Positions 1-64,000 of a DNA stretch of 64,000 bases are shown here, in pieces (positions within the stretch are counted from its first letter, which is position 1; every line of letters starts with the position of its first letter). Both the position numbers and the translations under genes were made by a program. The DNA is from Gordonibacter urolithinfaciens. GTDB taxonomy: Bacteria; Actinomycetota; Coriobacteriia; Coriobacteriales; Eggerthellaceae. Under the pieces are notes generated by a model. The model did not search any database. It saw only the letters and a list, made by a program, of their open reading frames with translations, and had not been told where the DNA came from. Location of the stretch: positions 2,356,001 through 2,420,000 of the forward strand of contig NZ_LT900217.1 in NCBI RefSeq assembly GCF_900199375.1. Direction: 5' to 3'.

Positions 1-1
1 C

Positions 2-829
2 GCGGCGGCCGCCGCCGTTCGCGCGGCGACGCTGCGCGGGCAGAGCGCGGTGGAACAGGCGCCGTCGCCGGGGCAGGTGGCGCACGTGGCCGCGCATTCC
101 GCCGCACCGGAGGACGCGCTCGTGCTGCCGCGCTCGGTGGAAGGCCGCCCGCTCGTCCGCGTGGGCGTGCGCGCGCTGCCCTACGCTCCCGCATCGCTCG
201 TGGTGGCCGATACCGTGCGCGTCGTCGAGCGCGACAACGCATGCCGCAACGCGAAGCGGCTCGTGCTTCCCGAGGGGCTCGAGGCTATCGGGCCCCACTG
301 CTTCTGCTCGCGCATCCTCGAAGGGCCCGTGTCTATCCCGGCCAGCGTGCGCTCCATCGGAGAAGGCAGCTTCGAGTACGCGGTGTGCCGTCTCGAGCGC
401 ACGGGAACGATCGTGCACGTATCGGCCGATCAGCTGCTCACGTGCTTTCTGACGGACGCGGAGGACGGCGTGCCGTTCGACTACGGGCGCTACGACGAGC
501 TGCTGCGCTCGGGGAAGAACCTGCCGGACAAGCTGGGCGCGGTGCTGCATCGGCTGACCGTGCCGTACCGCTTGGAGGACGCGACGCGCACGGCGCTCGT
601 GGCGTATCTGCGCGATCACGAGCGTGAGGCTCAGAAGCGTGTGGCGCAGGAGGGCGACCGGGCGATGGTAGAGGCGCTCGTGCGGGACGGCTTCGTCGAC
701 GAGCGCACGTTCGACCGGCAGATCGAGCTGCTGCGCGCCTGCAACCGAACCGACTGCGTGCTCTACCTCATGGAGCAGCACCGCGCCCAGTCCAAGCCGA
801 CGAGCGTGAGGGAGCGGTTCGCGTTGTGA
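2..829 (+). CDS. Leucine-rich-repeat (BspA-like) protein, 5' end outside window
   Basis: The frame is open from the first bases of the window, so the gene begins upstream; a GTG at 50 is only the first start codon inside the window. The visible 276 codons carry LRR_5/BspA-like repeats around residues 65-130, with the pattern LVLPEGLEAIG followed by VSIPASVRSIGEGSF, then a helical C-terminal part. The last 60 residues (MVEALVRDGFVDERTF, then CVLYLMEQ) look like one ankyrin-type helical pair. Proteins of this build are common in gut Coriobacteriia and are usually annotated only as leucine-rich repeat proteins. No anchor or catalytic residues are visible. The role is unknown. Confidence 0.7.
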   Translation, partial: AAAAAVRAATLRGQSAVEQAPSPGQVAHVAAHSAAPEDALVLPRSVEGRPLVRVGVRALPYAPASLVVADTVRVVERDNACRNAKRLVLPEGLEAIGPHCFCSRILEGPVSIPASVRSIGEGSFEYAVCRLERTGTIVHVSADQLLTCFLTDAEDGVPFDYGRYDELLRSGKNLPDKLGAVLHRLTVPYRLEDATRTALVAYLRDHEREAQKRVAQEGDRAMVEALVRDGFVDERTFDRQIELLRACNRTDCVLYLMEQHRAQSKPTSVRERFAL

Positions 830-1025
830 AATTGGTGCGGTATGGAAGGCATGCCTTTGGATTCGGCAAAAGCGCCGCGATGGCGTAAGCGCCGGCTTAG
901 CAACTTTATCCACGATGGTCTACTATGTGTTGACAGCTCGATTGGCAAAGCGGCCCGGATGCGGTAGCAGGGCGTTGGAAGTGCGGCACGTGCCACATTC
1001 GGTCGGCGGAAAGCGGGGAGATGCG

Positions 1026-1478
1026 ATGAAGATGAAGAGGTTCTTCAAGGTTGTCCTGGTCGGAGTGTGCATGGTTGCCTTGGCTGCGGCCGTCGCGGGT
1101 TGTACGGCGCCTGCCGCGGATTCGCAGGCGGGCGGCAAGGAGATCGACGTCTCGTTCGAGGGCGGCATGCTCTCATGTACGGGCGACACGATGACCGTGG
1201 CGCTCGATGCGAATGCCACCACCGGCTACGAGTGGGCCAGCTCGATCGAGGGCGAAGCCGTCAAGGCCGTCGGCGACGAGTACAAGGCCGAAACGAGCTC
1301 GGACGGCAAGGCGGGCGCCGGCGGCGTGCACACGTTCACCTACCAGGCCGAGGGCTCGGGCGAAGCGACCATCACGTTGAAGTACGCGCGCTCCTGGGAA
1401 GCCTCCGACGCCGACAAGACGGTGGTTGTCAAAACCGAGGTGAAGGACGGCGCGTTCGCGGAAGCCTCCGTGCAGTAA
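1026..1478 (+). CDS. Chagasin-type (I42) cysteine protease inhibitor lipoprotein
   Basis: A 150-residue secreted lipoprotein. The signal peptide (KMKRFFKVV, then a hydrophobic run) ends in the lipobox AVAGC, so Cys26 would be acylated and the protein held on the outer face of the membrane. The mature part has the three loops that define chagasin/ICP inhibitors of papain-family proteases: NATTGYEW (canonical NPTTGYxW), GAGGVHTF (GxGG loop) and ARSWE (RPWE loop). In the family these loops wedge into the active site of papain-like cysteine proteases. The ATG at 1026 is preceded by GGGGAG; an upstream in-frame start at 915 would spoil the signal peptide. The natural target, a host or self protease, cannot be told. 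Confidence 0.85.
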   Translation: MKMKRFFKVVLVGVCMVALAAAVAGCTAPAADSQAGGKEIDVSFEGGMLSCTGDTMTVALDANATTGYEWASSIEGEAVKAVGDEYKAETSSDGKAGAGGVHTFTYQAEGSGEATITLKYARSWEASDADKTVVVKTEVKDGAFAEASVQ

Positions 1479-1601
1479 GTCTCCCGGCACGCTTCCTTGC
1501 GGCGGATGCGCGGTGCAGGGAAGCGTGGTTGTTTCGAGATGGCGTGCAACCGCTGCTATACTTGATAGTTCTAGGAACGATCGAGGTGTGAGGGGTGCGC
1601 G

Positions 1602-3287
1602 ATGATCGATGAGATCCAGGTTGAGAACCTCGCGTTGATCCGCGAGGCGACGCTCGTGCCGGCGCGCGGGCTGACCGTGCTCACGGGCGAGACGGGCGCC
1701 GGCAAGACGGCGCTGCTCTCGGCGTTGAAGCTGCTCATGGGCGCGCGCGCCGACAAGGACGCCGTCCGCGACGGCGAAGATTCCCTCACCGTTTCGGGAA
1801 GATTCTACGGCATCGCCTCCGCCGACGGCTCCGAATCCGACGCTGCCCTGGCTGCGGGCGACTTCGACGAACTCCGGGAGCTCGTGGCCACCCGTCGCGT
1901 GACGTCGGACGGCCGCTCGCGCGTGTCCATCGACGGCCGCATGGCCAGCGTCGGCGAGCTCGCGCGCGCCGTGGCGTCCACCATCGACCTGTGCGGCCAG
2001 CACGAGCACCAGCAGCTCATGAAGACCTCCCAGCATGTGCGCATGCTCGACGCGTGGGCAGGCGAAGCGGTGGCGCAGGCGCACGCTGCGTATGAGGAAG
2101 CGTTCGCGACGGCGAACGAGGCTGCGGCCGAGCTGGCGCGCGTGCGCGAGGCGGGCGAGGCCTCCTCGGCCAAGCTCGACGAGGCGCGCTTCGTGCTGCA
2201 GCGCATCGACGCGGTGGATCCGCGCGAAGGCGAGTACGACGAGCTGCTCGAGGAGCTCGCGCGCGTCGAGCACGCCGAGACGCTGGTCGTGTCCGCGAAT
2301 ACGGCGCACGAGGCGCTTGCGGGCGAGCAAGGGGCCATCGACGCGCTGGGCAGCGCCATCTCGGCGCTCGACGGTGCGGCTCGCTACGACGCGAAGCTCG
2401 GCGAGTTCGCCGACGCGCTGCGCGAGGCGGGCTACGTGCTGGAGGACATGGCGCGCGAGACGCGCGACTACCGCGAGGGCGTGGAGTTCGATCCGGAGGC
2501 GCTCGCCCAGCAGCAGGAGCGCATGGCTTCGCTGCAAGGGCTTCTGCGCATGTACGGTCCGCGCATGGAGGACGTGCTCGAGCGTCGCGCCGAGGCGGCC
2601 GACCTTGTGTCGCTCGTGGACGACGCCGCCGAGCGCGAACGCGCGGCGCAGCAGGAGCTCGATCGGGCCGAAGAGGCGCTCGCGCAGGCGGCGGCCGTGC
2701 TGACCGAAGCGCGCGCCGAGGCCGCGCCGCGGTTCGCTGCGGCCGTGTGCGCGCAGATGGACCGCCTGGAAATGGGCGGTGCCGGGCTCGTGTGCGACCT
2801 TGCGCCGCTCGAGCGCGGCCAGTGGACGAAGGTGGGGCCGCAGGCGGTGGAGTTCCTGTTCCGCCCGGGTGCCGGGATGCAGGCGCGCCCGCTCGCGCGC
2901 ATCGCGTCGGGCGGCGAGGTCAGCCGCGTCATGCTGGCGGTGAAGGTGGTGCTCGGCGAGGCGGACGAGGTGGACACGCTCGTGTTCGACGAGGTGGACG
3001 CGGGCGTGGGCGGCTCGACCGCCGTGGCCTTGGCCGACGTGCTCGCCGACCTTGCGCGCACGCACCAGGTGATCGTCGTCACGCACCTCGCGCAGGTGGC
3101 CGTCCGCGGCCAGGCTCACTACGTGGTGCAGAAGGCGGCGGGGGATGAGGGCGCCATGCCCGAGACCGATCTGCGCCAGCTGGACAGCGCCGAGCGACCC
3201 GCCGAGATCGCGCGCATGCTGTCGGGCGACGCCACCGAGACGTCGCTCGCCCACGCGCGCGAGCTGCTCGAGCGGGCCGCCGACTGA
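1602..3287 (+). CDS. recN: DNA repair protein RecN
   Basis: RecN is an SMC-like ATPase that acts early in double-strand-break repair, holding broken ends and sister chromatids together. The 561 residues match the usual length. The Walker A box GETGAGKT lies near residue 30. A long alanine- and glutamate-rich coiled coil fills roughly residues 150-370. The C-terminal half has the signature ASGGEVSRVMLA, Walker B LVFDEVDAGVGG and VVTHLAQVA. The N-terminus MIDEIQVENLALI is typical of the family. A possible -10 (TATACT, 1557-1562) precedes the gene, which appears to be transcribed alone. Confidence 0.96.
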   Translation: MIDEIQVENLALIREATLVPARGLTVLTGETGAGKTALLSALKLLMGARADKDAVRDGEDSLTVSGRFYGIASADGSESDAALAAGDFDELRELVATRRVTSDGRSRVSIDGRMASVGELARAVASTIDLCGQHEHQQLMKTSQHVRMLDAWAGEAVAQAHAAYEEAFATANEAAAELARVREAGEASSAKLDEARFVLQRIDAVDPREGEYDELLEELARVEHAETLVVSANTAHEALAGEQGAIDALGSAISALDGAARYDAKLGEFADALREAGYVLEDMARETRDYREGVEFDPEALAQQQERMASLQGLLRMYGPRMEDVLERRAEAADLVSLVDDAAERERAAQQELDRAEEALAQAAAVLTEARAEAAPRFAAAVCAQMDRLEMGGAGLVCDLAPLERGQWTKVGPQAVEFLFRPGAGMQARPLARIASGGEVSRVMLAVKVVLGEADEVDTLVFDEVDAGVGGSTAVALADVLADLARTHQVIVVTHLAQVAVRGQAHYVVQKAAGDEGAMPETDLRQLDSAERPAEIARMLSGDATETSLAHARELLERAAD

Positions 3288-3309
3288 CGCGTGCTCGTCG
3301 CCTCGCCCT

Positions 3310-4794
3310 CTACCAGCGACGCTCGATGAGCCGCGGAAGCGTGCCCGACAGCACGAGCCCGGCGATGCCCGCGCCGATGCAAAGCGCGAACACGGGCAGT
3401 GCCGCGCTTGCGAACGACGCGCCGGCAACCGCGCCGCATGCCGCCGATCCCACGGTGCCGCCCAGCCCGCGGAAGAACAGCGCGAGGGAGGTGACCTTGC
3501 CCATGTCGCGCGGCTCCACGGCGGTCTGAGCGGCGATGTTGGTCATGGGCATGTTCACGCCGATGCCGAATCCCAGCATCGCCGACGAGCACGCGAGCTG
3601 CACCATGCCGGTTGCAGGGCCCACGAGGCACAGCAGCAGCGCTCCGATGCCCAGCACGAGGAACCCGATACGGCTGATAGCGCGCATTCTCCCGTTCCTG
3701 CCGAACACCCGCCCCGCCAACGTGCTGCCCACCACGAGCGCCAGCGTCATGGGGATGGTAGCCAGCGCCGAGGCGGACGACGAGAGCCCCAACCCTTCCT
3801 GCACGAACCGCGGCACGAACATCACGCCGATTAGCAGGGCGAACTGCGAGCAGAACCCCATCGCCACCGCCCCGTTCACTTGCGCGCGGCGGAAGAGCCG
3901 AACCGGCACGATGGCGTGATCGCGGCGTCGTTCGACCAGCACGAGCACCGCGATCATGACGACGGCCGTCGCGAGAAGCCCGAAGAACGGCCCGGAGAAC
4001 CACGAGAAGGCGCTGCCGGTCAGGCTGAACGCAAGCGTGAGCGGCACGATGGCAGTGGCTGAGCACACGGCGCCGGGCAGGTCGAACGACCGCTCTGCAT
4101 GGGCTTGCTTCCCGGGAAGGAACCGCACTGCCAGCACGAGCGCCACGATGCTCAATGGCAGGTTGGCGAGGAATATCCAGTGCCAGCCAACCGTGTCGGC
4201 GATCAGCCCGCCGGCCAGCGGCCCCGTGATGGAGGCCAAGCCGTACATGGACGAGAGGATGCCCATGTACTTTCCGCGCACGCGCGGCTCGAACAGCTCG
4301 GCCATGGCGATGAACACGCCGGCCTCCACGAGCCCGCCTCCCACGCCCTGCACGGCGCGCCATGCCGTGAGCGCGTCGAGGCTGTTCGACAGCGCGCAAC
4401 CGGCCGATGCGACGGCGAACACGCTGATGCCGCAGGCGAACACCCGCTTGTGGCCGAAGCGCGTCGCGCATGCGCCGCACAAGAGCGTCGCCAGCGTGCA
4501 GGTGAGCAGGTACGAGGTGAACGGCCAGGTGTAGTGGTCGAAGCTGCCCAGGCCCGCGGCGATCTTCGGCATGGCGGTGCTCACGATGGTAGCGTCGAGC
4601 GCGGCCATGAACAGGCTCAATGCCAGTCCTCCCAGCACGGCGGAGGTAGGGAAAGGCTTGCTCTCCGCCTGCGCCTGCCCGTTGCGCCGCGCTGCACCGG
4701 CCGCCGCGCCCTCGAGCGCCCTGTTGCGCGCGGCTGCGGCCGAAGTGCGCGTTCCCGCGTCGAGCGCCTGTTCTCTCAAGTTTTGCACGTCCAT
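3310..4794 (-). CDS. MFS multidrug exporter, DHA2 (EmrB/QacA) type
   Basis: A 494-residue, about 14-helix major facilitator of the drug:H+ antiporter-2 family, which expels amphipathic compounds across the cytoplasmic membrane. After a hydrophilic alanine-rich N-terminus of about 45 residues, helix 1 carries ALDATIVSTAMP, a DHA2 hallmark, and helix 5 carries the antiporter motif C region (SITGPLAGGLI). The cytoplasmic loop ATRFGHKRVF is motif A. The gene is convergent with recN. Its start region holds the palindrome ACTATCAATGATAGT (4817-4831), which also occurs in front of the neighbouring padR gene, so PadR repression is expected. The substrate cannot be deduced. Confidence 0.9.
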   Translation of the reverse strand: MDVQNLREQALDAGTRTSAAAARNRALEGAAAGAARRNGQAQAESKPFPTSAVLGGLALSLFMAALDATIVSTAMPKIAAGLGSFDHYTWPFTSYLLTCTLATLLCGACATRFGHKRVFACGISVFAVASAGCALSNSLDALTAWRAVQGVGGGLVEAGVFIAMAELFEPRVRGKYMGILSSMYGLASITGPLAGGLIADTVGWHWIFLANLPLSIVALVLAVRFLPGKQAHAERSFDLPGAVCSATAIVPLTLAFSLTGSAFSWFSGPFFGLLATAVVMIAVLVLVERRRDHAIVPVRLFRRAQVNGAVAMGFCSQFALLIGVMFVPRFVQEGLGLSSSASALATIPMTLALVVGSTLAGRVFGRNGRMRAISRIGFLVLGIGALLLCLVGPATGMVQLACSSAMLGFGIGVNMPMTNIAAQTAVEPRDMGKVTSLALFFRGLGGTVGSAACGAVAGASFASAALPVFALCIGAGIAGLVLSGTLPRLIERRW

Positions 4795-4816
4795 GATATC
4801 TCCTATCTACAATATT

Positions 4817-4831
4817 ACTATCAATGATAGT
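4817..4831. promoter_or_regulatory. PadR operator upstream of the MFS exporter
   Basis: The sequence ACTATCA-A-TGATAGT is a perfect 7-bp inverted repeat around one base, 22 bp before the exporter start. The same half-site ACTATCA/TGATAGT forms the longer palindrome at 5662-5680 in front of padR. Two identical operators, one per gene, are what a local autoregulated PadR repressor would use. Binding is inferred. Confidence 0.75.
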
Positions 4832-5060
4832 TAGTGCCGAAAAAGAAACCGGTCAACCCGGTTCCTCAATTAGTTAGTGCATCAGAATGCCGTTTTTTTG
4901 GCGCATTGGCCTGTCGCCAACGGCCAGTCGAATCCATTGCCCTCTAAGCCCTCCCTGTTGCGCCTGTGGAAAGCCTTGCCGGTCCATAAGTCTCTTCGCA
5001 GGTACAAAAGCAAGATCACTGCTCAGATTTCAACGCAAGGGAGGGAGCATTCGGCGGTGC

Positions 5061-5080
5061 GATGTTTCACGTGAAACATC
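5061..5080. other. parS centromere site (ParB binding)
   Basis: The 20-bp perfect palindrome GATGTTTCACGTGAAACATC contains the 16-bp ParB/Spo0J consensus TGTTTCACGTGAAACA (5063-5078) without mismatch. It lies in the gap between the exporter start and the padR stop. In most bacteria parS sites cluster near oriC and load ParB for chromosome segregation, so this suggests, but does not prove, an origin-proximal location. The rest of the 4795-5097 gap shows only the PadR operator. Confidence 0.85.
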
Positions 5081-5097
5081 CGTTCGTGTTTTGCGCG

Positions 5098-5625
5098 TCA
5101 AGCATCGCCGTACAGACCCTTCTCGAACTGCTCGAGGTGTTTCGCCACCAGGCGGTACGTGTCGGCGCACAGCTCCATCGTCGCTCGCGCCTCGAGGCGC
5201 TCGTATGCGGGTATGAGCCCATCCACGCGCTCGGCCGTGCTTCGGTGCGTCTCGATGAGCTCGTCGATGAGGGCACGGCCGGTCTTCTGGTCCACGAGGC
5301 TGATGTTTGCCAAGACGGGCAGGAAGCCGAAGTCCACGCGCGCGGGCAGCGCGGCGGCCTCGTCCATGAGCTCGGCGAAGCGCTCGCGTCCTTTGTCCGT
5401 GATGGTGTACACCGTCTTCTCGGGCATCTCGCCCTCCTTGACGACGGTGCCGTCGGCGTAGCCTTCGTCGCACAGGCGGATGACGTTGCGGTACACCGAC
5501 GGCGAGCTGATGCGTATCCAGCGGCGGACGTTGCGCTCTTCCAGCGTCTTGTCCATCTCGTACGCGCTCATCGGCCGCTCGATGAGCGCTCCCAGGATCA
5601 TGATCTCGATCGAATGGCTGGCCAT
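5098..5625 (-). CDS. PadR-family transcriptional repressor
   Basis: A 175-residue PadR regulator. The N-terminal winged helix is typical: MILGALIERPMSAYEM, a recognition helix around ISSPSVYRNVIRL, and the wing TVVKEGEMPEKTVYTITD. A C-terminal helical part (about residues 85-175) would form the dimer. Members repress a linked transporter and themselves and are released by a ligand of that transporter. Both predicted targets carry the same palindrome: 5662-5680, 37 bp upstream of this start, and 4817-4831 at the DHA2 exporter. The ligand is unknown. Confidence 0.9.
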   Translation of the reverse strand: MASHSIEIMILGALIERPMSAYEMDKTLEERNVRRWIRISSPSVYRNVIRLCDEGYADGTVVKEGEMPEKTVYTITDKGRERFAELMDEAAALPARVDFGFLPVLANISLVDQKTGRALIDELIETHRSTAERVDGLIPAYERLEARATMELCADTYRLVAKHLEQFEKGLYGDA

Positions 5626-5661
5626 TTTTCTGGTTCCCTTCGGTTTTCGTTGGCAAGGAAT

Positions 5662-5680
5662 ATACTATCACTGATAGTAT
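5662..5680. promoter_or_regulatory. PadR autoregulatory operator
   Basis: ATACTATCA-C-TGATAGTAT is a perfect 9-bp inverted repeat around one base, immediately upstream of padR. Its inner 15 bp match the operator at 4817-4831 except for the central base. It probably overlaps the padR promoter, since TATACT lies inside it on the plus strand. Confidence 0.78.
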
Positions 5681-5707
5681 AAAGCGCAAGGGGAGACTGC
5701 AGAAATC

Positions 5708-6724
5708 TCACCGATGGAGGGCGCGAGCGCTCGCACGCCACTCTCGGGGCGGGAGGCCGCACCGGGCACGAAACGCTTCGGAGAAGCTGCCCTGACGGGA
5801 ATAACCCACGCGTGCGGCTATTTCGGCCAGAGACAGGTCGGTGGTCTCGAGCAGCTCGCAAGCGTGATGCATGCGCACATCGCGCGCGTACTCCTGCGGC
5901 GTCATGCCGCAGGATAGCCTGAACAACTCGATGAGCTTGCTCGTTCCCATGCAAGTCGCGCGGCAGAGCTCCTCGGTGGTAGCGGGGCGCGCGAGATCTT
6001 GCTGGATGAGGTGCTGGGCAACCGCCACTGCGGCGACGTCGTCTGCCGAGAGCGCGATGGGCGCACGGCCGCATGCAAGCCGCCAATCCACGATGAGCGC
6101 GCACGCTTCCACTACTTTGCTCTCGTAGAACGCCTCCGCCACGACGGCGCTCGGTCGGGCTTGTCGCATGTCGTCGAGCAGGGAGGGCAGCCTGGCGGGG
6201 CAGGACGTGCCGTCGAGCGCGGTGATAGCCGAGCTCAGCACCACGGGGTCGCAGTGCAGCCGCAGGCTGACGTCGCGCAGCGCCTCGGGCAAGAGCATGA
6301 CGAACGTCTCTCCCAACCTCGCCCCGCCCTGCACCCGCTGATGATAGGGGGCATGCTTCCAGGCGTGCCCCACCACGGTGCGGTCGGGCAGTGTCGCGTC
6401 GATACCCAAGTAGGGGAGCATCCCCTGGTTGTAGGAGCCGAAGTAGAAGCAATCGGCCGCGTCGCAGAAGAATCCGCCCTCCTCGCGAAGCGTAAAGTCG
6501 AACGCGCCCACCGCTAGGCGATCGCCGATGGGGAAGTACCAGAAGGAGCCCATGCCGATCGCGGGATCGATCAGCCACAGGAGCCCTTGACGCCCGTGTT
6601 CGGCCGCGTCGGCCGGCACGCCGCCAAGCTGCCGTACCTGCGGCTCGAACAGCGTGTCGATGGCCCTGCCGGCCCCGCGGTCCGTTTCGGCGCGATTCTT
6701 GAAGTTTTCGGCGGGATTGCGCAT
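5708..6724 (-). CDS. AraC-family transcriptional regulator
   Basis: A 338-residue regulator. The C-terminal 100 residues form the two AraC helix-turn-helix units: TTEELCRATCMGTSKLIELF is the first, and LSLAEIAARVGYSRQGSFSEAF is the second with the conserved GYSxxxxFxxxF spacing, followed by GLPPREWR. The N-terminal two thirds have no named domain that I recognise and may bind a ligand. The gene diverges from the ECF/ABC operon beginning at 6775, leaving only 50 bp between them. That geometry, plus the weak -35 of the operon, makes it the likely activator of the transporter. The layout recalls YbtA next to YbtPQ, but this is inference. Confidence 0.88.
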   Translation of the reverse strand: MRNPAENFKNRAETDRGAGRAIDTLFEPQVRQLGGVPADAAEHGRQGLLWLIDPAIGMGSFWYFPIGDRLAVGAFDFTLREEGGFFCDAADCFYFGSYNQGMLPYLGIDATLPDRTVVGHAWKHAPYHQRVQGGARLGETFVMLLPEALRDVSLRLHCDPVVLSSAITALDGTSCPARLPSLLDDMRQARPSAVVAEAFYESKVVEACALIVDWRLACGRAPIALSADDVAAVAVAQHLIQQDLARPATTEELCRATCMGTSKLIELFRLSCGMTPQEYARDVRMHHACELLETTDLSLAEIAARVGYSRQGSFSEAFRARCGLPPREWRASARALHR

Positions 6725-6763
6725 TGGCGCATTCCTCCTCTCCGTTCCCCCGAAGGACGCTAG

Positions 6764-6769
6764 TATAGT
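6764..6769 (+). promoter_or_regulatory. -10 box for a probably leaderless ecfT transcript
   Basis: TATAGT lies only 5 bp before the ATG at 6775, and no ribosome binding site precedes that ATG. Transcription would start at or next to the A of the start codon, giving a leaderless mRNA. No good -35 is seen 17 bp upstream, which fits an activator-dependent promoter under the divergent AraC gene. Confidence 0.45.
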
Positions 6770-6774
6770 TAACC

Positions 6775-7665
6775 ATGGATAACAATACTACTACAAACAG
6801 GGCCTTGGGGGAACAGTCTGCCCATGGCGCAAACGCAGCACCGTCATTCGCCTGCGCCGCTACTTTGAAAGCTGCGGGCGCGACGAGGTCGTTGCATGCG
6901 GGTGGCGGGGATGCCTGCGCCGCGAAAGCGTCGGAGAGGGCCTGCGGCAGGGCTGCGGCAGTGCCGCCCGCGCACCGCGTCGATCCCCGTGTCTCGTTGG
7001 TCTGCATCCTGTTGATCGGCCTGTCCACGTTCGCCTCCGCATCGGTGGCAGTTGAGTTGGCGGCGATGGGCGGGTGCGTGCTCGTCGGCATCTGGTGCGG
7101 GCGGCCCTCCTCGGCCCTGCGTTGGGCTGCGGCCTGGGCGGCGCTGTTCGTCCTCTGCTGGCTGTGCGCGCACTCGGGCGTGGTGCTCATGGCCGTGGGC
7201 GCCTCGTTGGCGATGCTGCGCCGCATGCTGTGCGCCTTCATGATGGCTGCGAACATGGTGGGCACCACGCGTACCGGGGAGCTCGCCTACAGCCTGCAGC
7301 GCCTTGGCCTGCCGAAGCGGGTGTCGGCGGCGCTGTGCGTGATGTTGCGCTTCGCTCCCACGCTCGGTCAGGAGTTCGGTGCGGTACTTGACGCCATGAA
7401 GGTGCGCGGTATCGCGCTCTCGCCGGCACGTGTTTTGCGGCATCCCGTGCAGGTGGTCGAGAACCTGCTGGTGCCAGTGGTGGGACGAGTGGGTATCGTG
7501 GCCGATGAGCTGGCGAATGCGGCGGCCGTGCGCGGCATCGACGCGCCGAATCGGCGCACGAGCTACTACGAGCTGCATATCGGTGCGGCTGATGCGCTGC
7601 TGCTTGCGTACTTCGCCGCGATTGCGGGCGTGTCTGCGGCGCTGGGCGCGGGGGTGCTGGCATGA
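6775..7665 (+). CDS. ECF transporter transmembrane component EcfT
   Basis: EcfT (CbiQ family) is the scaffold of energy-coupling factor transporters; it connects the substrate-binding S protein to two ATPases. The 296 residues start with an unusual 65-residue alanine-rich hydrophilic extension, then about five helices. Two coupling-helix motifs that dock on the ATPases are visible, AMKVRGI and AAAVRGI (Ala-x-Arg-Gly pattern), in the C-terminal half. The stop overlaps the start of the ATPase gene by 4 bp (ATGA). The start lacks a Shine-Dalgarno sequence but sits directly behind a -10 box. The substrate is not known. Confidence 0.88.
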   Translation: MDNNTTTNRALGEQSAHGANAAPSFACAATLKAAGATRSLHAGGGDACAAKASERACGRAAAVPPAHRVDPRVSLVCILLIGLSTFASASVAVELAAMGGCVLVGIWCGRPSSALRWAAAWAALFVLCWLCAHSGVVLMAVGASLAMLRRMLCAFMMAANMVGTTRTGELAYSLQRLGLPKRVSAALCVMLRFAPTLGQEFGAVLDAMKVRGIALSPARVLRHPVQVVENLLVPVVGRVGIVADELANAAAVRGIDAPNRRTSYYELHIGAADALLLAYFAAIAGVSAALGAGVLA

Positions 7666-9227
7666 CGGCGTCGCAGAGGCTGCGCGATGGCATGGCCGTG
7701 GAATTCCATGGAGTGGCGTTCTCCTATGCCGATGCGGAAGGAAACCTGTTCGAGCCGGTGTTGAAGGGTGTGAACCTGTCTGTTGCGCGAGGGCAGTGCG
7801 TGGCGGTGACGGGTTGTTCCGGCTGCGGGAAGACCACGCTCATGCGCCTCGTGAACGGGCTGGCGCCCCAAGCCTACGACGGGGAGCTTTCCGGTGCGGT
7901 GCGCGTGCTGGGGCAGGATGCGGCCGACTTGGGCATCGAGGGGCTCTCGCTGTGCGTGGGCTCCGTGTTCCAGAATCCGCGCAGCCAGTTCTTCAACCTG
8001 GACACCACCTCCGAGATCGCCTTCGGGTGCGAGAACGCGGGCCTGCCGCACGATGAGATTCACCTCCGCGTTCACGACGCCGCAGCCGACCTGGGCATCT
8101 CTCATCTGCTCGACCGTGACATCCGGAAGCTTTCGGGAGGACAGCGCCAGATGGTGGCCCTTGCGTCGGTGCATGCGCTGGGTCCGGAGGTGTTCGCCCT
8201 TGACGAGCCCACGGCCGCACTCGATGTGGCGTCCATGCGCACCCTTGCGCACCTCGTTCGGCGTCTGAAAGAGCTAGGGCGTACGGTGATCGTCTCGGAG
8301 CACCGGCTGTGGTGGCTGCGGGGGATAGCCGACCGGGTGGTGCATATGGAGAACGGGCGCATCGCCCACGACTGGGTGGCTGCGGAATTCGAGCGCCTGT
8401 CCGTGTGCGAGCTTCACCAGATGGGCCTGCGGGCCTGGCGCATCGAGGATGCCCGCGCCGAAGACATGCCGACGGCCAGGCAGGATCCCTCCGCTCCCAT
8501 GCTCGCCCCGGGCGCCGCCTCCGCTGCAGCGCTCTCGTTCAGCGACCTTCGTGCGGGCTATCGTCGCGGCGGTGATGTGCTACGCGGGGCCGCCGGCGTG
8601 TTCGCGCCCCGGCGTATCGCGGCTTTGGTGGGAGGCAACGGCGCGGGGAAGTCGACGCTTGCGCGCTGCTTGGCCGGGTTGCATCGCGAGCGCGCGGGAC
8701 AGGTGGCGTTCGGGGGCCGATCGGTTCCGTATCGCAGACGAGCCGGCCGGGCGTTCCTGGTGATGCAGGAACCGGGCTACCAGTTGTTCGCCCATACGAC
8801 CGCATGCGAGCTGGAAGCGGCCGCGGCCCGCCGCCTCGGCCGCGGCAAGGCGGCGCGGATGGCGGCCAGCGAGGCGCTCGACCGTTTCGGCCTGGCGCAT
8901 CTGGCCGAGCGGCATCCGCTGTCGCTCTCGGGCGGCGAGCGCCAGCGACTGGCCATTGCGGCCGGCGTGCTGCAAGGGGCTCGCGTTCTGGTGCTAGACG
9001 AGCCCACGAGCGGGCTCGATTTCGCCAACATGCAGGCCGTCGCCAGAGAGCTTGAGCGCGTGCGCGACGGCGGCACGTGCGTGACGGTGATCACGCACGA
9101 CTACGAGTTCATCGTCGCCGCATGTGACGAGGTGGCCGTGGTGGCGGATGGCCGTGTGAGCGTCCAAGAGCCGCTTGAGCGAGCGAACCTGCCCGCCGTG
9201 CGCCGCATGCTCGGTTTCGACGGGTGA
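7662..9227 (+). CDS. ECF transporter ATPase, two fused ABC domains
   Basis: A 521-residue protein with two complete ABC ATPase units in one chain, replacing the separate EcfA1 and EcfA2. Unit 1 (about residues 12-240) has Walker A GCSGCGKTT, signature LSGGQRQM and Walker B FALDEPTAALD. Unit 2 (about 285-510) has GGNGAGKST, LSGGERQRL and VLDEPTSGLD. Both signatures are intact, so both sites could hydrolyse ATP. It overlaps ecfT by 4 bp and is followed after 46 bp by the S component, so the three encode one ECF transporter. Confidence 0.93.
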   Translation: MTASQRLRDGMAVEFHGVAFSYADAEGNLFEPVLKGVNLSVARGQCVAVTGCSGCGKTTLMRLVNGLAPQAYDGELSGAVRVLGQDAADLGIEGLSLCVGSVFQNPRSQFFNLDTTSEIAFGCENAGLPHDEIHLRVHDAAADLGISHLLDRDIRKLSGGQRQMVALASVHALGPEVFALDEPTAALDVASMRTLAHLVRRLKELGRTVIVSEHRLWWLRGIADRVVHMENGRIAHDWVAAEFERLSVCELHQMGLRAWRIEDARAEDMPTARQDPSAPMLAPGAASAAALSFSDLRAGYRRGGDVLRGAAGVFAPRRIAALVGGNGAGKSTLARCLAGLHRERAGQVAFGGRSVPYRRRAGRAFLVMQEPGYQLFAHTTACELEAAAARRLGRGKAARMAASEALDRFGLAHLAERHPLSLSGGERQRLAIAAGVLQGARVLVLDEPTSGLDFANMQAVARELERVRDGGTCVTVITHDYEFIVAACDEVAVVADGRVSVQEPLERANLPAVRRMLGFDG

Positions 9228-9273
9228 TGAGCTCGCGTGCTTCGGCATTACTTCCGATGAAAGGAGTTCTTGT

Positions 9274-9897
9274 ATGGAATCGACAGCAACGAAAAAGCGC
9301 ACGCTCGCCCGCGGCACCCGGCTTACCGGTCGCGACTATGTGGTGCTCGCCGTATTCGGCGTGCTTCTGTTCGCGGTGTTCATGGCCTTCTCGATAGTGT
9401 GCTCCCTCAGTGCCACCACGTCGTGGTTCACCCATGGGGTGGGCGCTGTTCCGGCCGGCATCGTGTGGACGTATGTGTTGGCCCGTGTTCCAAAACGCGG
9501 CGCGGTGGCGCTCATGTGCCTGCTGGTGGCGCTTCTCGGCTTGGTTATGGGCATGTTCTGGACAGGCCCTCTGGGCATCGCCCTCGGCGGTGTGGTGGCC
9601 GAGCTCGTGTTGGGCGCGCCGGGCAAGCGCACCGCCTTTCGCCGTGTGGCGGCGTTCGTCTCCTTCGTCGTGTGCTTCTGGGCCGGGCATGTCTCGCTTA
9701 TCTACCTCACGGGCCAGGCGTACGTGGACATGGTTGTGGCATCGGGAATGACGGCCGAGTACGGCCAGCAGCTCGTGGACTTCATGTACGGCCCGCTCGC
9801 CCTGGTGGCGCTTGCAGCAGCCGTGGCGGGTCCCATCGTCGGCGGTCTTTTGGGGGAGCGCGTGTTCAAGAAGCATTTCGCGCGGATGGGCGCCTAG
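9274..9897 (+). CDS. MptD-family ECF transporter S component
   Basis: A 207-residue membrane protein with about six helices. The start and end are typical of the TIGR02185 (MptD/Trep_Strep) S-component family: LTGRDYVVLAVFGVLLF at the N-terminus and GPIVGGLLGERVFKKHF at the C-terminus. S components bind the substrate and give an ECF transporter its specificity; the ligand of this family is not well established. ATG 9274 is preceded by AAGGAG at 9261; the frame is open further upstream but those starts have no ribosome site. The gene lies between the ECF core genes and two exporter-fold ABC genes. Confidence 0.85.
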   Translation: MESTATKKRTLARGTRLTGRDYVVLAVFGVLLFAVFMAFSIVCSLSATTSWFTHGVGAVPAGIVWTYVLARVPKRGAVALMCLLVALLGLVMGMFWTGPLGIALGGVVAELVLGAPGKRTAFRRVAAFVSFVVCFWAGHVSLIYLTGQAYVDMVVASGMTAEYGQQLVDFMYGPLALVALAAAVAGPIVGGLLGERVFKKHFARMGA

Positions 9898-9959
9898 TCG
9901 CATCGAGGTGAGCCGACGCGGCCTCGGCAGGCTGCGTTCGAGGAAAGGAAGGAAGCATC

Positions 9960-11906
9960 ATGGCAGAAGCAGCAACGGCAGCTGGCGTGCTGCATGGAAC
10001 CGCCAGCTCCGGTGGGACGACTCCGCCGGCGGGCGCCCCCGCCGCGGGGGCGGGGAGCGGGCGCGCGCCGGCGGCTGACAGGGCGATGCCCGTGGCGCCG
10101 CCTGGCCCCAAAGAGGCCGTCGGACGACTGCTCGGGTTCGCGGGCTCGCGCAAGAAGCTCGCGGTCCTGGGGTGTGTCCTTGCGGGCGTAAATGGCGTCT
10201 TCGCGGTCATGCCCCTGGTGTGCGTGTGGTTCGTGCTGCGCGACCTCGTGGCCGTGGCTCCCAACTGGAGCGCTGCGGAGGGGCTTGCCTTCTGGGGCTG
10301 GCTTGCGTTCACGTTCTCGGCAACGGGCCTGTTGGTGTACTTCGCGGCGCTCATGTGCACCCACCTGGCGGCGTTCCGCACGGCGGCGAACATGCGCAAG
10401 CAGGCGCTCGGCCACTTGGGCCGCGTGCCGCTCGGCTACTTCGACTCCCACGCCTCGGGACATCTGCGGCGCGTGGTGGACGGCTGCGCCGGTCAGACCG
10501 AGGACATGCTTGCGCACAAGCTGCCCGACTTCGTGGGGTCGCTCGTCACCCCGGTGGCATTCGTGGCGGTCATGTTCGCGTTCGACTGGATCATGGGGCT
10601 TGTGTGCCTCGTTCCCATTGCCATCTCGGCGCTCATGATGTGGTGGATGATGGGGCGTCGGACGAAAAAAGGTGGCATGCCGTTCATGATGCTCTACCAA
10701 GACGCGCTCAACCGCATGAACAAGGCGGCCGTGGAATACGTGCGCGGCATCCCCGTGGTGAAGGTGTTCCAGCAGACGGTGCATTCGTTCCGTGCGTTCT
10801 CCGAGGCTATCATGAGCTACCGCGACATGGCCTGCCAGTACTCGAAGTCGTGCCAGCGCCCTCAGGTCGTTCAGCTCGTTGCCATCAACGGCACGTTCGC
10901 CGTGCTCGTGCCCGCTGGCATCCTCCTGGCGCATACCGCGGGCGATTTCGCAGCGTTTCTGACGGACTTCCTGTTCTATGCGGTGTTCTCGGCCATCACT
11001 ACCACCATGATGACGAAGGTGATGTACGCGAGCGAGGCCGTCATGATGGCGCAGGACTCCGTGCGCCGCATCGACGAGATACTCGCGACAAAGCCGCTAG
11101 CGGAGCCATCGGCGGCGCAGGCCGGGCATCCGCGCGATGGCTCGATCTCCTTCGAGCATGTGGGTTTCGCGTACCCTGGCGCTTTGGAAGACGCGCTGGT
11201 GGACATGAGCTTGGAAGTGCCCGCCGGCTCCACGGTAGCGCTCGTGGGACCCTCGGGTGGAGGCAAGACGACGGCCGCCAGCCTCGTGCCCCGCTTCTGG
11301 GATGTGGATTCGGGCAGCGTGAGCGTGGGCGGGGTGGACGTGCGCGACATCCCCGCCTCCGAGCTCATGGCGCAGGTGGCCTTCGTGTTCCAAAACGACC
11401 GCCTGTTCAAGACGTCGCTTTTGGAGAACATCCGCGCCGCGCGTCCGGGCGCCACGCGCGCACAGGTGGAGGCCGCGGCCCACGCCGCGCAGTGCGACGA
11501 CATCATGGCGAAGTTCCCCGACGGTTTGGACACGCAGGTAGGCGCGAAGGGCGTGTACCTCTCGGGCGGCGAGTGCCAGCGTATCGCGCTCGCCCGCGCC
11601 ATCCTGAAGGACGCGCCCATCGTGGTGCTCGACGAGGCCACGGCGTTCGCCGACCCGGAGAACGAGGCGCTCATCCAGCGCGCCTTGGCGAGGCTCTGCG
11701 AGGGCAAGACGGTGCTCATGATCGCGCACCGGCTATCCACCGTCACGGGCGCCGACGTCATATGCGTGTTGGACGGGGGCCGGGTGGTCGAGCGCGGCCG
11801 GCACGACGAGCTGGTTGCGGCCGGCGGCCTGTATGCGAAGATGTGGAACGATTACCGCACGTCGGTAACGTGGAGGATTGAAGGGAGCGGCACCCATGCT
11901 GCGTGA
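9960..11906 (+). CDS. ABC half transporter, exporter fold (first of pair)
   Basis: A 648-residue fused permease-ATPase. After a 50-residue Ala/Pro/Gly-rich N-terminus, about six transmembrane helices span residues 60-340, with a cytoplasmic coupling segment (VEYVRGIPVVKVF). The ATPase follows at about 385-640, with Walker A GPSGGGKTT, Q-loop VFQNDRLF, signature LSGGECQR and Walker B IVVLDEATAFADPENE. The first gene overlaps the second by 11 bp, so the products probably form a heterodimer. Exporter-fold pairs beside an AraC gene include siderophore importers such as YbtPQ as well as true exporters; direction and cargo here are undecided. A long plus-strand Shine-Dalgarno (GGAAAGGAAGG) precedes ATG 9960. 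Confidence 0.92.
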   Translation: MAEAATAAGVLHGTASSGGTTPPAGAPAAGAGSGRAPAADRAMPVAPPGPKEAVGRLLGFAGSRKKLAVLGCVLAGVNGVFAVMPLVCVWFVLRDLVAVAPNWSAAEGLAFWGWLAFTFSATGLLVYFAALMCTHLAAFRTAANMRKQALGHLGRVPLGYFDSHASGHLRRVVDGCAGQTEDMLAHKLPDFVGSLVTPVAFVAVMFAFDWIMGLVCLVPIAISALMMWWMMGRRTKKGGMPFMMLYQDALNRMNKAAVEYVRGIPVVKVFQQTVHSFRAFSEAIMSYRDMACQYSKSCQRPQVVQLVAINGTFAVLVPAGILLAHTAGDFAAFLTDFLFYAVFSAITTTMMTKVMYASEAVMMAQDSVRRIDEILATKPLAEPSAAQAGHPRDGSISFEHVGFAYPGALEDALVDMSLEVPAGSTVALVGPSGGGKTTAASLVPRFWDVDSGSVSVGGVDVRDIPASELMAQVAFVFQNDRLFKTSLLENIRAARPGATRAQVEAAAHAAQCDDIMAKFPDGLDTQVGAKGVYLSGGECQRIALARAILKDAPIVVLDEATAFADPENEALIQRALARLCEGKTVLMIAHRLSTVTGADVICVLDGGRVVERGRHDELVAAGGLYAKMWNDYRTSVTWRIEGSGTHAA

Positions 11907-13638
11907 TAAGTTCGCACTGACCGAACAGGGCGCGCGCGATTTCAAGCGCGGCGTGGGGGCCGCAGCGTTGGCCAACGTCGTGCTCATGGCGCCCATCGGC
12001 GTGCTGTTCACGGTTACGGGCGCGTTCGTGTCCCACTTGATCGACCCGTCGCAACCGTTGCCGGAGCTCGGAGCGTATCTCCTGGCCATCGTTGCGGTGC
12101 TCGCCATCATGCTGCTCACGCAGAATCTCGAGTACGACAGCACCTACAACGTGGTGTACAACGAAAGCGCTCGCAAGCGCATCGGGCTGGCCGAGAAACT
12201 GCGGCAGCTACCGCTGTCGTTCTTCGGGCAGCGCGATCTGTCGGATCTCACGAGCGCGGTCATGAAGGACTGCGCCGACCACGAGCGCATGTTCTCCCAT
12301 GTCATGCCGCAGCTGTTCGGTGCAGCCATTTCGACGGCGGTGGTGGCCGTTTGCCTGCTCGCATTCGACTGGCGTCTGGCGCTGGCGGCGCTGTGGCCTA
12401 TCCCGGTGGCAGTGGCGGTGCTGCTGTCCACCACGCGTCTTCAGCAAGCGGCAGGACGCGCCCGCAACGAGGCGAACCTCGAGCTTGCCGATGGCATCCA
12501 GGAGTACCTGGAATGCGCTCGCGAGATCCGCGCCACGAACCAGGTCCCGGCGTTTCTCGGGCGCGTGGGAGAGAGGGTAGACGCCTTCGAGCATGCGAAG
12601 ATCAGGGCGGAGCTGACTGCTGGCGTGAGCGCGTCGTCGGCCCAGGCGCTTTTGCGGCTCGGCATTGGCACCACGGTGCTGGCAGGTGCGCTGCTCATTG
12701 CGGACGGGCAGGTGGACTTCATGGTGTTCTTCTGCTTCCTGCTGGCGGTTACGCGCGTGTACGATCCGGTGAACGTCATCCTGCAGACCATCATCGAGTT
12801 GCTGGACTTGCGCCTGAACATCGCTCGGCTGCAGGCTATTGAGGACGAGCCTGTGCAGGCAGGTGCGATCGAGTTCAAGCCGGCGGGTCACGACCTGGCC
12901 TTCGAAGGCGTGTCGTTCTCCTACGGCGAGGGCGAGCGCGTGCTGAGCGACGTGACGTTCACTGCCCGCGAAGGCGAAGTGACGGCATTGGTGGGCCCCA
13001 GCGGCGGAGGCAAGTCCACCGTGGCCAAGCTGGCTGCTCGCTTCTGGGATGCCGATGCGGGACAGGTGCGCGTGGGAGGAGTGGACGTGGCGGGCGTGGA
13101 GCCGGAGGCGCTCTTGGCAGACTACGCCGAGGTGTTCCAGGATGTGGTGTTGTTCGACGATACGGTGATGGGCAACATCCGGCTCGGCCGGGCCGGCGCT
13201 TCCGACGAGGAGGTTCTCGCCGCCGCCCGCGCCGCGAACTGCGATGAGTTCGTGCTGTGCATGCCGCAGGGCTACGACACGCCCATCGGCGAGAACGGAA
13301 GCCGTCTTTCGGGCGGCGAGCGCCAGCGCATCTCCATCGCCCGCGCCATCCTGAAGGACGCGCCCATCGTGCTGCTGGATGAGGCCACGGCCTCGTTGGA
13401 CGTTGAGAACGAGACGCAGGTGCAGACGGCGCTCTCGCGGCTTCTGGCGGGCAAGACCGTGCTCGTGATCGCACACCGCATGCGTACCGTGGCGAACGCC
13501 GACAAGGTCGTGGTGCTGAAGGAGGGCCGTGTGGCGGAGGAAGGCTCGCCGGAAGAGCTCATGGCACGCGAAGGCGGTTTGTACCGCCGTATGGTGGAGC
13601 TGCAAACCGAAACCGCCGGGTGGTCGCTGGCGTCGTAA
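11896..13638 (+). CDS. ABC half transporter, exporter fold (second of pair)
   Basis: A 580-residue partner of the preceding ABC protein. About six helices (residues 20-310) contain the coupling motif YLECAREIRATNQ. The ATPase domain (about 335-570) has Walker A GPSGGGKST, Q-loop VFQDVVLFDDTV, signature LSGGERQR and Walker B IVLLDEATASLDVENE. ATG 11896 was chosen because AAGGGAG stands 8 bp before it; a TTG at 11878 is in frame but weaker. Overlap with the upstream gene indicates translational coupling. It is the last gene of the AraC-ECF-ABC operon. Confidence 0.92.
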   Translation: MLRDKFALTEQGARDFKRGVGAAALANVVLMAPIGVLFTVTGAFVSHLIDPSQPLPELGAYLLAIVAVLAIMLLTQNLEYDSTYNVVYNESARKRIGLAEKLRQLPLSFFGQRDLSDLTSAVMKDCADHERMFSHVMPQLFGAAISTAVVAVCLLAFDWRLALAALWPIPVAVAVLLSTTRLQQAAGRARNEANLELADGIQEYLECAREIRATNQVPAFLGRVGERVDAFEHAKIRAELTAGVSASSAQALLRLGIGTTVLAGALLIADGQVDFMVFFCFLLAVTRVYDPVNVILQTIIELLDLRLNIARLQAIEDEPVQAGAIEFKPAGHDLAFEGVSFSYGEGERVLSDVTFTAREGEVTALVGPSGGGKSTVAKLAARFWDADAGQVRVGGVDVAGVEPEALLADYAEVFQDVVLFDDTVMGNIRLGRAGASDEEVLAAARAANCDEFVLCMPQGYDTPIGENGSRLSGGERQRISIARAILKDAPIVLLDEATASLDVENETQVQTALSRLLAGKTVLVIAHRMRTVANADKVVVLKEGRVAEEGSPEELMAREGGLYRRMVELQTETAGWSLAS

Positions 13639-13727
13639 GCGGCGATATGCACCCTACTGTGCGTGGTACTCGAGCGCTTTCATGCAGAAGGAGTCTGCGC
13701 GGTGGCCGAAGAGCCGCCGCGCAGCGT

Positions 13728-15308
13728 TCACCGTCGAGATGCGCGGCGCTTTCGACAGGCTATTGCGCTTGCTGCGAGCGTCCCGGCAGCCAAGAGCACG
13801 ATGCCGGCGACGACGGTCGGCTGCACGCTGTCGCCTGTTGCGGCGAGAAGCTTGGCGCTCGATGAAGAAGGCTGGGAGCCGGGCGTCGGGGGCGTCGGTT
13901 CGGGTGCAGGTGCGATTGCGGGAACGCCGCTCGCAGCGAGGAACAGCGGACCGGCGACTGCGCCCTTCTTGACGGCAACGACGCCGGTGGCATCGTTGTA
14001 GGTGTAGTCCGTGCCGTTGACCAGCTCTCGGCCGTCTGCGCTTCCCAGGCGCACGCTCACCGAGCCGGGCAGCGTATAGCCGGTGTCGGCCGTGAGCGTG
14101 AGACAGTTGCTCTCCTCGCCGTCCTTCTCGTACGTTGCGACCGGCTGCTCGGCACCGGTTCCCGCAAGGGAGAGCCCGGCCAGGCTCGCGTTCACCGGGA
14201 AGGTGCACGAGCTCACCGTCCCCCCTTCGCCGATGATGATGGGACGTGCGAAGAAGCCGCCCTCGATGACGCCCCGATTGGTCACGTCGCCAAGGAACAT
14301 GCCGCCCGAGACAGTGCCGCCTTCTTTGTTGCTCACGATGGATGAGAACGTTCCGCCTCCGATGGCGTCGTAGTTCGTCACCGCTCCTGCGAACGTGCCG
14401 CCGGTGATGGCGGCCGCATTCCAGTCGGGATCGGGGTCGCCGTTGGTCACGGGGCCGGCGAACGTGCCGCCAGATATGGTGCCGCCGCCGTCGGTGGTGT
14501 CCTCGTCGTTGCTCGCAACGGTGCTGGTGGAGGAGAACGTGCCGCCCGCGATGATGCCCCTGCTGAGGATTTCGCCGTTAAACGTTCCTCCCTCGATGGT
14601 TCCGAAGTTGTCCATCTCCTCCGAGTTGAACGTGCCGCCCGAGATGGTGCAGGACTTGTTCTTGTCGGTGCCGAATCGTGCGTTGCCGTTCTGCACGTAG
14701 GCGTTGAACACGCCGCGGCCTTCGATGGCTCCGGAGTTGTTGACGCCGATGTTGAACTCGCCGCCGCCGATCGTCCCGGAGTTGTCCACGCTGTTGTTGT
14801 TGCCGCCGTCTTCGAACACGCCGCCCGAAACCACCGCGCCTTCGCTGTTGGTCACGTAGTCGTCGAACGTGCCGCCGGCAATCTTCCCGTGGTTGTGCGC
14901 GGATTCGTGGAACGTGCCGCCTTCGATGGTGCCGTAGTTGTTGACGGGCATATTGAACGTGCCGCCCTGGATGACGCCGCCCGCTTCGTTGTGCACGGTG
15001 GAACCGTTTCCCTTGGATCCGTTGACGAAGATGCCGTCTACAATGATGCCGCTGTTCCAGATGCGGTTCTCGCCGGAAACGTCGAACGCGTGGCCCGTGA
15101 ACGCGAATGCGTATCCCGCTTCGAGCACGAGCTCGCCGTCGTCGTACGTCCAGCCATCGCCTGACGTGCTCACCGGCGCGCCGTCGTCGCCGACCTCGAT
15201 CGTGACGGGAGTGGGCGTTGCGCCTCTTTCGTCGGCGAACGTGACGCTCGGAGCGAGCGCGCAGGCGAGCGTCGTCAGCAGGGCTAGGGCGAGCAGGCGT
15301 TTCCTCAT
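13728..15308 (-). CDS. Sortase-anchored surface protein with GGTF beta repeats
   Basis: A 526-residue secreted, wall-anchored protein. It begins with a signal peptide (MRKRLLALALLTTLACA, cleavage near VTFADE). Roughly residues 80-390 hold more than fifteen irregular repeats of about 17-20 residues. Their core is IxGGTFxxxVxNxGxI, as in TIEGGTFHESAHNHGKIAGG. This should fold as a parallel beta-helix. A Pro/Ser-rich linker leads to the C-terminal signal LAATGD, a hydrophobic helix and the tail CRKRRASRR. LAxTG rather than LPxTG is the signal associated with class E sortases in Actinobacteria. The start at 15308 has AAGGGGG upstream. The ligand is unknown; adhesion is a guess. Confidence 0.82.
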   Translation of the reverse strand: MRKRLLALALLTTLACALAPSVTFADERGATPTPVTIEVGDDGAPVSTSGDGWTYDDGELVLEAGYAFAFTGHAFDVSGENRIWNSGIIVDGIFVNGSKGNGSTVHNEAGGVIQGGTFNMPVNNYGTIEGGTFHESAHNHGKIAGGTFDDYVTNSEGAVVSGGVFEDGGNNNSVDNSGTIGGGEFNIGVNNSGAIEGRGVFNAYVQNGNARFGTDKNKSCTISGGTFNSEEMDNFGTIEGGTFNGEILSRGIIAGGTFSSTSTVASNDEDTTDGGGTISGGTFAGPVTNGDPDPDWNAAAITGGTFAGAVTNYDAIGGGTFSSIVSNKEGGTVSGGMFLGDVTNRGVIEGGFFARPIIIGEGGTVSSCTFPVNASLAGLSLAGTGAEQPVATYEKDGEESNCLTLTADTGYTLPGSVSVRLGSADGRELVNGTDYTYNDATGVVAVKKGAVAGPLFLAASGVPAIAPAPEPTPPTPGSQPSSSSAKLLAATGDSVQPTVVAGIVLLAAGTLAASAIACRKRRASRR

Positions 15309-15429
15309 GGGGACCCCCTTCGAGAGCATTGACCCTCGAATGCTAGCATGGGGAAGGGGGCTATCGATTTCCGGATCGAACCCGGCCGCTTTCGCTGCGA
15401 AATCGGCCGGGTTCGCCGTGCGCCGCCCG

Positions 15430-17433
15430 CTAGATGGACGACGCCACAGCCTCGTCGTCCGGCAGGGCTGCGGCTTCTTCGGCGCGCTCGAGCTTGGTCG
15501 GCCCCTGGCCCTCCCCGCTACCGGCGACCAGCGCCTCGTCGCCGCGCTCGGCCAGGTACTGCTCCATGGAGTAGTGGGTGATGTCGGATCGGTTGATCAC
15601 GCCCACCACCTGGCCGTCGTCGAGAACCGGCACCTTCTTCAGATGGTTCTCGCCCAGCACGCGGCACACCTCGGGAAGGTCGGTGTGCACGTCCACGCCT
15701 ATGATGCCCTTCGCGCCGATGCTCAGCGCCTGCATGCCCATGAGCTCGTCGAGCTTGCGGGCGAAGTCCTTGTTGCCGCCGTCGGCGTCCACGGTCTGCA
15801 TGATCATGACCACGGGGTCCATCATCATGGTGGAGCGCTTCGACAGGTAGCGCATGATGTCGCCGTCGGACACGAAGCCCACGGCCTTGCCCTCGGCGTT
15901 CACGAGCGGCGCCGCGGAGATGTGCTTGTCCACCAGCAGCTTCATGGCCTCGGCCACGGTGGCGTTCGACGGCAGGGTGAACACGTCGCGCTTCATGATG
16001 GACTCGAGCACCGTGCGCCGTGCATTGTCCTTGTCGAGCTCGGCAGTCTCGCCCGGCTTGTTCTTCACGAGCGCCACCACCATGACGAAGCCGATGAGGC
16101 ACAGCACGCCTGCCAGGGCGAACGCCACGTCGATGCCGAAGATGCTGGCCTGCGTGGGAGTCATCACCCGCGCGCTCGCGTTCGTGGCGATGGTGGACGC
16201 CGAAACGATGATGGCCGTGCCCAGCGAGCCCGCCACCTGGCGGAACGTGTTGTTCACCGAGGTGCCGTGGTTCACCAGCTCGTTGTCGAGCGCGTTCATG
16301 CCCCAGGTGGTGATGGGCATGTTCACCAGCGACAGCGAGAACAGGCGCACCGTGTACAGCACGGTCAGCGTGATCAGGCCCGTTTCGGTTCCCAGGAACG
16401 CGAAGCAGAACGTGGTGAGCGTCAGCACGCCCATGCCCACGAGCGCCAGCACGCGCGGGCCGTGCTTGTCGAACAGGCGGCCGGCGATGGGGCCCATGGC
16501 GCCCATGATGATGGCGCCGGGCAGCAGCACGAGGCCCGACACGGTGGCCGAGTAGCCCATGAGCGACTGCAGGTAGATGGGCACGAGGATGCCGGCGGCA
16601 AGCAGGGCGCCCTGCACGAGCATGCCGATGATGGTGGCGATGAGGAACTTGCGGTTGGCCAGCACGCGCACCTGCAGCATGGGATGCTCCATCTTCAGCT
16701 GGCGGCGGAAGAAGAACACGAGCGCCACCACGCCCACGAGCGTGCCCGCGATGGCGTCGGCGCGCAGGCCGTACGAGCCGATGGTGGACAGGCCGTACAG
16801 GAGGCCGCCGAAGCCGAACGACGACAGGACGACGGACGGCACGTCGAGGCTGACGTCTTTGTTCGTCTCGCCGCCCTTCTCCAGCACGAACGCGCCGATG
16901 AGCACGACGACGGCCGACAGCACGGTGATGATATAGAACATGTCATGCCAGGTGTAGCGGTCGATGATCACGCCGGCGACCGTGGGGCCGATGGCCGGGC
17001 CGAACGCGATGACGATGCCGAACAGGCCCATGGCCGTGCCGCGCTTGTCCACGGGGAACGTCCACATGAGCACGGTCATCACGAGCGGCATGAGGATGCC
17101 GGCGCCTGCGGCCTGCACGAGGCGGCCGAGCAGCAGCACGGCGAAGCTCGGCCCCCAGCCGGCCAGCGCGCTGCCCGCAGTGAAGATGGCCATGGACACG
17201 AGGAAGAGCCGCTTGGTGGTGAAGCGGTCCGTCAAGAACGCCGTGATGGGAATCATGATGGCGTTGACCAGGGTGAATCCCGTGGTCAGCCACTGCGCCG
17301 TGGAAGCGTCGACGCTCATCTCGGCCATGACCGACGGCAGCGCGGGCGCCACCACCGTTTGGTTCAAGACGGTGACGAACGTGCCGAACACGAGCACGGC
17401 CAACATGATGATCTGCTTGCGCGACAAACCCAT
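15430..17433 (-). CDS. MFS (DHA2) transporter with C-terminal CBS domain pair
   Basis: A 667-residue fusion. Residues 1-455 form a 14-helix DHA2 antiporter: helix 1 VLNQTVVAPALP, motif A TDRFTTKRLF, motif C FGPAIGPTVAG. Residues 480-630 form two CBS units, recognisable by SIMKRDVFTLPSNATVAEAMKL with ISAAPLVNAEGKAVGFVSDGD, then VCRVLGENHLKKVPVLDD with VVGVINRSD. CBS pairs bind adenine nucleotides and gate channels or transporters, so pump activity may respond to energy state. ATG 17433 has GGAAGGAA upstream. A tetR gene diverges from it and is the likely regulator. Confidence 0.9.
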   Translation of the reverse strand: MGLSRKQIIMLAVLVFGTFVTVLNQTVVAPALPSVMAEMSVDASTAQWLTTGFTLVNAIMIPITAFLTDRFTTKRLFLVSMAIFTAGSALAGWGPSFAVLLLGRLVQAAGAGILMPLVMTVLMWTFPVDKRGTAMGLFGIVIAFGPAIGPTVAGVIIDRYTWHDMFYIITVLSAVVVLIGAFVLEKGGETNKDVSLDVPSVVLSSFGFGGLLYGLSTIGSYGLRADAIAGTLVGVVALVFFFRRQLKMEHPMLQVRVLANRKFLIATIIGMLVQGALLAAGILVPIYLQSLMGYSATVSGLVLLPGAIIMGAMGPIAGRLFDKHGPRVLALVGMGVLTLTTFCFAFLGTETGLITLTVLYTVRLFSLSLVNMPITTWGMNALDNELVNHGTSVNNTFRQVAGSLGTAIIVSASTIATNASARVMTPTQASIFGIDVAFALAGVLCLIGFVMVVALVKNKPGETAELDKDNARRTVLESIMKRDVFTLPSNATVAEAMKLLVDKHISAAPLVNAEGKAVGFVSDGDIMRYLSKRSTMMMDPVVMIMQTVDADGGNKDFARKLDELMGMQALSIGAKGIIGVDVHTDLPEVCRVLGENHLKKVPVLDDGQVVGVINRSDITHYSMEQYLAERGDEALVAGSGEGQGPTKLERAEEAAALPDDEAVASSI

Positions 17434-17532
17434 ATGCCTGATTCCTTCCGCTAAGAGACGTGCTGCCGCGAACAAAGGCGCCCTCGAGCGGGCTTTCGCC
17501 CGTCCTCGAGAACGCCTTCATGTGCGGCTGAG

Positions 17533-17574
17533 GTAATTTACACCCAGTATAAATATTCATTCGGTAGATGAAAA
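17533..17574 (-). promoter_or_regulatory. Promoter and candidate TetR operator of the MFS-CBS gene
   Basis: On the minus strand a -10 TATACT (17546-17551) lies 17 bp from a weak -35 TTTTCA (17569-17574). Just downstream is the small palindrome GTAA-T-TTAC (17533-17541), which could be an operator half of the divergent TetR protein. The symmetry is short, so the operator call is weak. Confidence 0.4.
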
Positions 17575-17646
17575 GCGGCGCGGTCGAAACTTGTGGTACC
17601 CTGCATGAAAACGGCACATCATCGTCAACGGGAGGTTGCGCGCATC

Positions 17647-18291
17647 GTGGAGCACGGTCGGGAGAACGCATCGCCGGAGGGGCTGCGGTACCGTAAGAAG
17701 CTCAAGGCGCGGCTTGCGGTGGAGCGCGCGGCGCTGGAGCTGGTCATCGAGCGCGGCTACGACGGCGTGACGGTGGAGGACATCTGCGCGCGGGCCGAGA
17801 TATCCAAGAAGACGTTCTTCAACTACTTCCCCTCGAAGGCCTCGGTCATCATGGGACGCATGGACGCGTTCCCCGACGACGAGCGCCTGCTCGAGATACT
17901 GGCGGAGCATGACGAGGCGTGCTACCTCGATGTGCTCGTGGGGGTGGTGAGCACCACCGTGTCCGCGGGCGTGGACGACGAGATAGAGAGCCTGCGACGC
18001 GAGGCGCTGCGTTCCATGCCCCAGCTGTTCTTCCACGGCCAGCGCGATCTTTTGGCCGTGCAGCGCTCCATCGCCGCCGCCTTGCGCTCCTATCTGTGCG
18101 AGCGTCCCGAGCGCCGCATGTTGGCGGGCGGGTCGGTGGAGGAGGAGGCGCTCGTGGCGTCCTCCACGGCCATCGGCCTGGCGCGCACGCGCTCGATGCT
18201 GCATGTCTGCGGCGAGGCGGCGCCCACATCCTCCGAGACGCGCCGGCTGATAGCGACGTACCTTTCTGCGGGGGACGACACGGCGGGCTAG
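17647..18291 (+). CDS. TetR-family transcriptional regulator
   Basis: A 214-residue TetR/AcrR regulator. The N-terminal helix-turn-helix is clear (LVIERGYDGVTVEDICARA followed by ISKKTFFNYFPSK). The C-terminal ligand domain (about residues 75-210) is unremarkable. It diverges from the MFS-CBS exporter, the usual arrangement for a repressor of a drug pump. GTG 17647 was chosen because GGGAGG stands before it; ATG 17605 and GTG 17593 are in frame but lack a ribosome site. The ligand is unknown. Confidence 0.85.
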   Translation: MEHGRENASPEGLRYRKKLKARLAVERAALELVIERGYDGVTVEDICARAEISKKTFFNYFPSKASVIMGRMDAFPDDERLLEILAEHDEACYLDVLVGVVSTTVSAGVDDEIESLRREALRSMPQLFFHGQRDLLAVQRSIAAALRSYLCERPERRMLAGGSVEEEALVASSTAIGLARTRSMLHVCGEAAPTSSETRRLIATYLSAGDDTAG

Positions 18292-18369
18292 GGCGCGCTC
18301 CCGGCTCGCAGCCAACGGCTCAACGGTCCGCGATACTGCGGCCTGCGTTGAAAAAACGTGCATTTTCTC

Positions 18370-18400
18370 TTGACAGCATCCCGAAGCGTTGTGCTAAAGT
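18370..18400 (+). promoter_or_regulatory. Promoter of the T-box/tryptophan ECF operon
   Basis: A consensus -35 TTGACA (18370-18375) is followed by an extended -10, TG-C-TAAAGT (TAAAGT at 18395-18400). The 19-bp spacer is longer than ideal. Transcription would start a few bases before the T-box stem I. Confidence 0.6.
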
Positions 18401-18404
18401 ATGC

Positions 18405-18706
18405 GCCACAACTTAATAGCTGAAACCGATGAGGCGAAAGTCAAGCCATCATGAGCACTCACAGAGAGCGGGCGCAGCTGGGATTCCCGCAGTAAGCTGG
18501 ATGGTAAATGGTTCGCCGAGGGAAAGGGGAAAGGAAGGCATGGCGCGCACGGGGCCGAGCCGACCGAGTATCTGGACCGTGAGCCTGCGTTAAGGGCAGA
18601 ACATGTGTTGGCATGTTCGTGAGAGGGTTCTGCATCGCAGAGCCAATAAAGGTGGCACCGCAGGTTACAACACCTGTCCTTTATCTCAAAGGACAGGTGT
18701 TTTTTT
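18405..18706 (+). ncRNA. T-box leader, tRNA-Trp specific by specifier UGG
   Basis: All T-box parts are present. Stem I shows GGCG (18433-18436) pairing with CGCC (18514-18517), and CCATC (18446-18450) with GATGG (18500-18504). The apical T-loop module AGAGAGCGGG...TTCCCGC lies at 18463-18489. The 3' side of the specifier loop reads TAAATGGTT; TGG (18509-18511), the Trp codon, is in the expected position. The T-box sequence AAAGGTGGCACCGCA is at 18648-18662 and a strong terminator follows. Uncharged tRNA-Trp should stabilise the antiterminator and switch on the downstream transporter. Confidence 0.88.
18670..18706 (+). terminator. T-box-controlled intrinsic terminator
   Basis: A perfect 13-bp stem, ACACCTGTCCTTT (18670-18682) with AAAGGACAGGTGT (18688-18700), has a 5-nt loop and is followed by six T. 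It is the off-state structure of the T-box. Confidence 0.93.
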
Positions 18707-18850
18707 ATGCGGCGCAGCGCGGCGGCAGCCGTGCGCACCTTTGGAGGCGAGGCGATGCGTTCCTCAACCGCGAAGCTCGTGCCGGCAAACGAAACGCCCC
18801 GGGAGGGGCAACGAACCGGCGGGAACTCCGCCAAGAAAGGATTGAGGAAC

Positions 18851-19477
18851 ATGGAGCAGCAGATCAAGCGCGAGGTTGCTACGCAGACGGCCGCAGCGGG
18901 CAAAGCGGCAGCGCCGCGCAAGCGCGACGTGGCGGCGGCTCCCAAGAAGGCGGGGCTCTCCACGCAGGACCTCATCCTCATCGCCGTGCTGCTGGCAGCC
19001 GGCGCGGTGCTCAAGCTGACGGTGGGCTCGCTGCTCTCGTCGATGGGCATGAAGCCGAACTTCATCATCGCCATGTACTGCCTGGCCATCATCCTGACGC
19101 GCCCGAAGCTGGGCCAGTCGCTCGTCATCGGCCTTCTGGCGGGGCTCATCTGCCAGATCCCCCTGCTCAACGCCACGCCGCTTCTTAACATCCCCTCCGA
19201 GGTACTCGGCGCGCTGGCCTGCGGCTTGCTCGTCAAGGTGCCCATGAGCATCGGCGGCAGGCTCGACCTCAACCCGCTCGTCAACACGTTCGTGTCCACG
19301 GTGGTGTCCGGAGGAACCTTCGCGCTGCTGTCCGTCTACATCAACGTCGTGTCCACGGGCGGCGACGTCATGGTGGCGCTGGCCACGTACGCGGCCATCG
19401 TGTTCGGCACGGCCACCTTCAACTGCATCTTGGTGCAGGTTCTGGCCATGCCGCTGAAGAAGGTGCTCAAGCGCTAG
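18851..19477 (+). CDS. Tryptophan ECF transporter S component, TrpP-like
   Basis: A 208-residue membrane protein: a 35-residue basic, alanine-rich N-terminus, then about five to six helices. The stretch MGMKPNFIIAMYCLAIIL, followed by QSLVIGLLAGLI, resembles Bacillus TrpP. Three facts together point to tryptophan uptake: TrpP-like sequence, a Trp-specific T-box upstream, and two ECF ATPases plus EcfT directly downstream. ATG 18851 has GAGGA 4 bp upstream; an ATG at 18707 just behind the terminator is in frame but would add an atypical extension. Confidence 0.82.
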   Translation: MEQQIKREVATQTAAAGKAAAPRKRDVAAAPKKAGLSTQDLILIAVLLAAGAVLKLTVGSLLSSMGMKPNFIIAMYCLAIILTRPKLGQSLVIGLLAGLICQIPLLNATPLLNIPSEVLGALACGLLVKVPMSIGGRLDLNPLVNTFVSTVVSGGTFALLSVYINVVSTGGDVMVALATYAAIVFGTATFNCILVQVLAMPLKKVLKR

Positions 19478-19548
19478 GGATTCCGCGGGCCTGCGGCCGC
19501 CCTCGCTGACTTGCTACGCCAACCTGCGATTCGGAAGAAAGACTCGAC

Positions 19549-20388
19549 ATGATAGAGATACGCGATTTCACGTTTCAGTACCGCGAAAGCGAGCGGCCCG
19601 CGGTGAGCGGCATCAGCCTTGCCATTCCGGACGGTGCGTTCGTCGGGATCACCGGCGCGGCCGGTTCGGGCAAGTCGACGCTCACCTATGCGCTCAACGG
19701 CATCATCCCGCACTGCTATCCGGGCGACTTCTACGGCTCGGTGACCGTGGACGGGCTCGACACCTGCGACGTCGCGCTCACCGATGTGTCGCGGCTGGTG
19801 GGCAGCGTCTGCCAGGACGTCGACAGCCAGTTCGTCACGTCGGTCGTGGAGGACGAGGTGCTCTACGGGCTGGAGAACTTCGGCGTGCCGAAGGGCGAGA
19901 TCGAAGGGCGCGTCGCACAGGCCTTGGACGACATGGGCATCGCCGATTTGCGCGACCGCATGATCGCAACGCTCTCGGGCGGGCAGAAGCAGAAGGTGGC
20001 CATCGCGTCCGTCCTGGCGCTGAACCCGCGGGTGCTCGTGCTGGACGAGCCCACCGCCGAGCTCGATCCGGCCAGCTCGCAAGCGGTGTTCGACCTGCTG
20101 GCGCGCTATGCGCGCGAGCACGGCACCACCGTCGTGGTGGTGGAGCAGAAGATAGCTCTGTTGTCGCAGTACGCCGATATGCTGGTTATCGTAAACGAGG
20201 GGCGCGTCCGCTTCGCCGACGAGCCCGCGAAGGTGCTGGAGCATTCGGACGAGCTCAAGCGGATCGGCGTCAACTGCCCGCGTTCGACCAAGCTCATGAA
20301 CCGCCTGCGCGCCGAGGGCCTGTACGGCGGCGCGTCCGTCCGCAACGTGCGCGAAGCGCGCGAGGCGTTGAGGGAGGTGCTCGCATGA
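19549..20388 (+). CDS. ECF transporter ATPase (first)
   Basis: A 279-residue ABC ATPase energising the tryptophan ECF transporter. Walker A GAAGSGKST is near residue 38, the Q-loop region SVCQDVDSQF follows, then signature LSGGQKQKV, Walker B VLVLDEPTAELD and H-loop VVVVEQK, where Gln/Glu stands in place of the usual His. The last 4 bp overlap the start of the second ATPase gene. Its full signature pairs with the partner's degenerate one, as in asymmetric EcfA-A' dimers. Confidence 0.93.
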   Translation: MIEIRDFTFQYRESERPAVSGISLAIPDGAFVGITGAAGSGKSTLTYALNGIIPHCYPGDFYGSVTVDGLDTCDVALTDVSRLVGSVCQDVDSQFVTSVVEDEVLYGLENFGVPKGEIEGRVAQALDDMGIADLRDRMIATLSGGQKQKVAIASVLALNPRVLVLDEPTAELDPASSQAVFDLLARYAREHGTTVVVVEQKIALLSQYADMLVIVNEGRVRFADEPAKVLEHSDELKRIGVNCPRSTKLMNRLRAEGLYGGASVRNVREAREALREVLA

Positions 20389-21242
20389 TCGAGTTCGACG
20401 ACGTGCACGCGTCCTACGAGGCAACGCTGCCCATCCTCAAGGGCGTCAGCTTCACCATCCGCGACGGCGAGTTCGTCGCGTTCGTGGGCACGAACGGAGC
20501 GGGGAAGTCCACCACGATGCGCCTGGTGAACGGCTTGCTGAAGCCCGACGCCGGCCAGGTGCTCGTCGACGGCGTGCCCACGACCGAGCTGCGCACGAGC
20601 GAGCTGGCCCGGCGCGTGGGCTTCCTGTTCCAGAATCCCGACCGCCAGATCTGCTGCAACACGGTGCGCGAGGAGCTGCTGTTCGGGTTCAAGGCGCTCG
20701 GGCAGGCGGGTCCCGAGGCCGACGCGCGCGTGGACGCCATCATCGAGGAGTTCGGCTTCGATGCCGACGACGACCCGTTCCTGCTGAACCGCGGCGCACG
20801 CCAGCTTTTGGCGCTGGCTTCCATCGTGGTGCTCGCGCCGCCGGTGGTGGTGCTCGACGAGCCCACGACAGGACTGGACTTCCGCGAGTGCGAGAAGGTC
20901 ATGGCCATCATCCGCCGCATCCACGAGCAGGGCGCCACGGTGATCATGGTGTGCCACGACATGGAGGTGGTGGCCGACTACGCCACGCGCTGTATCGTGA
21001 TGAGCGGCGGCACGGTGGTGGACGACGCCCCCACGTTCGACGTGCTGCGCAACCGCGACACGCTCGAGTGCGCCTCGCTTGTTCCGCCGCAGATCGTGGA
21101 CCTGTCGCTTGAACTGGCGCGCGACATGCCGCGGCTCGCCGAGACGGCCGTCGCCCGCGCCAACACGGTGGATGAGATGCTGGCCGCCGTCGTCGAAGAG
21201 GCTCGAACAACCCAAGACGTCGAAAGGAGCGTGTGCGCATGA
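20385..21242 (+). CDS. ECF transporter ATPase (second), degenerate signature
   Basis: A 285-residue ABC ATPase, partner of the previous gene. Walker A GTNGAGKST, Q-loop FLFQNPDRQ, Walker B VVVLDEPTTGLD and H-loop MVCHDMEVV are intact. The signature motif is LNRGARQLL instead of LSGGxxQ. One of the two composite ATP sites therefore should be non-catalytic. The gene overlaps ecfT at ATGA (21239-21242). Confidence 0.92.
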   Translation: MIEFDDVHASYEATLPILKGVSFTIRDGEFVAFVGTNGAGKSTTMRLVNGLLKPDAGQVLVDGVPTTELRTSELARRVGFLFQNPDRQICCNTVREELLFGFKALGQAGPEADARVDAIIEEFGFDADDDPFLLNRGARQLLALASIVVLAPPVVVLDEPTTGLDFRECEKVMAIIRRIHEQGATVIMVCHDMEVVADYATRCIVMSGGTVVDDAPTFDVLRNRDTLECASLVPPQIVDLSLELARDMPRLAETAVARANTVDEMLAAVVEEARTTQDVERSVCA

Positions 21243-22009
21243 GCTCGTTTCTCGAATACGTGCCCGGCACCAGCCTGCTGCATCGCATGAACCCCGTGGC
21301 CAAGCTGGCGGCGGCCGCGCTGTTCGCCGTCGCGTGCTTCTGCTCGAGCAACCTCGTGTTCTTGGCCGTGCTGCTGGCGGTCGGGTTCGCGCTGGCCGCG
21401 ACGTGCGGCATGATGAGGCCCGCCATCGGCCTCGCGAAGGCGGTGTTCGCGTTCTCGCTGATCCTCGCCGTCGTCCAGATCCTCACGACGCCGAGCGGAG
21501 CGGTGCTGGCAGAGCTTCCGTGGGGCTACATCGGCACGGGAAGCCTGTTGGCGGCTCTCACCACGGTGGTGCGCCTCATGGCCGCCGCCATCCCGCTGTT
21601 CCTCGTGTTCTACGTCACGAAGATGAACGACATCACAAACGCCGTGGTGAAGGTGCTGCACGTGCCTTACAAGTACGCGTTCACGTTCACGTCCACGATC
21701 CATTTCATCCCCCTGTTCATGAACGACATGAAGGGCATCATGGAGGCGCAGACCGCGCGCGGCGTGGAGTTCGACGCGGGCGGCATCGTGCGGAAGGTGC
21801 GCCTGATGGTGCCGCTGTGCGTGCCGCTGCTCGTGTCGTCGGTCCGCAAGACCAACAGCGCCGCCATCGCCGCGGAGGTGCGCGGCTTCAACCTGCGCGG
21901 CGTGGCGAGCGGCTACAAGGAGTACCCGTTTGTGGGTTACGACGTGGCTGTGATGGCGGTCGCGGTCGCGCTGGTGGCTTGCGCCGTAACGCTGGGGATC
22001 GTGCTGTAA
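21239..22009 (+). CDS. ECF transporter EcfT of the tryptophan system
   Basis: A 256-residue CbiQ/EcfT protein with about five helices. The two ATPase-docking motifs are visible: QTARGVEF and AAEVRGFNLRG. It begins MSSFLEYVPGTSLLHRMNP, a common EcfT opening. Start overlaps the second ATPase stop. With the S component, both ATPases and the T-box this makes a complete, dedicated (group I) ECF tryptophan importer. Confidence 0.92.
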   Translation: MSSFLEYVPGTSLLHRMNPVAKLAAAALFAVACFCSSNLVFLAVLLAVGFALAATCGMMRPAIGLAKAVFAFSLILAVVQILTTPSGAVLAELPWGYIGTGSLLAALTTVVRLMAAAIPLFLVFYVTKMNDITNAVVKVLHVPYKYAFTFTSTIHFIPLFMNDMKGIMEAQTARGVEFDAGGIVRKVRLMVPLCVPLLVSSVRKTNSAAIAAEVRGFNLRGVASGYKEYPFVGYDVAVMAVAVALVACAVTLGIVL

Positions 22010-22442
22010 CGGCTGCGATCGCGTCGGCCGCGTGCTCCCTCGCGCCGGGGGCCCTAGGGCAGCGGTAGGGCAAGCGCGACGGCGAACGATGCGCCATGCG
22101 AGAAAGGGGCTCCAGAGAGGGAAGCGGCGGAAAGAGCCTCCGCCATCCTGCCAAGCACACGGACTTTTCGGCCTGTCCTTATAGCCGCCCGACGCAACGG
22201 CGAACCGTTGGATGAAAAGGGGCAAACTGCGGAGATCGGCGGACCCAGGTCGGCCGACAAGACGGCGAGCCCGACGGGCACGGGGCGTCGTGCCGGCTCG
22301 TTGCCGTGCCCTAGGCTGATGCAGAGCCTTCGGGGGGATGACGGTTCACCGCGCGCCGCGTCGCCGCAGCGTCCAGGGCCCTATACTGGTCACGGCGGAG
22401 GCAAACGGCGCCTTCGGGCGCTCCGACGAAGGAGGCTGCGCA
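22010..22442. other. Intergenic region without recognised feature
   Basis: No gene-like frame, terminator with a T tract, or riboswitch motif is evident. A TATACT at 22382-22387 could be a -10 for the CMD gene, but no matching -35 is seen. Confidence 0.4.
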
Positions 22443-22751
22443 ATGGCAAAAGGATTCGAGCTGTTCATGGACGAGGAGCCGGAGCTGGCGAAGGCGTACG
22501 GCGGCATGGTCATGCAGGTGGCGAAGTCGAGCGCGCTCGACCAGAAGACGCAGGAGCTGGCCTACCTGGCCGTGCTCTCCGCAGTCGGCATGACGGGCGG
22601 TCTCGGGTTCCACGTGACCTCGCTCAAGAAGCTGGGCGCCACGCGCGAGGAGGTGCGCAGCGCGGTGCTCGTGGGTCTGCCCGCCGTCGGCATGACTGCC
22701 ATCGAGGCGCTTGGAGCCGCGCTCGACGCCTACGACGCCGCGGAGGCGTAG
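22443..22751 (+). CDS. Carboxymuconolactone decarboxylase-like protein lacking cysteines
   Basis: A 102-residue helical protein of the CMD/AhpD fold, starting behind a strong AAGGAGG. The family body is present (KTQELAYLAVLSAVGMTGGLGFHVTSLKKLGA with EEVRSAVLVGLPAVG). AhpD-type members have a redox CxxC before the conserved His; here that site reads TGGLGFH, with no cysteine in the whole protein. It cannot be a thiol peroxidase. The role is unknown; binding or structural function is possible. Confidence 0.75.
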   Translation: MAKGFELFMDEEPELAKAYGGMVMQVAKSSALDQKTQELAYLAVLSAVGMTGGLGFHVTSLKKLGATREEVRSAVLVGLPAVGMTAIEALGAALDAYDAAEA

Positions 22752-22946
22752 GCGCCCGCCCGCCCTGGCCGCTGCCTGCCTCCGAAATCCCCTCTCCTCA
22801 TATAGCCTGCCACGCTCGCCCGGCTGGTTGCACGGGGGCGCAACGGGCTGCTGACAGATACGCGGCGGCGCGCCTTCCGCGTCGTCCAGGCTGCGGGCGC
22901 ACGGCTAGCATGGACGGCAATGCTCCCCATTGGAAAGGACGCTGCC

Positions 22947-23786
22947 ATGCTCACCATCGGATGCCATCTCTCGGACAAGGACGGATACCTTGGCATGGCC
23001 AAGGCCGCCGTGTCCATCGGGGCCAACACGTTCCAGTTCTTCACGCGCAACCCGCGCGGCGGTGCGCAGAAGGCGCTCGACCCGCAGGATATCGCCGCGT
23101 TCGAGGACTATGCGCCCGAACACGGCATCGAGGTCATCCTGGGATATGCGCCCTACACGGCGAACCCGGCCAGCGCCGACCAGCGCGAGCACGATTTCAC
23201 GATGATGGTGCTGGCCGAAGACCTCGCGCGCATGGCCGAGACGCCGCAAGCGATGTACACGCTGCAACCTGGCAGCGCGCTCGGCAAGCCGGTGGACGAA
23301 GCACTGGCAAGGGTTGCCGCAGCGCTCAACGACGTGATTACGCCGTCGCAGGAGACGCCCGTGCTCGTGCAGACCATGGCGGGCGAGGGCACGCAGGTGG
23401 GCAGCACGTTCGAGCAGCTGGCGCGTATCCTCGACCAGGTTAAGTTCGACGACCACGCGGGCGTGCTCTTCGACGCCTGCCGCGCGTGGGGCGCCGGCTA
23501 CGACCTCGCCGGCGACCTCGACGGCGTGGTGGAGGAGTTCGACCGCGTCATCGGCCTCGACCGGTTGCGCGCCATCCACCTCAACGACTCGAAGGACGCT
23601 CTCGGCTCTCACAAGGACCGCCATGCGCCTATCGGCGAGGGCGAGATCGGCTTCGACGCCCTGGCGGCGCTCGCGAACCATCCGAAACTGCGCGACGTGC
23701 CGTTCTACCTGGAGGCGCCCGACGCGACGCTCAAGGAGTACGGCGAGGCCATAGAGAAGTTCCAGAAGGCCCGCGCCTCGGCCTGA
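22947..23786 (+). CDS. Endonuclease IV paralogue with lost metal ligands (pseudoenzyme)
   Basis: A 279-residue protein collinear, without gaps, with the intact endonuclease IV encoded next to it. Endonuclease IV binds three zinc ions through nine residues. Compared with the neighbour, four are replaced: His67 to Tyr (GYAPY), His107 to Gln (TLQPGS), Glu142 to Gln (VQTMAG), His179 to Arg (DACRAW). Asp176, His211, Asp224, His226 and Glu256 remain. The protein is therefore unlikely to cleave abasic sites, yet the frame is fully open and the rest well conserved. ATG 22947 has GGAAAGGA upstream. It may bind DNA or regulate the neighbour. Confidence 0.85.
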   Translation: MLTIGCHLSDKDGYLGMAKAAVSIGANTFQFFTRNPRGGAQKALDPQDIAAFEDYAPEHGIEVILGYAPYTANPASADQREHDFTMMVLAEDLARMAETPQAMYTLQPGSALGKPVDEALARVAAALNDVITPSQETPVLVQTMAGEGTQVGSTFEQLARILDQVKFDDHAGVLFDACRAWGAGYDLAGDLDGVVEEFDRVIGLDRLRAIHLNDSKDALGSHKDRHAPIGEGEIGFDALAALANHPKLRDVPFYLEAPDATLKEYGEAIEKFQKARASA

Positions 23787-23847
23787 GCTCGCCGCTCCAT
23801 ATGCTACTATAAGCGTCACGATTAAACCACCGGAAAGGATGCGGCCA

Positions 23848-24687
23848 ATGTTCACCATCGGATGCCACCTCTCGAGCGCCAAAGGCTACCTCCACATGGC
23901 GAAGGACGCCGTATCCATCGATGCCAACACATTCCAGTTCTTCACGCGCAACCCGCGCGGCGGGCGGGCGAAGGCCATCGACCCGAAGGACGTGGCGGCG
24001 TATGCGGCCTACGCGCCCGAGCACGGCATCGAGCGCATCCTGGCGCACGCGCCCTACACGCTGAACCCCGCCTCCGACAAGCAGCAGACGCGCGACTTCG
24101 CGCTCATGGCGCTGGCCGAGGACCTGGGGCGCATGGAGGAGACGCCGCACCAGCTGTACAACATGCATCCGGGCAGCGCCACCGGCCAGACGCACGAAGC
24201 GGCCATCGCGAAGATCGCCGACGCGCTCAACCGGTCGCTTCTGCCGCACCAGACCACCACGCTGCTGCTCGAGACGATGGCGGGGAAGGGCAGCGAGGTG
24301 GGCGGCACGTTCGAGGAGCTGGCGGCCATCATCGCGCAGGTTGACCTGGCCGACCACGTGGGCGTATGCCTCGACACGTGCCATGTGTGGGATGCGGGCT
24401 ACGACATCGCAGGCGACCTCGACGGCGTGGTGGAGGAGTTCGACCGCGTCATCGGGCTCGACCGGTTGCGCGCCATCCACCTCAACGACTCCCAGAACGC
24501 GCGCGGCTCGCGCAAGGACCGTCACGCGCGCATCGGCGAGGGGCAGATCGGCCTCGAGGCGCTCGCCGCCGTCACGAACCATCCGAAGCTGCGGGACCTG
24601 CCGTTCTACCTGGAAACCCCCAACCCCGAGCTCTCCGGCTTCGCCGAGGAGATAGCGCTTCTGCGCGCCGCCCGCGAGGCAGCGTAA
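23848..24687 (+). CDS. nfo: Endonuclease IV (AP endonuclease)
   Basis: A 279-residue zinc-dependent AP endonuclease that nicks DNA 5' to abasic sites in base excision repair. All nine metal ligands expected from E. coli Nfo are present: His67 (AHAPY), His107 (NMHPGS), Glu142 (LLETMAG), Asp176 and His179 (LDTCHVW), His211 (IHLNDS), Asp224 and His226 (KDRHARIG), Glu256 (FYLETP). It follows its degenerate paralogue by 61 bp. ATG 23848 has GGAAAGGA 8 bp upstream and is preferred to ATG 23839, which overlaps that site. Confidence 0.94.
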   Translation: MFTIGCHLSSAKGYLHMAKDAVSIDANTFQFFTRNPRGGRAKAIDPKDVAAYAAYAPEHGIERILAHAPYTLNPASDKQQTRDFALMALAEDLGRMEETPHQLYNMHPGSATGQTHEAAIAKIADALNRSLLPHQTTTLLLETMAGKGSEVGGTFEELAAIIAQVDLADHVGVCLDTCHVWDAGYDIAGDLDGVVEEFDRVIGLDRLRAIHLNDSQNARGSRKDRHARIGEGQIGLEALAAVTNHPKLRDLPFYLETPNPELSGFAEEIALLRAAREAA

Positions 24688-24734
24688 GGCGCGGTGCTTC
24701 GCGGTTTACGGGCGCCCGTCCGCGCTGCCTGCGG

Positions 24735-27700
24735 CTACCCCTCGCTCGGCTCCAGAACGGCGCCGTCCAGCTGGCGGTCGGACTCGGCCCGCGGCACGGG
24801 GCGCGAGTACAGGTAGCCCTGCGCGATGATGGCGTCGTCCAGCTGCTGGAGCATCCGGGCCTGCTCGCACGTCTCCACGCCCTCCACGACGATGGTCACG
24901 CGCAGCTTCTCGGCGATGCCCACCACGCCCTCGAGGATGGCCCGGCTGCGCTCGCCGCTCTCGCTGCTCATGAGGAACGTGCGGTCCAGCTTCAGCACGT
25001 CTATCGTCAGGTCCTGCAAGGTGCCCAGCGACGAGTAGCCGCTGCCGAAGTCGTCGATGGATATGCGGAAGCCCAGGTCCTTAAGCTGGCGGCAGATGCC
25101 CTTCGCGCGCTCCAGGTCCTCCATGACGATGTTCTCCGTCAGCTCCAGCTCTATGAGGTCGACCGGTACCGCGTACTCGTCGACGATGGCTTTCACCCTC
25201 TCCGGGAACCCGTCCCGCTGCAGGTGCAGGCGCGAGAAGTTGCATGCGATGGGCACGACGGGCAGCCCCTGGGCCAACCGCTCCTCCAGGCGCGTGCAGG
25301 CTTGGCGCAGCACGTGCAGGTCGATCTCGGTCACGAAGCCGTTCTTCTCGAACAGCGGGATGAAGTCGTTCGGCTGCACGACGCCGCGCTCGGGCGACTC
25401 CCAGCGCACGAGCGCCTCAAGGCCGACGATGCGGTTCGTGGCCAGCTCGACCTTCGGCTGGTAATAGGCCACGAACTCGCCCTGATCCAGCGCGGCGCGC
25501 GCCAGCGCCACCACCGCGCGCTCGGCCACGTCGCGGTCTTTCATGTCGGCCGTGTAGAGCGCCGCCTTGCTCGACGACGTCTCGCCCACGCTGTCGCGCG
25601 CGTAGCGGGCGCAGTCCATGAGCTCGGCCAGGGCCTGCGCGTCCAGGCGGCGCGACCCGCCGGGGCGCTCCACGATGCAGGCGCCGGCATGCAGGAACAG
25701 GCGGTGCGAGTGCGATCGCAGCACGTCCAGGCTGTTGAAGCGGCGGTCCAGCTCAGCGAACCGCTCGAGGAACGCGTCCCAGCCGTCCCACCGCACCAGC
25801 ACCACGAACTCGTCGGCGGTGATGTGCGCGTGGTGCTCGCCATCGTGCTCCAGCTCGCCGATGAGGCGGTCGAGCGCCTTGAGCAGCTGGTCGCCCGCCG
25901 CGTAGCCGAACGCGGCGTTGAAGCTCTTGAAGCGGGCGATGTCCAGGTAAACGATGGCGTGCTCCCCGCTTCCCGCGCGCTCGAGCACGTCCTCGGCCCC
26001 CGTGCGGAAGCGGGCGAGCGTCCACCCGCCCGTGAGCGGGTCGGTGAAGGACAGCTCCTCGATGTGGCGTGCCGTGCGCAGCTTCGTGCGCCCCAGGTAG
26101 AGCGCCCCGGCCAAAAGCACCCCGAACAGCGCCGCGAGCCCCGAGATGATCTGCAGCGGGTACTGGCGCAGGAAGTCGAGGGGCGTGGTGGGATGCACGG
26201 CCAGCGAGCTTTGCGACACCCAGGTGGTGATCTTGCTCTCCGCCGTGTACTGCACGCAGCGGTCCAGCACGCTCAGCAGGCGCGTGTCGGCGGTCCCCGC
26301 CACGCCTATGCTCATGTCGTTCGTGTAGTCGGTCATGGTGGTGACGGTGAGCGATTCGTACTGCGACTCCGACAGCAGGTAGTTCGCCACGTGCGTGTCA
26401 GCGTAGGCGAAGTCGGCGGCGCCTGTCAGCACGGCGTCCACGCACTGCTTCGGCGTGTCGAAGTACGCGATCTCGTCCCCCACGTGCTGGCGCTCCATCT
26501 CGGCCGCCAGCGCGAAGCCGCGCGGCAGCGCCACGCGCGAGCCCGAGGAGCCCGGCCCCACGATGAGGGCCATGGGGTCGCGCAGGTACGGCCCAGTGGT
26601 GGACACGATGCCCGCCGTGGCCTCGTCGGCGTCGCGGTCCACGCCGGCCACCAGGTCCACCGCGCCGCTCTCCACCATCTCGAAGGCGTCGCTGTGGCGG
26701 TCGACGGGCACGAATTCGAACGAGAGGCCCGTCACGCGGGAGATGTCCTCGAACAGCCGCGCGGCGGCGCCGGCGAACGCGCCCGTCTCCGGGTCGGTGT
26801 ACGACAGCGGCGTGCGGAACGCGTCGTAGGCCACCCTCAGCGTGGGGGCGGACGCGAGGTAGGCGTACTCGTCCTCGGTGAACACGGGGTCCTGGTCGGT
26901 GTTGATGCCGAAGTAGCGGTTGTACAGCAGCGTGGAGAAGCCGGGGTCGCGCAGCTGGAGCCGGTTCATGGCGGCGGTCAGGTCCTGTTGGAGCTCGGCG
27001 CGGTCGAGCGGGAACGCGAAGTGGATGGGCTCGGGAGAGAACTGCGCGATGGTGCGGAAACGCGAGTTGCTGCCCAGGTAGGTGATGGCGATGGCGTCCA
27101 GCGCGCCCTCGTCCAGCGCATTCAGGAGGTCGTCGGTCTCCAGGTACTCCACCATGTCCACGTCGAAGCCGTTGTCGTTTGCATACTGTGCGAACGCCCG
27201 GGCGTCCTGGCTGTTCTCGATCACTCCCACGCTCATGCCCGAGAACGCGGTGAAGTCCTCGTAGGCGTAGCGCCTATCGTCCAGGCGCACGTTGAGCGTG
27301 GTGTAGATGCTGCACATGGGCTCGGCCGAGAACAGCATGCGGTCCGTGCGCTCCTGGGTGTAGTATACGGCGGGGAGCAGGTCGATCTCTCCGTTCTCCA
27401 GCGCCTCGTAGGCTTCGGCCCATCCGGCGAAATCCACGTACTCGTACGTCCAGTCGGCGTAGCGCCGCAGCTCTTCCAGGTAGTCGATGTTGTAGCCCAC
27501 GAGCTGGCCGGCCTCGTCGTAGGACATGTAGTCGCCGTCTTCGTAGTAGCCCACGCGCACGATACGCTTGCCTTCCGGCGCGTCCTCGTCGGCGAAGGCG
27601 GGAGGAGCGTAGGCCCCGGGCAGTGCAAGCAGCGCCGCAACGAGTGCAAGCAGCAAAAGCGGCAAGGACACCCCGACCAGGTGCCGGTTCCGCGCGTCTT

Positions 27701-27770
27701 CTCCTCCGTGTGCTATGGCTTGCTCCGATCCGCTTCGACGCCCTCCTGCGTCTCGCTCGTACGATACCAT
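24735..27770 (-). CDS. EAL phosphodiesterase with two periplasmic solute-binding domains
   Basis: A 1011-residue membrane sensor. After a signal/anchor helix (about residues 30-50) come two family-3 solute-binding domains (about 65-300 and 315-550), a transmembrane helix (about 575-600), a GGDEF domain and a C-terminal EAL domain. The GGDEF motif reads TADEF, so cyclase activity is doubtful. The EAL domain keeps its key residues: GLEALVRW, ELTENI, DDFGSGYSSLG, KLDRTFL, VVEGVET, QGYLYSRP. It should degrade c-di-GMP in response to an external amino-acid-like ligand. ATG 27770 is chosen because longer frames run into the tRNA terminator and tRNA. Confidence 0.88.
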   Translation of the reverse strand: MVSYERDAGGRRSGSEQAIAHGGEDARNRHLVGVSLPLLLLALVAALLALPGAYAPPAFADEDAPEGKRIVRVGYYEDGDYMSYDEAGQLVGYNIDYLEELRRYADWTYEYVDFAGWAEAYEALENGEIDLLPAVYYTQERTDRMLFSAEPMCSIYTTLNVRLDDRRYAYEDFTAFSGMSVGVIENSQDARAFAQYANDNGFDVDMVEYLETDDLLNALDEGALDAIAITYLGSNSRFRTIAQFSPEPIHFAFPLDRAELQQDLTAAMNRLQLRDPGFSTLLYNRYFGINTDQDPVFTEDEYAYLASAPTLRVAYDAFRTPLSYTDPETGAFAGAAARLFEDISRVTGLSFEFVPVDRHSDAFEMVESGAVDLVAGVDRDADEATAGIVSTTGPYLRDPMALIVGPGSSGSRVALPRGFALAAEMERQHVGDEIAYFDTPKQCVDAVLTGAADFAYADTHVANYLLSESQYESLTVTTMTDYTNDMSIGVAGTADTRLLSVLDRCVQYTAESKITTWVSQSSLAVHPTTPLDFLRQYPLQIISGLAALFGVLLAGALYLGRTKLRTARHIEELSFTDPLTGGWTLARFRTGAEDVLERAGSGEHAIVYLDIARFKSFNAAFGYAAGDQLLKALDRLIGELEHDGEHHAHITADEFVVLVRWDGWDAFLERFAELDRRFNSLDVLRSHSHRLFLHAGACIVERPGGSRRLDAQALAELMDCARYARDSVGETSSSKAALYTADMKDRDVAERAVVALARAALDQGEFVAYYQPKVELATNRIVGLEALVRWESPERGVVQPNDFIPLFEKNGFVTEIDLHVLRQACTRLEERLAQGLPVVPIACNFSRLHLQRDGFPERVKAIVDEYAVPVDLIELELTENIVMEDLERAKGICRQLKDLGFRISIDDFGSGYSSLGTLQDLTIDVLKLDRTFLMSSESGERSRAILEGVVGIAEKLRVTIVVEGVETCEQARMLQQLDDAIIAQGYLYSRPVPRAESDRQLDGAVLEPSEG

Positions 27771-27861
27771 ATTTACGCGGGTGTGGAGCCAAGGCGAAGA
27801 GGGCGGCGCATGGTCCGTGCCTGAATCGCAGTCCCTTGCGCTCCTTTGCGCAGAGAGCAAA

Positions 27862-27893
27862 GAAAATGGCCGGTTCGTCTCCGAACCGGCCAT
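27862..27893 (-). terminator. Terminator of the tRNA-Ala gene
   Basis: On the minus strand the 12-bp stem ATGGCCGGTTCG/CGAACCGGCCAT has a 4-nt loop and is followed by TTTTC. It lies directly downstream of the tRNA. Confidence 0.85.
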
Positions 27894-27901
27894 CAAGTTG
27901 A

Positions 27902-27977
27902 TGGTGGAGCTTAGGGGGATCGAACCCCTGACCTCATGGCTGCCAGCCATGCGCTCTCCCAGCTGAGCTAAAGCCCC
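27902..27977 (-). tRNA. tRNA-Ala(GGC)
   Basis: The minus strand folds as a full cloverleaf of 76 nt. The acceptor stem is GGGGCTT/AAGCTCC, the D-arm TAGCTCAGCTGGGAGAGC, the anticodon stem CATGG/CCATG with loop CTGGCAG (anticodon GGC, codon GCC), and the T-arm AGGGGTTCGATCCCCCT. Discriminator A and an encoded CCA end follow. Confidence 0.97.
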
Positions 27978-28018
27978 GAAAAAGTGCGAAACCTAGTATA
28001 ACGGAAGCGCGCACAGGG

Positions 28019-29512
28019 TCAAGCATCATTTTCAAGAATTTCCTCGTTTTCGGAAGACGGCGAGAACGAGCGCCTTCGGTTGTCCACGTACGCGCGCAGA
28101 TCGCGCACGTTGTGCACGTCGAGTTTCGCGTAGATGCTGTGCAGGTGCGTCTTCACCGTGTTGGGCGCGATGAACAGCGCCTCGGCCACATCGGCGCGCG
28201 ATTCGCCCTCCACGATGCGCCGCAGCACCTCGAACTCGCGCTGCGTGAGGCTGAAATCCTCGGCGACGATCTGGCAGGCGCGGTGGGCGTTCGCGCCGTC
28301 GTCGGGGCCGCCCGGCCGCACGAAGCCCCAGCCGGTACGCAGGTTGGCGGCGTTGGACAGCAGAAGGGCGGCCATCACGAAGCAGAACGCGGCGGCGCAC
28401 AGCAGGGTGTTCCAGCCAAAGCCGGCCGGCAGCAGCTGCAGCAGGGCGGCTCCCAGCACCGCCCCCAGCGTCCGGCCGGCCATGAGCGAGGTGGTGGGGC
28501 AGGCCGCCACCCAGGTGGCCGGTTGACGGCAGTTCTTTATGAGGTACGATCCCAGCCCCCACAGCACCAGGTCGAGGTACAGGAACCCCGTTACCTGCAT
28601 CACCGCGCCCGGTGCGCCCAGCGGAGCGCCCGCGATGCCGGCGCACAGCAGCCCCAATCCCACGAGCGGGAATCCAATCTGGTACACCGAGCGGTTGAAG
28701 TCGAGCTTGCACACCAGCATCGTGGCCAGGGTGAGCACTGCGGCCAGCAGGTACCCTGCCACGTTCCACGCGGGCGAGAACTGCCCGCCGGCGCACGCGA
28801 GGGCTACGAGCAGGCCGGCGGCGATGCCCTGCGCCACGGAGGTGGCGATGAACCGGTAGGGAACGAGCACTTTGGCTTCGGGCTCCTCGTAACGCGTCCT
28901 AGGGGAGCGGTACACCTCTTGCTGTGCGCGCCAGAACGAGGCGGCGAACACGAGCGGCAGCACGAACGCCGCCGCCCAGCGCCCTTGCGGCATCGGCAAA
29001 AGGGTCAGCGCCAGGTAGAGCAGGGAGGCAGCGAACGCAGCGGATACGCCGAACGTGAGCGTTTGGGTCATGCCGAGGGCGCCCATGATGCGCGCTTCCT
29101 CGATGTGCGCGCCTATAAGCCCCATCGCCACCAGCGCGATTCCCAGTCCGCGGCACGCTGCGGCCAGCGCCGTGTTGCCGATTCCTCCCAGCTCGCGCAG
29201 AAGCAGCAGGAACAGCCCGAGCAAGAGGCAGGCTGTGAGCAGCCCCAGGTACCAGCCGCGGTCGTGGAACGTCAGCCGGCGGAACAGTATGGCGAAGGCC
29301 AGGCACACCAGGGCGCAGGCAAGGAACAGCAGCGTGCAGGCGGGAAATGCCAAGCCGCCCACGTCGAACGTGCCCGGCAGCAGGAACGTTTCCATGAACA
29401 GCAACACGGCAAGCAGTTTGTAAGAGGTCAAAGCGATGAACAGGGAGGGGATGGCGCGTACACCGAGGACCATCCTTCTCAAGTCGCTTTGCCGGTAACG
29501 AGCGCGCTCCAT
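28019..29512 (-). CDS. LuxR-type regulator with 12-helix membrane domain
   Basis: A 497-residue protein of the large Eggerthellaceae family in which about 12 transmembrane helices (residues 10-400) are joined to a C-terminal LuxR helix-turn-helix (LTQREFEVLRRIVEGESRADVAEALFI then NTVKTHLHSIYAKL). Members are thought to sense small molecules in the membrane and activate neighbouring metabolic genes. ATG 29512 has AAGGAGG upstream; the longer frame to 29644 is not supported. Neighbours are tRNA-Ala and a small divergent membrane protein gene; no enzyme is adjacent, so the target is unclear. Confidence 0.87.
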   Translation of the reverse strand: MERARYRQSDLRRMVLGVRAIPSLFIALTSYKLLAVLLFMETFLLPGTFDVGGLAFPACTLLFLACALVCLAFAILFRRLTFHDRGWYLGLLTACLLLGLFLLLLRELGGIGNTALAAACRGLGIALVAMGLIGAHIEEARIMGALGMTQTLTFGVSAAFAASLLYLALTLLPMPQGRWAAAFVLPLVFAASFWRAQQEVYRSPRTRYEEPEAKVLVPYRFIATSVAQGIAAGLLVALACAGGQFSPAWNVAGYLLAAVLTLATMLVCKLDFNRSVYQIGFPLVGLGLLCAGIAGAPLGAPGAVMQVTGFLYLDLVLWGLGSYLIKNCRQPATWVAACPTTSLMAGRTLGAVLGAALLQLLPAGFGWNTLLCAAAFCFVMAALLLSNAANLRTGWGFVRPGGPDDGANAHRACQIVAEDFSLTQREFEVLRRIVEGESRADVAEALFIAPNTVKTHLHSIYAKLDVHNVRDLRAYVDNRRRSFSPSSENEEILENDA

Positions 29513-29756
29513 AATAGCCTCCTTGAGAGAGCGTGCAGCCGGCTTTGCGCTTGGAACATCCCCATCCCATACGCGACGGCGTTTATTCAACTTGCCCCAG
29601 TATACGATGCGCCCGAACGCCTCAAAGTTTCGGTTTCCCGGCAAGGCGGCGACTTGCCCTATAATAGTTGGGAGAAAAGGAAGCGAGGCGGGCCGCCGAG
29701 GAGAAGCCGAGGCGGCCCGCTGGCATGGGACGTGCGCAGGCGCAGGCGGAGGCGGT

Positions 29757-30281
29757 ATGGAGGCAGATCAGGGAACGGCGGTGCCGGGGAGTGCGCGCCG
29801 AATGGGCGGAGCGCGGGCGAGCGCCCGGCCGGCGCCGCTCGGTGCGGACGGAAAGCCCCTGTCGACCTGGCAGGTGTGGCTCAGGCGGCTGTGCATCGTC
29901 ATGATCGTGTGGGCCGTGCTGGAGCTGGTGTTCGGCGCCGTGTTCTGGGCGGCCGGCTCGGTGGCGGGAGACGTGCGGCTCGCCGGCGTGGAGTTGCGCG
30001 ACATTGCGGCAGCCGTGGGGGCCACGGCGCTTGTGAGCGCGGTATTCAACCTGGCCATCGGCCTGCTGGGTATTCGTGGAGCCAAGAACCCCTACAAGAT
30101 AACGCTGTTCTTCTGGATAACGCTGGCCGACGCGGTGCTCACGGCCTGGGCCATGGCCGGCAACCTCTCGTCGGGCATCGTCGACGTTACCGGCATCGTG
30201 AGCGGGCTGTTCATCATCGCGCTGGCCGTGTGCACGTGGCAGGTGCGCGGCCAGACGGGCTACTTCGACGAGCATCCCTGA
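29757..30281 (+). CDS. Small four-helix membrane protein, unknown function
   Basis: A 174-residue protein not recognised by family. The first 40 residues are hydrophilic (Ala/Arg/Gly-rich); four hydrophobic helices follow at about residues 43-70, 83-105, 113-135 and 140-160. The tail QVRGQTGYFDEHP is acidic. ATG 29757 has GGAGG upstream; a TATAAT at 29660-29665 is a likely -10. It diverges from the LuxR gene, with which it may be functionally linked. Confidence 0.6.
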   Translation: MEADQGTAVPGSARRMGGARASARPAPLGADGKPLSTWQVWLRRLCIVMIVWAVLELVFGAVFWAAGSVAGDVRLAGVELRDIAAAVGATALVSAVFNLAIGLLGIRGAKNPYKITLFFWITLADAVLTAWAMAGNLSSGIVDVTGIVSGLFIIALAVCTWQVRGQTGYFDEHP

Positions 30282-30464
30282 TCCCTCTTGTGCTCCGGCG
30301 CCCTGCCGGCTTCCGGTACGCGCCGACGTTGCGGAGGGTCCCGTCCCGACCTCCGGACGATACCGGAAGCTCGCGTACCCGCCGTGCTTCGCCCCCACGA
30401 TCCTCCGATTCTCGTGCGTCGGGACACCTCTTGCCGACATGCTCGCCAAGGCCGTTGTCCATGG

Positions 30465-30497
30465 AAAAGGCCCCCGGGACGATGCCCCGAGGGCCTT
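30465..30497 (-). terminator. Terminator of the Mrp gene
   Basis: On the minus strand AAGGCCCTCGGG pairs with CCCGGGGGCCTT around a short loop and is followed by TT. It lies 30 bp after the Mrp stop. The rest of 30282-30526 shows nothing coding. Confidence 0.7.
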
Positions 30498-30526
30498 CTG
30501 GCTTTGCGATCGGCTCGGCTTCTCGC

Positions 30527-31384
30527 CTACTCGGCGTCCTTCGCCTTCGCGCAGATCTCCACCTGTTCGATGACGGGGTCGAGCGCGCCGGCCACGTCGT
30601 ACTCCTCCACCTTGCCCTCGTCCACGAGGCGCGCGAACGACGGGTCGATGGGCAGCGTGGCGAACGAGGGGATGTCGTAGCGCTTGGCCACGGCCTCTCC
30701 CTGGGGCTCGCCGAAGATGTGGTGGTCCTTGCCGCACTCGTCGCACTTGAAGTAGGCCATGTTCTCCACGAGGCCCACCACGGGCACCTTCAGGTCGTGT
30801 GCCAGGTTCACGGCCTTGCCCACGATCATGGCCACGAGCTCCTGCGGCGCCGACACGGTCACGATGCCGTCGACCGGCAGCGACTGGAACACGGTCAGGA
30901 ACACGTCGGAGGTTCCCGGAGGCATGTCTACGAACAGGTAGTCGATATCGCCCCAGCTCACCTCGCCCCAGAACTGCTTGATAATGCCGGATACCACGGG
31001 GCCGCGCCACGCCACCGGGATGTCGTCCTTCGGCAGCATGAGGTTCACGGACACCACTTTGATGCCGCTGGCCGTCTGCGCCGGCACGATGCCGTCGGCA
31101 TCGGCCGTGAGCGGGTTCGTGATGCCGAACGTCTTGGGGATGGACGGGCCGGTCACGTCGGCGTCCAGGATGCCCACGCTGAAGCCCTTCTTCTGCATCT
31201 GGCTGGCCAAGAGGCTGGTCACGAGCGACTTGCCCACGCCGCCCTTGCCGGAAACCACGCCGATGACGTGCTTGATGTTCGTGCGGGCGTTCGTCGGGAA
31301 CGTGGACGAGCCCGCGTCCTCGCGGTCGCCGCAGCCGGCAACGCCGCAGCTGCCGCATTCGTGGGTGCATTCTTCTTCTGCCAT
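30527..31384 (-). CDS. Mrp/NBP35-type iron-sulfur carrier ATPase
   Basis: A 285-residue P-loop ATPase of the Mrp/ApbC/NBP35 family, which holds and transfers [4Fe-4S] clusters to apo-proteins. The deviant Walker A GKGGVGKS is near residue 50, followed by DADVTGPSIPK and VDMPPGTSD. The C-terminal CDEC pair (YFKCDECGKDH) bridges a cluster between subunits. A second cysteine cluster lies at the N-terminus (CTHECGSCGVAGCG), as in NBP35-like forms. AAGGAG precedes ATG 31384. It would serve the many Fe-S enzymes of such an organism. Confidence 0.92.
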   Translation of the reverse strand: MAEEECTHECGSCGVAGCGDREDAGSSTFPTNARTNIKHVIGVVSGKGGVGKSLVTSLLASQMQKKGFSVGILDADVTGPSIPKTFGITNPLTADADGIVPAQTASGIKVVSVNLMLPKDDIPVAWRGPVVSGIIKQFWGEVSWGDIDYLFVDMPPGTSDVFLTVFQSLPVDGIVTVSAPQELVAMIVGKAVNLAHDLKVPVVGLVENMAYFKCDECGKDHHIFGEPQGEAVAKRYDIPSFATLPIDPSFARLVDEGKVEEYDVAGALDPVIEQVEICAKAKDAE

Positions 31385-31450
31385 GGCTCCTTCTTTCTTC
31401 GAGAGGCCGCCGCCTCGGTCTCGGCGGCCCGTCGTCTCGTCTCCCTCGGC

Positions 31451-31477
31451 ATGATAGCATATATAAGGTTGTGTCAA
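31451..31477 (-). promoter_or_regulatory. Putative promoter of the Mrp gene
   Basis: On the minus strand a perfect -35 TTGACA (31472-31477) is followed after 15 bp by TATCAT (31451-31456). The spacer is short, so this is tentative. Confidence 0.4.
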
Positions 31478-31627
31478 GAAAGATTGCCGTTAGCTATTAC
31501 TAGAGGTAGTCCTATAATGGGCGGAAACGGCAGGGCGCCCGAGGCACCCGGAGACGAGGCGCGCCCTGCGGGCGCCCGAATACGAAGGCGGCGCCCCCGC
31601 GGGGCGTCCGGAGAGCGAGGAGAGCGC

Positions 31628-32929
31628 ATGCTGTTCGCAGACATCGACATCTTGGACGAGAACCTGGACCTGCGTCCCCACTGCTGGGTGGGCGTGAAGA
31701 ACGGGCGCATCGCGTACCTGGACGGGCAGGCACCCGCCGACGCCGAGGCCGAGGCCTACGGCGAGGCGTACGACGGCCGCGGCAAGCTGCTCGTGCCGGC
31801 CTTCTACAACGCCCATGCGCACGCGCCCATGACGCTTCTGCGCGGTTACGCCGAGAACCTGCCCCTGCAGGCGTGGCTCAACGACATGGTGTGGCCGTTC
31901 GAGGCGAAGATGACGCCCGAGGACAACTACTGGGCCACGCTTCTGGCCTGCGCCGAGATGGCCCGCTACGGCGTGGTGAGCTTCTCCGACATGTACTACG
32001 CCACCGACGAGCGCGTGCGCGCCGTGGTGGAGAGCGGCCTGAAGGCGAACATCTGCGAGAGCGAGCTGTACTTCGAGCCCAAGCCGTTCGCGGACTATGC
32101 CAGCTGCGCGGCGGTCGAGGAATACGTGAGGAAGTACCACGGCGCCGCGGACGGGCGCATCCTCATCGACTACAACATCCACGCCGAGTACACGTCGAAC
32201 CCTCAGACGTGCAAGGATATCGCTGCCGTGGTGAAGGAGAAGGGCCTGCGCATGCACCTGCACGCCTCGGAGACGAGAAGCGAGCACGAGGAGTGCAAGC
32301 AGCGCCACGACGGCCTGACGCCCATCCAGTACTTCGCGAGCATCGGCGTGCTGGACGTGCCCACCACGGCCGCGCACTGCACGTGGTGCGAGCCGGCCGA
32401 CTTCGATATCATGGTGGAGAAGGGCGTGTTCGCGGCCGCGAACCCCGCGTCGAACATGAAGCTGGGCAGCGGCTACGCGCCCATTCCGGCCATGCTCGAG
32501 CGCGGCGTGAGCGTTTGCCTGGGCACCGACGGCATGGCCTCGAACAACAACCACGACATGATGCAGGACCTGTACCTGCTGGCGCTGCTGTACAAGGGCT
32601 CCACGGGCGACCCGTCGGTGGTCACGCCGAAGCAGGCGCTTTCCGCCGCCACGCGCGTGGGCGCGCTCTCGCAGGGCCGCGAGGACTGCGGGCTGGTGCG
32701 CGAGGACATGAAGGCCGATCTCGCCGTGCTCGATGTGACGGGCCCCTCGTGGGCGCCGCGCACGAACCCTCTGGTGAACATGGTGTATGCCGGCCACGGA
32801 TCCGACGTCGTGCTCACCATGAGCGACGGCGCGGTGGTCTACCGCGACGGCGCCTACCCCGGAATCGATGTGGAGCGCGCGAAGGCCGAGGTGGAGGCCC
32901 GCACGAAGCGCATCATCTCCGAGGTGTAG
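31628..32929 (+). CDS. Amidohydrolase, MTA/SAH deaminase-like
   Basis: A 433-residue metal-dependent hydrolase of the TrzA/AtzA/MtaD group. The ligands are in place: NAHAHAP (HxH) near residue 62, HASE near 218, AHCTW near 250 and GTDGMASNN near 304. Members deaminate 5'-methylthioadenosine, S-adenosylhomocysteine or related nucleosides, feeding the SAM cycle, but the group also contains other deaminases, so the substrate is not certain. ATG 31628 has GGAGAG upstream; TATAAT (31513-31518) is a likely -10. A strong terminator follows. This real gene sits at the end of a very long open frame that is otherwise non-coding. Confidence 0.82.
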   Translation: MLFADIDILDENLDLRPHCWVGVKNGRIAYLDGQAPADAEAEAYGEAYDGRGKLLVPAFYNAHAHAPMTLLRGYAENLPLQAWLNDMVWPFEAKMTPEDNYWATLLACAEMARYGVVSFSDMYYATDERVRAVVESGLKANICESELYFEPKPFADYASCAAVEEYVRKYHGAADGRILIDYNIHAEYTSNPQTCKDIAAVVKEKGLRMHLHASETRSEHEECKQRHDGLTPIQYFASIGVLDVPTTAAHCTWCEPADFDIMVEKGVFAAANPASNMKLGSGYAPIPAMLERGVSVCLGTDGMASNNNHDMMQDLYLLALLYKGSTGDPSVVTPKQALSAATRVGALSQGREDCGLVREDMKADLAVLDVTGPSWAPRTNPLVNMVYAGHGSDVVLTMSDGAVVYRDGAYPGIDVERAKAEVEARTKRIISEV

Positions 32930-32986
32930 CCCCTGCCGCCAAAGCCCGCCCGGCACCCCCCCCCGACGCCGCGTGCCGCACGCAAC

Positions 32987-33043
32987 CGCGCCCCGCGCCA
33001 GCCTGTACGCAAAGTACCGCTAGGCGCGGGGCGCGTGTTGGTT
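32987..33043 (+). terminator. Terminator of the amidohydrolase gene
   Basis: A perfect 13-bp stem, CGCGCCCCGCGCC (32987-32999) with GGCGCGGGGCGCG (33023-33035), encloses a second small stem GTAC/GTAC and is followed by TGTTGGTTT. Confidence 0.7.
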
Positions 33044-33084
33044 TATTCTGGTATGGCTATCATTATGAAGAGGGAAGGGGAAGC

Positions 33085-33927
33085 ATGCTGCGAATTTCCG
33101 ATGCGCGCATCGACGGCTTCATCGCCGAGGACGTGCCCTACGTCGACCTGACGTGCGCGGTGCTGGGGATAGGCGACGAGCCCGGCGAGATGGACTACTT
33201 CACGCGCGAGGACTGCGTGCTGGCCGGCACCGAGGTGGTGCGCCGCATCATGGGGAAGCTGGGCTGCGAGGTGGTTGCGGCCGAGCCGAGCGGCACGCGC
33301 GTGGCGGCCGGCGGCACGTTCATGACCGTGCGCGGCGCGTCGGCCGACCTGCATGCGGCGTGGAAGGTGTGCCTGAACGTGTTCGACCACTGCTCGGCCG
33401 TGGCCACGAAAACGCGTGCCATGGTCGATGCGGCGCACGGTGCGAACCCGCGCTGCGAGGTGCTTACCACGCGAAAGAGCCAACCCGGCGCGAAAGACCT
33501 GCTCACCAGTGCCGTTATGGCAGGCGGGGCCTTTCCGCACCGGCTGGGGCTCTCCGAGACGGCGCTCGTGTTCGACCATCACCTCACGTTCTTCGGCGGC
33601 TTCGACGCGTTCGTGGAGCAGCTGCCGGCCATCAAGGCGCGCTGCATCGAGAAGAAGCTGTTCGTGGAAGCCGACGCCGCGCGCGCCCGGGTGCTCGCGG
33701 CCGCAGGCGTGGACGGCATCCAGTTCGACAAGGTGCCCGTGGACGAGCTGGGTCCCCTCGTGGCCGAGCTGCGCGCCGTCGACCCGCACGTAACGCTTGT
33801 CGCCGCCGGCGGCATCAACCCCGGCAACGCCGCCGCCTACGCCGCCACCGGCGTGGACGGCCTGGCCACGACGGCCCCCTTCGCCGCGAAGCCCCTGGAC
33901 ATGAGCGTTCGCATGCGCCGCCTATAG
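33085..33927 (+). CDS. modD: ModD, NadC-like phosphoribosyltransferase of molybdenum loci
   Basis: A 280-residue member of the NadC/ModD family. The opening DARIDGFIAEDVPYVDLT, the core VLTTRKSQPGAKDL and especially HRLGLSETALVFDHHLTFF are closer to ModD than to quinolinate phosphoribosyltransferase NadC. ModD genes usually accompany molybdate transport genes; the exact reaction is not established. Here there is no molybdate transporter next to it, although a molybdenum enzyme lies 12 kb downstream. GGGAAGGGG precedes ATG 33085. Confidence 0.82.
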   Translation: MLRISDARIDGFIAEDVPYVDLTCAVLGIGDEPGEMDYFTREDCVLAGTEVVRRIMGKLGCEVVAAEPSGTRVAAGGTFMTVRGASADLHAAWKVCLNVFDHCSAVATKTRAMVDAAHGANPRCEVLTTRKSQPGAKDLLTSAVMAGGAFPHRLGLSETALVFDHHLTFFGGFDAFVEQLPAIKARCIEKKLFVEADAARARVLAAAGVDGIQFDKVPVDELGPLVAELRAVDPHVTLVAAGGINPGNAAAYAATGVDGLATTAPFAAKPLDMSVRMRRL

Positions 33928-33953
33928 GGACGACGCTCCCGCTTTCGCGCCCG

Positions 33954-34055
33954 TCCCGAGGCTTCGCTCCGGCCCCTCGGGATGGGCGCCCCTTCCGAGG
34001 CTCCGCTCCGGCCCCTCGGGACGGTGCCCCTTCCGAGGCTCCGCTCCGACCCCCT
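33954..34055. repeat. Tandem 38-39 bp GC-rich hairpin repeats
   Basis: Two and a half copies of a unit beginning TCCGAGGCTCCGCTCCGGCC start at 33954, 33993 and 34031. Each complete unit contains the complementary ends CCCGAGG and CCTCGGG and can fold as a hairpin. They fill the gap between modD and the sigma factor gene and may act as a terminator. Confidence 0.7.
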
Positions 34056-34169
34056 TCCCTCCGTCCGTCCCGCTCCGGTGCGGCTTCTGCGCGTTTTTCC
34101 AAACAGGGTGTAACCTCTTCGCCCTCCTGGCACGTCTAATAAGCAACCGACCTTGAAAGGGGCGTTTGC

Positions 34170-34772
34170 ATGGACGATCTGATACAGAGAGCGCGAGACG
34201 GAGACGGCGAGGCGTTCGCCGCCCTGTTCGAGCACGAGAAGCAGCCGCTGTGGCGAACGGCGATGGCGGTGCTCGACAACGTGGACGACGCTTCCGACGC
34301 ACTCCAGGAGACGGCGGTGAAAGCGTGGCGCGCAATGCCGCGCTTCGGCGGCCGCAGCGCCGTGGGCACGTGGTTCATGTGCATCCTGCTGCGGACGTGC
34401 TATGACGTTCGGCGGAAGCGCAAGCGCGAGACCCCGTGCGCGATGGGGGTCTTCGACATCGACGCCGACGGCACGGACGTGTCGTGGGAGCCGGCGGCGG
34501 GGCTCGTGTCGGCGGGGCGCGGCGTGGTGCGCAACCCCGATCGCGACGAGGCGATGGACGTGCACGACGCTCTCGGTCGACTTGCGCCCGACGATCGTCT
34601 CGTGCTGGTGCTGTTCTATGTGAACGATTACCCCATACGACAGATATCCCAGATCATGAACGTATCGGAAGGCGCCGTGCGCACCCGCCTGTCGCGGGCG
34701 CGGGATCGATTCAAGGTCGTCTACGGCGAAGGACCGAGCGGCGTTTTCAAGGAAGCGGAGGTGGCACGATGA
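34170..34772 (+). CDS. ECF-type RNA polymerase sigma factor
   Basis: A 200-residue sigma-70 family factor of the extracytoplasmic function type. Region 2 lies at about residues 10-80 (AFAALFEHEKQPLWRTA, DNVDDASDALQETAVKAWR). Region 4 lies at about 130-185 (LAPDDRLVLVLFYVNDYPI, MNVSEGAVRTRLSRARDRF). The segment between is longer than usual and acidic. The stop overlaps the start of the DUF4179 gene by 4 bp, the standard sigma/anti-sigma arrangement, so the neighbour is expected to hold it inactive at the membrane. Confidence 0.92.
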   Translation: MDDLIQRARDGDGEAFAALFEHEKQPLWRTAMAVLDNVDDASDALQETAVKAWRAMPRFGGRSAVGTWFMCILLRTCYDVRRKRKRETPCAMGVFDIDADGTDVSWEPAAGLVSAGRGVVRNPDRDEAMDVHDALGRLAPDDRLVLVLFYVNDYPIRQISQIMNVSEGAVRTRLSRARDRFKVVYGEGPSGVFKEAEVAR

Positions 34773-36403
34773 GCCATGAGAAGTTCGGCAACGAAAGCGA
34801 GCTGCGCCAGGCGGTGATATGCGAGCTGGATCCCGGCCCGCTTCCCCAGAAGGCGCAGGCCAAGCTCGACGGTGTGTATGCGTCGCTCGGGTCCATTCCC
34901 CAGGATCGTCCGACGGCGGAGAGCGCAGCCGCCTCGGAGCGTCCCCGGCCGACGCGCCGGAGCGACGCGGAGGCTGCGGCGCACGGCAAGCCGACGGGCG
35001 GGCGCGTCGTGAGGCGCGGCGTGCTGATGGTCGCGGCGGCGGTGACCGTGGCGCTGCTCGGCGGCGCCGCTTTCGCGGCGACCACGTTCTTGCAGATGCA
35101 GCCGGGCGACGCGCCGTTCTTCGACAGCGGCAAGAACCTGCCGATCTACGGGAGCCTGCAAGAGGGCGTGTCCAGCTTGAGCGCCGACGTGGGGCAGACG
35201 GTGGAGGTCGACGGCGTGAAGGTGACGCTCGATTCCGTGTCGTCCGACCGAAACATCGTCAACCTGTTCTTCACGCTGGAGAAGGAGGGCGGCTTCGACC
35301 TGACCGAGCAGGCGAGTTACAAGGGCTCGCAGGAGAGCGAGTGGGATCGCCTGCAAAGGCTGTCGCCGCGCTTCACCTGCGCGCTTTCGAGTAATGGCGA
35401 GTCGATCGGCAGCGATTCCGTCTACCTGTTGGATGCCTACCAGGAGGACGGCAAGGTGAAGGTCATGCAGCGCATCGTGCCGGAGGCGACGCTACCCGAC
35501 CAGGTGGACGTCGAGCTGGAAGGATGGGCGACTTGGAAGCCCTACGAGGAGGGCGACGCGCCCTTCACCTTCGACTTCGGCCTCGACCTCGGCACGGTGG
35601 CCCAGCCGCGCGAGCTGGGCTCACAGGATCTCACGTTCGCCACGAGCGAGGGCGAGAAGACCATGGGTATCGAGCGCTTCACGGCCTCCGAGCTGGGATG
35701 CGTGATGGTGGTGCGCAACGATGAGATCGAAACAATCGAGGAAAGCGGCCGTCCCATCTATAACGTGGCTGAAGGCTCCATCACGCCGTCCATGCTGAAA
35801 ATCGCCGACGACCTAGGCAACGTGCTGACCCCGGTGGGCGCGGGCGACGGAACGGGGATCGATCCGGCCGGCGCGTATGTGGTGGAGCTGGCGGGCTTGT
35901 CACCCGATGCGACCAGCGTCACGTTCACGCCGATGATGCACGCGGCCGATTGGGGGTCGATGACGGACGATCAGCGTGCGGCGATCAACGAGCAGAACGA
36001 GCGTACGGTGGACGTCTCGCAGATCGGGACCAAGCTGGAGACGAGCGAATACGGCGGTTACGAGCTGACGGGCTGGGATGTGGCGGACGGCACGGTGAGT
36101 ATCTCTCTCAAGCCTTATGGATGGCAGGCATCGCTCGGCGGCGCGGCAGGCATGCGGCCCACGCAGCAGCCGACGCCGCTGTGCGAAGAATGGTACGACG
36201 AGGAGACCGGGGAGAGGTACTGGGGCTACCACACGGCGGTCGGGTACCAGAAACACGATTACCAGACTGGCGAGCTGCTGCTGATCACCTCCTACTACGC
36301 GGCCAGCGACGAGGAGCTGCGCGGATTGACGGAGTACGAGTACCAAGCATCGTTCGGCGGGTATCGCGAGGAATCTGACGCGTCGCAGACGCTTTCCTTC
36401 TAG
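34769..36403 (+). CDS. DUF4179-type membrane protein, probable anti-sigma factor
   Basis: A 544-residue single-pass protein. The cytoplasmic N-terminal 80 residues would contact the sigma factor; a transmembrane helix lies at about 85-110 (GVLMVAAAVTVALLGGAAFAA). The large external part (about 110-544) begins with a DUF4179-like beta domain (VEVDGVKVTLDSVSSDRNIVNLFFTLE). Such pairs sense envelope or medium signals, usually unknown. It overlaps the sigma gene at ATGA, and a hairpin follows its stop. Confidence 0.8.
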   Translation: MSHEKFGNESELRQAVICELDPGPLPQKAQAKLDGVYASLGSIPQDRPTAESAAASERPRPTRRSDAEAAAHGKPTGGRVVRRGVLMVAAAVTVALLGGAAFAATTFLQMQPGDAPFFDSGKNLPIYGSLQEGVSSLSADVGQTVEVDGVKVTLDSVSSDRNIVNLFFTLEKEGGFDLTEQASYKGSQESEWDRLQRLSPRFTCALSSNGESIGSDSVYLLDAYQEDGKVKVMQRIVPEATLPDQVDVELEGWATWKPYEEGDAPFTFDFGLDLGTVAQPRELGSQDLTFATSEGEKTMGIERFTASELGCVMVVRNDEIETIEESGRPIYNVAEGSITPSMLKIADDLGNVLTPVGAGDGTGIDPAGAYVVELAGLSPDATSVTFTPMMHAADWGSMTDDQRAAINEQNERTVDVSQIGTKLETSEYGGYELTGWDVADGTVSISLKPYGWQASLGGAAGMRPTQQPTPLCEEWYDEETGERYWGYHTAVGYQKHDYQTGELLLITSYYAASDEELRGLTEYEYQASFGGYREESDASQTLSF

Positions 36404-36418
36404 CAGCAACGCATGAAG

Positions 36419-36445
36419 AGCGGGCCCCTCGGCGAGGGGTCCGCT
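36419..36445. terminator. Hairpin between convergent genes
   Basis: AGCGGGCCCCTC pairs with GAGGGGTCCGCT around GGC with one mismatch. It lies between the stops of two convergent genes and could end transcription from both sides; no T tract is present. Confidence 0.6.
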
Positions 36446-36468
36446 GCGGTTGCGCGCGTTCGCTTCGG

Positions 36469-36807
36469 CTATTTGCCGAGCACTTTCTTGATGCCCTTGG
36501 CGGCCACGACGGCGCCGCCGCCGATGGCCAGAAGGCCGGGGCCGGGCAGGATGAGCATCGGCACGCCCACGAGCATGATCGCGCCGCCGACGGCCGTCTG
36601 CACGGCGCCCCCGATGCGGCTGGGCTTCTTCTTCCCGGAGGCAGGGCCTCCGTCGATGATGGTAGCGTTGACAGAGGCGGCCTGCGCGGCGTTCTTCCCG
36701 TACGACGGCGCGCGGAACGCGTCGCCGCCTGCAGGCCGTCCGCTCCGCGCGGCTTCGCTTGCGCTGGCGACGGGGCTGACATCGATGATGGGGCTGTGGT
36801 CGCTCAT
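36469..36807 (-). CDS. Small membrane protein, PGPGW-like
   Basis: A 112-residue protein with a hydrophilic first half (residues 1-65) and one long hydrophobic segment (about 68-105) that contains LILPGPGLLAIGGGAVVAAKGIKK. The PGPG turn in that setting resembles the PGPGW putative transmembrane family (PF09656), though the following Trp is absent. GAGGAG precedes ATG 36807. Function unknown. Confidence 0.65.
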   Translation of the reverse strand: MSDHSPIIDVSPVASASEAARSGRPAGGDAFRAPSYGKNAAQAASVNATIIDGGPASGKKKPSRIGGAVQTAVGGAIMLVGVPMLILPGPGLLAIGGGAVVAAKGIKKVLGK

Positions 36808-36993
36808 GGTCTCCTCGCTAACGGTGGGTGGCGGCTCGAAGCCGCGTGTTGCTTGCGATTATACGGGCAGCACGGAGCCATGCGCCTGGGGCGGGGTGCT
36901 GGCGACAGGTTCGTCACCGTTCGGTAACGTGTTGTTCGCGGGTTCTCCAAAGACAAGCGCCGCGTTTCGAATTCGCGCCGACGCTCGCGACGC

Positions 36994-37165
36994 TGCTGCA
37001 AAGTCGCCGATTTCGGCAGATTGACGGGCGAAAGACGCGACGAACGGCATAGCGTCCCTCGCTGGCCGTTGTCCGACCAGGTGTTTTGCTTTACCTGCAC
37101 AAGGCTCTGGCTGCAAAGGGGGCCCGCACGGCGAAGAGGCCGCCGAAATCGGCGATTTTGCAGCA
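36994..37165. repeat. REPIN-like element A (paired inverted 24-bp repeats)
   Basis: A 24-bp motif starting TGCTGCAAA and ending CCGATTTCGGC stands at 36994-37017 in forward and at 37142-37165 in reverse orientation. Its second half is itself a small hairpin. An identical arrangement of similar length is found at 38413-38583 with an unrelated interior. No coding sequence is seen in the surrounding 36808-37209 gap. Confidence 0.7.
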
Positions 37166-37209
37166 GCCGAACGAAGTTTTGCGGCTCGTTGCGGGGGATA
37201 CGGCCACCC

Positions 37210-38253
37210 TCAGTCGAATCCGACGGGCAGCCCGAGCTCTCTCCTAAGCCTGAGCTTGCGCGCGTGATGGTCGGGGAAGCTCATCTGCAATCGTTTGCCC
37301 AGGCGCTTGCGGATGGATGCGGCTATGGTGTCGGTCGCCAGCATGCTGTCGAGCTCGTCGTTGGTGACGCCTATGACGATCCATCCCATCGCCACCAGAG
37401 CGTTAGCCCTTCTCGAATCCCGAAGGCGGCTAACCTCTCCTTCGTGGTGCTCTCTGCTCTGGTACTCGACGTCGAGTTTGGCTTCAGGCCAGCATAGGTC
37501 ACAGCGGAAGCTTCTCCTTCCGGAGATCGCGCGCGCCGCGCTGTTCGCGCTCACCTCGTAGTTCATCAGGGGGATGCCGAGTCCGTATCCTCCGCGTGAC
37601 AGGGGCAGCCCGAGGATGAGCGCGAGCTTCGATTCGCGCGCGGAGGCCGATCCGTCGGCAAGGTAGGGTAGGATGCGCTGGACTTTGCGTGCTCCGCCCA
37701 TCGAGGGGTTCTTCGTTACGTAGGTGCGTAGGGCCCGCGTGCTTGTCAGCGGTTCGACCTGGTAGGCGGATCGAGCGCCGGTCCGTTTGGTTTGGTAAGA
37801 GCCGCACATCTCCCATCCTAGCTCGAGCAGCGCCGTTTCACTCGCTTGTCGCGCCAGGTGAACGAAACTGGTTGCGGGCGCGGTGAGGGTCGTCTCGCGA
37901 TCCAAGCGCAGGAGCGATCCGCTCGGCAGGGGATTGCCGTGCACATGCGGCTTGCAAGTCGGCGATGCTCGGCAGTTCGGGTTGCCGACGAGAACATGGG
38001 CGGGTTTCTCGAACCGCAGATCGGCATGCATCGCTTCCAGCAGTTCGAGCTTTCGCTGCAGCTCCCCAGCTCTCGGGGCGTGATCGGGCAGCGTGCGAGC
38101 CGCGCCCTTCTCGGGCGCCAGCATGCCCGGTCGAGCGGCTCGCAGGATTTGCAGGGCGGTGAGGTGCCCGAAGCAGATGCGCGCCGGTTTCGCGCGCTCC
38201 CGCCTGTCATAGGGGCGGAGACCGGTTTTCGGGATGGGGTCGCATGCGGCCAT
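37210..38253 (-). CDS. DUF559-like protein, possible PD-(D/E)XK nuclease fold
   Basis: A 347-residue soluble protein. The N-terminal half is basic with two GxGH/RPH-like patches and no recognised domain. The C-terminal part (about residues 210-310) reads ESKLALILGLP, then RCDLCWPEAKLDVEYQSREHH, then ALVAMGWIVIGVTNDEL. This is the pattern of DUF559-type proteins, where D and E-x-Q/D residues form a restriction-endonuclease-like core. Similar proteins are frequent in Eggerthellaceae genomes. The gene sits between the two REPIN-like elements. Function unproven. Confidence 0.65.
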   Translation of the reverse strand: MAACDPIPKTGLRPYDRRERAKPARICFGHLTALQILRAARPGMLAPEKGAARTLPDHAPRAGELQRKLELLEAMHADLRFEKPAHVLVGNPNCRASPTCKPHVHGNPLPSGSLLRLDRETTLTAPATSFVHLARQASETALLELGWEMCGSYQTKRTGARSAYQVEPLTSTRALRTYVTKNPSMGGARKVQRILPYLADGSASARESKLALILGLPLSRGGYGLGIPLMNYEVSANSAARAISGRRSFRCDLCWPEAKLDVEYQSREHHEGEVSRLRDSRRANALVAMGWIVIGVTNDELDSMLATDTIAASIRKRLGKRLQMSFPDHHARKLRLRRELGLPVGFD

Positions 38254-38412
38254 GCAAGCCTCCTAGCTCGTCGCGGGCTCGAAGGATCTTGCAGACGTGG
38301 GGAAGCGAGCACATCGTTTCCGCAGCGGGCTCGTCAACGTGGGAAGAGCGCCTGCCTCGACTCTGGTTGGATGATTCTAGCACGTGCAAGCCGTCTGCGG
38401 CACGACGCTTCT

Positions 38413-38583
38413 TGCTGCAAAATCACCGATTTCGGCGGCCGTCGCGCATGGCGGGTCGAGGCTCGGCTTCTCCATTGACGACTGGCGATGAAAACGCCTG
38501 TTCAGAGGAATGCTCTGAAGGCAATACGGGGCTGCTTCCGGAAAGACGGCTTTATGGGCGCCGAAATCGACGATTTTGCAGCA
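38413..38583. repeat. REPIN-like element B
   Basis: The same 24-bp motif as in element A, forward at 38413-38436 and reverse at 38560-38583, each copy with one change. The interior differs from that of element A. The gap 38254-38865 otherwise shows no gene. Confidence 0.7.
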
Positions 38584-38865
38584 TTCGGTCGGGCGGTGAC
38601 TGTTATACGGGATGATGCGGCCTGCCCGCGGCTGCGCTCCGGCGCGCCCCGGGCGCGGCTCGGCCTCGGCAGCGGGCGGGCCGCGCACTTCAGGGGTGCG
38701 GTCGAATTCCGGCGTTGTGGACGCCGAAAGCGGCCATTTGCGATACACTATGGGTCAAGGTTTCATGTTCGCGTTTGAAGTTCGTAGGTTAGGCTCGACT
38801 GTGGTTCGCGCCTTGACGAAGACGGCAACGGCGTGGGCCACTCAACAGGAAAGTTGGTGGTCAAC

Positions 38866-40938
38866 ATGGCAGCTCCTGCTACCGAACACGTACGGAACAT
38901 TGTGCTGGTGGGCCAAGACGGCGCCGGCAAGACATCGCTCGCCGAGGCGATGCTGCACGTCTCGGGCCGCACGCCCCGCATGGGCACGACCCACGACGGG
39001 AAGTCCTACCTCGACTACGACGAGGAGGAAATCCGGCGCAAGTTCACCATCGGCACGTCCATCGCCCCCATCCCCTACAAGGACTACAAGATCAACCTGC
39101 TGGACACCTCCGGCCACCCCGACTTCATCGGCGACACGCTGGCCACCATGCAGGCGGCCGAGATGGCGCTTTTCGTGGTCGACGCCGTGGCGGGCCCGCA
39201 GGTCATGACCACCAAGCTGTGGCGCGAGGCCGAGGACATGCGCCTGTCGCGCGCCGTGTTCATCAACCACATCGACCGCGAGAACGCTGACTTCGACACC
39301 GCCATGGCGCTCCTGCACGCGCGCTTCGGCTCGCGTCTGGGGCCCGTAACCATCCCCATCGGCGTGGACGCGGACTTCAAGGGCGTCATCGACATCATCC
39401 GCATGAAGGCGCGCTACTTCGATCCCGGCAGCGACGCCGAGCGCATCGAGGACATCCCGGCCGACTACCTGGAGACGGCCCAGGCCGCGCGCGACAAGCT
39501 CTGCGACCTCGTGGCCGAGGCCGACGACGAGCTCATGATGAAGTACCTGGACGGCGAGGAGCAGCTCACGCAGCAGGAGTTGGAGCAGCTGCTGGACAAG
39601 GCCATCGCGCAGGAGCTGTTCATTCCCGTGTTCGTGGGCTCCACGATCATCGAGCAGGGCATCCAGGGCGTCATGGAGGACATCGCCACCTACTTCCCGC
39701 ACCCGCGCCACCACGGCCGCTTCCGCCTGGCCAACGGCGAGGAGACGCTCGTGGACGAGACGGGCGAGCCGGCGGGCTTCGTGTTCAAGACCGTGTCCGA
39801 CCCGTTCGTGGGGCGCTTGAGCTTCATGAAGGTCATATCCGGCGTGCTGGAGCCGGGCATGGAGCTGGTGAACGCCCGTACGGGCAAGAAGGACCGCCTG
39901 GGCCACTTGTACGTCATGATGGGCAAGGAGACCAACGACGTGAAGAGCGCGAAGGCCGGCGACATCATCGTCGTCCCCAAGCTCACCGAGACGCGCACGG
40001 GCGACACGCTGTCGAAGTCGGGCACCGTGGCCATCGACCCGCTGCCCTTGCCCGAGCCGCAGTACCCCGTGGCCATCGAGGCCGTGAACAAGAAGGACGA
40101 GGACAAGCTGGGCACGTTCCTGGCCCGCGCGGTGGAGACCGACCCCACCATCCGCGTCAGCCGCAGCGAGGAGACGCACCAGACCGTGGTCACCGCCATG
40201 GGCGACGCCCAGGTTGACACGCTGCTCGCACGCCTGAAGGAACAGACCGGCGTCGAGGCGAGGCTCGTGGACGTGCGCATCCCGTACCGCGAGACCATCC
40301 GCAAGAAGGCCGAGGCGCAGGGACGCCACAAGAAGCAGACGGGCGGCTCGGGCCAGTTCGGCGACTGCTGGCTGCGCCTGGAGCCGAACCCCGGCGGCGG
40401 CTACGAGTTCCTGGACGAGATCGTGGGCGGCAAGATCCCGCGCGGCTTCATCCCGGCAGTGGACAAGGGCGTGCAGGACGCCATGGCCGAGGGCTTCCTG
40501 GCGGGCTATCCCATGGTGGACGTGAAGTGCGCCGTGTACGACGGCTCGTACCACTCGGTCGACTCCAACGAGATGGCGTTCAAGACGGCCGCGCGCATCG
40601 GCTTCCGCGCCGCGTGCGAGAAGGCCGACCCCATCCTGCTGGAGCCCATGGCCAACCTGAACGTGACGGTGGGCGAGGAGTACGCCGGCGCCGTGATGGG
40701 CGACATCTCCACGCGCCGCGGCCGCATCGTGGGCACCGACTCCAACGACGCGGGCGAGACGGTCATCATGATGCGCGTGCCCTACGCCGAGGTGGTCACG
40801 TACACGAAGGACCTGCGCTCCCTCACGCGCGGCTCCGGCTCGTACACCCTGGAGCTCGAGGGCTACGACCCCGCTCCGGCCGACGTGACGAAGAAGCTCG
40901 TGGAGGCCTACCAAGCCGCCCGAGCTGCCGGCAACTAG
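38866..40938 (+). CDS. EF-G-like translational GTPase
   Basis: A 690-residue paralogue of elongation factor G with the full five-domain layout. The GTPase motifs deviate from true EF-G: G1 GQDGAGKTS (EF-G: AHIDAGKTT), G3 DTSGHPDF (DTPGHVDF) and G4 NHID (NKMD). Domain IV (about residues 475-600) has GRHKKQTGGSGQFGDCWL, and domain V ends the protein. Such FusA-like proteins occur in many Actinobacteria and clostridia; their role in translation is unsettled. ATG 38866 is taken as start; ATG 38833 is possible. A strong terminator follows. Confidence 0.88.
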   Translation: MAAPATEHVRNIVLVGQDGAGKTSLAEAMLHVSGRTPRMGTTHDGKSYLDYDEEEIRRKFTIGTSIAPIPYKDYKINLLDTSGHPDFIGDTLATMQAAEMALFVVDAVAGPQVMTTKLWREAEDMRLSRAVFINHIDRENADFDTAMALLHARFGSRLGPVTIPIGVDADFKGVIDIIRMKARYFDPGSDAERIEDIPADYLETAQAARDKLCDLVAEADDELMMKYLDGEEQLTQQELEQLLDKAIAQELFIPVFVGSTIIEQGIQGVMEDIATYFPHPRHHGRFRLANGEETLVDETGEPAGFVFKTVSDPFVGRLSFMKVISGVLEPGMELVNARTGKKDRLGHLYVMMGKETNDVKSAKAGDIIVVPKLTETRTGDTLSKSGTVAIDPLPLPEPQYPVAIEAVNKKDEDKLGTFLARAVETDPTIRVSRSEETHQTVVTAMGDAQVDTLLARLKEQTGVEARLVDVRIPYRETIRKKAEAQGRHKKQTGGSGQFGDCWLRLEPNPGGGYEFLDEIVGGKIPRGFIPAVDKGVQDAMAEGFLAGYPMVDVKCAVYDGSYHSVDSNEMAFKTAARIGFRAACEKADPILLEPMANLNVTVGEEYAGAVMGDISTRRGRIVGTDSNDAGETVIMMRVPYAEVVTYTKDLRSLTRGSGSYTLELEGYDPAPADVTKKLVEAYQAARAAGN

Positions 40939-40964
40939 CTTTTCCGGCCCGGTATCTGGCATGC

Positions 40965-40997
40965 AAAAGGCGCCGCCCCGAGTGGGTGGCGCCTTTT
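40965..40997 (+). terminator. Terminator of the EF-G-like gene
   Basis: AAAAGGCGCCGCCC pairs with GGGTGGCGCCTTTTT around a 4-nt loop and is followed by AA; the arm supplies the T tract. Confidence 0.92.
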
Positions 40998-41111
40998 TAA
41001 CGTGTGACGGGGGGCGGCGGATGGCGTCTCGTTCTCGCACGCTTGCGGCAAACGAGAGCTATCGGGGGAGCGAGGCGTTTCCCCCGACCCTCTGCCTCCC
41101 TCCGCCTCCTC

Positions 41112-41438
41112 CTACACTCCCGGATGCGCTGCCAGCCATTCCTCGCTCGGAGGGGTGTTTCGGCGGCATACCTGGTACCCATGCTCGGGATGCGCGCTCG
41201 TGCCCTTGCCGCAGGGGTAGGCGCACACGAGGCCGCTGTAGTTGCAGCGCAGGGGCTCGGGGCGCACGAGCGCCGTCAGGTCCTCGCCGCAATTCTTGCA
41301 CAAGAGCGCCGCTCCGGCCGTCACTTCCGTGCGGTCGAAGATGGTGCACGTGCCGCAAGAGGGACACTTCCCCGACTTCTTGGGCGCGGGCTGGCATTTC
41401 CCGCACAGCGGGTTGCATATCCAGCAGCCTCCCGGCAT
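41112..41438 (-). CDS. Cysteine-rich zinc-ribbon protein
   Basis: A 108-residue soluble protein with 13 cysteines, many in CxxC pairs (CWIC, CGKC, CPSCGTC, CKNC) suited to two or three zinc or iron sites. The rest is polar. AGGAAGG precedes ATG 41438. It diverges from the LuxR gene, and its upstream region contains, on its own strand, the same promoter element that precedes the molybdenum oxidoreductase operon and an OFA transporter. It is therefore probably part of the same regulon. Function unknown; redox or chaperone duty is a guess. Confidence 0.7.
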   Translation of the reverse strand: MPGGCWICNPLCGKCQPAPKKSGKCPSCGTCTIFDRTEVTAGAALLCKNCGEDLTALVRPEPLRCNYSGLVCAYPCGKGTSAHPEHGYQVCRRNTPPSEEWLAAHPGV

Positions 41439-41606
41439 AGTGGCCTTCCTTTCTGTCGTTGGGCTATAATATAATCCAATCGATTACGTTATGCTCTATA
41501 CTAGGGTTATGACCGGTTCGGGCGAAGACGAGCGCGCCGAAGCGGGGGAGAGATCGTGCAGGTGGCGCGCACGGAAATTACCTGGAATCGCGCATATGCA
41601 ACTATC

Positions 41607-41670
41607 AACCTAGCACGGGGCCTGGTGGGCTTTGTACCTATCGCAGTATGAAAATGAGCGGCTCTGGTAC
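41607..41670 (-). promoter_or_regulatory. LuxR-regulon promoter element, copy C
   Basis: Read on the minus strand: GTACCAGA, then TTTTCATAC (41646-41654), then GGTA (from 41638) and TAGGTT (41607-41612). The spacing from TTTTCATAC to GGTA (16) and from GGTA to TAGGTT (26) equals that in copies A and B. It points at the zinc-ribbon gene ending at 41438 and lies just upstream of the LuxR gene, where it could also serve autoregulation. Confidence 0.72.
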
Positions 41671-41769
41671 CGTGGGCTATAGGCCCTTCCGAGTAAAACG
41701 AGTAAGGTTTGAGAAGGACGAGTGAAGCGCTGCTCGTTTCTTTTCATCAGGGGGAAAGGGGCGTGCCGG

Positions 41770-43477
41770 ATGACGCAATCAATGCCGGAACGATCAGAGG
41801 ATAAGACTTCCCATGTGAAGACGTTGACGATGATCGGATTCAAGGTTCTCTTGAGCTGGCATTATCTGGTACTGTTCTCTCCCATATTTATCGGTGCGAC
41901 CAACAACCCGTCTTTTTCCTTCTTTCTCGAGCGCCAGTTCACGCTGTATCTGACGCTTGCCTTGTCCTTCGGGGCGCTTGTCGGCGTAGGCCGCTTCTTC
42001 CTGAACCGCAACAAGACGGCTCCGTCCACGCTGCTGCTGGGCGCGGCGGGCGTGCTTGCCACGGTCGCCTCGGCGCTTTCGCTGGTTACGCTCTCGGCCG
42101 ACATGCCGTGGCGCATCGCCTCGGTGGTGCTGCTGGGCTTTTCCGAGGCGTTCCTCATGTTCCTGTGGCTTCACTATTATATGGAGGCGGCGGCAGGGCA
42201 TCTGTTCCGCTCGTTCGCGGTCGATATGATGGCCGGCGGCATCCTCGCGTTCCTCACGTGCAGCTTCGTGCCGCCGCTCAGCTACCTTGTGACGCTGTGC
42301 ATGCCGGCGGTGGCCACCGTGTCGCTCATTGCGAACTGGCGCACCATCGAGCCGGTCGACGTGGCCGCTCGGACTCCGGCCGTCGTGCCGCCCCGCAAGA
42401 GCGTCCTGCGCCATTCGCTGAAAACGCTGCTGCCCACCACGGTGTACGCGTTCGTGTTCGGCCTGCTGCAGGGCGGGTTCATCAACAGCGGCGTCGCGCT
42501 GCTCATGGCGGGCAACGCCGTGGTGCTCGTGGGCATCGTGGTGGCGGGCATCGTCATCTTCTTCATACCCGAGGCGCCCGAGACGAACGCCGATATCGAC
42601 ACGATACACCGCTTTTCGCTGCTCTTCTTCGTCCTCGGCATCGTGGGACTTTCCTTCTTGGGCGGGGGGGGGGGTGCTCCTCGCATCAGAAACGGTTATC
42701 CTGGCAGGATTCAACCTGTTCGACTTCGGCGGCCTGATACTCGGCGTCGGGCTGGCGCGGCGGCTTAAGCCCGGATCGCTGCTGCTGGTCGACGGCGGCC
42801 GCGTGCTCGTCTACATGAGCTTGGCCGTGGGCCTCGTGGTGGGCAAGACCGTGGTCACGGGCCTCGGCGTGGCCGACCCCTCGCTCGTGCTCTACTCGCT
42901 GTGCGGGGCCGCCATCACCATGCTCGTGGCAACGGTGCTCACGCCGTTCCGCGAGCAGGAGCCCTTCGAGGCGCAGCTTGCCCGCATGACGTCCGACCCC
43001 GGCGCCGCTGCCCCCGAAGGTGCTGCGGCCGCAAAGAAAGCCGACGTCGCATCCACCTCGGCCGTCGGCGCGCCCGCGCCCTCCGGCGCCGGGGCCGGCA
43101 CCTCCAAGAAAGCCGCAGCCGAGCCGGCGCCCGACGCTCCGGCTTCCGCCTCGCGCGACGAGGACGCGCCGTCCAAGCCCGCGCTGTCGTCGAAACCCTC
43201 CGGCGAGCCCAAGCGTGCCGACACGCCTTGGCGGCGCACGTGCCGCGGCATCGCCGAGCTCTACAAGCTCTCCCCGCGCGAGACGGAGATATTCTTCCTC
43301 ATAGCCAAGGGTCGCAACGCCGAGTACGTCCAGCAGAAGCTGGTCATCTCCATGCACACGGCCAAGACCCACATAGCGAACATCTACCACAAACTCGGGG
43401 TGCATTCGTCGCAGGAGATGCTAAGCCTTATAGAGACGTTCCGAGAGGAAGACATCAAATCGCAAGAGCAGGACTGA
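41770..43477 (+). pseudogene. LuxR-type 12-helix membrane regulator, frameshifted at an 11-G run
   Basis: Two frames together encode one LuxR membrane regulator. The first part (to about 42675) has the N-terminal helices, from MIGFKVLLSWHYLVLFSPIF on. The second part (42675-43477) has the last helices, a Pro/Ala-rich linker and the helix-turn-helix LSPRETEIFFLIAKG with HTAKTHIANIYHKLGV. The frame breaks exactly at 11 consecutive G (42664-42674). Removing one G joins them as SFLGGGGVLLASETVILAGF and gives 568 residues. As sequenced, the protein stops at 42768 without a DNA-binding domain. ATG 41770 has AAAGGGG upstream; GTG 41722 is an alternative. This looks like an OFF phase rather than decay. 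Confidence 0.88.
42664..42674 (+). repeat. Poly-G tract (11 G) inside the regulator gene
   Basis: Eleven consecutive G in a coding region are rare and prone to slipped-strand mispairing. With ten G the LuxR reading frame is restored. Confidence 0.9.
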
Positions 43478-43559
43478 CAAGCCCATCTCGGCGCGCCGCG
43501 GCGCGCCGTTTTGCTGTCCATCTGGGGCGATGCGCCCCGCCAACCGTAAGGAGTACCCT

Positions 43560-44285
43560 ATGCAAGAAACCGCACCCCAGCTCGACTTGAGCGCGTTTGC
43601 GCTCTCTTCGCACGACAGCGTGCATATCGTCATGCCGCCGCAGCCTGTCGCGACCGACGACGACATCGACGCGCAGCTGTTCGTGTACGTGGCCTCGGCC
43701 ACGAACCATTCGCCCATCCGCTCCATCGGCGATTTGACCGACGAATGGGTGAAGGGCCAGTTCGACGGCATCAGCACCATGGCCGAGCTGCGCGCGGGCA
43801 TAAAGCAGGACCTCGAGCGCCAGGGCATGGTGGCCTGGAACAACACGAAGTTCCAGAAGTGCTCTGACGCCCTCGTGACGCGCCTGGAGGGCGAGCTTCC
43901 CGCAGATGTCGTCGCCGCGAACATCGAGGCTTCGCACGCGCAGTACGAGCAGCGCCTCAAGTCGTTCGGCTCCACGAAGGAGCGCTATCTGCGCGAGGAG
44001 CACCTCACGCCCGAGCAGTTCGAGGAGAAGCTGCGCGACGACGTGGTGTTCCAGCTGAAGCTCAACGCGGCGCTCGACAAGATGATCGAGGCCACGGGAA
44101 CCGAAGTCGCGCCCTCCGAGCTCACCGAGTACCTGTCCACGGACGATCCCGATGCGTTCCTCGCGGAGATCGAGGCGAACGGCCGCATGGCGGACGCCCA
44201 GCGTGCCGCCGCCCGCGTCAAGGTCATGCGCAGCGTGGTGGACGCGGCCGTCGTCGAGACGGAAGGCGACGCCTCCGCCGCCTAG
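43560..44285 (+). CDS. Trigger-factor-like chaperone domain protein
   Basis: A 241-residue soluble helical protein resembling the C-terminal chaperone part of trigger factor/SurA-like proteins. The hallmark is the helical stretch LVTRLEGELPADVVAANIEASHAQYEQRLKS with LTPEQFEEKLRDDVVFQLKLNAALDKM. There is no PPIase or ribosome-binding domain. AAGGAG precedes ATG 43560. It lies between the LuxR regulator and the molybdenum oxidoreductase, where other systems encode a TorD-type cofactor chaperone, so a dedicated folding role for the enzyme is plausible. A terminator follows. Confidence 0.72.
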   Translation: MQETAPQLDLSAFALSSHDSVHIVMPPQPVATDDDIDAQLFVYVASATNHSPIRSIGDLTDEWVKGQFDGISTMAELRAGIKQDLERQGMVAWNNTKFQKCSDALVTRLEGELPADVVAANIEASHAQYEQRLKSFGSTKERYLREEHLTPEQFEEKLRDDVVFQLKLNAALDKMIEATGTEVAPSELTEYLSTDDPDAFLAEIEANGRMADAQRAAARVKVMRSVVDAAVVETEGDASAA

Positions 44286-44345
44286 CCCCGGCTTCTATGC
44301 GCCATCCGGCGCTGCGGCTCGTGCCCCCGGCACCGGCTGCTTCGG

Positions 44346-44370
44346 AAGGGCCCGCGTCGCGGGCCCTTTT
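44346..44370 (+). terminator. Terminator after the chaperone gene
   Basis: AAGGGCCCGCG (44346-44356) pairs with CGCGGGCCCTT (44358-44368) and runs into TTTT. Confidence 0.88.
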
Positions 44371-44474
44371 GCTTGCTCGGGGGCTCATACCCCGTATCGT
44401 CCCCTTTGCATGACCGATTTACGTTTCCCCAGGTAAAAGCCTCGATACGTGCGTAGTAGTGAGTATGACTGCCA

Positions 44475-44537
44475 GTACTAGATCGCCCTTTTTCATACCC
44501 GCGAAGGTAGTTTCGCCGATTTGCCGCGTGGTAGCTT
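44475..44537 (+). promoter_or_regulatory. LuxR-regulon promoter element, copy A (oxidoreductase operon)
   Basis: GTACTAGAT (44475), TTTTCATAC (44490-44498), GGTAG (44506-44510) and TAGCTT (44532-44537) occur in the same order and spacing as in copies B and C. An outer pair GTATGA (44463) / TCATAC makes an inverted repeat. TAGCTT is taken as a poor -10, so the promoter should need an activator bound at the upstream symmetric part. The first gene begins at 44619. Confidence 0.75.
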
Positions 44538-44618
44538 ATGCGCTGTGAATGCACCCCAATGTATTTGCGAACAGACCTTGTCCACCGAGATTCAATGAGG
44601 AAGAGGAGGAACCACGAT

Positions 44619-44855
44619 ATGTGCTTCAGACCGCCGTCGTTCGACGAAATGATGAAGAAGTGCCCGTCTTGCGGCTCTTTCAACCCGCCCGAGAACGACA
44701 AGTGCAAGAAGTGCGGCACCGAGCTTCCCGCTGCGGATGCTGCCGGCACGGGCGCGAACGCCCCTGCCCCGAGCGCTCCCGGCGCCCCCAAGGCTCCCGG
44801 CGCTGCGCCGAGCGCCCCCAAGGCCCCTGGCGCGCCGAAGCCGCCTACTGCGTAA
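44619..44855 (+). CDS. Small zinc-ribbon protein with Pro/Ala tail
   Basis: A 78-residue protein. Residues 12-35 hold one zinc ribbon, CPSCGSFNPPENDKCKKCG. The remaining 40 residues are repeats of APGAPKAPGAAP type, likely unstructured. GAGGAGGA precedes ATG 44619. It is the first gene behind promoter copy A and is followed, after a 243-bp gap with a long hairpin, by the molybdenum oxidoreductase. A second zinc ribbon of the same design follows the oxidoreductase small subunit. Possibly an assembly or electron-transfer helper. Confidence 0.7.
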   Translation: MCFRPPSFDEMMKKCPSCGSFNPPENDKCKKCGTELPAADAAGTGANAPAPSAPGAPKAPGAAPSAPKAPGAPKPPTA

Positions 44856-44935
44856 GCAGGAGCGGGTCGATCCTTCCGGCAGCGGCTTGAGAGAGGCCGC
44901 ATGCACGTCGGCACGAGGGTCATTGCAAGTCTTTA

Positions 44936-45045
44936 AGAAACCCCGATCCTCCGCGCGGAAGAGGAGACCGAGCGGACACGGGGAAGGCGGGAAGCGAGGT
45001 TTGAGGAGGCCGCGCGACCCGAGATAAGCGTGCTTCGGGGTTTCT
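44936..45045 (+). other. Long-range hairpin in the leader of the oxidoreductase gene
   Basis: AGAAACCCCGA (44936-44946) is complementary to TCGGGGTTTCT (45035-45045). A second small stem ATAAGA-TCTTAT follows at 45050-45066. These lie between the zinc-ribbon gene and the oxidoreductase start and could set mRNA processing or differential expression; no T tract follows. Confidence 0.55.
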
Positions 45046-45098
45046 GAAGAATAAGAGTTCATCTTATCGGTATCTCTTTTATGAAAGGGGGGCTTTTC

Positions 45099-47465
45099 AT
45101 GATCAACGAATACAACCATGATCTGTACAAAACAGACTGGCGTTGGTACGAGGATGGTTATGAAGTGACCCGCACCTCGGTCTGGACCGGACCTGGGTGT
45201 CACAACGGCTGCGGCGTGCTCACGTACGTCAAAGACGGCAAGCTCGAGAAGATCGAGGGCGACCCCAACTTCGGGTACAACCAGGGACGTCTGTGCCTGC
45301 GCTGCCTGAACATGGTCGAGAACATCTACAACAACGACCGCCTCAAGTGGCCTCTCCTCCGCGACGGCGAAAAGGGCGAGAACAAGTGGAAGCGCATCAC
45401 GTGGGAAGAGGCCTTCGACTGGCTCGAGGACACCTACAAGACGATCTGCAAGACCATTCATGACGAGTACAACGGCATCGGGCCCGAGGGCATCGTCGCC
45501 CTGTCCGGCACCGGCCGTAACGCCATGTGGCATGGCGCCATGTGCCTCCGCGCCGTCTTCGGCAGCCCGAACATGTCGTTCGGCTTCCTCTCTGCCGACT
45601 CCTGCTACCAGCCCCGCATGACCGCCAACCTCATGAAGGACGGCGACTGCTGGATCCTGGACGCCTCCCAGCTGCACCCGGATCGCTACGACAACCCGGA
45701 GTGGAAGCAGCCCGAGGTCGTTATCGTGTGGGGCAACGAGCCTCTCGCGTCCAACCCCGACGGCTTCGTCGGCCACTGGCTGATCGACCTCATGCGCATG
45801 GGCACGAAGTTCATCGTCATGGACCCGGCCCTCACGTGGCTGGCCTCCAAGGCTGACATCTGGATCCAGGTTCGTCCCGGCACCGACTGCGCGCTCGCCA
45901 TGGGCATGCTGCGCGTCATCGTCGACGAGGACCTGTACGATCACGACTTCGTGGACAACTGGTGCTACGGCTTCGACGAGCTCGTCGAGCGCCTGCAGGA
46001 CTACCCGACCGACAAGGTCGCGGAGATCTGCTGGATCCCCGAGCAGCAGATCTACGACGCTGCCCGCATGTTCGCTGCTGCCAAGCCCGGCGCCATCCAG
46101 TGGGGCCTCGCCATCGACATGCAGATCGCTGCCATGGAGGCTTCGTTCGCCATCTCCGACATCACGGCGCTGTGCGGCAACCTCGACGTCCCCGGCGGCA
46201 ACGTGCTCGTGCGCTACGCCTACAACAGCTCCAAGAAGTACGGCTGCGGCCTCGAGTTCATCTCCCAGGAGATGCTCGACCGCCGTATCGGCACCGACCA
46301 GTCGCCCATCCACAAGGCCGGCTACACGCCGTTCATCCCGCCTGACCTCCTGCTCGAGGCCATGGAGACGGGCGTGCCGTATCCGCCCCAGATGATGTGG
46401 GTCCATGGCACGAACCCGATCGCCAACATGGGCGGCGACGCCCCGCGCATCTACCGCGCGTGGCAGAACGTGCCCTACACGGTCGTCGTCGACTACTACC
46501 TGACCCCGACCGCCGTCGCCTTCGCCGACCTGGTGCTCCCCGTGGCCATGTCCGTCGAGCGCGACTCCTTCCGCTCCTGGTGGCAGCCGCTGCGCACGAT
46601 GACCGCCGCAGCCGGCCGTTACTACGAGTGCATGATGGACGAAGAGCTGGTGTTCTATCTGGGCAAGCGCTTCAACCCGGACTTCTTCAACCAGTTCGAG
46701 ACCGTGCGCGACTTCCTGACGTGGATGATCCAGGACGACGGCAACGGCGTTCCGTACACGTTCGAGGACCTCACCCACACGGTGTACGACTACTGGGATT
46801 GGAACGAGACGTACCACAAGTACGAGAAGGGCCTGCTCCGCGAGGACGGCCAGCCCGGCTTCGTCACGGCTACCGGTATGTACGAGATCTCCTCGCCGCT
46901 GTTCGACGTGTGGGGATTCGATCCGCTGCCGCACCACATGGAGCCGTTCGAGAGCCCGTACCGTACGCCTGAGCTGTACAAGGAGTACCCGTACATCTAC
47001 ACGTCCGGCCACCGTCACATCGGCCTGTTCCACTCCGAGCATCGCCAGCTGCCGACCATGCGCGAAGTGCACCCCACGGCTATCGCCGACATCTCGCCCG
47101 AGATCGCCGAGGAGATCGGCGTGAAGGAAGGCGACTGGGTGTGGTTCGAGAACCGTCGCGGCAAGTGCAAGCAGCAGGCGCACATCGCTCCGGGCCTCAT
47201 GCCGAACCTCGTCCGTGCCCGTCACGGCTGGTGGTTCCCCGAGCAGGAGGCGGCAGAGCCGAACCTGTACGGCGTGTTCGACTGCAACGGCAACAACCTG
47301 ACCACGATGGGCGTGTACGGCCCGACGCACTACGGCGCCCCGTACAAGAGCACGCTCTGCAAGTGCTACAAGGTGACGCCTGAAAATGATTGCTCGCCTA
47401 GCGAGATTGTGACCAAGGGAGGTGGCTTCGGTGGCTATGACTACACCCGGTTCGAAGGCGACTAA
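45099..47465 (+). CDS. Molybdopterin oxidoreductase, catechol dehydroxylase-like large subunit
   Basis: A 788-residue cytoplasmic enzyme of the DMSO reductase superfamily binding bis-molybdopterin guanine dinucleotide. There is no Tat signal. The N-terminal cluster region has Cys34, Cys38, Cys66 and Cys69 (GPGCHNGCG, RLCLRC), an unusual spacing. The likely molybdenum-ligand region is FLSADSCY (165-170). The cofactor-binding fold continues through VIVWGNEPLASNPDG, MWVHGTNPIANMGG and a C-terminal beta-barrel domain. A small two-cluster subunit, an aromatic acid:H+ symporter and a membrane LuxR regulator surround it, as in gut bacterial catechol dehydroxylase loci. Reductive dehydroxylation of a plant or host phenol is the best guess; the substrate is unknown. 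ATG 45099 has AAAGGGGGG upstream. Confidence 0.85.
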   Translation: MINEYNHDLYKTDWRWYEDGYEVTRTSVWTGPGCHNGCGVLTYVKDGKLEKIEGDPNFGYNQGRLCLRCLNMVENIYNNDRLKWPLLRDGEKGENKWKRITWEEAFDWLEDTYKTICKTIHDEYNGIGPEGIVALSGTGRNAMWHGAMCLRAVFGSPNMSFGFLSADSCYQPRMTANLMKDGDCWILDASQLHPDRYDNPEWKQPEVVIVWGNEPLASNPDGFVGHWLIDLMRMGTKFIVMDPALTWLASKADIWIQVRPGTDCALAMGMLRVIVDEDLYDHDFVDNWCYGFDELVERLQDYPTDKVAEICWIPEQQIYDAARMFAAAKPGAIQWGLAIDMQIAAMEASFAISDITALCGNLDVPGGNVLVRYAYNSSKKYGCGLEFISQEMLDRRIGTDQSPIHKAGYTPFIPPDLLLEAMETGVPYPPQMMWVHGTNPIANMGGDAPRIYRAWQNVPYTVVVDYYLTPTAVAFADLVLPVAMSVERDSFRSWWQPLRTMTAAAGRYYECMMDEELVFYLGKRFNPDFFNQFETVRDFLTWMIQDDGNGVPYTFEDLTHTVYDYWDWNETYHKYEKGLLREDGQPGFVTATGMYEISSPLFDVWGFDPLPHHMEPFESPYRTPELYKEYPYIYTSGHRHIGLFHSEHRQLPTMREVHPTAIADISPEIAEEIGVKEGDWVWFENRRGKCKQQAHIAPGLMPNLVRARHGWWFPEQEAAEPNLYGVFDCNGNNLTTMGVYGPTHYGAPYKSTLCKCYKVTPENDCSPSEIVTKGGGFGGYDYTRFEGD

Positions 47466-47787
47466 CGGTCTGCTGATCGACTACGAATTCTGCACCAACT
47501 GCCATACGTGCGAAGTTGCTTGCAAGAAAGTGCATGATCTTCCGATCGGCCAGTACGGCATCAAGACGCTGGAGTACGGCCCGGTGAAGAACATCAACGG
47601 CAAGTGGGAGTGGACCTATCTTCCCCTGCCCACGGATCTGTGCGACCTCTGCGCCGACCGCGTGGCCGAGGGCAGGCTTCCGAGCTGCGTGCATCACTGC
47701 CAGGCTGGCATCATGTACTACGGCACGCTCGAGGAGCTGTCCGCTAAGTTGGCTGAGAAGCCCAATCAGGTGCTTTTCGCAAAGTAA
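47431..47787 (+). CDS. 4Fe-4S ferredoxin small subunit of the oxidoreductase
   Basis: A 118-residue electron-transfer subunit. It has two four-cysteine sets, CTNCHTCEVAC near residue 21 and CDLC...CVHHC near residues 70-90, enough for two [4Fe-4S] clusters. DmsB-type partners usually have four clusters, so this is a reduced form, as seen with catechol dehydroxylases. The gene overlaps the large subunit by 35 bp, showing coupling. AAGGGAGG at 47415-47422 fits GTG 47431 best; ATG 47437 is the alternative. Confidence 0.88.
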   Translation: MAMTTPGSKATNGLLIDYEFCTNCHTCEVACKKVHDLPIGQYGIKTLEYGPVKNINGKWEWTYLPLPTDLCDLCADRVAEGRLPSCVHHCQAGIMYYGTLEELSAKLAEKPNQVLFAK

Positions 47788-47811
47788 TGTTGGAACGAAG
47801 GAGGTAGAGCT

Positions 47812-48048
47812 ATGGCTCGTCAGGAGAAAGGCGGATTCCGTCCGCCTCCGCTGGGGAAAATTCTGTGGAAGTGCACCGAGTGCGGTACCTTTAACGCGGC
47901 CGATGCCACGGCGTGCAAGAAGTGCGGCGCCGAGAAGGAGAAGGTTGCCGACAAGTCCATCGAGAGCGCTACGTTCAAGCCTATCGATGACTCCGAGCGC
48001 CTGAACCAGGACAAGAAGGCCGTCGAGAAGATTCTCGGCGAGGAGTAG
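47812..48048 (+). CDS. Small zinc-ribbon protein (second)
   Basis: A 78-residue protein with one zinc ribbon at residues 20-38 (CTECGTFNAADATACKKCG) and a charged helical C-terminus (DDSERLNQDKKAVEKILGEE). Its ribbon closely resembles that at 44619-44855. A strong GAAGGAGG precedes ATG 47812, 24 bp after the ferredoxin subunit, so it is the third gene of the enzyme operon. A terminator follows. Role unknown; assembly factor is likely by position. Confidence 0.75.
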   Translation: MARQEKGGFRPPPLGKILWKCTECGTFNAADATACKKCGAEKEKVADKSIESATFKPIDDSERLNQDKKAVEKILGEE

Positions 48049-48061
48049 TTAGTTCCAACGG

Positions 48062-48106
48062 CGAGGGGATCTCTTTCTTGAGATTGGGGTCCCCTCGTTC
48101 TTTCCA
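48062..48106 (+). terminator. Terminator of the oxidoreductase operon
   Basis: CGAGGGGATCTC pairs with GAGAT...GGTCCCCTCG in an imperfect stem, followed by TTCTTT. Confidence 0.8.
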
Positions 48107-48317
48107 TGGCCGCCAGGCAGGGTCGAAACGTTTTCATGGGGAAATGCTGAAAGAGCAAAAGAAGACGAAGCCTCGATCCGAGTCATCATCCAAGGCTAGC
48201 GCATGAAAGCAGGAACGCCTTCTTTTGCGCGGGATCCGCACTGTCCGACGGCCGCCTATCAGATTCTCCGGCTTAAAACAGCTCATAAGGGCCGGGGAAC
48301 GTTCCAAGGAGCGGATT

Positions 48318-49727
48318 ATGAGTGCAGCTGCAAAGTCGCCAGGGAAGTTCACCATTTCCCAGGCGATCGACTCCCTCGGAGTCAGCAAGTTTACCATTTC
48401 CATTTTCTTCCTCGTTGGCATAGCGATGATGTTCGATGGTTACGACTACATGATCATCTCCTATACCAACACCCAGATCATGCAGGAGTTCTTCGGTCCT
48501 GCAGGCAACGACGCCCTCAAGGGCGCCCTGTCGTCCTGGTCGACGATCGGCATCGTGGTGGGCTCGTTCGCAGCCGGCCCGCTGTCCGACAAGTTCGGCC
48601 GCAAGAAGATCCTCACCATCGGCACGTTCATGTACGGCCTGCTTACCATCCCGTGCATCTTCGCCCCGAACTACGAGGTCTTCGCGGTCTTCCGCGTGCT
48701 CGCCGGCCTGTTCCTGGGTGTGTGCACGCCTATCGTCACCACGCTGTTCACGGAGTTCACCCCCACGAAGCAGCGTTCGTTCTTCATCACGTTCGGCATG
48801 GCGTGGATGATCGTCGGTTGGGTTATGGCCGCCCTCGTGGGCACGGTCATGGTCCAGGTTGCCACGTGGCACTGGTGCTACGCCATCGGCGCGCTGCCGG
48901 TGATCTACGCGTTCGTGTTCGGCAAGTTCACGCCGGAATCGGCCCACTGGTGCGCCGTGCACGGCAAGCTTGACGGCGCGGTGAAGACGCTCGAGCGCAT
49001 CGAGAAGCGCGCGGGCAAGGAGATACCCTACGAGCTCAAGGCCGAGAACCTTCTCGTGCCGCCGGTTTCCGCCAAGTCGAGCCCGGCCGAGGTGTGGAAG
49101 GGCAAGTACCTGAAGACCACCATCGCGCTGGTTATCATCTACTTCGCCGGCAACTTCAGCATCTACGGCGTGAACGCCTGGCTGCCGGCCCTGATGCTCG
49201 AGGCCACGGGCGGCGCCGTTACCGCGTCGTACATGCTGGCCATGGCGCAGAACGCCGCGTCCGTTGTGGCGAACTGCACGACCGGTTTCGTTTCCGAGGC
49301 CATGGGCCGCAAGCGCAACCTCATCTTCGGCTACGGCCTGTCGGTGGTTGCCTGCCTTATCGTCTCCCAGGTGGTCAAGCTGCCCGCCGAGACGAGCTTC
49401 TGGCCGTACCTGATCGCGTTCGTGTTCATGGGCTTCGCCCTGAACTACGCCATCACCGCTGCCCAGCCGATGATGTCCGAGTCCTATCCCACCGAGTTCC
49501 GCAACTCCGGTGTTGCGACCATCGTCGCGCTCGGCAAGTCCGCCGGCATCCTGTCGCCCATCATCCTGGGCGGCCTGAAGGCTGCGGGTTGGGCGTTCTC
49601 TCCGCTGATCGCCCTGCTGGCCGCCCCCATGGCGTTCGGCTTCTTGGCTGGCTTCCTGCTTCCCAAGGGCGCCAAGGGCATGAACATCGACGACATCGCC
49701 GATGAGGCTGCCGACGCAAAGGCGTAA
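48318..49727 (+). CDS. MFS aromatic acid:H+ symporter (AAHS-like)
   Basis: A 469-residue, 12-helix permease. The first helix has the AAHS signature DGYDYMIIS, and loop 2-3 has GPLSDKFGRKK (motif A). A central cytoplasmic loop follows helix 6 (ESAHWCAVHGKLDGAVKTLERI). Characterised relatives import benzoate- and catechol-type acids with protons. Its position directly behind the molybdenum enzyme operon suggests it brings in the phenolic substrate. ATG 48318 has AAGGAG upstream. It is separated from the enzyme by a terminator and a 269-bp gap, so it may have its own promoter. Confidence 0.88.
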   Translation: MSAAAKSPGKFTISQAIDSLGVSKFTISIFFLVGIAMMFDGYDYMIISYTNTQIMQEFFGPAGNDALKGALSSWSTIGIVVGSFAAGPLSDKFGRKKILTIGTFMYGLLTIPCIFAPNYEVFAVFRVLAGLFLGVCTPIVTTLFTEFTPTKQRSFFITFGMAWMIVGWVMAALVGTVMVQVATWHWCYAIGALPVIYAFVFGKFTPESAHWCAVHGKLDGAVKTLERIEKRAGKEIPYELKAENLLVPPVSAKSSPAEVWKGKYLKTTIALVIIYFAGNFSIYGVNAWLPALMLEATGGAVTASYMLAMAQNAASVVANCTTGFVSEAMGRKRNLIFGYGLSVVACLIVSQVVKLPAETSFWPYLIAFVFMGFALNYAITAAQPMMSESYPTEFRNSGVATIVALGKSAGILSPIILGGLKAAGWAFSPLIALLAAPMAFGFLAGFLLPKGAKGMNIDDIADEAADAKA

Positions 49728-49810
49728 GCACTGCTTTACCGCCCCATCCTGAAAAGATGCGAGCGGATTGACGTTCGACCGGCCGACGGGGTTCCTGGAA
49801 AGGGGCCTCG

Positions 49811-49920
49811 TCGGTCGGGTTTGCCAGGGCGGTTCGCGGGTCGCCGCATCTCATAGAGCGTTGCTGGTCGCGCGCAGGATGCCGACGATTGCGGCGAACC
49901 GCCTTGGCAAACCCGACCGA
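49811..49920. repeat. 110-bp inverted-repeat element
   Basis: Arms of 28 bp (49811-49838 and 49893-49920), beginning TCGGTCGGGTTTGCCA, are complementary with two mismatches and enclose 54 bp. It lies between the symporter and the zinc-ribbon/TM gene. It could be a MITE remnant or a long terminator hairpin. Confidence 0.7.
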
Positions 49921-49964
49921 TGCACCGGGTGCCGAGGGGCTGAATCGATACAAGGGGGTTCGCG

Positions 49965-50216
49965 ATGAGCGCTATCATCTGTCCGTTCTGCGGCAAGGAA
50001 TCTGCTTCCGAGGACCATTGCACGAAGTGCCGCACGCGCTTCACCAAGGAGATCCGCGCTGCCGCATTCACGGTGGACAACGACCCGCGCAGCGACCGGA
50101 TAGGCCCCGTGTCCACGAAGACCGCCAAGATATTCTGCTGGATCGTGCTGGGGCTTTTGCTGGCGGCCTTCGTGCTGGCCACCGAGCTCACCGGCAACGG
50201 CGTTACCGGTCACTGA
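49965..50216 (+). CDS. Zinc-ribbon protein with C-terminal membrane helix
   Basis: An 83-residue protein. An N-terminal zinc ribbon, CPFCGKESASEDHCTKC (residues 6-22), is followed by a polar linker and one transmembrane helix (about residues 54-76, KIFCWIVLGLLLAAFVLA). AAGGGGG precedes ATG 49965. It is the fourth cysteine-ribbon protein of this locus and would sit on the inner face of the membrane. No family known to me. Confidence 0.7.
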   Translation: MSAIICPFCGKESASEDHCTKCRTRFTKEIRAAAFTVDNDPRSDRIGPVSTKTAKIFCWIVLGLLLAAFVLATELTGNGVTGH

Positions 50217-50430
50217 GGGCGCGGTGGGGATGGGTCGTCTCGGCGGTCGAGCAGGCGCCCCGCGTTGCGTTTGATCGAAGAGGCGCCTTGGCCAACCTTC
50301 CGCGCTTAAAAACCAGGCGTCATGCGCTCGTCTTGCTCTCTCGAGGTCTTGCGTGAGAGGCGGGAGCTCGGGGGATCCGCGCCGGGGCCGTATCCAAAAG
50401 CTCTTCTTAGCCATATCTCACGGGTTAAAG

Positions 50431-50590
50431 GGGCTGTATCAAAAGTCCCAGAACGCAAGCCCGCCCTCGTAGGGCAAGAGCTCCGCCCTTGCCGCAACCT
50501 GCGGGTCGATCTCGCCCGGCGGCAAGGGCAGAGCTCTTGCCCTACGCTCGACCCGGGAGAGACGACGAGGCGAAACTTTTGATACAGCCC
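50431..50590. mobile_element. MITE-like element with 16-bp terminal inverted repeats
   Basis: GGGCTGTATCAAAAGT (50431-50446) and its perfect complement (50575-50590) bound a 160-bp stretch with no gene. Inside, CGTAGGGCAAGAGCTC and its complement form a second, nested inverted repeat. The ends resemble those of transposase-bearing IS elements, so mobilisation in trans is likely. A separate hairpin (CCCGTTGAGC/GCTCAACGGG, 50615-50649) follows. The gap 50217-50715 shows nothing else. Confidence 0.7.
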
Positions 50591-50715
50591 TTTGCTTCAA
50601 CCCGGGGGACGTTCCCCGTTGAGCTAGGGCAGGGCCCTTGCTCAACGGGACGGCTCCAAGGCGGGGCTCGAGCTCAAGGCTTTTGAATCGCCGCCATGCG
50701 CGTGCTTCGCCGGCT

Positions 50716-51054
50716 TTATCCCCGCTTTGCCTGCTCGTAGTCCTTGATGTCCTGCTTCGTGATGCCCACGCTCGCTTGGATGCCCCTGATCTCGTTGCCG
50801 GAGCGGGTGAAGTCCACGCTCGAGGTGCCGCCCAGGATGGCCAGGCCGATGCCGGCCATCATCATTGCAGCTCCCACGGCCATGTTGCCTACTTCCAGGA
50901 TGCCGCTCGTCTCCAAGCCCAGTTTCACCGTGACGAGCACGACGATGGCTGCGAGGGCGGCGGCGCACTTGATGAGGTCCTTGCGACGGTTCGCCTTGAG
51001 ACGTTCGATGTCCTGGTACGCCTTCGCCTTGCGCTGGCTCATGTTTCTGCCCAT
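50716..51054 (-). CDS. Small two-helix membrane protein (paralogue of 56245-56541)
   Basis: A 112-residue protein. A basic helical N-terminus (KAYQDIERLKANRRKDLIK) leads to two hydrophobic helices (about residues 28-48 and 57-78) and a polar tail. The same plan and recurring phrases (IERLKAxRRxDLIK, then EVGNM/EAGNM) appear in the protein at 56245-56541. AAAGGA precedes ATG 51054. No function known. Confidence 0.65.
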   Translation of the reverse strand: MGRNMSQRKAKAYQDIERLKANRRKDLIKCAAALAAIVVLVTVKLGLETSGILEVGNMAVGAAMMMAGIGLAILGGTSSVDFTRSGNEIRGIQASVGITKQDIKDYEQAKRG

Positions 51055-51088
51055 AACGTGTCCTTTCCCCTGATTAGGATCGCGTGAT

Positions 51089-51132
51089 CCCCGTCGGGGC
51101 GGCCTCTAACACCAGAGGCCGCCCCGACGGGG
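51089..51132 (-). terminator. Long hairpin downstream of the OFA transporter
   Basis: CCCCGTCGGGGCGGCCTCT (51089-51107) and its perfect complement (51114-51132) form a 19-bp stem with a 6-nt loop, 54 bp after the stop of the minus-strand transporter. No T tract follows, so the terminator call is moderate. Confidence 0.6.
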
Positions 51133-51185
51133 AATCGGCAAGCCTGCGGAGGCAGCAAGCCGCCGATTCCCGCATGGGCGCTCGC

Positions 51186-52493
51186 TTACGAGGCGGCGGC
51201 AGCCGTCTCGGGCGCCTCGACGTCGGCGGAGCTGCCGGAGGCCTTCGCCTTGCGGCCTTCCAGCATCTTCATGTCGCTGTTCCACTTCTTGGAGAACGGC
51301 AGCACGTCGGCTGCGGCCACGAGGGACAGCACGCCCATGACCATGAACACGGCCAGGCGGTTGTCGCCGCCCACGGCGCCCTGCACCACGATGTTCAGGA
51401 TGGAGCCGAACACGATGGCGAAGTTCGCCAGCGACAGGTTGAGCGGGTACTTCTTGGCGCCGTAGCGCTGGCGGGCGAACGCCGAGGCCACCACGGGCAC
51501 GCCGCCGTAGCAGAAGCCGCAGCAGAACGCGCCGACCACGTAGAGCGCCGAGATGCCGGTGGTGAGCGCGCCGATGATGCAGGCGCAGGCGGCCACGGCG
51601 ATGAGGCCGTCCACCAGCATGGTGATCTTCACGTTCGTCTTGTCGTAGATGAGGCCGATGACCACGCGCGCCAGGCCGTTGCAGGTGGACACCAGGCCCA
51701 CGAGCAGCGTGGCGAAGCCGGCGTCGAGGCCCACGAGCTGGGCATCGGAGGCGCAGTTGCCGATGGTGGCCAGGCCGATGGCGATGACGATGATGGCCCA
51801 GACCCAGTACACGTAGAACGTGGAGGACTTGAGCGGCGTGTCCTGCTCGCCCGGGTCGTAGCCGGACGCGGTCGCCTTCTCGGGGGCCATGAGGGCCACG
51901 ATGTTAGCCGGCGGGCGGCGCAGCGTGCAGGCCAGCACGACCACCACGAGCGCGGTGATCACGCCGATGGCGGCGAACACGGTGCCCAGGCCGAGCGTCG
52001 GCGCCAGGTTCACCGACAGGGTGCCCAAGATGAGCGAGCCCAGGCCGAAGCCCATCATGAGCACGCCCGACGAGAAGCCCACCTTGTCGGGGAACCACAC
52101 GTTGGTGGTGGCGATGACGGAGTTGTAGCCCACGCCCACGCCCAGGCCGCCCAGCACGCCGTAGCACAGGTACACCACGGTGATGCTGCCGTTGCCGAAC
52201 AGGCCCGTGCCGGCGAAGCCGCAGAAGAACAGCGCTGCGGCCACGAACAGCGTGTTGCGCACGCCGATCTTGGCCTCGATCTGCGATCCGATGACGGCGC
52301 CGACGCAGAACGTGATCATCATGATGTTGAACGTGAGCCCCACGGCGGCCTTCTCGAGGCCGAACGTGGTGCAGATGGGGGCGGCGAACATGGAGAATGC
52401 GTAGATCAGCCCCAGGAACAGCAAGGTGAGCGTGGACAAGGCCAGGTAGAGCATGCGCTTGCTCTTGATCTGGCCGACGGTAAGGTCAGGCAT
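51186..52493 (-). CDS. MFS transporter, OFA (oxalate/formate antiporter) family
   Basis: A 435-residue, 12-helix carrier. The opening (LYLALSTLTLLFLGLIYAFSMF), GLGVGVGYNSVIATTNVWFPDK in helix 4-5 and GFSSGVLMMGFGLGSL match the OFA group, whose members exchange small organic acids such as oxalate and formate. Helix 11-12 and a Lys/Ala-rich tail close the protein. GAGAGGGGA precedes ATG 52493. It diverges from a second OFA-type gene. The transported acid cannot be inferred. Confidence 0.85.
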   Translation of the reverse strand: MPDLTVGQIKSKRMLYLALSTLTLLFLGLIYAFSMFAAPICTTFGLEKAAVGLTFNIMMITFCVGAVIGSQIEAKIGVRNTLFVAAALFFCGFAGTGLFGNGSITVVYLCYGVLGGLGVGVGYNSVIATTNVWFPDKVGFSSGVLMMGFGLGSLILGTLSVNLAPTLGLGTVFAAIGVITALVVVVLACTLRRPPANIVALMAPEKATASGYDPGEQDTPLKSSTFYVYWVWAIIVIAIGLATIGNCASDAQLVGLDAGFATLLVGLVSTCNGLARVVIGLIYDKTNVKITMLVDGLIAVAACACIIGALTTGISALYVVGAFCCGFCYGGVPVVASAFARQRYGAKKYPLNLSLANFAIVFGSILNIVVQGAVGGDNRLAVFMVMGVLSLVAAADVLPFSKKWNSDMKMLEGRKAKASGSSADVEAPETAAAAS

Positions 52494-52598
52494 GGATCCC
52501 CTCTCTTTCAATGGTTACACGCGCGCACGGACAGCGCGGGCATGCCGTGCGACATCATCCATTGTGCCGTGCGCGCGCGGGCTCGCGTATAGTCGTCC

Positions 52599-52662
52599 GT
52601 ACTAGATGCCCTCGTTTTCATACTCCTCACGGTAGGGGCGTTCCTCATGCCGGTGGTAGGTT
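52599..52662 (+). promoter_or_regulatory. LuxR-regulon promoter element, copy B (OFA transporter)
   Basis: GTACTAGAT (52599-52607), TTTTCATAC (52615-52623), GGTAG (52631-52635) and TAGGTT (52657-52662) repeat the order and spacing of copy A upstream of the molybdenum enzyme. The gene begins at 52751, giving a leader length similar to that of copy A. Confidence 0.75.
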
Positions 52663-52750
52663 GCATCGCGAGCGAAACGGTCTGCGCGCGTTTGCGCGCA
52701 GCTTCCGCGCGGAGGCGTCGGCACCTCCGCCGGGAAACGTTAGGGAGGCG

Positions 52751-54103
52751 ATGAGCGTGGCCGACATACGCACGAACCGCTACGCTATCCTCGTTTGCGG
52801 CATCCTGACCATGCTCATGTTCGGCACGATCTACGCCTGGTCCATCTTCATTCCGCCGCTCGAGGCCGAGTTCGGCTGGACGCGAAGCCAGACGTCGCTC
52901 GTATTCTCCGTCGCCATGATCGGGCTGTCGTTCGGCATGCTGTCCATCGGGCCGCTCTCGAAGGTGCTCTCGCTGCGCGCGTGCTTCGTCGCCTCCACGT
53001 CGCTGATCGTGCTGGGCTTGTTCTCGTGCCAGTTCATCACCGAGCTCTGGCAGCTCTACGTGTTCTACGGCGTGTGCTGCGGGCTGGGCTCGGGCATGAG
53101 CTACACGGTGTGGACCACGAACACGCTCGCGTGGTTCGGCGACAAGGTGGGGTTCGCCTCGGGCGTGCTGGTCATGGGCTTCGGCATGGGCGCGCTTGTG
53201 CTGGGCTCGCTGGCCTCGGCGCTCATCTACTCGTCGCTGGGCTGGCGCCTGGCGTTCGTGGTCATTGCTGCCCTGGCGCTGGTGGAGGCGCTCGTGGCCA
53301 TCAACTTCATCCAGGAGCCGCCGCCGCGCATCGCGGCGCTCAAGCCGAAGCGCGACGCGGTGGGCGTGAGCCTGCCCGGCTCCAAGACGGTGCGCGAGCC
53401 GTCGTTCTGGCTTTTCTGCATCTGGCGCAGCGTGGTCATGGGGGCGGGCGGCGCCGTGATCGCCGAGGCGTCCGTCATGATGACGGGCATCGGGTCGTCC
53501 ATCGCGTTCGCCACGGCGGCCGTGGGGGCGCTCGGGCTGGGCAACGGGTTCGGGCGGCCGCTGGGCGACATCCTGTACGACCGTATCGGGCAGAACCGCA
53601 CGCTGGTGGTGCTGCCGGCGCTGGCGCTGGCCGTGTCGGTGGGCATGGCGGCGGCCTACTGGTTCGAGGCGCCGTGGCTGTTCGCGCCGTTCCTGCTCGT
53701 CGAGGGGCTGCTGTACGGCATGTACGCGGCCATCAACACGTCGTACATGCGCACGACGTTCGGGCAGCGCGACCTGGCCATGAACACCGGCATCAGCGCC
53801 GTGGTGCTGGCGCCGTTCAACCTGGTGTTCCCGCTGGTTGCCGCGGCGCTGTTCGAGTGGACCGGCGGCTACGAGGCGTTCTTCGTCATCGTGCCCGCCT
53901 TCGCGCTGCTGTCGCTGGCGTGCGGCGCGCTGTGCAAGCCGGCGAACGCGCGGCTGCAGGCGAGGTACGGGGGTGCGGGGGAGACGGCGGGTACGGGGAT
54001 TGCAGGGGAGCTGCAGGATGCCGCAGGGCAGACGACGGGGAGGAGCGCCGATGGCGTGGGGCAAAGGGCAGATCGTGAAGCAGGCGTTGCGCACCGCGCC
54101 TGA
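52751..54103 (+). CDS. MFS transporter, OFA family (second)
   Basis: A 450-residue, 12-helix carrier related to the preceding one: ILTMLMFGTIYAWSIFIPPLE, GMSYTVWTTNTLAWFGDKVGFASGV and RPLGDILYDRIGQNRT are OFA-like. A 50-residue hydrophilic tail (GAGETAGTGIAGELQ) overlaps the methyltransferase gene by 53 bp. ATG 52751 has GGGAGG only 3 bp upstream, so GTG 52757 may be the true start. Promoter copy B upstream ties it to the dehydroxylase-like regulon; it may export a product or import a substrate. Confidence 0.83.
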   Translation: MSVADIRTNRYAILVCGILTMLMFGTIYAWSIFIPPLEAEFGWTRSQTSLVFSVAMIGLSFGMLSIGPLSKVLSLRACFVASTSLIVLGLFSCQFITELWQLYVFYGVCCGLGSGMSYTVWTTNTLAWFGDKVGFASGVLVMGFGMGALVLGSLASALIYSSLGWRLAFVVIAALALVEALVAINFIQEPPPRIAALKPKRDAVGVSLPGSKTVREPSFWLFCIWRSVVMGAGGAVIAEASVMMTGIGSSIAFATAAVGALGLGNGFGRPLGDILYDRIGQNRTLVVLPALALAVSVGMAAAYWFEAPWLFAPFLLVEGLLYGMYAAINTSYMRTTFGQRDLAMNTGISAVVLAPFNLVFPLVAAALFEWTGGYEAFFVIVPAFALLSLACGALCKPANARLQARYGGAGETAGTGIAGELQDAAGQTTGRSADGVGQRADREAGVAHRA

Positions 54104-55430
54104 GGACTACGCCGCGTTCGAGGCCGTGAACCTGGCTGGGCGAGACGGCGTGCGCGTGCTGGATGTGGGGTGCTTCGATGGCTTCAACACCTACCTCAAG
54201 TTCGCGCCCTACGCAGGCGTGGCGCGTGTCGTGGGCGTGGACCCGCTGCCCGAGGCCGTGGCCGAGGCGGCAGCGCGCACGGCCGGCGACGCGCGGTTCT
54301 CGTTCGCATGCTCGACATTCGAGGACTATGAGCCCGAGGCGGGCGAGCGCTTCGACCTGGTGTACTTTTCCCACGTGCTGCAGCACCTGCCCGACCCGCA
54401 GGCCGCGCTCTCCAAAGCGTGCCGGCTGCTCGTGCCCGGCGGCTTCGTGGTGGTGAAGACCACGGACGACGCCGCGAAGCTGTCCTACCCCGACCCGGAG
54501 CAGGTTATGCGCCGGCTGTTCGACCTTTACGAGCGTCACGTGCTGCCGAACACCCCGCACACCGCCTGCACGGACCGTTGCAACGGGGAGAAGTGCTACA
54601 CGCTTATGAGGCGCGCGGGCCTGGGCAACGTGGCGGTGCGCCAGTTCGCGGCCGACACGTGCGGCAAGACGCTCGAGGAGCGCCATGCCCTGTTCGAGCG
54701 CTGCGTGTACTTCCGCCGCAACGTTCCCGCGTGCGTCGACGAGGGAACCGCTGCCGAGATCCACGCCCTCGTGGAGGCGTGGGGCACGCTGTTCGACCAG
54801 GACGACTACTACTTCGTCACCCAGTCGTTCGTGGCCATAGGGCAGAAGCCGCAGGAAGGCGCCTCGCCATGGAAGTACGCCGGCCCCGTTTTCGAGTCGG
54901 CGCCCGAGGCGTTCCGCAAGCCGCAAGAGGCCCAAACGGAAGCGCGTCCGCGCGGCGGCGCACCGCTTGCCCCCGCGGACGCCCCCGCCGTTGCCATCCG
55001 CCCGCTCGCCGAGCGGGACCTCGGCGCCGTCATGGCCATCGAGGTAGTCTCGTTCCGCGATCCGTGGACGCCGCTCGCGTTCGCGCTCGACCTGCGCCAC
55101 AACCCGTGCGCGCACTACACGGCGGCTTTCACCGAGGGCGGGCTGGCGGGATACCTGGGATGGTGGGGCGCCCCCGACGGCGCCGCCATCGTGCGCGTGG
55201 CCGTGGATCCCGCGCGGCGCAAGGCGGGCGTCGGGCGTGCCCTCGTGGAGCAGGCGGTGCGGGACGCCCGTGCCGGCGGCCACGGCGTCCTCACGCTGGA
55301 AGTGCGCGCGGGCAATGCCCAAGCGCGCGGTTTCTACACGCGCTTGGGCTTCCAGGAGGCGGCGGTGCGGTCGGCCTACTACGAGGATCCTCCCGACGAT
55401 GCCGTGATCATGGTGCTCCCGCTGGGGTGA
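54051..55430 (+). CDS. SAM methyltransferase fused to RimI-like acetyltransferase
   Basis: A 459-residue fusion. Residues 10-150 are a class I methyltransferase: motif I VLDVGCFDGFN, motif II VGVDPLPEAV, and DLVYFSHVLQHLPDP. A middle section (150-300) is cysteine-containing and of unknown fold. Residues 310-455 are a GNAT acetyltransferase of the RimI type, with VRVAVDPARRKAGVGRALVEQAV binding acetyl-CoA and LTLEVRAGNAQARGFYTRLGF. RimI acetylates protein N-termini. ATG 54051 has GGGGAGGAG upstream inside the transporter gene. The substrate of the methyltransferase half is unknown. Confidence 0.85.
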   Translation: MAWGKGQIVKQALRTAPEDYAAFEAVNLAGRDGVRVLDVGCFDGFNTYLKFAPYAGVARVVGVDPLPEAVAEAAARTAGDARFSFACSTFEDYEPEAGERFDLVYFSHVLQHLPDPQAALSKACRLLVPGGFVVVKTTDDAAKLSYPDPEQVMRRLFDLYERHVLPNTPHTACTDRCNGEKCYTLMRRAGLGNVAVRQFAADTCGKTLEERHALFERCVYFRRNVPACVDEGTAAEIHALVEAWGTLFDQDDYYFVTQSFVAIGQKPQEGASPWKYAGPVFESAPEAFRKPQEAQTEARPRGGAPLAPADAPAVAIRPLAERDLGAVMAIEVVSFRDPWTPLAFALDLRHNPCAHYTAAFTEGGLAGYLGWWGAPDGAAIVRVAVDPARRKAGVGRALVEQAVRDARAGGHGVLTLEVRAGNAQARGFYTRLGFQEAAVRSAYYEDPPDDAVIMVLPLG

Positions 55431-55445
55431 GCGCCGAGCGCGCGT

Positions 55446-56105
55446 TTATCGGCCGGCCTCTTCGGTGATGGTGTCCGACATGCCCACGGCCCATAGCATG
55501 TACGCGTTCATGATGCGCGGCGACTTGTCGGCCAGGGTCTCCGAGTCGGCGGCGCTGGCCGCCTCGCTTGCGCTGCGCAGGTGCTGCGGTCGGTAGGGCG
55601 GCCGCGGGGCGTAGTGCGCGCGCTTCGCCACGAGCAGGGCGGGGAACGTCACGCCGGCGTTGTTGTACATGGTGGCGGCGTTGTTGTACAGGCGCTCGCA
55701 CGTGGGCAGGAGGCGATCGGCCCCCTGCAGCTGCTCGATCGCCTCGTGGGCGCAGTCGAGCGCGACGACGCGCCGCATGTCAGCTGCGGCGGAGAAGGAG
55801 CGCCATGCCCGGGCGAGCGCGCTGTCGGCCTCGGTAGCGGCCTCGGGCCCGTCCGCCTCCCGGCAGGCGGCCAGGGCTTGGCGGATGCCGGCGGTGGGCG
55901 CGTCGGCAAGCTCGTCGGCTGCGTCCAGGGCATCGAGCAGGCGCAGGGAGGCATCCAGGCGCACGGCTCTCTGCTCCTGTACGCGGCGCCAGGCGTCGCT
56001 GGCCTCCTGGTCGAGCCTTTGCAGGTTGCGGTAGAGCAGGAACATGATGGTGGCGAACCCGGTGGCGAGTACGACGAACGGCACGAGAATCGGCATGATA
56101 GACAT
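55446..56105 (-). CDS. LemA-like membrane protein
   Basis: A 219-residue protein with one N-terminal membrane helix (IMPILVPFVVLATGFATIMFLL) and a long helical cytoplasmic or external domain. The stretch RLYNNAATMYNNAGVTFPALLVAKRAHYAPRPPY matches the conserved end of LemA proteins (YNxxVxxFPxxxxA). LemA proteins have no settled function. It converges with the methyltransferase-GNAT gene, 15 bp apart. AAGGGGG precedes ATG 56105. Confidence 0.72.
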   Translation of the reverse strand: MSIMPILVPFVVLATGFATIMFLLYRNLQRLDQEASDAWRRVQEQRAVRLDASLRLLDALDAADELADAPTAGIRQALAACREADGPEAATEADSALARAWRSFSAAADMRRVVALDCAHEAIEQLQGADRLLPTCERLYNNAATMYNNAGVTFPALLVAKRAHYAPRPPYRPQHLRSASEAASAADSETLADKSPRIMNAYMLWAVGMSDTITEEAGR

Positions 56106-56244
56106 GATGGCCCCCTTCGGAGTCGGCTAACGCCGCCATTATACGAAGGGGGCCGGGGGAGACCCTACCACTTCTGGTATGGTTCTGGAGTATGAAGTGG
56201 CTCCGTGGGGCCCGAGCCGGGACGCTGGCCGGCTCGGTGGTCGC

Positions 56245-56541
56245 CTAGAGTCCGGCGCGCGTGCGCACCTCGTCGATGCTGCGGCCGCACTTCGACAGGT
56301 CGCGGCCTGCCGAGCCTGCGAAGATGGCCAGGACGAACGCCGAGATCCACATCGCGCCGTTCACCACCATGTTTCCCGCCTCGATGAAGCCGGCGTTCTC
56401 GAGCATCGGCTTCCCCAGCAAGATGAGCATCATGGCGGCAAGGGCTGCCAGTATCTTTATGAGGTCGAGGCGCCGCCGCGCCTTGAGTCGCTCGATCTCG
56501 GCACGCGCCTTCTCGATGCGTCCGTTGCCCTTCTTGCCCAT
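56245..56541 (-). CDS. Small two-helix membrane protein (paralogue of 50716-51054)
   Basis: A 98-residue protein with a basic N-terminal helix (RIEKARAEIERLKARRRLDLIK), two hydrophobic helices (about 27-47 and 55-75) and a short charged tail. It shares layout and wording with the protein at 50716-51054. AAGGAGG precedes ATG 56541. Function unknown. Confidence 0.65.
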   Translation of the reverse strand: MGKKGNGRIEKARAEIERLKARRRLDLIKILAALAAMMLILLGKPMLENAGFIEAGNMVVNGAMWISAFVLAIFAGSAGRDLSKCGRSIDEVRTRAGL

Positions 56542-56606
56542 GCGGGCCTCCTTCTCCCTCGAACCGGTCGCACCGTGCGGCCGGGGCCGATGCCTTTTTG
56601 CGCGCC

Positions 56607-57560
56607 TTAGCCTATCGAGCGGTCCACGGCCTCCTCGGCCACGGCCATGGGCACCGCCCCGGCCGATGCGACGACGGGCGTGCCGGCTGTGCCCGGCAAG
56701 ATGCCGTCGAGCTCGTCCATGAGATGCTGCGCCTTCATGCGGTGCACCTCATGGATGGGCGTGCGGCCGAACTTCGCGTTGTAGATGAGGAACGTTGCCA
56801 AGCCGGTGAAGAACAGGCCCGCAACCGCCAGGAAGAACGATCCCAGATGCAGGAGCCCCTCGCCGAACTCGCCCATCGCAAACGACACGCCCACATTGTA
56901 CATGTTGTAGCCGCCCACGGGGATCATGACGCTGAAGCCCTGCCCGGCGAAGTTGGCGAGCGCGCCCGACACGCCGAGCGGCGCGAGGATGGCTCCGCAG
57001 AACCATGCCGTGAGCAGGATCCACACGGGCTTGCACTTCGGCGTGATGCCCTTCACCACCAGGTACACCACCTGGAACAGCGCGCACAGCCCGCCGCCCA
57101 CCAGGAAGGCCAGCGGGAACACCATCGCGGTCGTGTTCTTCTCCACGGCTACCATCGGCTCCACGCCCATCGTGCCGCAGACGAAGCCGAGCAGGATGCT
57201 CAACGCGGCCGCCACGGCATTGAACCAGATAACCAACCACAAACCCTGCCACACCGCCTTGCCTGCGGTGGCGTTCTGCTTCGTCCAGGGCCCTACCATC
57301 TTCATGCCCACGGCCATGGCGAAGCCGGAGAACGGCAGCAGCGCGCCGAACGTGCCCCATTCCTCGACCAGCTGGTAGTTGGCGAAGCCTCCCAGTATGC
57401 AGCCGATGATGCCCATGCTGATGAGCGTCGATCCGCCGATGAAGAACTGCATGGGCGTGCCGGTGAGCACGTTGGTCCACACGGTGACGAGCGCCTGGGC
57501 GACGAGTGCGAGCACACCGCCGATCAGAAAACTGTAAATCACGGTCTTGTAGGCTTTCAT
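56607..57560 (-). CDS. SpoVA-like membrane protein with two tandem SpoVA units
   Basis: A 317-residue integral membrane protein. Two halves repeat the SpoVAC/SpoVAE-type pattern: YSFLIGGVLALVAQALV...LPFSGFAMAVG (about residues 8-90) and FPLAFLVGGGLCALFQVVYLVVKGITP...IPVGGYNMYNVGV (about 150-240). SpoVA proteins of endospore formers make the dipicolinate channel; this organism should not sporulate, so another solute or stress role is expected. AGGGGGG precedes ATG 57560. The C-terminal 60 residues are soluble. Confidence 0.6.
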   Translation of the reverse strand: MKAYKTVIYSFLIGGVLALVAQALVTVWTNVLTGTPMQFFIGGSTLISMGIIGCILGGFANYQLVEEWGTFGALLPFSGFAMAVGMKMVGPWTKQNATAGKAVWQGLWLVIWFNAVAAALSILLGFVCGTMGVEPMVAVEKNTTAMVFPLAFLVGGGLCALFQVVYLVVKGITPKCKPVWILLTAWFCGAILAPLGVSGALANFAGQGFSVMIPVGGYNMYNVGVSFAMGEFGEGLLHLGSFFLAVAGLFFTGLATFLIYNAKFGRTPIHEVHRMKAQHLMDELDGILPGTAGTPVVASAGAVPMAVAEEAVDRSIG

Positions 57561-58178
57561 CGAAGCAATCCCCCCTGTAGGTTCCGATAACGTGACGTGC
57601 GCGAAAGCGCGAGACGCCGCCATTGTACCGGCGCGTGGAGGGAAGGCATCGACCCATGCGTACTAGCCCCCTGTTGATTTTCGTCCACACGAGGGGATGA
57701 ATCGTGCTGCATGATTGGGGAAAACCTCAGATGGGAATGCTGATAAGGAGGGGGTGGCGAAGACGGTGGAAAGCAGGAGAGCCGGAAACGCGGCACGTTT
57801 CCGGCTCCTGTGTTTCAGACCTCTTCCAGTATAAGATGATATCTACTATTAGGCAATACCAGCAGAGATGATTTTTTCACTGACCGAAAATCCCCGTCGT
57901 TCCGCGGATTTGCCCCTGCTCTCCCCGTTCCCGCGTTTCAGCGAGAAGGTGACGAGGGGAAGGGGCTGGCAGGCGCTTCGGAAAGAAGCAAATGCCAAGG
58001 CAAAGCATTTGCTCGTTGAGCAAAGACGGCTGGCCGATGCCGCTGGCAGACGGGCGAGCGCGTGCGTTTCCGTGCGGTGCGCGGGGGGGGCGAGCGCCGC
58101 ACGGAAACGCGCACCGTGCGACGGAAGCTGCGCGACGGGAAGGATACGCGCCAAGGCGGGGGAGCTGGGGGCGCGGCG
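57561..58178. other. Gene-free region with hairpins
   Basis: No convincing gene. Hairpins: AGGAGAGCCGGAAACG/CGTTTCCGGCTCCT (57775-57809) with CTGTGTTT behind it; AGCAAATGC/GCATTTGCT (about 57987-58013); and GTGCGTTTCCGTGCGG/CCGCACGGAAACGC (58062-58114), which may terminate the minus-strand gene ending at 58179. A GTACTAG at 57661 resembles the regulon element only in part. Confidence 0.55.
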
Positions 58179-58790
58179 CTACTCGCCGCGGCCGAACAAG
58201 GTGCGGGGGATGGCGGTGCGGATGGCGGCGCCCGCCTCGGCGGCCTTCTCGGATGCCCAGAGCAGGCCGGGCCTCACGGCAGCCGTGTAGGCGACCTTCA
58301 CGAAGGGGCCTACGGCCAGCAGGTTCACGGAGAACGCCAGCAGGTAGGACAGGGGCAGGCTCTCGGCATAGGCGAGCCAGGTGAAACCGGCCGGGCCGTT
58401 CGAGATGAGCACGCCGAAGAACGTCATGAACGTCACCATGACCGAAACGTTCACCAGCGTCATGGCGACCGTGCGCTTGAAGCCCGCGAGGCCGGCCGGT
58501 ACGACGGCGCGAGCCAGGCGGCCGACGAGGGGGTTCGCCACGACCGTGCGCACGAAGAGCGCGGCTACGAACGTGAGCGGGTACTCGTAGAGCACCTCCG
58601 AGAACGCGGCCGGCGACCGGTCGGACGCATGGATCAGCCAGTTGAGCGTCACCACGCACGTGACCATGCAGAACACCATGAGCACCTGGAACGCAAGCTT
58701 GTCCTTTCCGCCGGCGGGTACGGGGACGGCGCCGCGGAGGGCGCGGGTGTAGGCGTTGTCGGGCAAAGGGCGTACGGCATGCAGAGACAT
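58179..58790 (-). CDS. Membrane protein, DUF2798-like
   Basis: A 203-residue protein with four hydrophobic helices. KLAFQVLMVFCMVTCVVTLNW and the later NVSVMVTFMTFFGVLISNG form two similar two-helix units, a pattern seen in DUF2798 proteins. AAAGGA precedes ATG 58790. Function unknown. Confidence 0.55.
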   Translation of the reverse strand: MSLHAVRPLPDNAYTRALRGAVPVPAGGKDKLAFQVLMVFCMVTCVVTLNWLIHASDRSPAAFSEVLYEYPLTFVAALFVRTVVANPLVGRLARAVVPAGLAGFKRTVAMTLVNVSVMVTFMTFFGVLISNGPAGFTWLAYAESLPLSYLLAFSVNLLAVGPFVKVAYTAAVRPGLLWASEKAAEAGAAIRTAIPRTLFGRGE

Positions 58791-59376
58791 AGGGTCCTTT
58801 CGGTCGTGGTGCGTATTCTCTTGTCGTTTCTTTCATGCGTCGTGCAGGGCCGCGGCGGGCGGCGCAGGCATCTGGCGCGAGCGCGGCGGAGAGCATCCCG
58901 CCGGCGCAAGACGACCGGCAGCGAGCGCCGGGCGGCGCGGCCGCATCGAAGGTGTCGTCGATGATGAAAAAACGGGCAGCGCATGAAGCGCATACGAATC
59001 CGAACTCATCGGATGCATCCAGTATACGGCAACGTCCCTCGCTGCACCGGCACGTAAGTTCATCGCCATTAACTCTTCACCGCATCAGGCGCTCTGCACC
59101 GTCCACCGCGCACGACCGGCCGCTCGCGGCGCAGGACGGCGAGAGCGGCCCCTTTCTCGCAGGGCGGGTTGGTCCCGGCCGGGCTGGTATCGAGGAAACC
59201 ATCGACGCTCGGCCGGCAAGGCCGCTTGAAAGGAGCCTCCCTTGCGGTTCGTCCGCGTTTTCGTCCATCAAGCTAGCCAAGCCGTGATAATAGTGATAAT
59301 CTAGTATAAGACATAATCTATCATTACCGAGCCAGTCAGCGTGCTCGAGCGACGCACGCGGGAAGGGACGAAGGCC
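58791..59376. other. Intergenic region, mostly featureless
   Basis: No gene-sized frame with a ribosome site. The end is AT-rich (59285-59335) and holds TATAAG (59305-59310), a possible -10 for the CMD-arsS operon. A 19-codon frame from TTG 59241 behind AAAGGAG is probably chance. Confidence 0.4.
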
Positions 59377-59709
59377 ATGGATACCTACTACCACCCGGAA
59401 GACCTCGACAAGTTCTCGACGATGGGCGAGGAGGCCCCCGAGCTCTGGGACCTCTACATGGCCTACTACGGCAAGGTGTTCGCCGAGGGCGCGCTCACGG
59501 CGCGCGAGAAGGCGCTCATCGCGCTGGCGGTGGCCGGGGCCGTGCAGTGCCCGTACTGCATCGACTCCTACACGCAGTCGTGCCTGGAGAAGGGCGTGAC
59601 CGAGGAGCAGATGACCGAGGCCTTCCACGTGGCCAACGCCATCCGCGGCGGCGCCGCGCTCGTGCACGGCGTGCAGATGAAGAACGTGGTCAAGCAGCTG
59701 GAAATGTAG
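59377..59709 (+). CDS. Arsenosugar-associated CMD-family protein
   Basis: A 110-residue AhpD/CMD-fold protein with the redox motif CPYCIDSYTQSC (CxxC, His replaced by Tyr) and the family core EKALIALAVAGAVQ. It lies 2 bp ahead of arsS, and proteins of this sort are typical partners of ArsS (the arsenosugar biosynthesis-associated peroxidase-like group). It may reduce or hold an arsenic or thiol intermediate. ATG 59377 has GGAAGGG and GAAGG upstream. Confidence 0.82.
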   Translation: MDTYYHPEDLDKFSTMGEEAPELWDLYMAYYGKVFAEGALTAREKALIALAVAGAVQCPYCIDSYTQSCLEKGVTEEQMTEAFHVANAIRGGAALVHGVQMKNVVKQLEM

Positions 59710-59711
59710 CC

Positions 59712-60716
59712 ATGCCGGGAACCAGCGAACAGGCCCAGGCCGTCATGGACTCGTTCCCGCCGTTCTACGAGCGGACGGACGAGGCCACGCGCCGCACGCA
59801 CGAACGGCTCGACGTGCTGCAGGTGAACGTGGGCCGTCTGTGCAACCTGGCGTGCCGGCACTGCCATATGGACGCCGGCCCCGTGCGCACCGAGGTCATG
59901 GCGCGCGAGACGCTGCAGCAGTGCTTGGACGTGGCCGCGGGCCGCGGCTTCAAGACGCTCGACGTGACCGGTGGCGCCCCCGAGATGAATCCCGACTTCG
60001 AATGGCTCATCCGCGAGGGGGCGGCCCGCGGCCTGGACATCATCGTGCGCTCGAACCTCGTGGTGCTGCTCGACGAGCCCTACCGGCACCTGCCCGAAGT
60101 GTTCGCCGAGCTGGGCGTCACCGTGTTCGCCTCGCTGCCCCACTACACGGCGAAGCCGGTGGAGAAGCAGCGCGGCGCGAACACGTTCGACGGCGTCATA
60201 GCCATGCTGCAGAAGCTGAACGCGCTCGGCTACGGCGCGTCCGAGGGTGCGGGCGGAAAAGGGCTGGTGCTGAACCTCGTGTTCAACCCGAGCGGCGCGT
60301 TCCTGCCCCCCGACCAGGAGGCGCTGGAGCGCGAGTACCGCGCGAAGCTGGCGGAGGACTACGGCATCGTGTTCGACCACGTGTTCGCCATCGCGAACAA
60401 CCCGCTCGGGCGTTTCGGGAACCTGCTGCACAAGACGGGGAACTTGGAGCGCTACATGGGCAAGCTCGTGGGCGCGTTCAACCCCGATACCGTGCCGGCC
60501 ATGATGTGCCGCAGCCAGCTCTCCGTGGGCTGGGACGGCGCGCTGTACGACTGCGACTTCAACCAGGCGGCCGGCCTGCCCTGCAGAAACGGCCTGACCA
60601 TCGCCGACTTGGCGGCCGACCCGACGCTGTCGCTGCAGCGCAACATCGCGTTCGGCAACCACTGCTACGCCTGCTGCGCCGGCGCCGGCAGCAGTTGAGG
60701 CGGCTCCACGGCGTAG
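59712..60716 (+). CDS. arsS: Radical SAM protein ArsS, predicted selenoprotein (UGA at 60696-60698)
   Basis: ArsS catalyses a radical SAM step in arsenosugar biosynthesis. The cluster motif CNLACRHC lies near residue 47, followed by TGGAPEMNP. The C-terminal DUF3641-like part has MCRSQLSVGWDG and DCDFNQAAG. A normal reading stops at TGA 60696 after HCYACCAGAGSS. ArsS proteins usually continue SSCGG at that point. Here TGA stands where that Cys is expected and is followed by GGC GGC TCC ACG GCG TAG, giving SS-U-GGSTA with Sec329 of 334 residues. A SECIS-like hairpin begins 9 bases after the TGA. Without recoding, the protein ends at 60698 with 328 residues. Confidence 0.85.
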
Positions 60717-60730
60717 TTTGCGCCGTAAGG
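60699..60730 (+). promoter_or_regulatory. Candidate bacterial SECIS hairpin of arsS
   Basis: ACGGCG (60708-60713) pairs with CGCCGT (60721-60726) around the loop TAGTTTG. The loop is 16-22 nt behind the UGA, within the range known for bacterial SECIS elements. Confidence 0.6.
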
Positions 60731-60757
60731 GTTCCGTCGTTCTGCGAACGACGGAAC
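60731..60757. terminator. Hairpin after arsS
   Basis: GTTCCGTCGTTC (60731-60742) and its perfect complement (60746-60757) form a 12-bp stem with a 3-nt loop between convergent genes; no T tract. Confidence 0.6.
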
Positions 60758-60905
60758 GAGCAGACGCTGCGGCCGGCCGTGGCGCCCGGACTTCGCGCGA
60801 TGCCGGAGACTCGCGTACCGAAGTACGTCTCGCCTCCGCCATCCCCCTAATTCCGGGCACCACGGCCGGCCTCGCTGACCCACTGCGCCAACCAGCGCGC
60901 TTTTC

Positions 60906-61724
60906 CTAGATCCCGATCGTCAGGCCGTCTGCGGCGGGCTTCACGCGGCCGCCGTACTGTTGCAGGTACTCCTCCAGCTCGACGAGCGTGACGGGCTCGT
61001 CGTAGTGCATGGCCAGGTGCGTGAGGTAGAGCGTCCCCGCGTCCAATTCCAGGCCCTCCTCGATGCACTCCTGCACGCTGTGGTGCGCGTCGGGCGACCA
61101 GTTCCGCTTCCAGAACGTGGCGTCCATGGCCATGACGTCCACGCCGCGCACGCGCTCGGCCGTCTCGGGCGGGAGCTTCCCGGTGTCCGACGCGTAGAAC
61201 AGGCGCGTCTCGGGCGTCTCTATGAGGTAGCCGTACGTGCCCGGTGCATGCGTCACGGGCAGCGCCGTGTAGCGCACGCCGTCGAGCTCCAGCTCGTCGA
61301 AGGGGGCGAGCTCGCGCATGTCCAGGCAGTACGTCATGTAGTGGAACTCGATGCCCGCCCCCTCGAGGGCCGCGGCGCTGCCATAGGTGGGCAGCGTGGC
61401 CTTGCGCACGAGCTGCACCAGGTACTCCAGCTCGCCGAGGCCCCCCAGGTGGTCGAAGTGCGCGTGCGTGTACAAGAGCTCGTCCACGCGGCGCACGTCC
61501 TCGCGCAGCAGCTGGTGGCGCAGGTCGGGGGGCGTGTCGATGAGCACGTTCCTGCCGGGCGAGCCGTCGGCGTTCGTGCCGCGCACCAGGGCGCCGCAGT
61601 CGCCGCGCCGCGCGCGCGGGTCGCGGCGCGCCTCGTTGCAGGCGGGGCAGTCGCAGAAGAAGGCCGGCACGCCGCATCCGGCGGCCGTCCCCATGAACGT
61701 GAACGTGTGCTTTCCGTGCTCCAT
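60906..61724 (-). CDS. MBL-fold hydrolase, PhnP-like
   Basis: A 272-residue metallo-beta-lactamase-fold phosphodiesterase. The N-terminus FMGTAAGCGVPAFFCDCPAC carries the three-cysteine zinc site of PhnP; the metal motif is THAHFDH near residue 90, and later ligands lie in VTHAPGTYGYLIET and FYASDTG. The end KPAADGLTIGI is also PhnP-like. PhnP opens phosphoribosyl cyclic phosphate in phosphonate use, but no phn genes are near, so another cyclic phosphodiester may be the substrate. GAGGAG precedes ATG 61724. It converges on arsS. Confidence 0.78.
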   Translation of the reverse strand: MEHGKHTFTFMGTAAGCGVPAFFCDCPACNEARRDPRARRGDCGALVRGTNADGSPGRNVLIDTPPDLRHQLLREDVRRVDELLYTHAHFDHLGGLGELEYLVQLVRKATLPTYGSAAALEGAGIEFHYMTYCLDMRELAPFDELELDGVRYTALPVTHAPGTYGYLIETPETRLFYASDTGKLPPETAERVRGVDVMAMDATFWKRNWSPDAHHSVQECIEEGLELDAGTLYLTHLAMHYDEPVTLVELEEYLQQYGGRVKPAADGLTIGI

Positions 61725-62001
61725 CGCGGTCTCCTCGGTGGTCGATGCCGTGTCTTTTCTCCCATGATAGCGCTTTTCGCAGGAGCGGGTTGCGAAACTC
61801 CCGACCGAAGAAGTCATCGTCTTTCGGCCCGATCGTGCTACTATAGGCACCATTCGATCCGAGGCGGGGCGTCCGAGAGGGGCCCGCATCCTCGGTAGGC
61901 GGTTTCCGACGGGGGGAAGAGGCTGTCATGCGGCAAGGCTTACCGGCAGATCATCGACATGTCCGGGGCGCTCGCGTACCGGATGGGGCGGAGTCGGCTT
62001 C

Positions 62002-63387
62002 GTGAACGTCGACCAGAGGCCCGATCTCGGCCTGCAACAGCACCTGCACCTCACCACCGAGCTCAAGCAGGGCATCGCCATCCTGCGCATGTCGGCGCAG
62101 GAGCTCTCCGAGTACGCGCGGAAGTGCGTGGAGGAGAACCCGTTCTTCGACGATGACGACTGGGTCGAGCCGCGCCACCCCCTCGCGCCCGAGCGGTACT
62201 CCCAGGACGTGAGCGCCGATGCGCTCTTCGAGAAGCGCGGCCACGGCAGCCCGGAGACGTTCGATGCCGAGCGCAGCGACCTGTCCCAGCGCTCGTTCTC
62301 GTTCGACCGCTTCCTGGCCGAGGGCGACACGCTCGACGAGCACCTGCTGGAGCAGCTGCGCCTGCAGGCCGACGGCCCGCGCGCGAAGGCCATCGGGGAG
62401 TATCTCATCGGCAACATCGACGGCAACGGCTACCTGCGCATCGCCGTGGACCAGGCGGCGGCCTCCCTCGGCGTTCCCGAGCAGGAGGTGTCCCAGGTCC
62501 TCGCGCTCGTCCAGCAGTTCGAGCCCACGGGCGTGGGCGCGCGCAACCTGGCCGAGTGCCTGCTGCTGCAGCTGCGGAAGAGCGGCAAGCTCACCCCGCT
62601 GCTCGAGCGGCTCATCAAGAGCCATCTCGTTGAGTTCGAGACGCGCACCCCCGCCGCCATCGCACGCGACATGGGCATCTCGCTCGCGCAGCTGGGCGAG
62701 GCGCTCGACGTCATCCGCTCGTGCAACCCGCGTCCTGCGAGCCAGTTCGGCCGCCCGTCGCGCCCTATCTGGCCCGAGGTGGTGGTCACGTCGTGCGACG
62801 ATGGGACGTACGAGGTCAGCCTCCAGGATTTCTATCTGCCGCACCTGAAGATCAACCCCACGTACCGGGCCATGGCGTCGCACGTGAAGGAGCACGAGAC
62901 CGAGACGTACCTGAGCGAAAAGCTCAAGGAGGCCGAGAGCCTCATCGACGGCATCAATTTCCGCCATGCCACGCTCTACAAGGTGGCATGCTGCATGGTG
63001 CAGATGCAGGTGGAGTTCTTCGAGAAGGGCTACGACTGCCTGCGCCCCCTCACCATGGCCCAGGTGGCCGAGGCCACGGGCGTGTCCGAGTCGACGGTAA
63101 GCCGCATTTCGAACGGCAACTACATGCAGACGCCGCGCGGAGTGTTCGAGCTGCGGTTCTTCTTCCATTCTTCGGCCTACCAGGGTGCCGACCGCGTGGT
63201 GTCGTCCGTCAGCGTGAAACACCGCATAGGCGAGCTCGTGGATCGCGAGGACCCGTCGAACCCGTTAAGCGACCAGGCCATCTCCGAGGCGCTTGAGCGC
63301 GAGGGCGTGTCCGTGTCCCGTCGCACGGTGAACAAGTACCGCGAGGAGCTGGGCATCCCGGCCCGAGCCGCACGCCGCCGCAGCTAG
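62002..63387 (+). CDS. rpoN: RNA polymerase sigma-54 factor RpoN
   Basis: A 461-residue sigma-54. The N-terminal glutamine-rich region I (LGLQQHLHLTTELKQGIAILRMSAQEL) binds activators; the core-binding part covers about 90-280; the HTH is at about 345-385 (MAQVAEATGVSESTVSRISNG). The RpoN box is nearly canonical (SRRTVNKYREELGIP) at the C-terminus. Sigma-54 is rare in Actinobacteria. GTG 62002 is the start. A perfect -24/-12 promoter lies 512 bp downstream. Confidence 0.95.
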   Translation: MNVDQRPDLGLQQHLHLTTELKQGIAILRMSAQELSEYARKCVEENPFFDDDDWVEPRHPLAPERYSQDVSADALFEKRGHGSPETFDAERSDLSQRSFSFDRFLAEGDTLDEHLLEQLRLQADGPRAKAIGEYLIGNIDGNGYLRIAVDQAAASLGVPEQEVSQVLALVQQFEPTGVGARNLAECLLLQLRKSGKLTPLLERLIKSHLVEFETRTPAAIARDMGISLAQLGEALDVIRSCNPRPASQFGRPSRPIWPEVVVTSCDDGTYEVSLQDFYLPHLKINPTYRAMASHVKEHETETYLSEKLKEAESLIDGINFRHATLYKVACCMVQMQVEFFEKGYDCLRPLTMAQVAEATGVSESTVSRISNGNYMQTPRGVFELRFFFHSSAYQGADRVVSSVSVKHRIGELVDREDPSNPLSDQAISEALEREGVSVSRRTVNKYREELGIPARAARRRS

Positions 63388-63444
63388 CCGCAGCGAAAGG
63401 GGCGCCCCCGCAAGCCAAGCCCCGCCACAGATCCGGTTCGGGGC

Positions 63445-63514
63445 GAGACAGGGGGACGGGGTCAATGTCTCATTTTTGATCCAAAATGAGACATTGACCC
63501 CGTCCCCCTGTCTC
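63445..63514. repeat. Perfect 32-bp inverted repeat with 6-nt centre
   Basis: The arm GAGACAGGGGGACGGGGTCA... (63445-63476) and its exact complement (63483-63514) enclose six bases. It lies after rpoN. It may be a mobile palindromic repeat or a strong transcription stop. Confidence 0.8.
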
Positions 63515-63549
63515 CTGGCGTCCGCCAAAAGGACGCGGCAGAAGGGGCG

Positions 63550-63677
63550 GGACGAGATCGCAGGCTATGGCATGTTTTCGACGGCGAACCTTGTGGGCGG
63601 CTTTTCGCCATCGGGGGTTTCTCGGATTCATGCCGGCAGAAATTCGTTCAAGCATGCCATAGCCTCCGATTTCGTCC
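63550..63677. repeat. Inverted repeat pair, 25-bp arms
   Basis: Arms at 63550-63574 and 63653-63677 share GGACGAxATCGxAGGCTATG and differ at two bases; 78 bp lie between. No gene is seen from 63388 to the window end. Confidence 0.6.
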
Positions 63678-63899
63678 ATGACTCTATCAGTCATGTTAAA
63701 AGGCCGTGTGCGAATGCCGCAAACCTGGTGCAATCAAGAAGAACATGGTTGCGTTAATCGGCGTTTCCCTAGGTGCGCCTCGTCTTATTTCTAAACAAAT
63801 TCTCATGCGTTCTCATATTGTGACGCCTGTTCCGTGCAACTTTCTGCGGCCTTTGCGCACGCGCAGCCTCGTGACCTGCCGGTATTTCCCGCAAGAAAG

Positions 63900-63915
63900 T
63901 GGCACGGTTCTTGCA
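63900..63915 (+). promoter_or_regulatory. Sigma-54 promoter (-24/-12)
   Basis: TGGCACGGTTCTTGCA matches the sigma-54 consensus TGGCACG-N4-TTGCA exactly. A partial palindrome TGCGCACGCGCA (about 63855-63866) upstream could be an enhancer-binding site. A GGGGGGAAAGG at 63986-63997 is probably the ribosome site of the controlled gene, which starts beyond the window. Confidence 0.82.
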
Positions 63916-64000
63916 TCGATGATTACGAGGCGTCTTTGGTTTGGGCTGAAAAGGGATCGGCCAAGTGAACGGGTGTGCAGCTTATCGGGGGGAAAGGTCG

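Follow-up and report, generated by a model that had tools for sequence, protein, structure and literature searches.

Is the TGA codon near the 3' end of arsS in Gordonibacter urolithinfaciens a true stop codon, or is it read as selenocysteine (Sec), and what might a selenol do in a radical SAM protein named after arsenic metabolism? To answer this we examined a window of 64,000 nucleotides (positions 2,356,001-2,420,000 of the single-contig 3.29 Mb genome), together with relatives drawn from species-level genomes and also from the family and the class. As judged by sequence comparison, the product of arsS is almost certainly a radical SAM protein of the ArsS family that contains selenocysteine.

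The reading frame of arsS and its product

Under the standard code the arsS reading frame terminates at 60698, which is where the initial annotation had expected standard gene finders to halt. The same annotation had read the C-terminal motif as SS-TGA-GG with a frame staying open to a TAG 15 bases further on; the TGA lies exactly where this implies, to the base, and 15 nt of sense codons separate it from the TAG (Table 1). The feature end that it gave, 60730, has to be corrected to the last base of this TAG. The layout with the UAG inside the downstream hairpin is also seen in Sec-type Eggerthellaceae relatives.

Table 1. Positions of features in the window and of conserved residues in ArsS, with two loci from relatives
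Feature	Position	Strand	Details	Evidence
AhpD/CMD-domain partner (TIGR04169 perox_w_seleSAM)	59377..59709	+	CPYC motif	NCBIfam 189.9 bits vs cut-off 120; Pfam CMD
arsS	59712..60716	+	ATG start 59712; 334 aa with predicted Sec329; tail GSSUGGSTA	TIGR04167, Pfam, translation
In-frame UGA (predicted Sec329)	60696..60698	+		opposite TGC/TGT in 76 relatives, TGA in 20 others
Tail codons 3' of the UGA	60699..60713	+	GGC GGC TCC ACG GCG (GGSTA), 15 nt	GG[AST]TA-stop also in Cys-type relatives
UAG stop of arsS	60714..60716	+	within the hairpin; its G opens the apical loop	sequence
Bacterial SECIS-type hairpin	60708..60726	+	stem 60708-60715 / 60719-60726; apical loop GUU 60716-60718	folding, Sec-specificity, compensatory changes, bSECIS criteria
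Radical SAM motif CX3CX2C in ArsS	C44, C48, C51			invariant in 70 sequences
DUF3641 cysteines in ArsS	C266, C281, C318, C321			invariant in 70 sequences
ArsM-like/Cys-type ArsS open frames in relatives (examples)	G065:C47:109079-111097; G066:C1:278179-280197

The product matched TIGR04167 (rSAM_SeCys) over the whole protein with 387.4 bits (cut-off 300), contained the Pfam domains Radical_SAM and DUF3641, and carried the C-terminal SS[C/U]GG motif in its U form. The closest public ArsS, from Gordonibacter pamelaeae, was 93% identical. When the region was compared with plasmids, megablast returned nothing and a protein search found distant ArsS only (less than 60% identity), most of them, among the matches listed, annotated as (seleno)protein ArsS. 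Searching the PDB by sequence gave a single weak radical SAM match. The AlphaFold2 model had a mean pLDDT of 92.7, with most residues above 90 and the tail at about 47-66 (last residues near 47); the Sec tail is predicted to be mobile because of this low pLDDT, low confidence being no proof of mobility. A Foldseek search with the model retrieved radical SAM enzymes, SPASM/twitch members among them (SkfB, SuiB, BlsE, EpeE, MoaA), at TM scores of about 0.5; these matches to a predicted structure fit the domain reading and add no substrate.

Elsewhere in the window, positions 56607-57623 (minus strand) encode a protein that weakly matches the spore stage V proteins AC and AE (45 and 34 bits, below cut-off), here in an actinobacterium.

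A SECIS-type hairpin and its distribution among relatives

The initial annotation had pointed to ACGGCG and CGCCGT flanking TAGTTTG at the right distance for a bacterial SECIS. Both arms are present (60708-60713 and 60721-60726), and RNAfold added a U-G and an A-U pair, giving a stem of 8 bp around GUU. Published bSECIS criteria are a loop of 3-9 nt, a stem of 4-16 bp, a G in the first two loop positions, a spacing of 16-37 nt and an MFE of -7.5 or lower (PMC13188914). The arsS hairpin agrees with the bacterial consensus described there in all of these respects, having a loop of 3 nt with G first, a stem of 8 bp, a spacing of 17 nt from the UGA and, when folded alone, -10.8 kcal/mol. The arsS hairpin differs in not being wholly coding: it spans the stop codon and extends into 3' untranslated sequence.

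The 45 nt starting at the UGA folded with an MFE of -21.7 kcal/mol, against an average of -14.4 for shuffled sequences (z -2.97), and none of 200 shuffles was as good. Hairpins with G first in the loop and placed exactly 17 nt downstream occurred at 0.41% of window positions for stems of at least 6 bp, and at 0.06% for stems of at least 8 bp. Counting against the element, about 2-3% of simple sequence shuffles gave a hairpin as strong as this one when any placement was allowed, so that the window sequence taken singly is suggestive only. Its GUU loop also counts against it, since most relatives have GGUC or GGUCU. GGUC is the loop of E. coli fdhF as well. A scan with a lenient E-value for an Rfam family in the arsS region gave chance miRNA/sRNA matches only, and no such assignment was kept. 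Just 3' of the hairpin, at 60731-60757, there is a perfect 12-bp inverted repeat (GTTCCGTCGTTC/GAACGACGGAAC) that lacks a T-run and may be a terminator or a repeat.

It is the comparative evidence, not single-sequence folding, that decides the selenocysteine case. Among 97 aligned C-termini, the codon at the Sec329 site was TGA in 21, TGC in 54 and TGT in 22, and TAA or TAG in none; every one of the 21 stops at this site was thus TGA. Homologues ending naturally at this position, which the initial annotation had named as grounds for rejecting its reading, were accordingly not found. The tail GG[AST]T[AE]-stop was common to Sec-type and Cys-type ArsS. At a required score of at least 14, a hairpin was present at the expected place in 16 of 19 Sec-type genes versus 5 of 70 Cys-type genes over all relatives (p=9e-11), and in actinobacterial genes only, with the same mean GC, in 16 of 16 versus 1 of 26 (p=1e-10); the p-values of this and the other Sec/Cys comparison below overstate the significance because the relatives are non-independent samples.

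Moreover, the hairpin covaries. Across 15 distinct hairpins, 88 of the 90 cells in the six loop-proximal pairs were paired, a value that 0 of 20000 column shuffles reached; the result is somewhat biased toward structure because loop length was picked per sequence for maximal pairing and sequences with fewer than five of the six pairs were dropped (17 of 20 kept). The third pair, which links the wobble position of the final Ala codon to a base 3' of the stop, appeared as G-C, C-G, U-A and A-U, and the sixth as G-C, C-G, A-U and G-U. In a maximum-likelihood tree obtained with a short search, at least 7 changes between Sec and Cys fell on well supported branches, and the shortest count gave 9.

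Two variants of the C-terminus were also observed. In one relative (L083:4961-4978) UC (TGA TGC) replaces CG, giving a Sec-Cys pair in SSUCGETA, and two more distant Coriobacteriia sequences (L162 and L165) read SGU(Q/H)GTLL and then reach a second TGA, which is probably the real stop.

Selenium machinery and alternative readings of the TGA

The genome contains a complete Sec machinery. Searches identified selA (470.6 bits), selB (350 bits), tRNA-Sec (selC, 70.6 bits; anticodon tca by ARAGORN) and selD (336.9 bits; one in-frame TGA, read GGUAAK), all within about 13 kb of one another, and YedF was found as well. A lack of Sec machinery, the other observation that the initial annotation had held able to overturn its reading, can therefore be discarded. 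Within the family, SelA was detected in 17 of 18 Sec-type ArsS genomes versus 3 of 12 genomes with stand-alone Cys-type ArsS (p=1.3e-4; genome sets assembled by hand), the one exception being a 56%-complete genome. Besides selA, selB and selC, the selenium cluster itself (L131 1-13571, about 13 kb) holds the Sec-containing selD, yedF, a gene resembling class V aminotransferases and a transporter of the formate/nitrite type, with some of these names assigned by eye.

Two other readings of the TGA have to be weighed against these results. If it were a true stop, the protein would end in ...GAGSS, the last Cys and the tail would be lost, and the hairpin would be incidental or a terminator. Standard gene finders do end arsS here, and the loss of a few terminal residues might be tolerated. 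Nevertheless, we regard this as very improbable, considering that relatives never place TAA or TAG at the site, that the codons 3' of the TGA are conserved, that the hairpin covaries and hardly ever occurs in Cys-type genes, and that selD of the same genome has an in-frame TGA of its own; a terminator role is further opposed by the missing T-run after the hairpin. That the TGA is instead a sequencing error or a recent nonsense mutation in a pseudogene is a negligible prospect and already refuted, because the TGA is conserved across genera: it recurs in three other Gordonibacter species-level genomes, other Coriobacteriia and Lachnospiraceae, and apart from the TGA the frame is undamaged, every catalytic Cys being kept. 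No evidence in favour of an error or a pseudogene was found. The proposal of a selenocysteine at the ArsS C-terminus is independently supported by the alternation of Sec and Cys at the exact codon and by the Sec-specific, covarying hairpin.

By standard knowledge of the process, SelB with GTP and Sec-tRNA(Sec) would bind the hairpin downstream of the UGA and Sec329 would be inserted, after which the ribosome would melt the hairpin and terminate at the UAG five sense codons past the UGA.

Function of the Sec-type protein and comparison with known systems

The AhpD-like gene ends 2 nt upstream of arsS (its frame could begin at GTG 59341). A homologue of it precedes ArsS genes, at a distance of up to about 1.5 kb, in 20 of 21 Sec-type cases and in 68 of 76 Cys-type ones. 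The partner is also more conserved than ArsS itself, with a median identity of 74% compared to 53% and a higher value in 82 of 84 loci, across phyla. We tentatively suggest, as a plausible but still somewhat doubtful proposal, that the selenol of Sec329 takes over from the usual thiol and would either reset the enzyme or serve to bind or reduce a soft substrate, for example a trivalent arsenical, and that the adjacent CPYC protein probably acts with it. Sec329 may be carried on a flexible C-terminal tail behind C318/C321 of the DUF3641 (twitch-like) domain, a placement that, like the role of the selenol, is less certain than the insertion of Sec.

With regard to arsenic, the genome holds no ArsM above the curated cut-off (best 59.6 bits versus 263; nothing below 1e-30). 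Two genes considered as ArsM candidates (L141 and L142) were rejected for scoring under the curated cut-off; the former (L141 1372-2109), about 20 kb from arsS, encodes a distant ArsM-like methyltransferase with three Cys that is under all curated cut-offs. In many Eggerthellaceae, including other Gordonibacter, a single open frame about 700-1,090 codons long joins an ArsM-like methyltransferase domain to a Cys-type ArsS, an arrangement not present in this genome. We infer an arsenic role for the Sec-type copy only indirectly, since its name derives from that of the family and from work on cyanobacteria, and no curated ArsM is found here. Of the earlier description as selenium in an arsenic-metabolism enzyme, the selenium part thus stands and the arsenic part reduces to family naming.

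It is conceivable, and to be taken seriously as a minority view, that the protein is a selenoprotein with no part in arsenic metabolism, the AhpD-paired stand-alone ArsS working on some other substrate, soft or redox, and this branch bearing the name ArsS wrongly. Such a reading is consistent with no ArsM scoring above the curated cut-off, with the nearly universal and more conserved partner, and with the fact that the ArsM link in relatives belongs to a different, fused Cys-type copy. Against it, ArsS exceeds the TIGR04167 equivalog cut-off, other gut microbes or the distant methyltransferase could supply methylated arsenicals, and cyanobacterial ArsS has been reported to act in arsenosugar biosynthesis, according to the passages citing that work in PMC12159101 and PMC8552651. 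We put forward, as a conjecture that is unlikely in its full form, that in gut Coriobacteriia the Sec-tailed stand-alone ArsS and its AhpD-like partner form a two-protein radical SAM/selenol system whose substrate would not be dimethylated arsenic and whose function would be distinct from that of ArsM-linked fused Cys-type ArsS.

Returning to the selenocysteine-containing ArsS, its recognition has a consequence for annotation, as callers that take TGA as a stop strip the Sec residue and the tail from such genes. The repeated Sec/Cys interchanges within one family provide a natural comparison of both forms, and a gut organism offers a way to find out what a radical SAM enzyme gains from a selenol; the matter also bears on whether gut Coriobacteriia process organoarsenicals.

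TIGR04167 is described as a predicted selenoprotein family with a GxxU motif and AAR34688.1 as example, for which both reviews cite their bSECISearch reference (PMC13188914, PMC9312934). These reviews, and the NCBI family name, rSAM_SeCys / arsenosugar biosynthesis radical SAM (seleno)protein ArsS, bear out the remark in the initial annotation that some ArsS are already annotated as selenoproteins. The bSECISearch work reportedly dates from 2005, and because the family has been listed as selenium-containing since then, selenocysteine in ArsS is real yet largely expected. No dedicated study on ArsS as a selenoprotein or in arsenosugar biosynthesis was found in the literature searched. The protein is therefore no new kind of thing, it is a well supported further member of a known selenoprotein family.

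Compared with the known systems, the ArsS of the window resembles TIGR04167 in its full-length match, its SSC/UGG C-terminus and its AhpD-like neighbour of TIGR04169. There is no defining difference, the particulars here being a host among the gut Coriobacteriia and a stop codon in the SECIS loop. Cyanobacterial ArsS belongs to the same family by name and domain but works with ArsM, of which the present genome has no curated match. This genome also encodes a second ArsS (L132 5824-7836, G000:C1, at about 2.62 Mb), which matches TIGR04167 with 367.6 bits and shares the C-terminal motif, but has Cys at the Sec position (tail SSCGGTIVQE) and an N-terminal extension of about 365 residues, with metallophosphoesterase-like motifs recognised by eye and no Pfam match.
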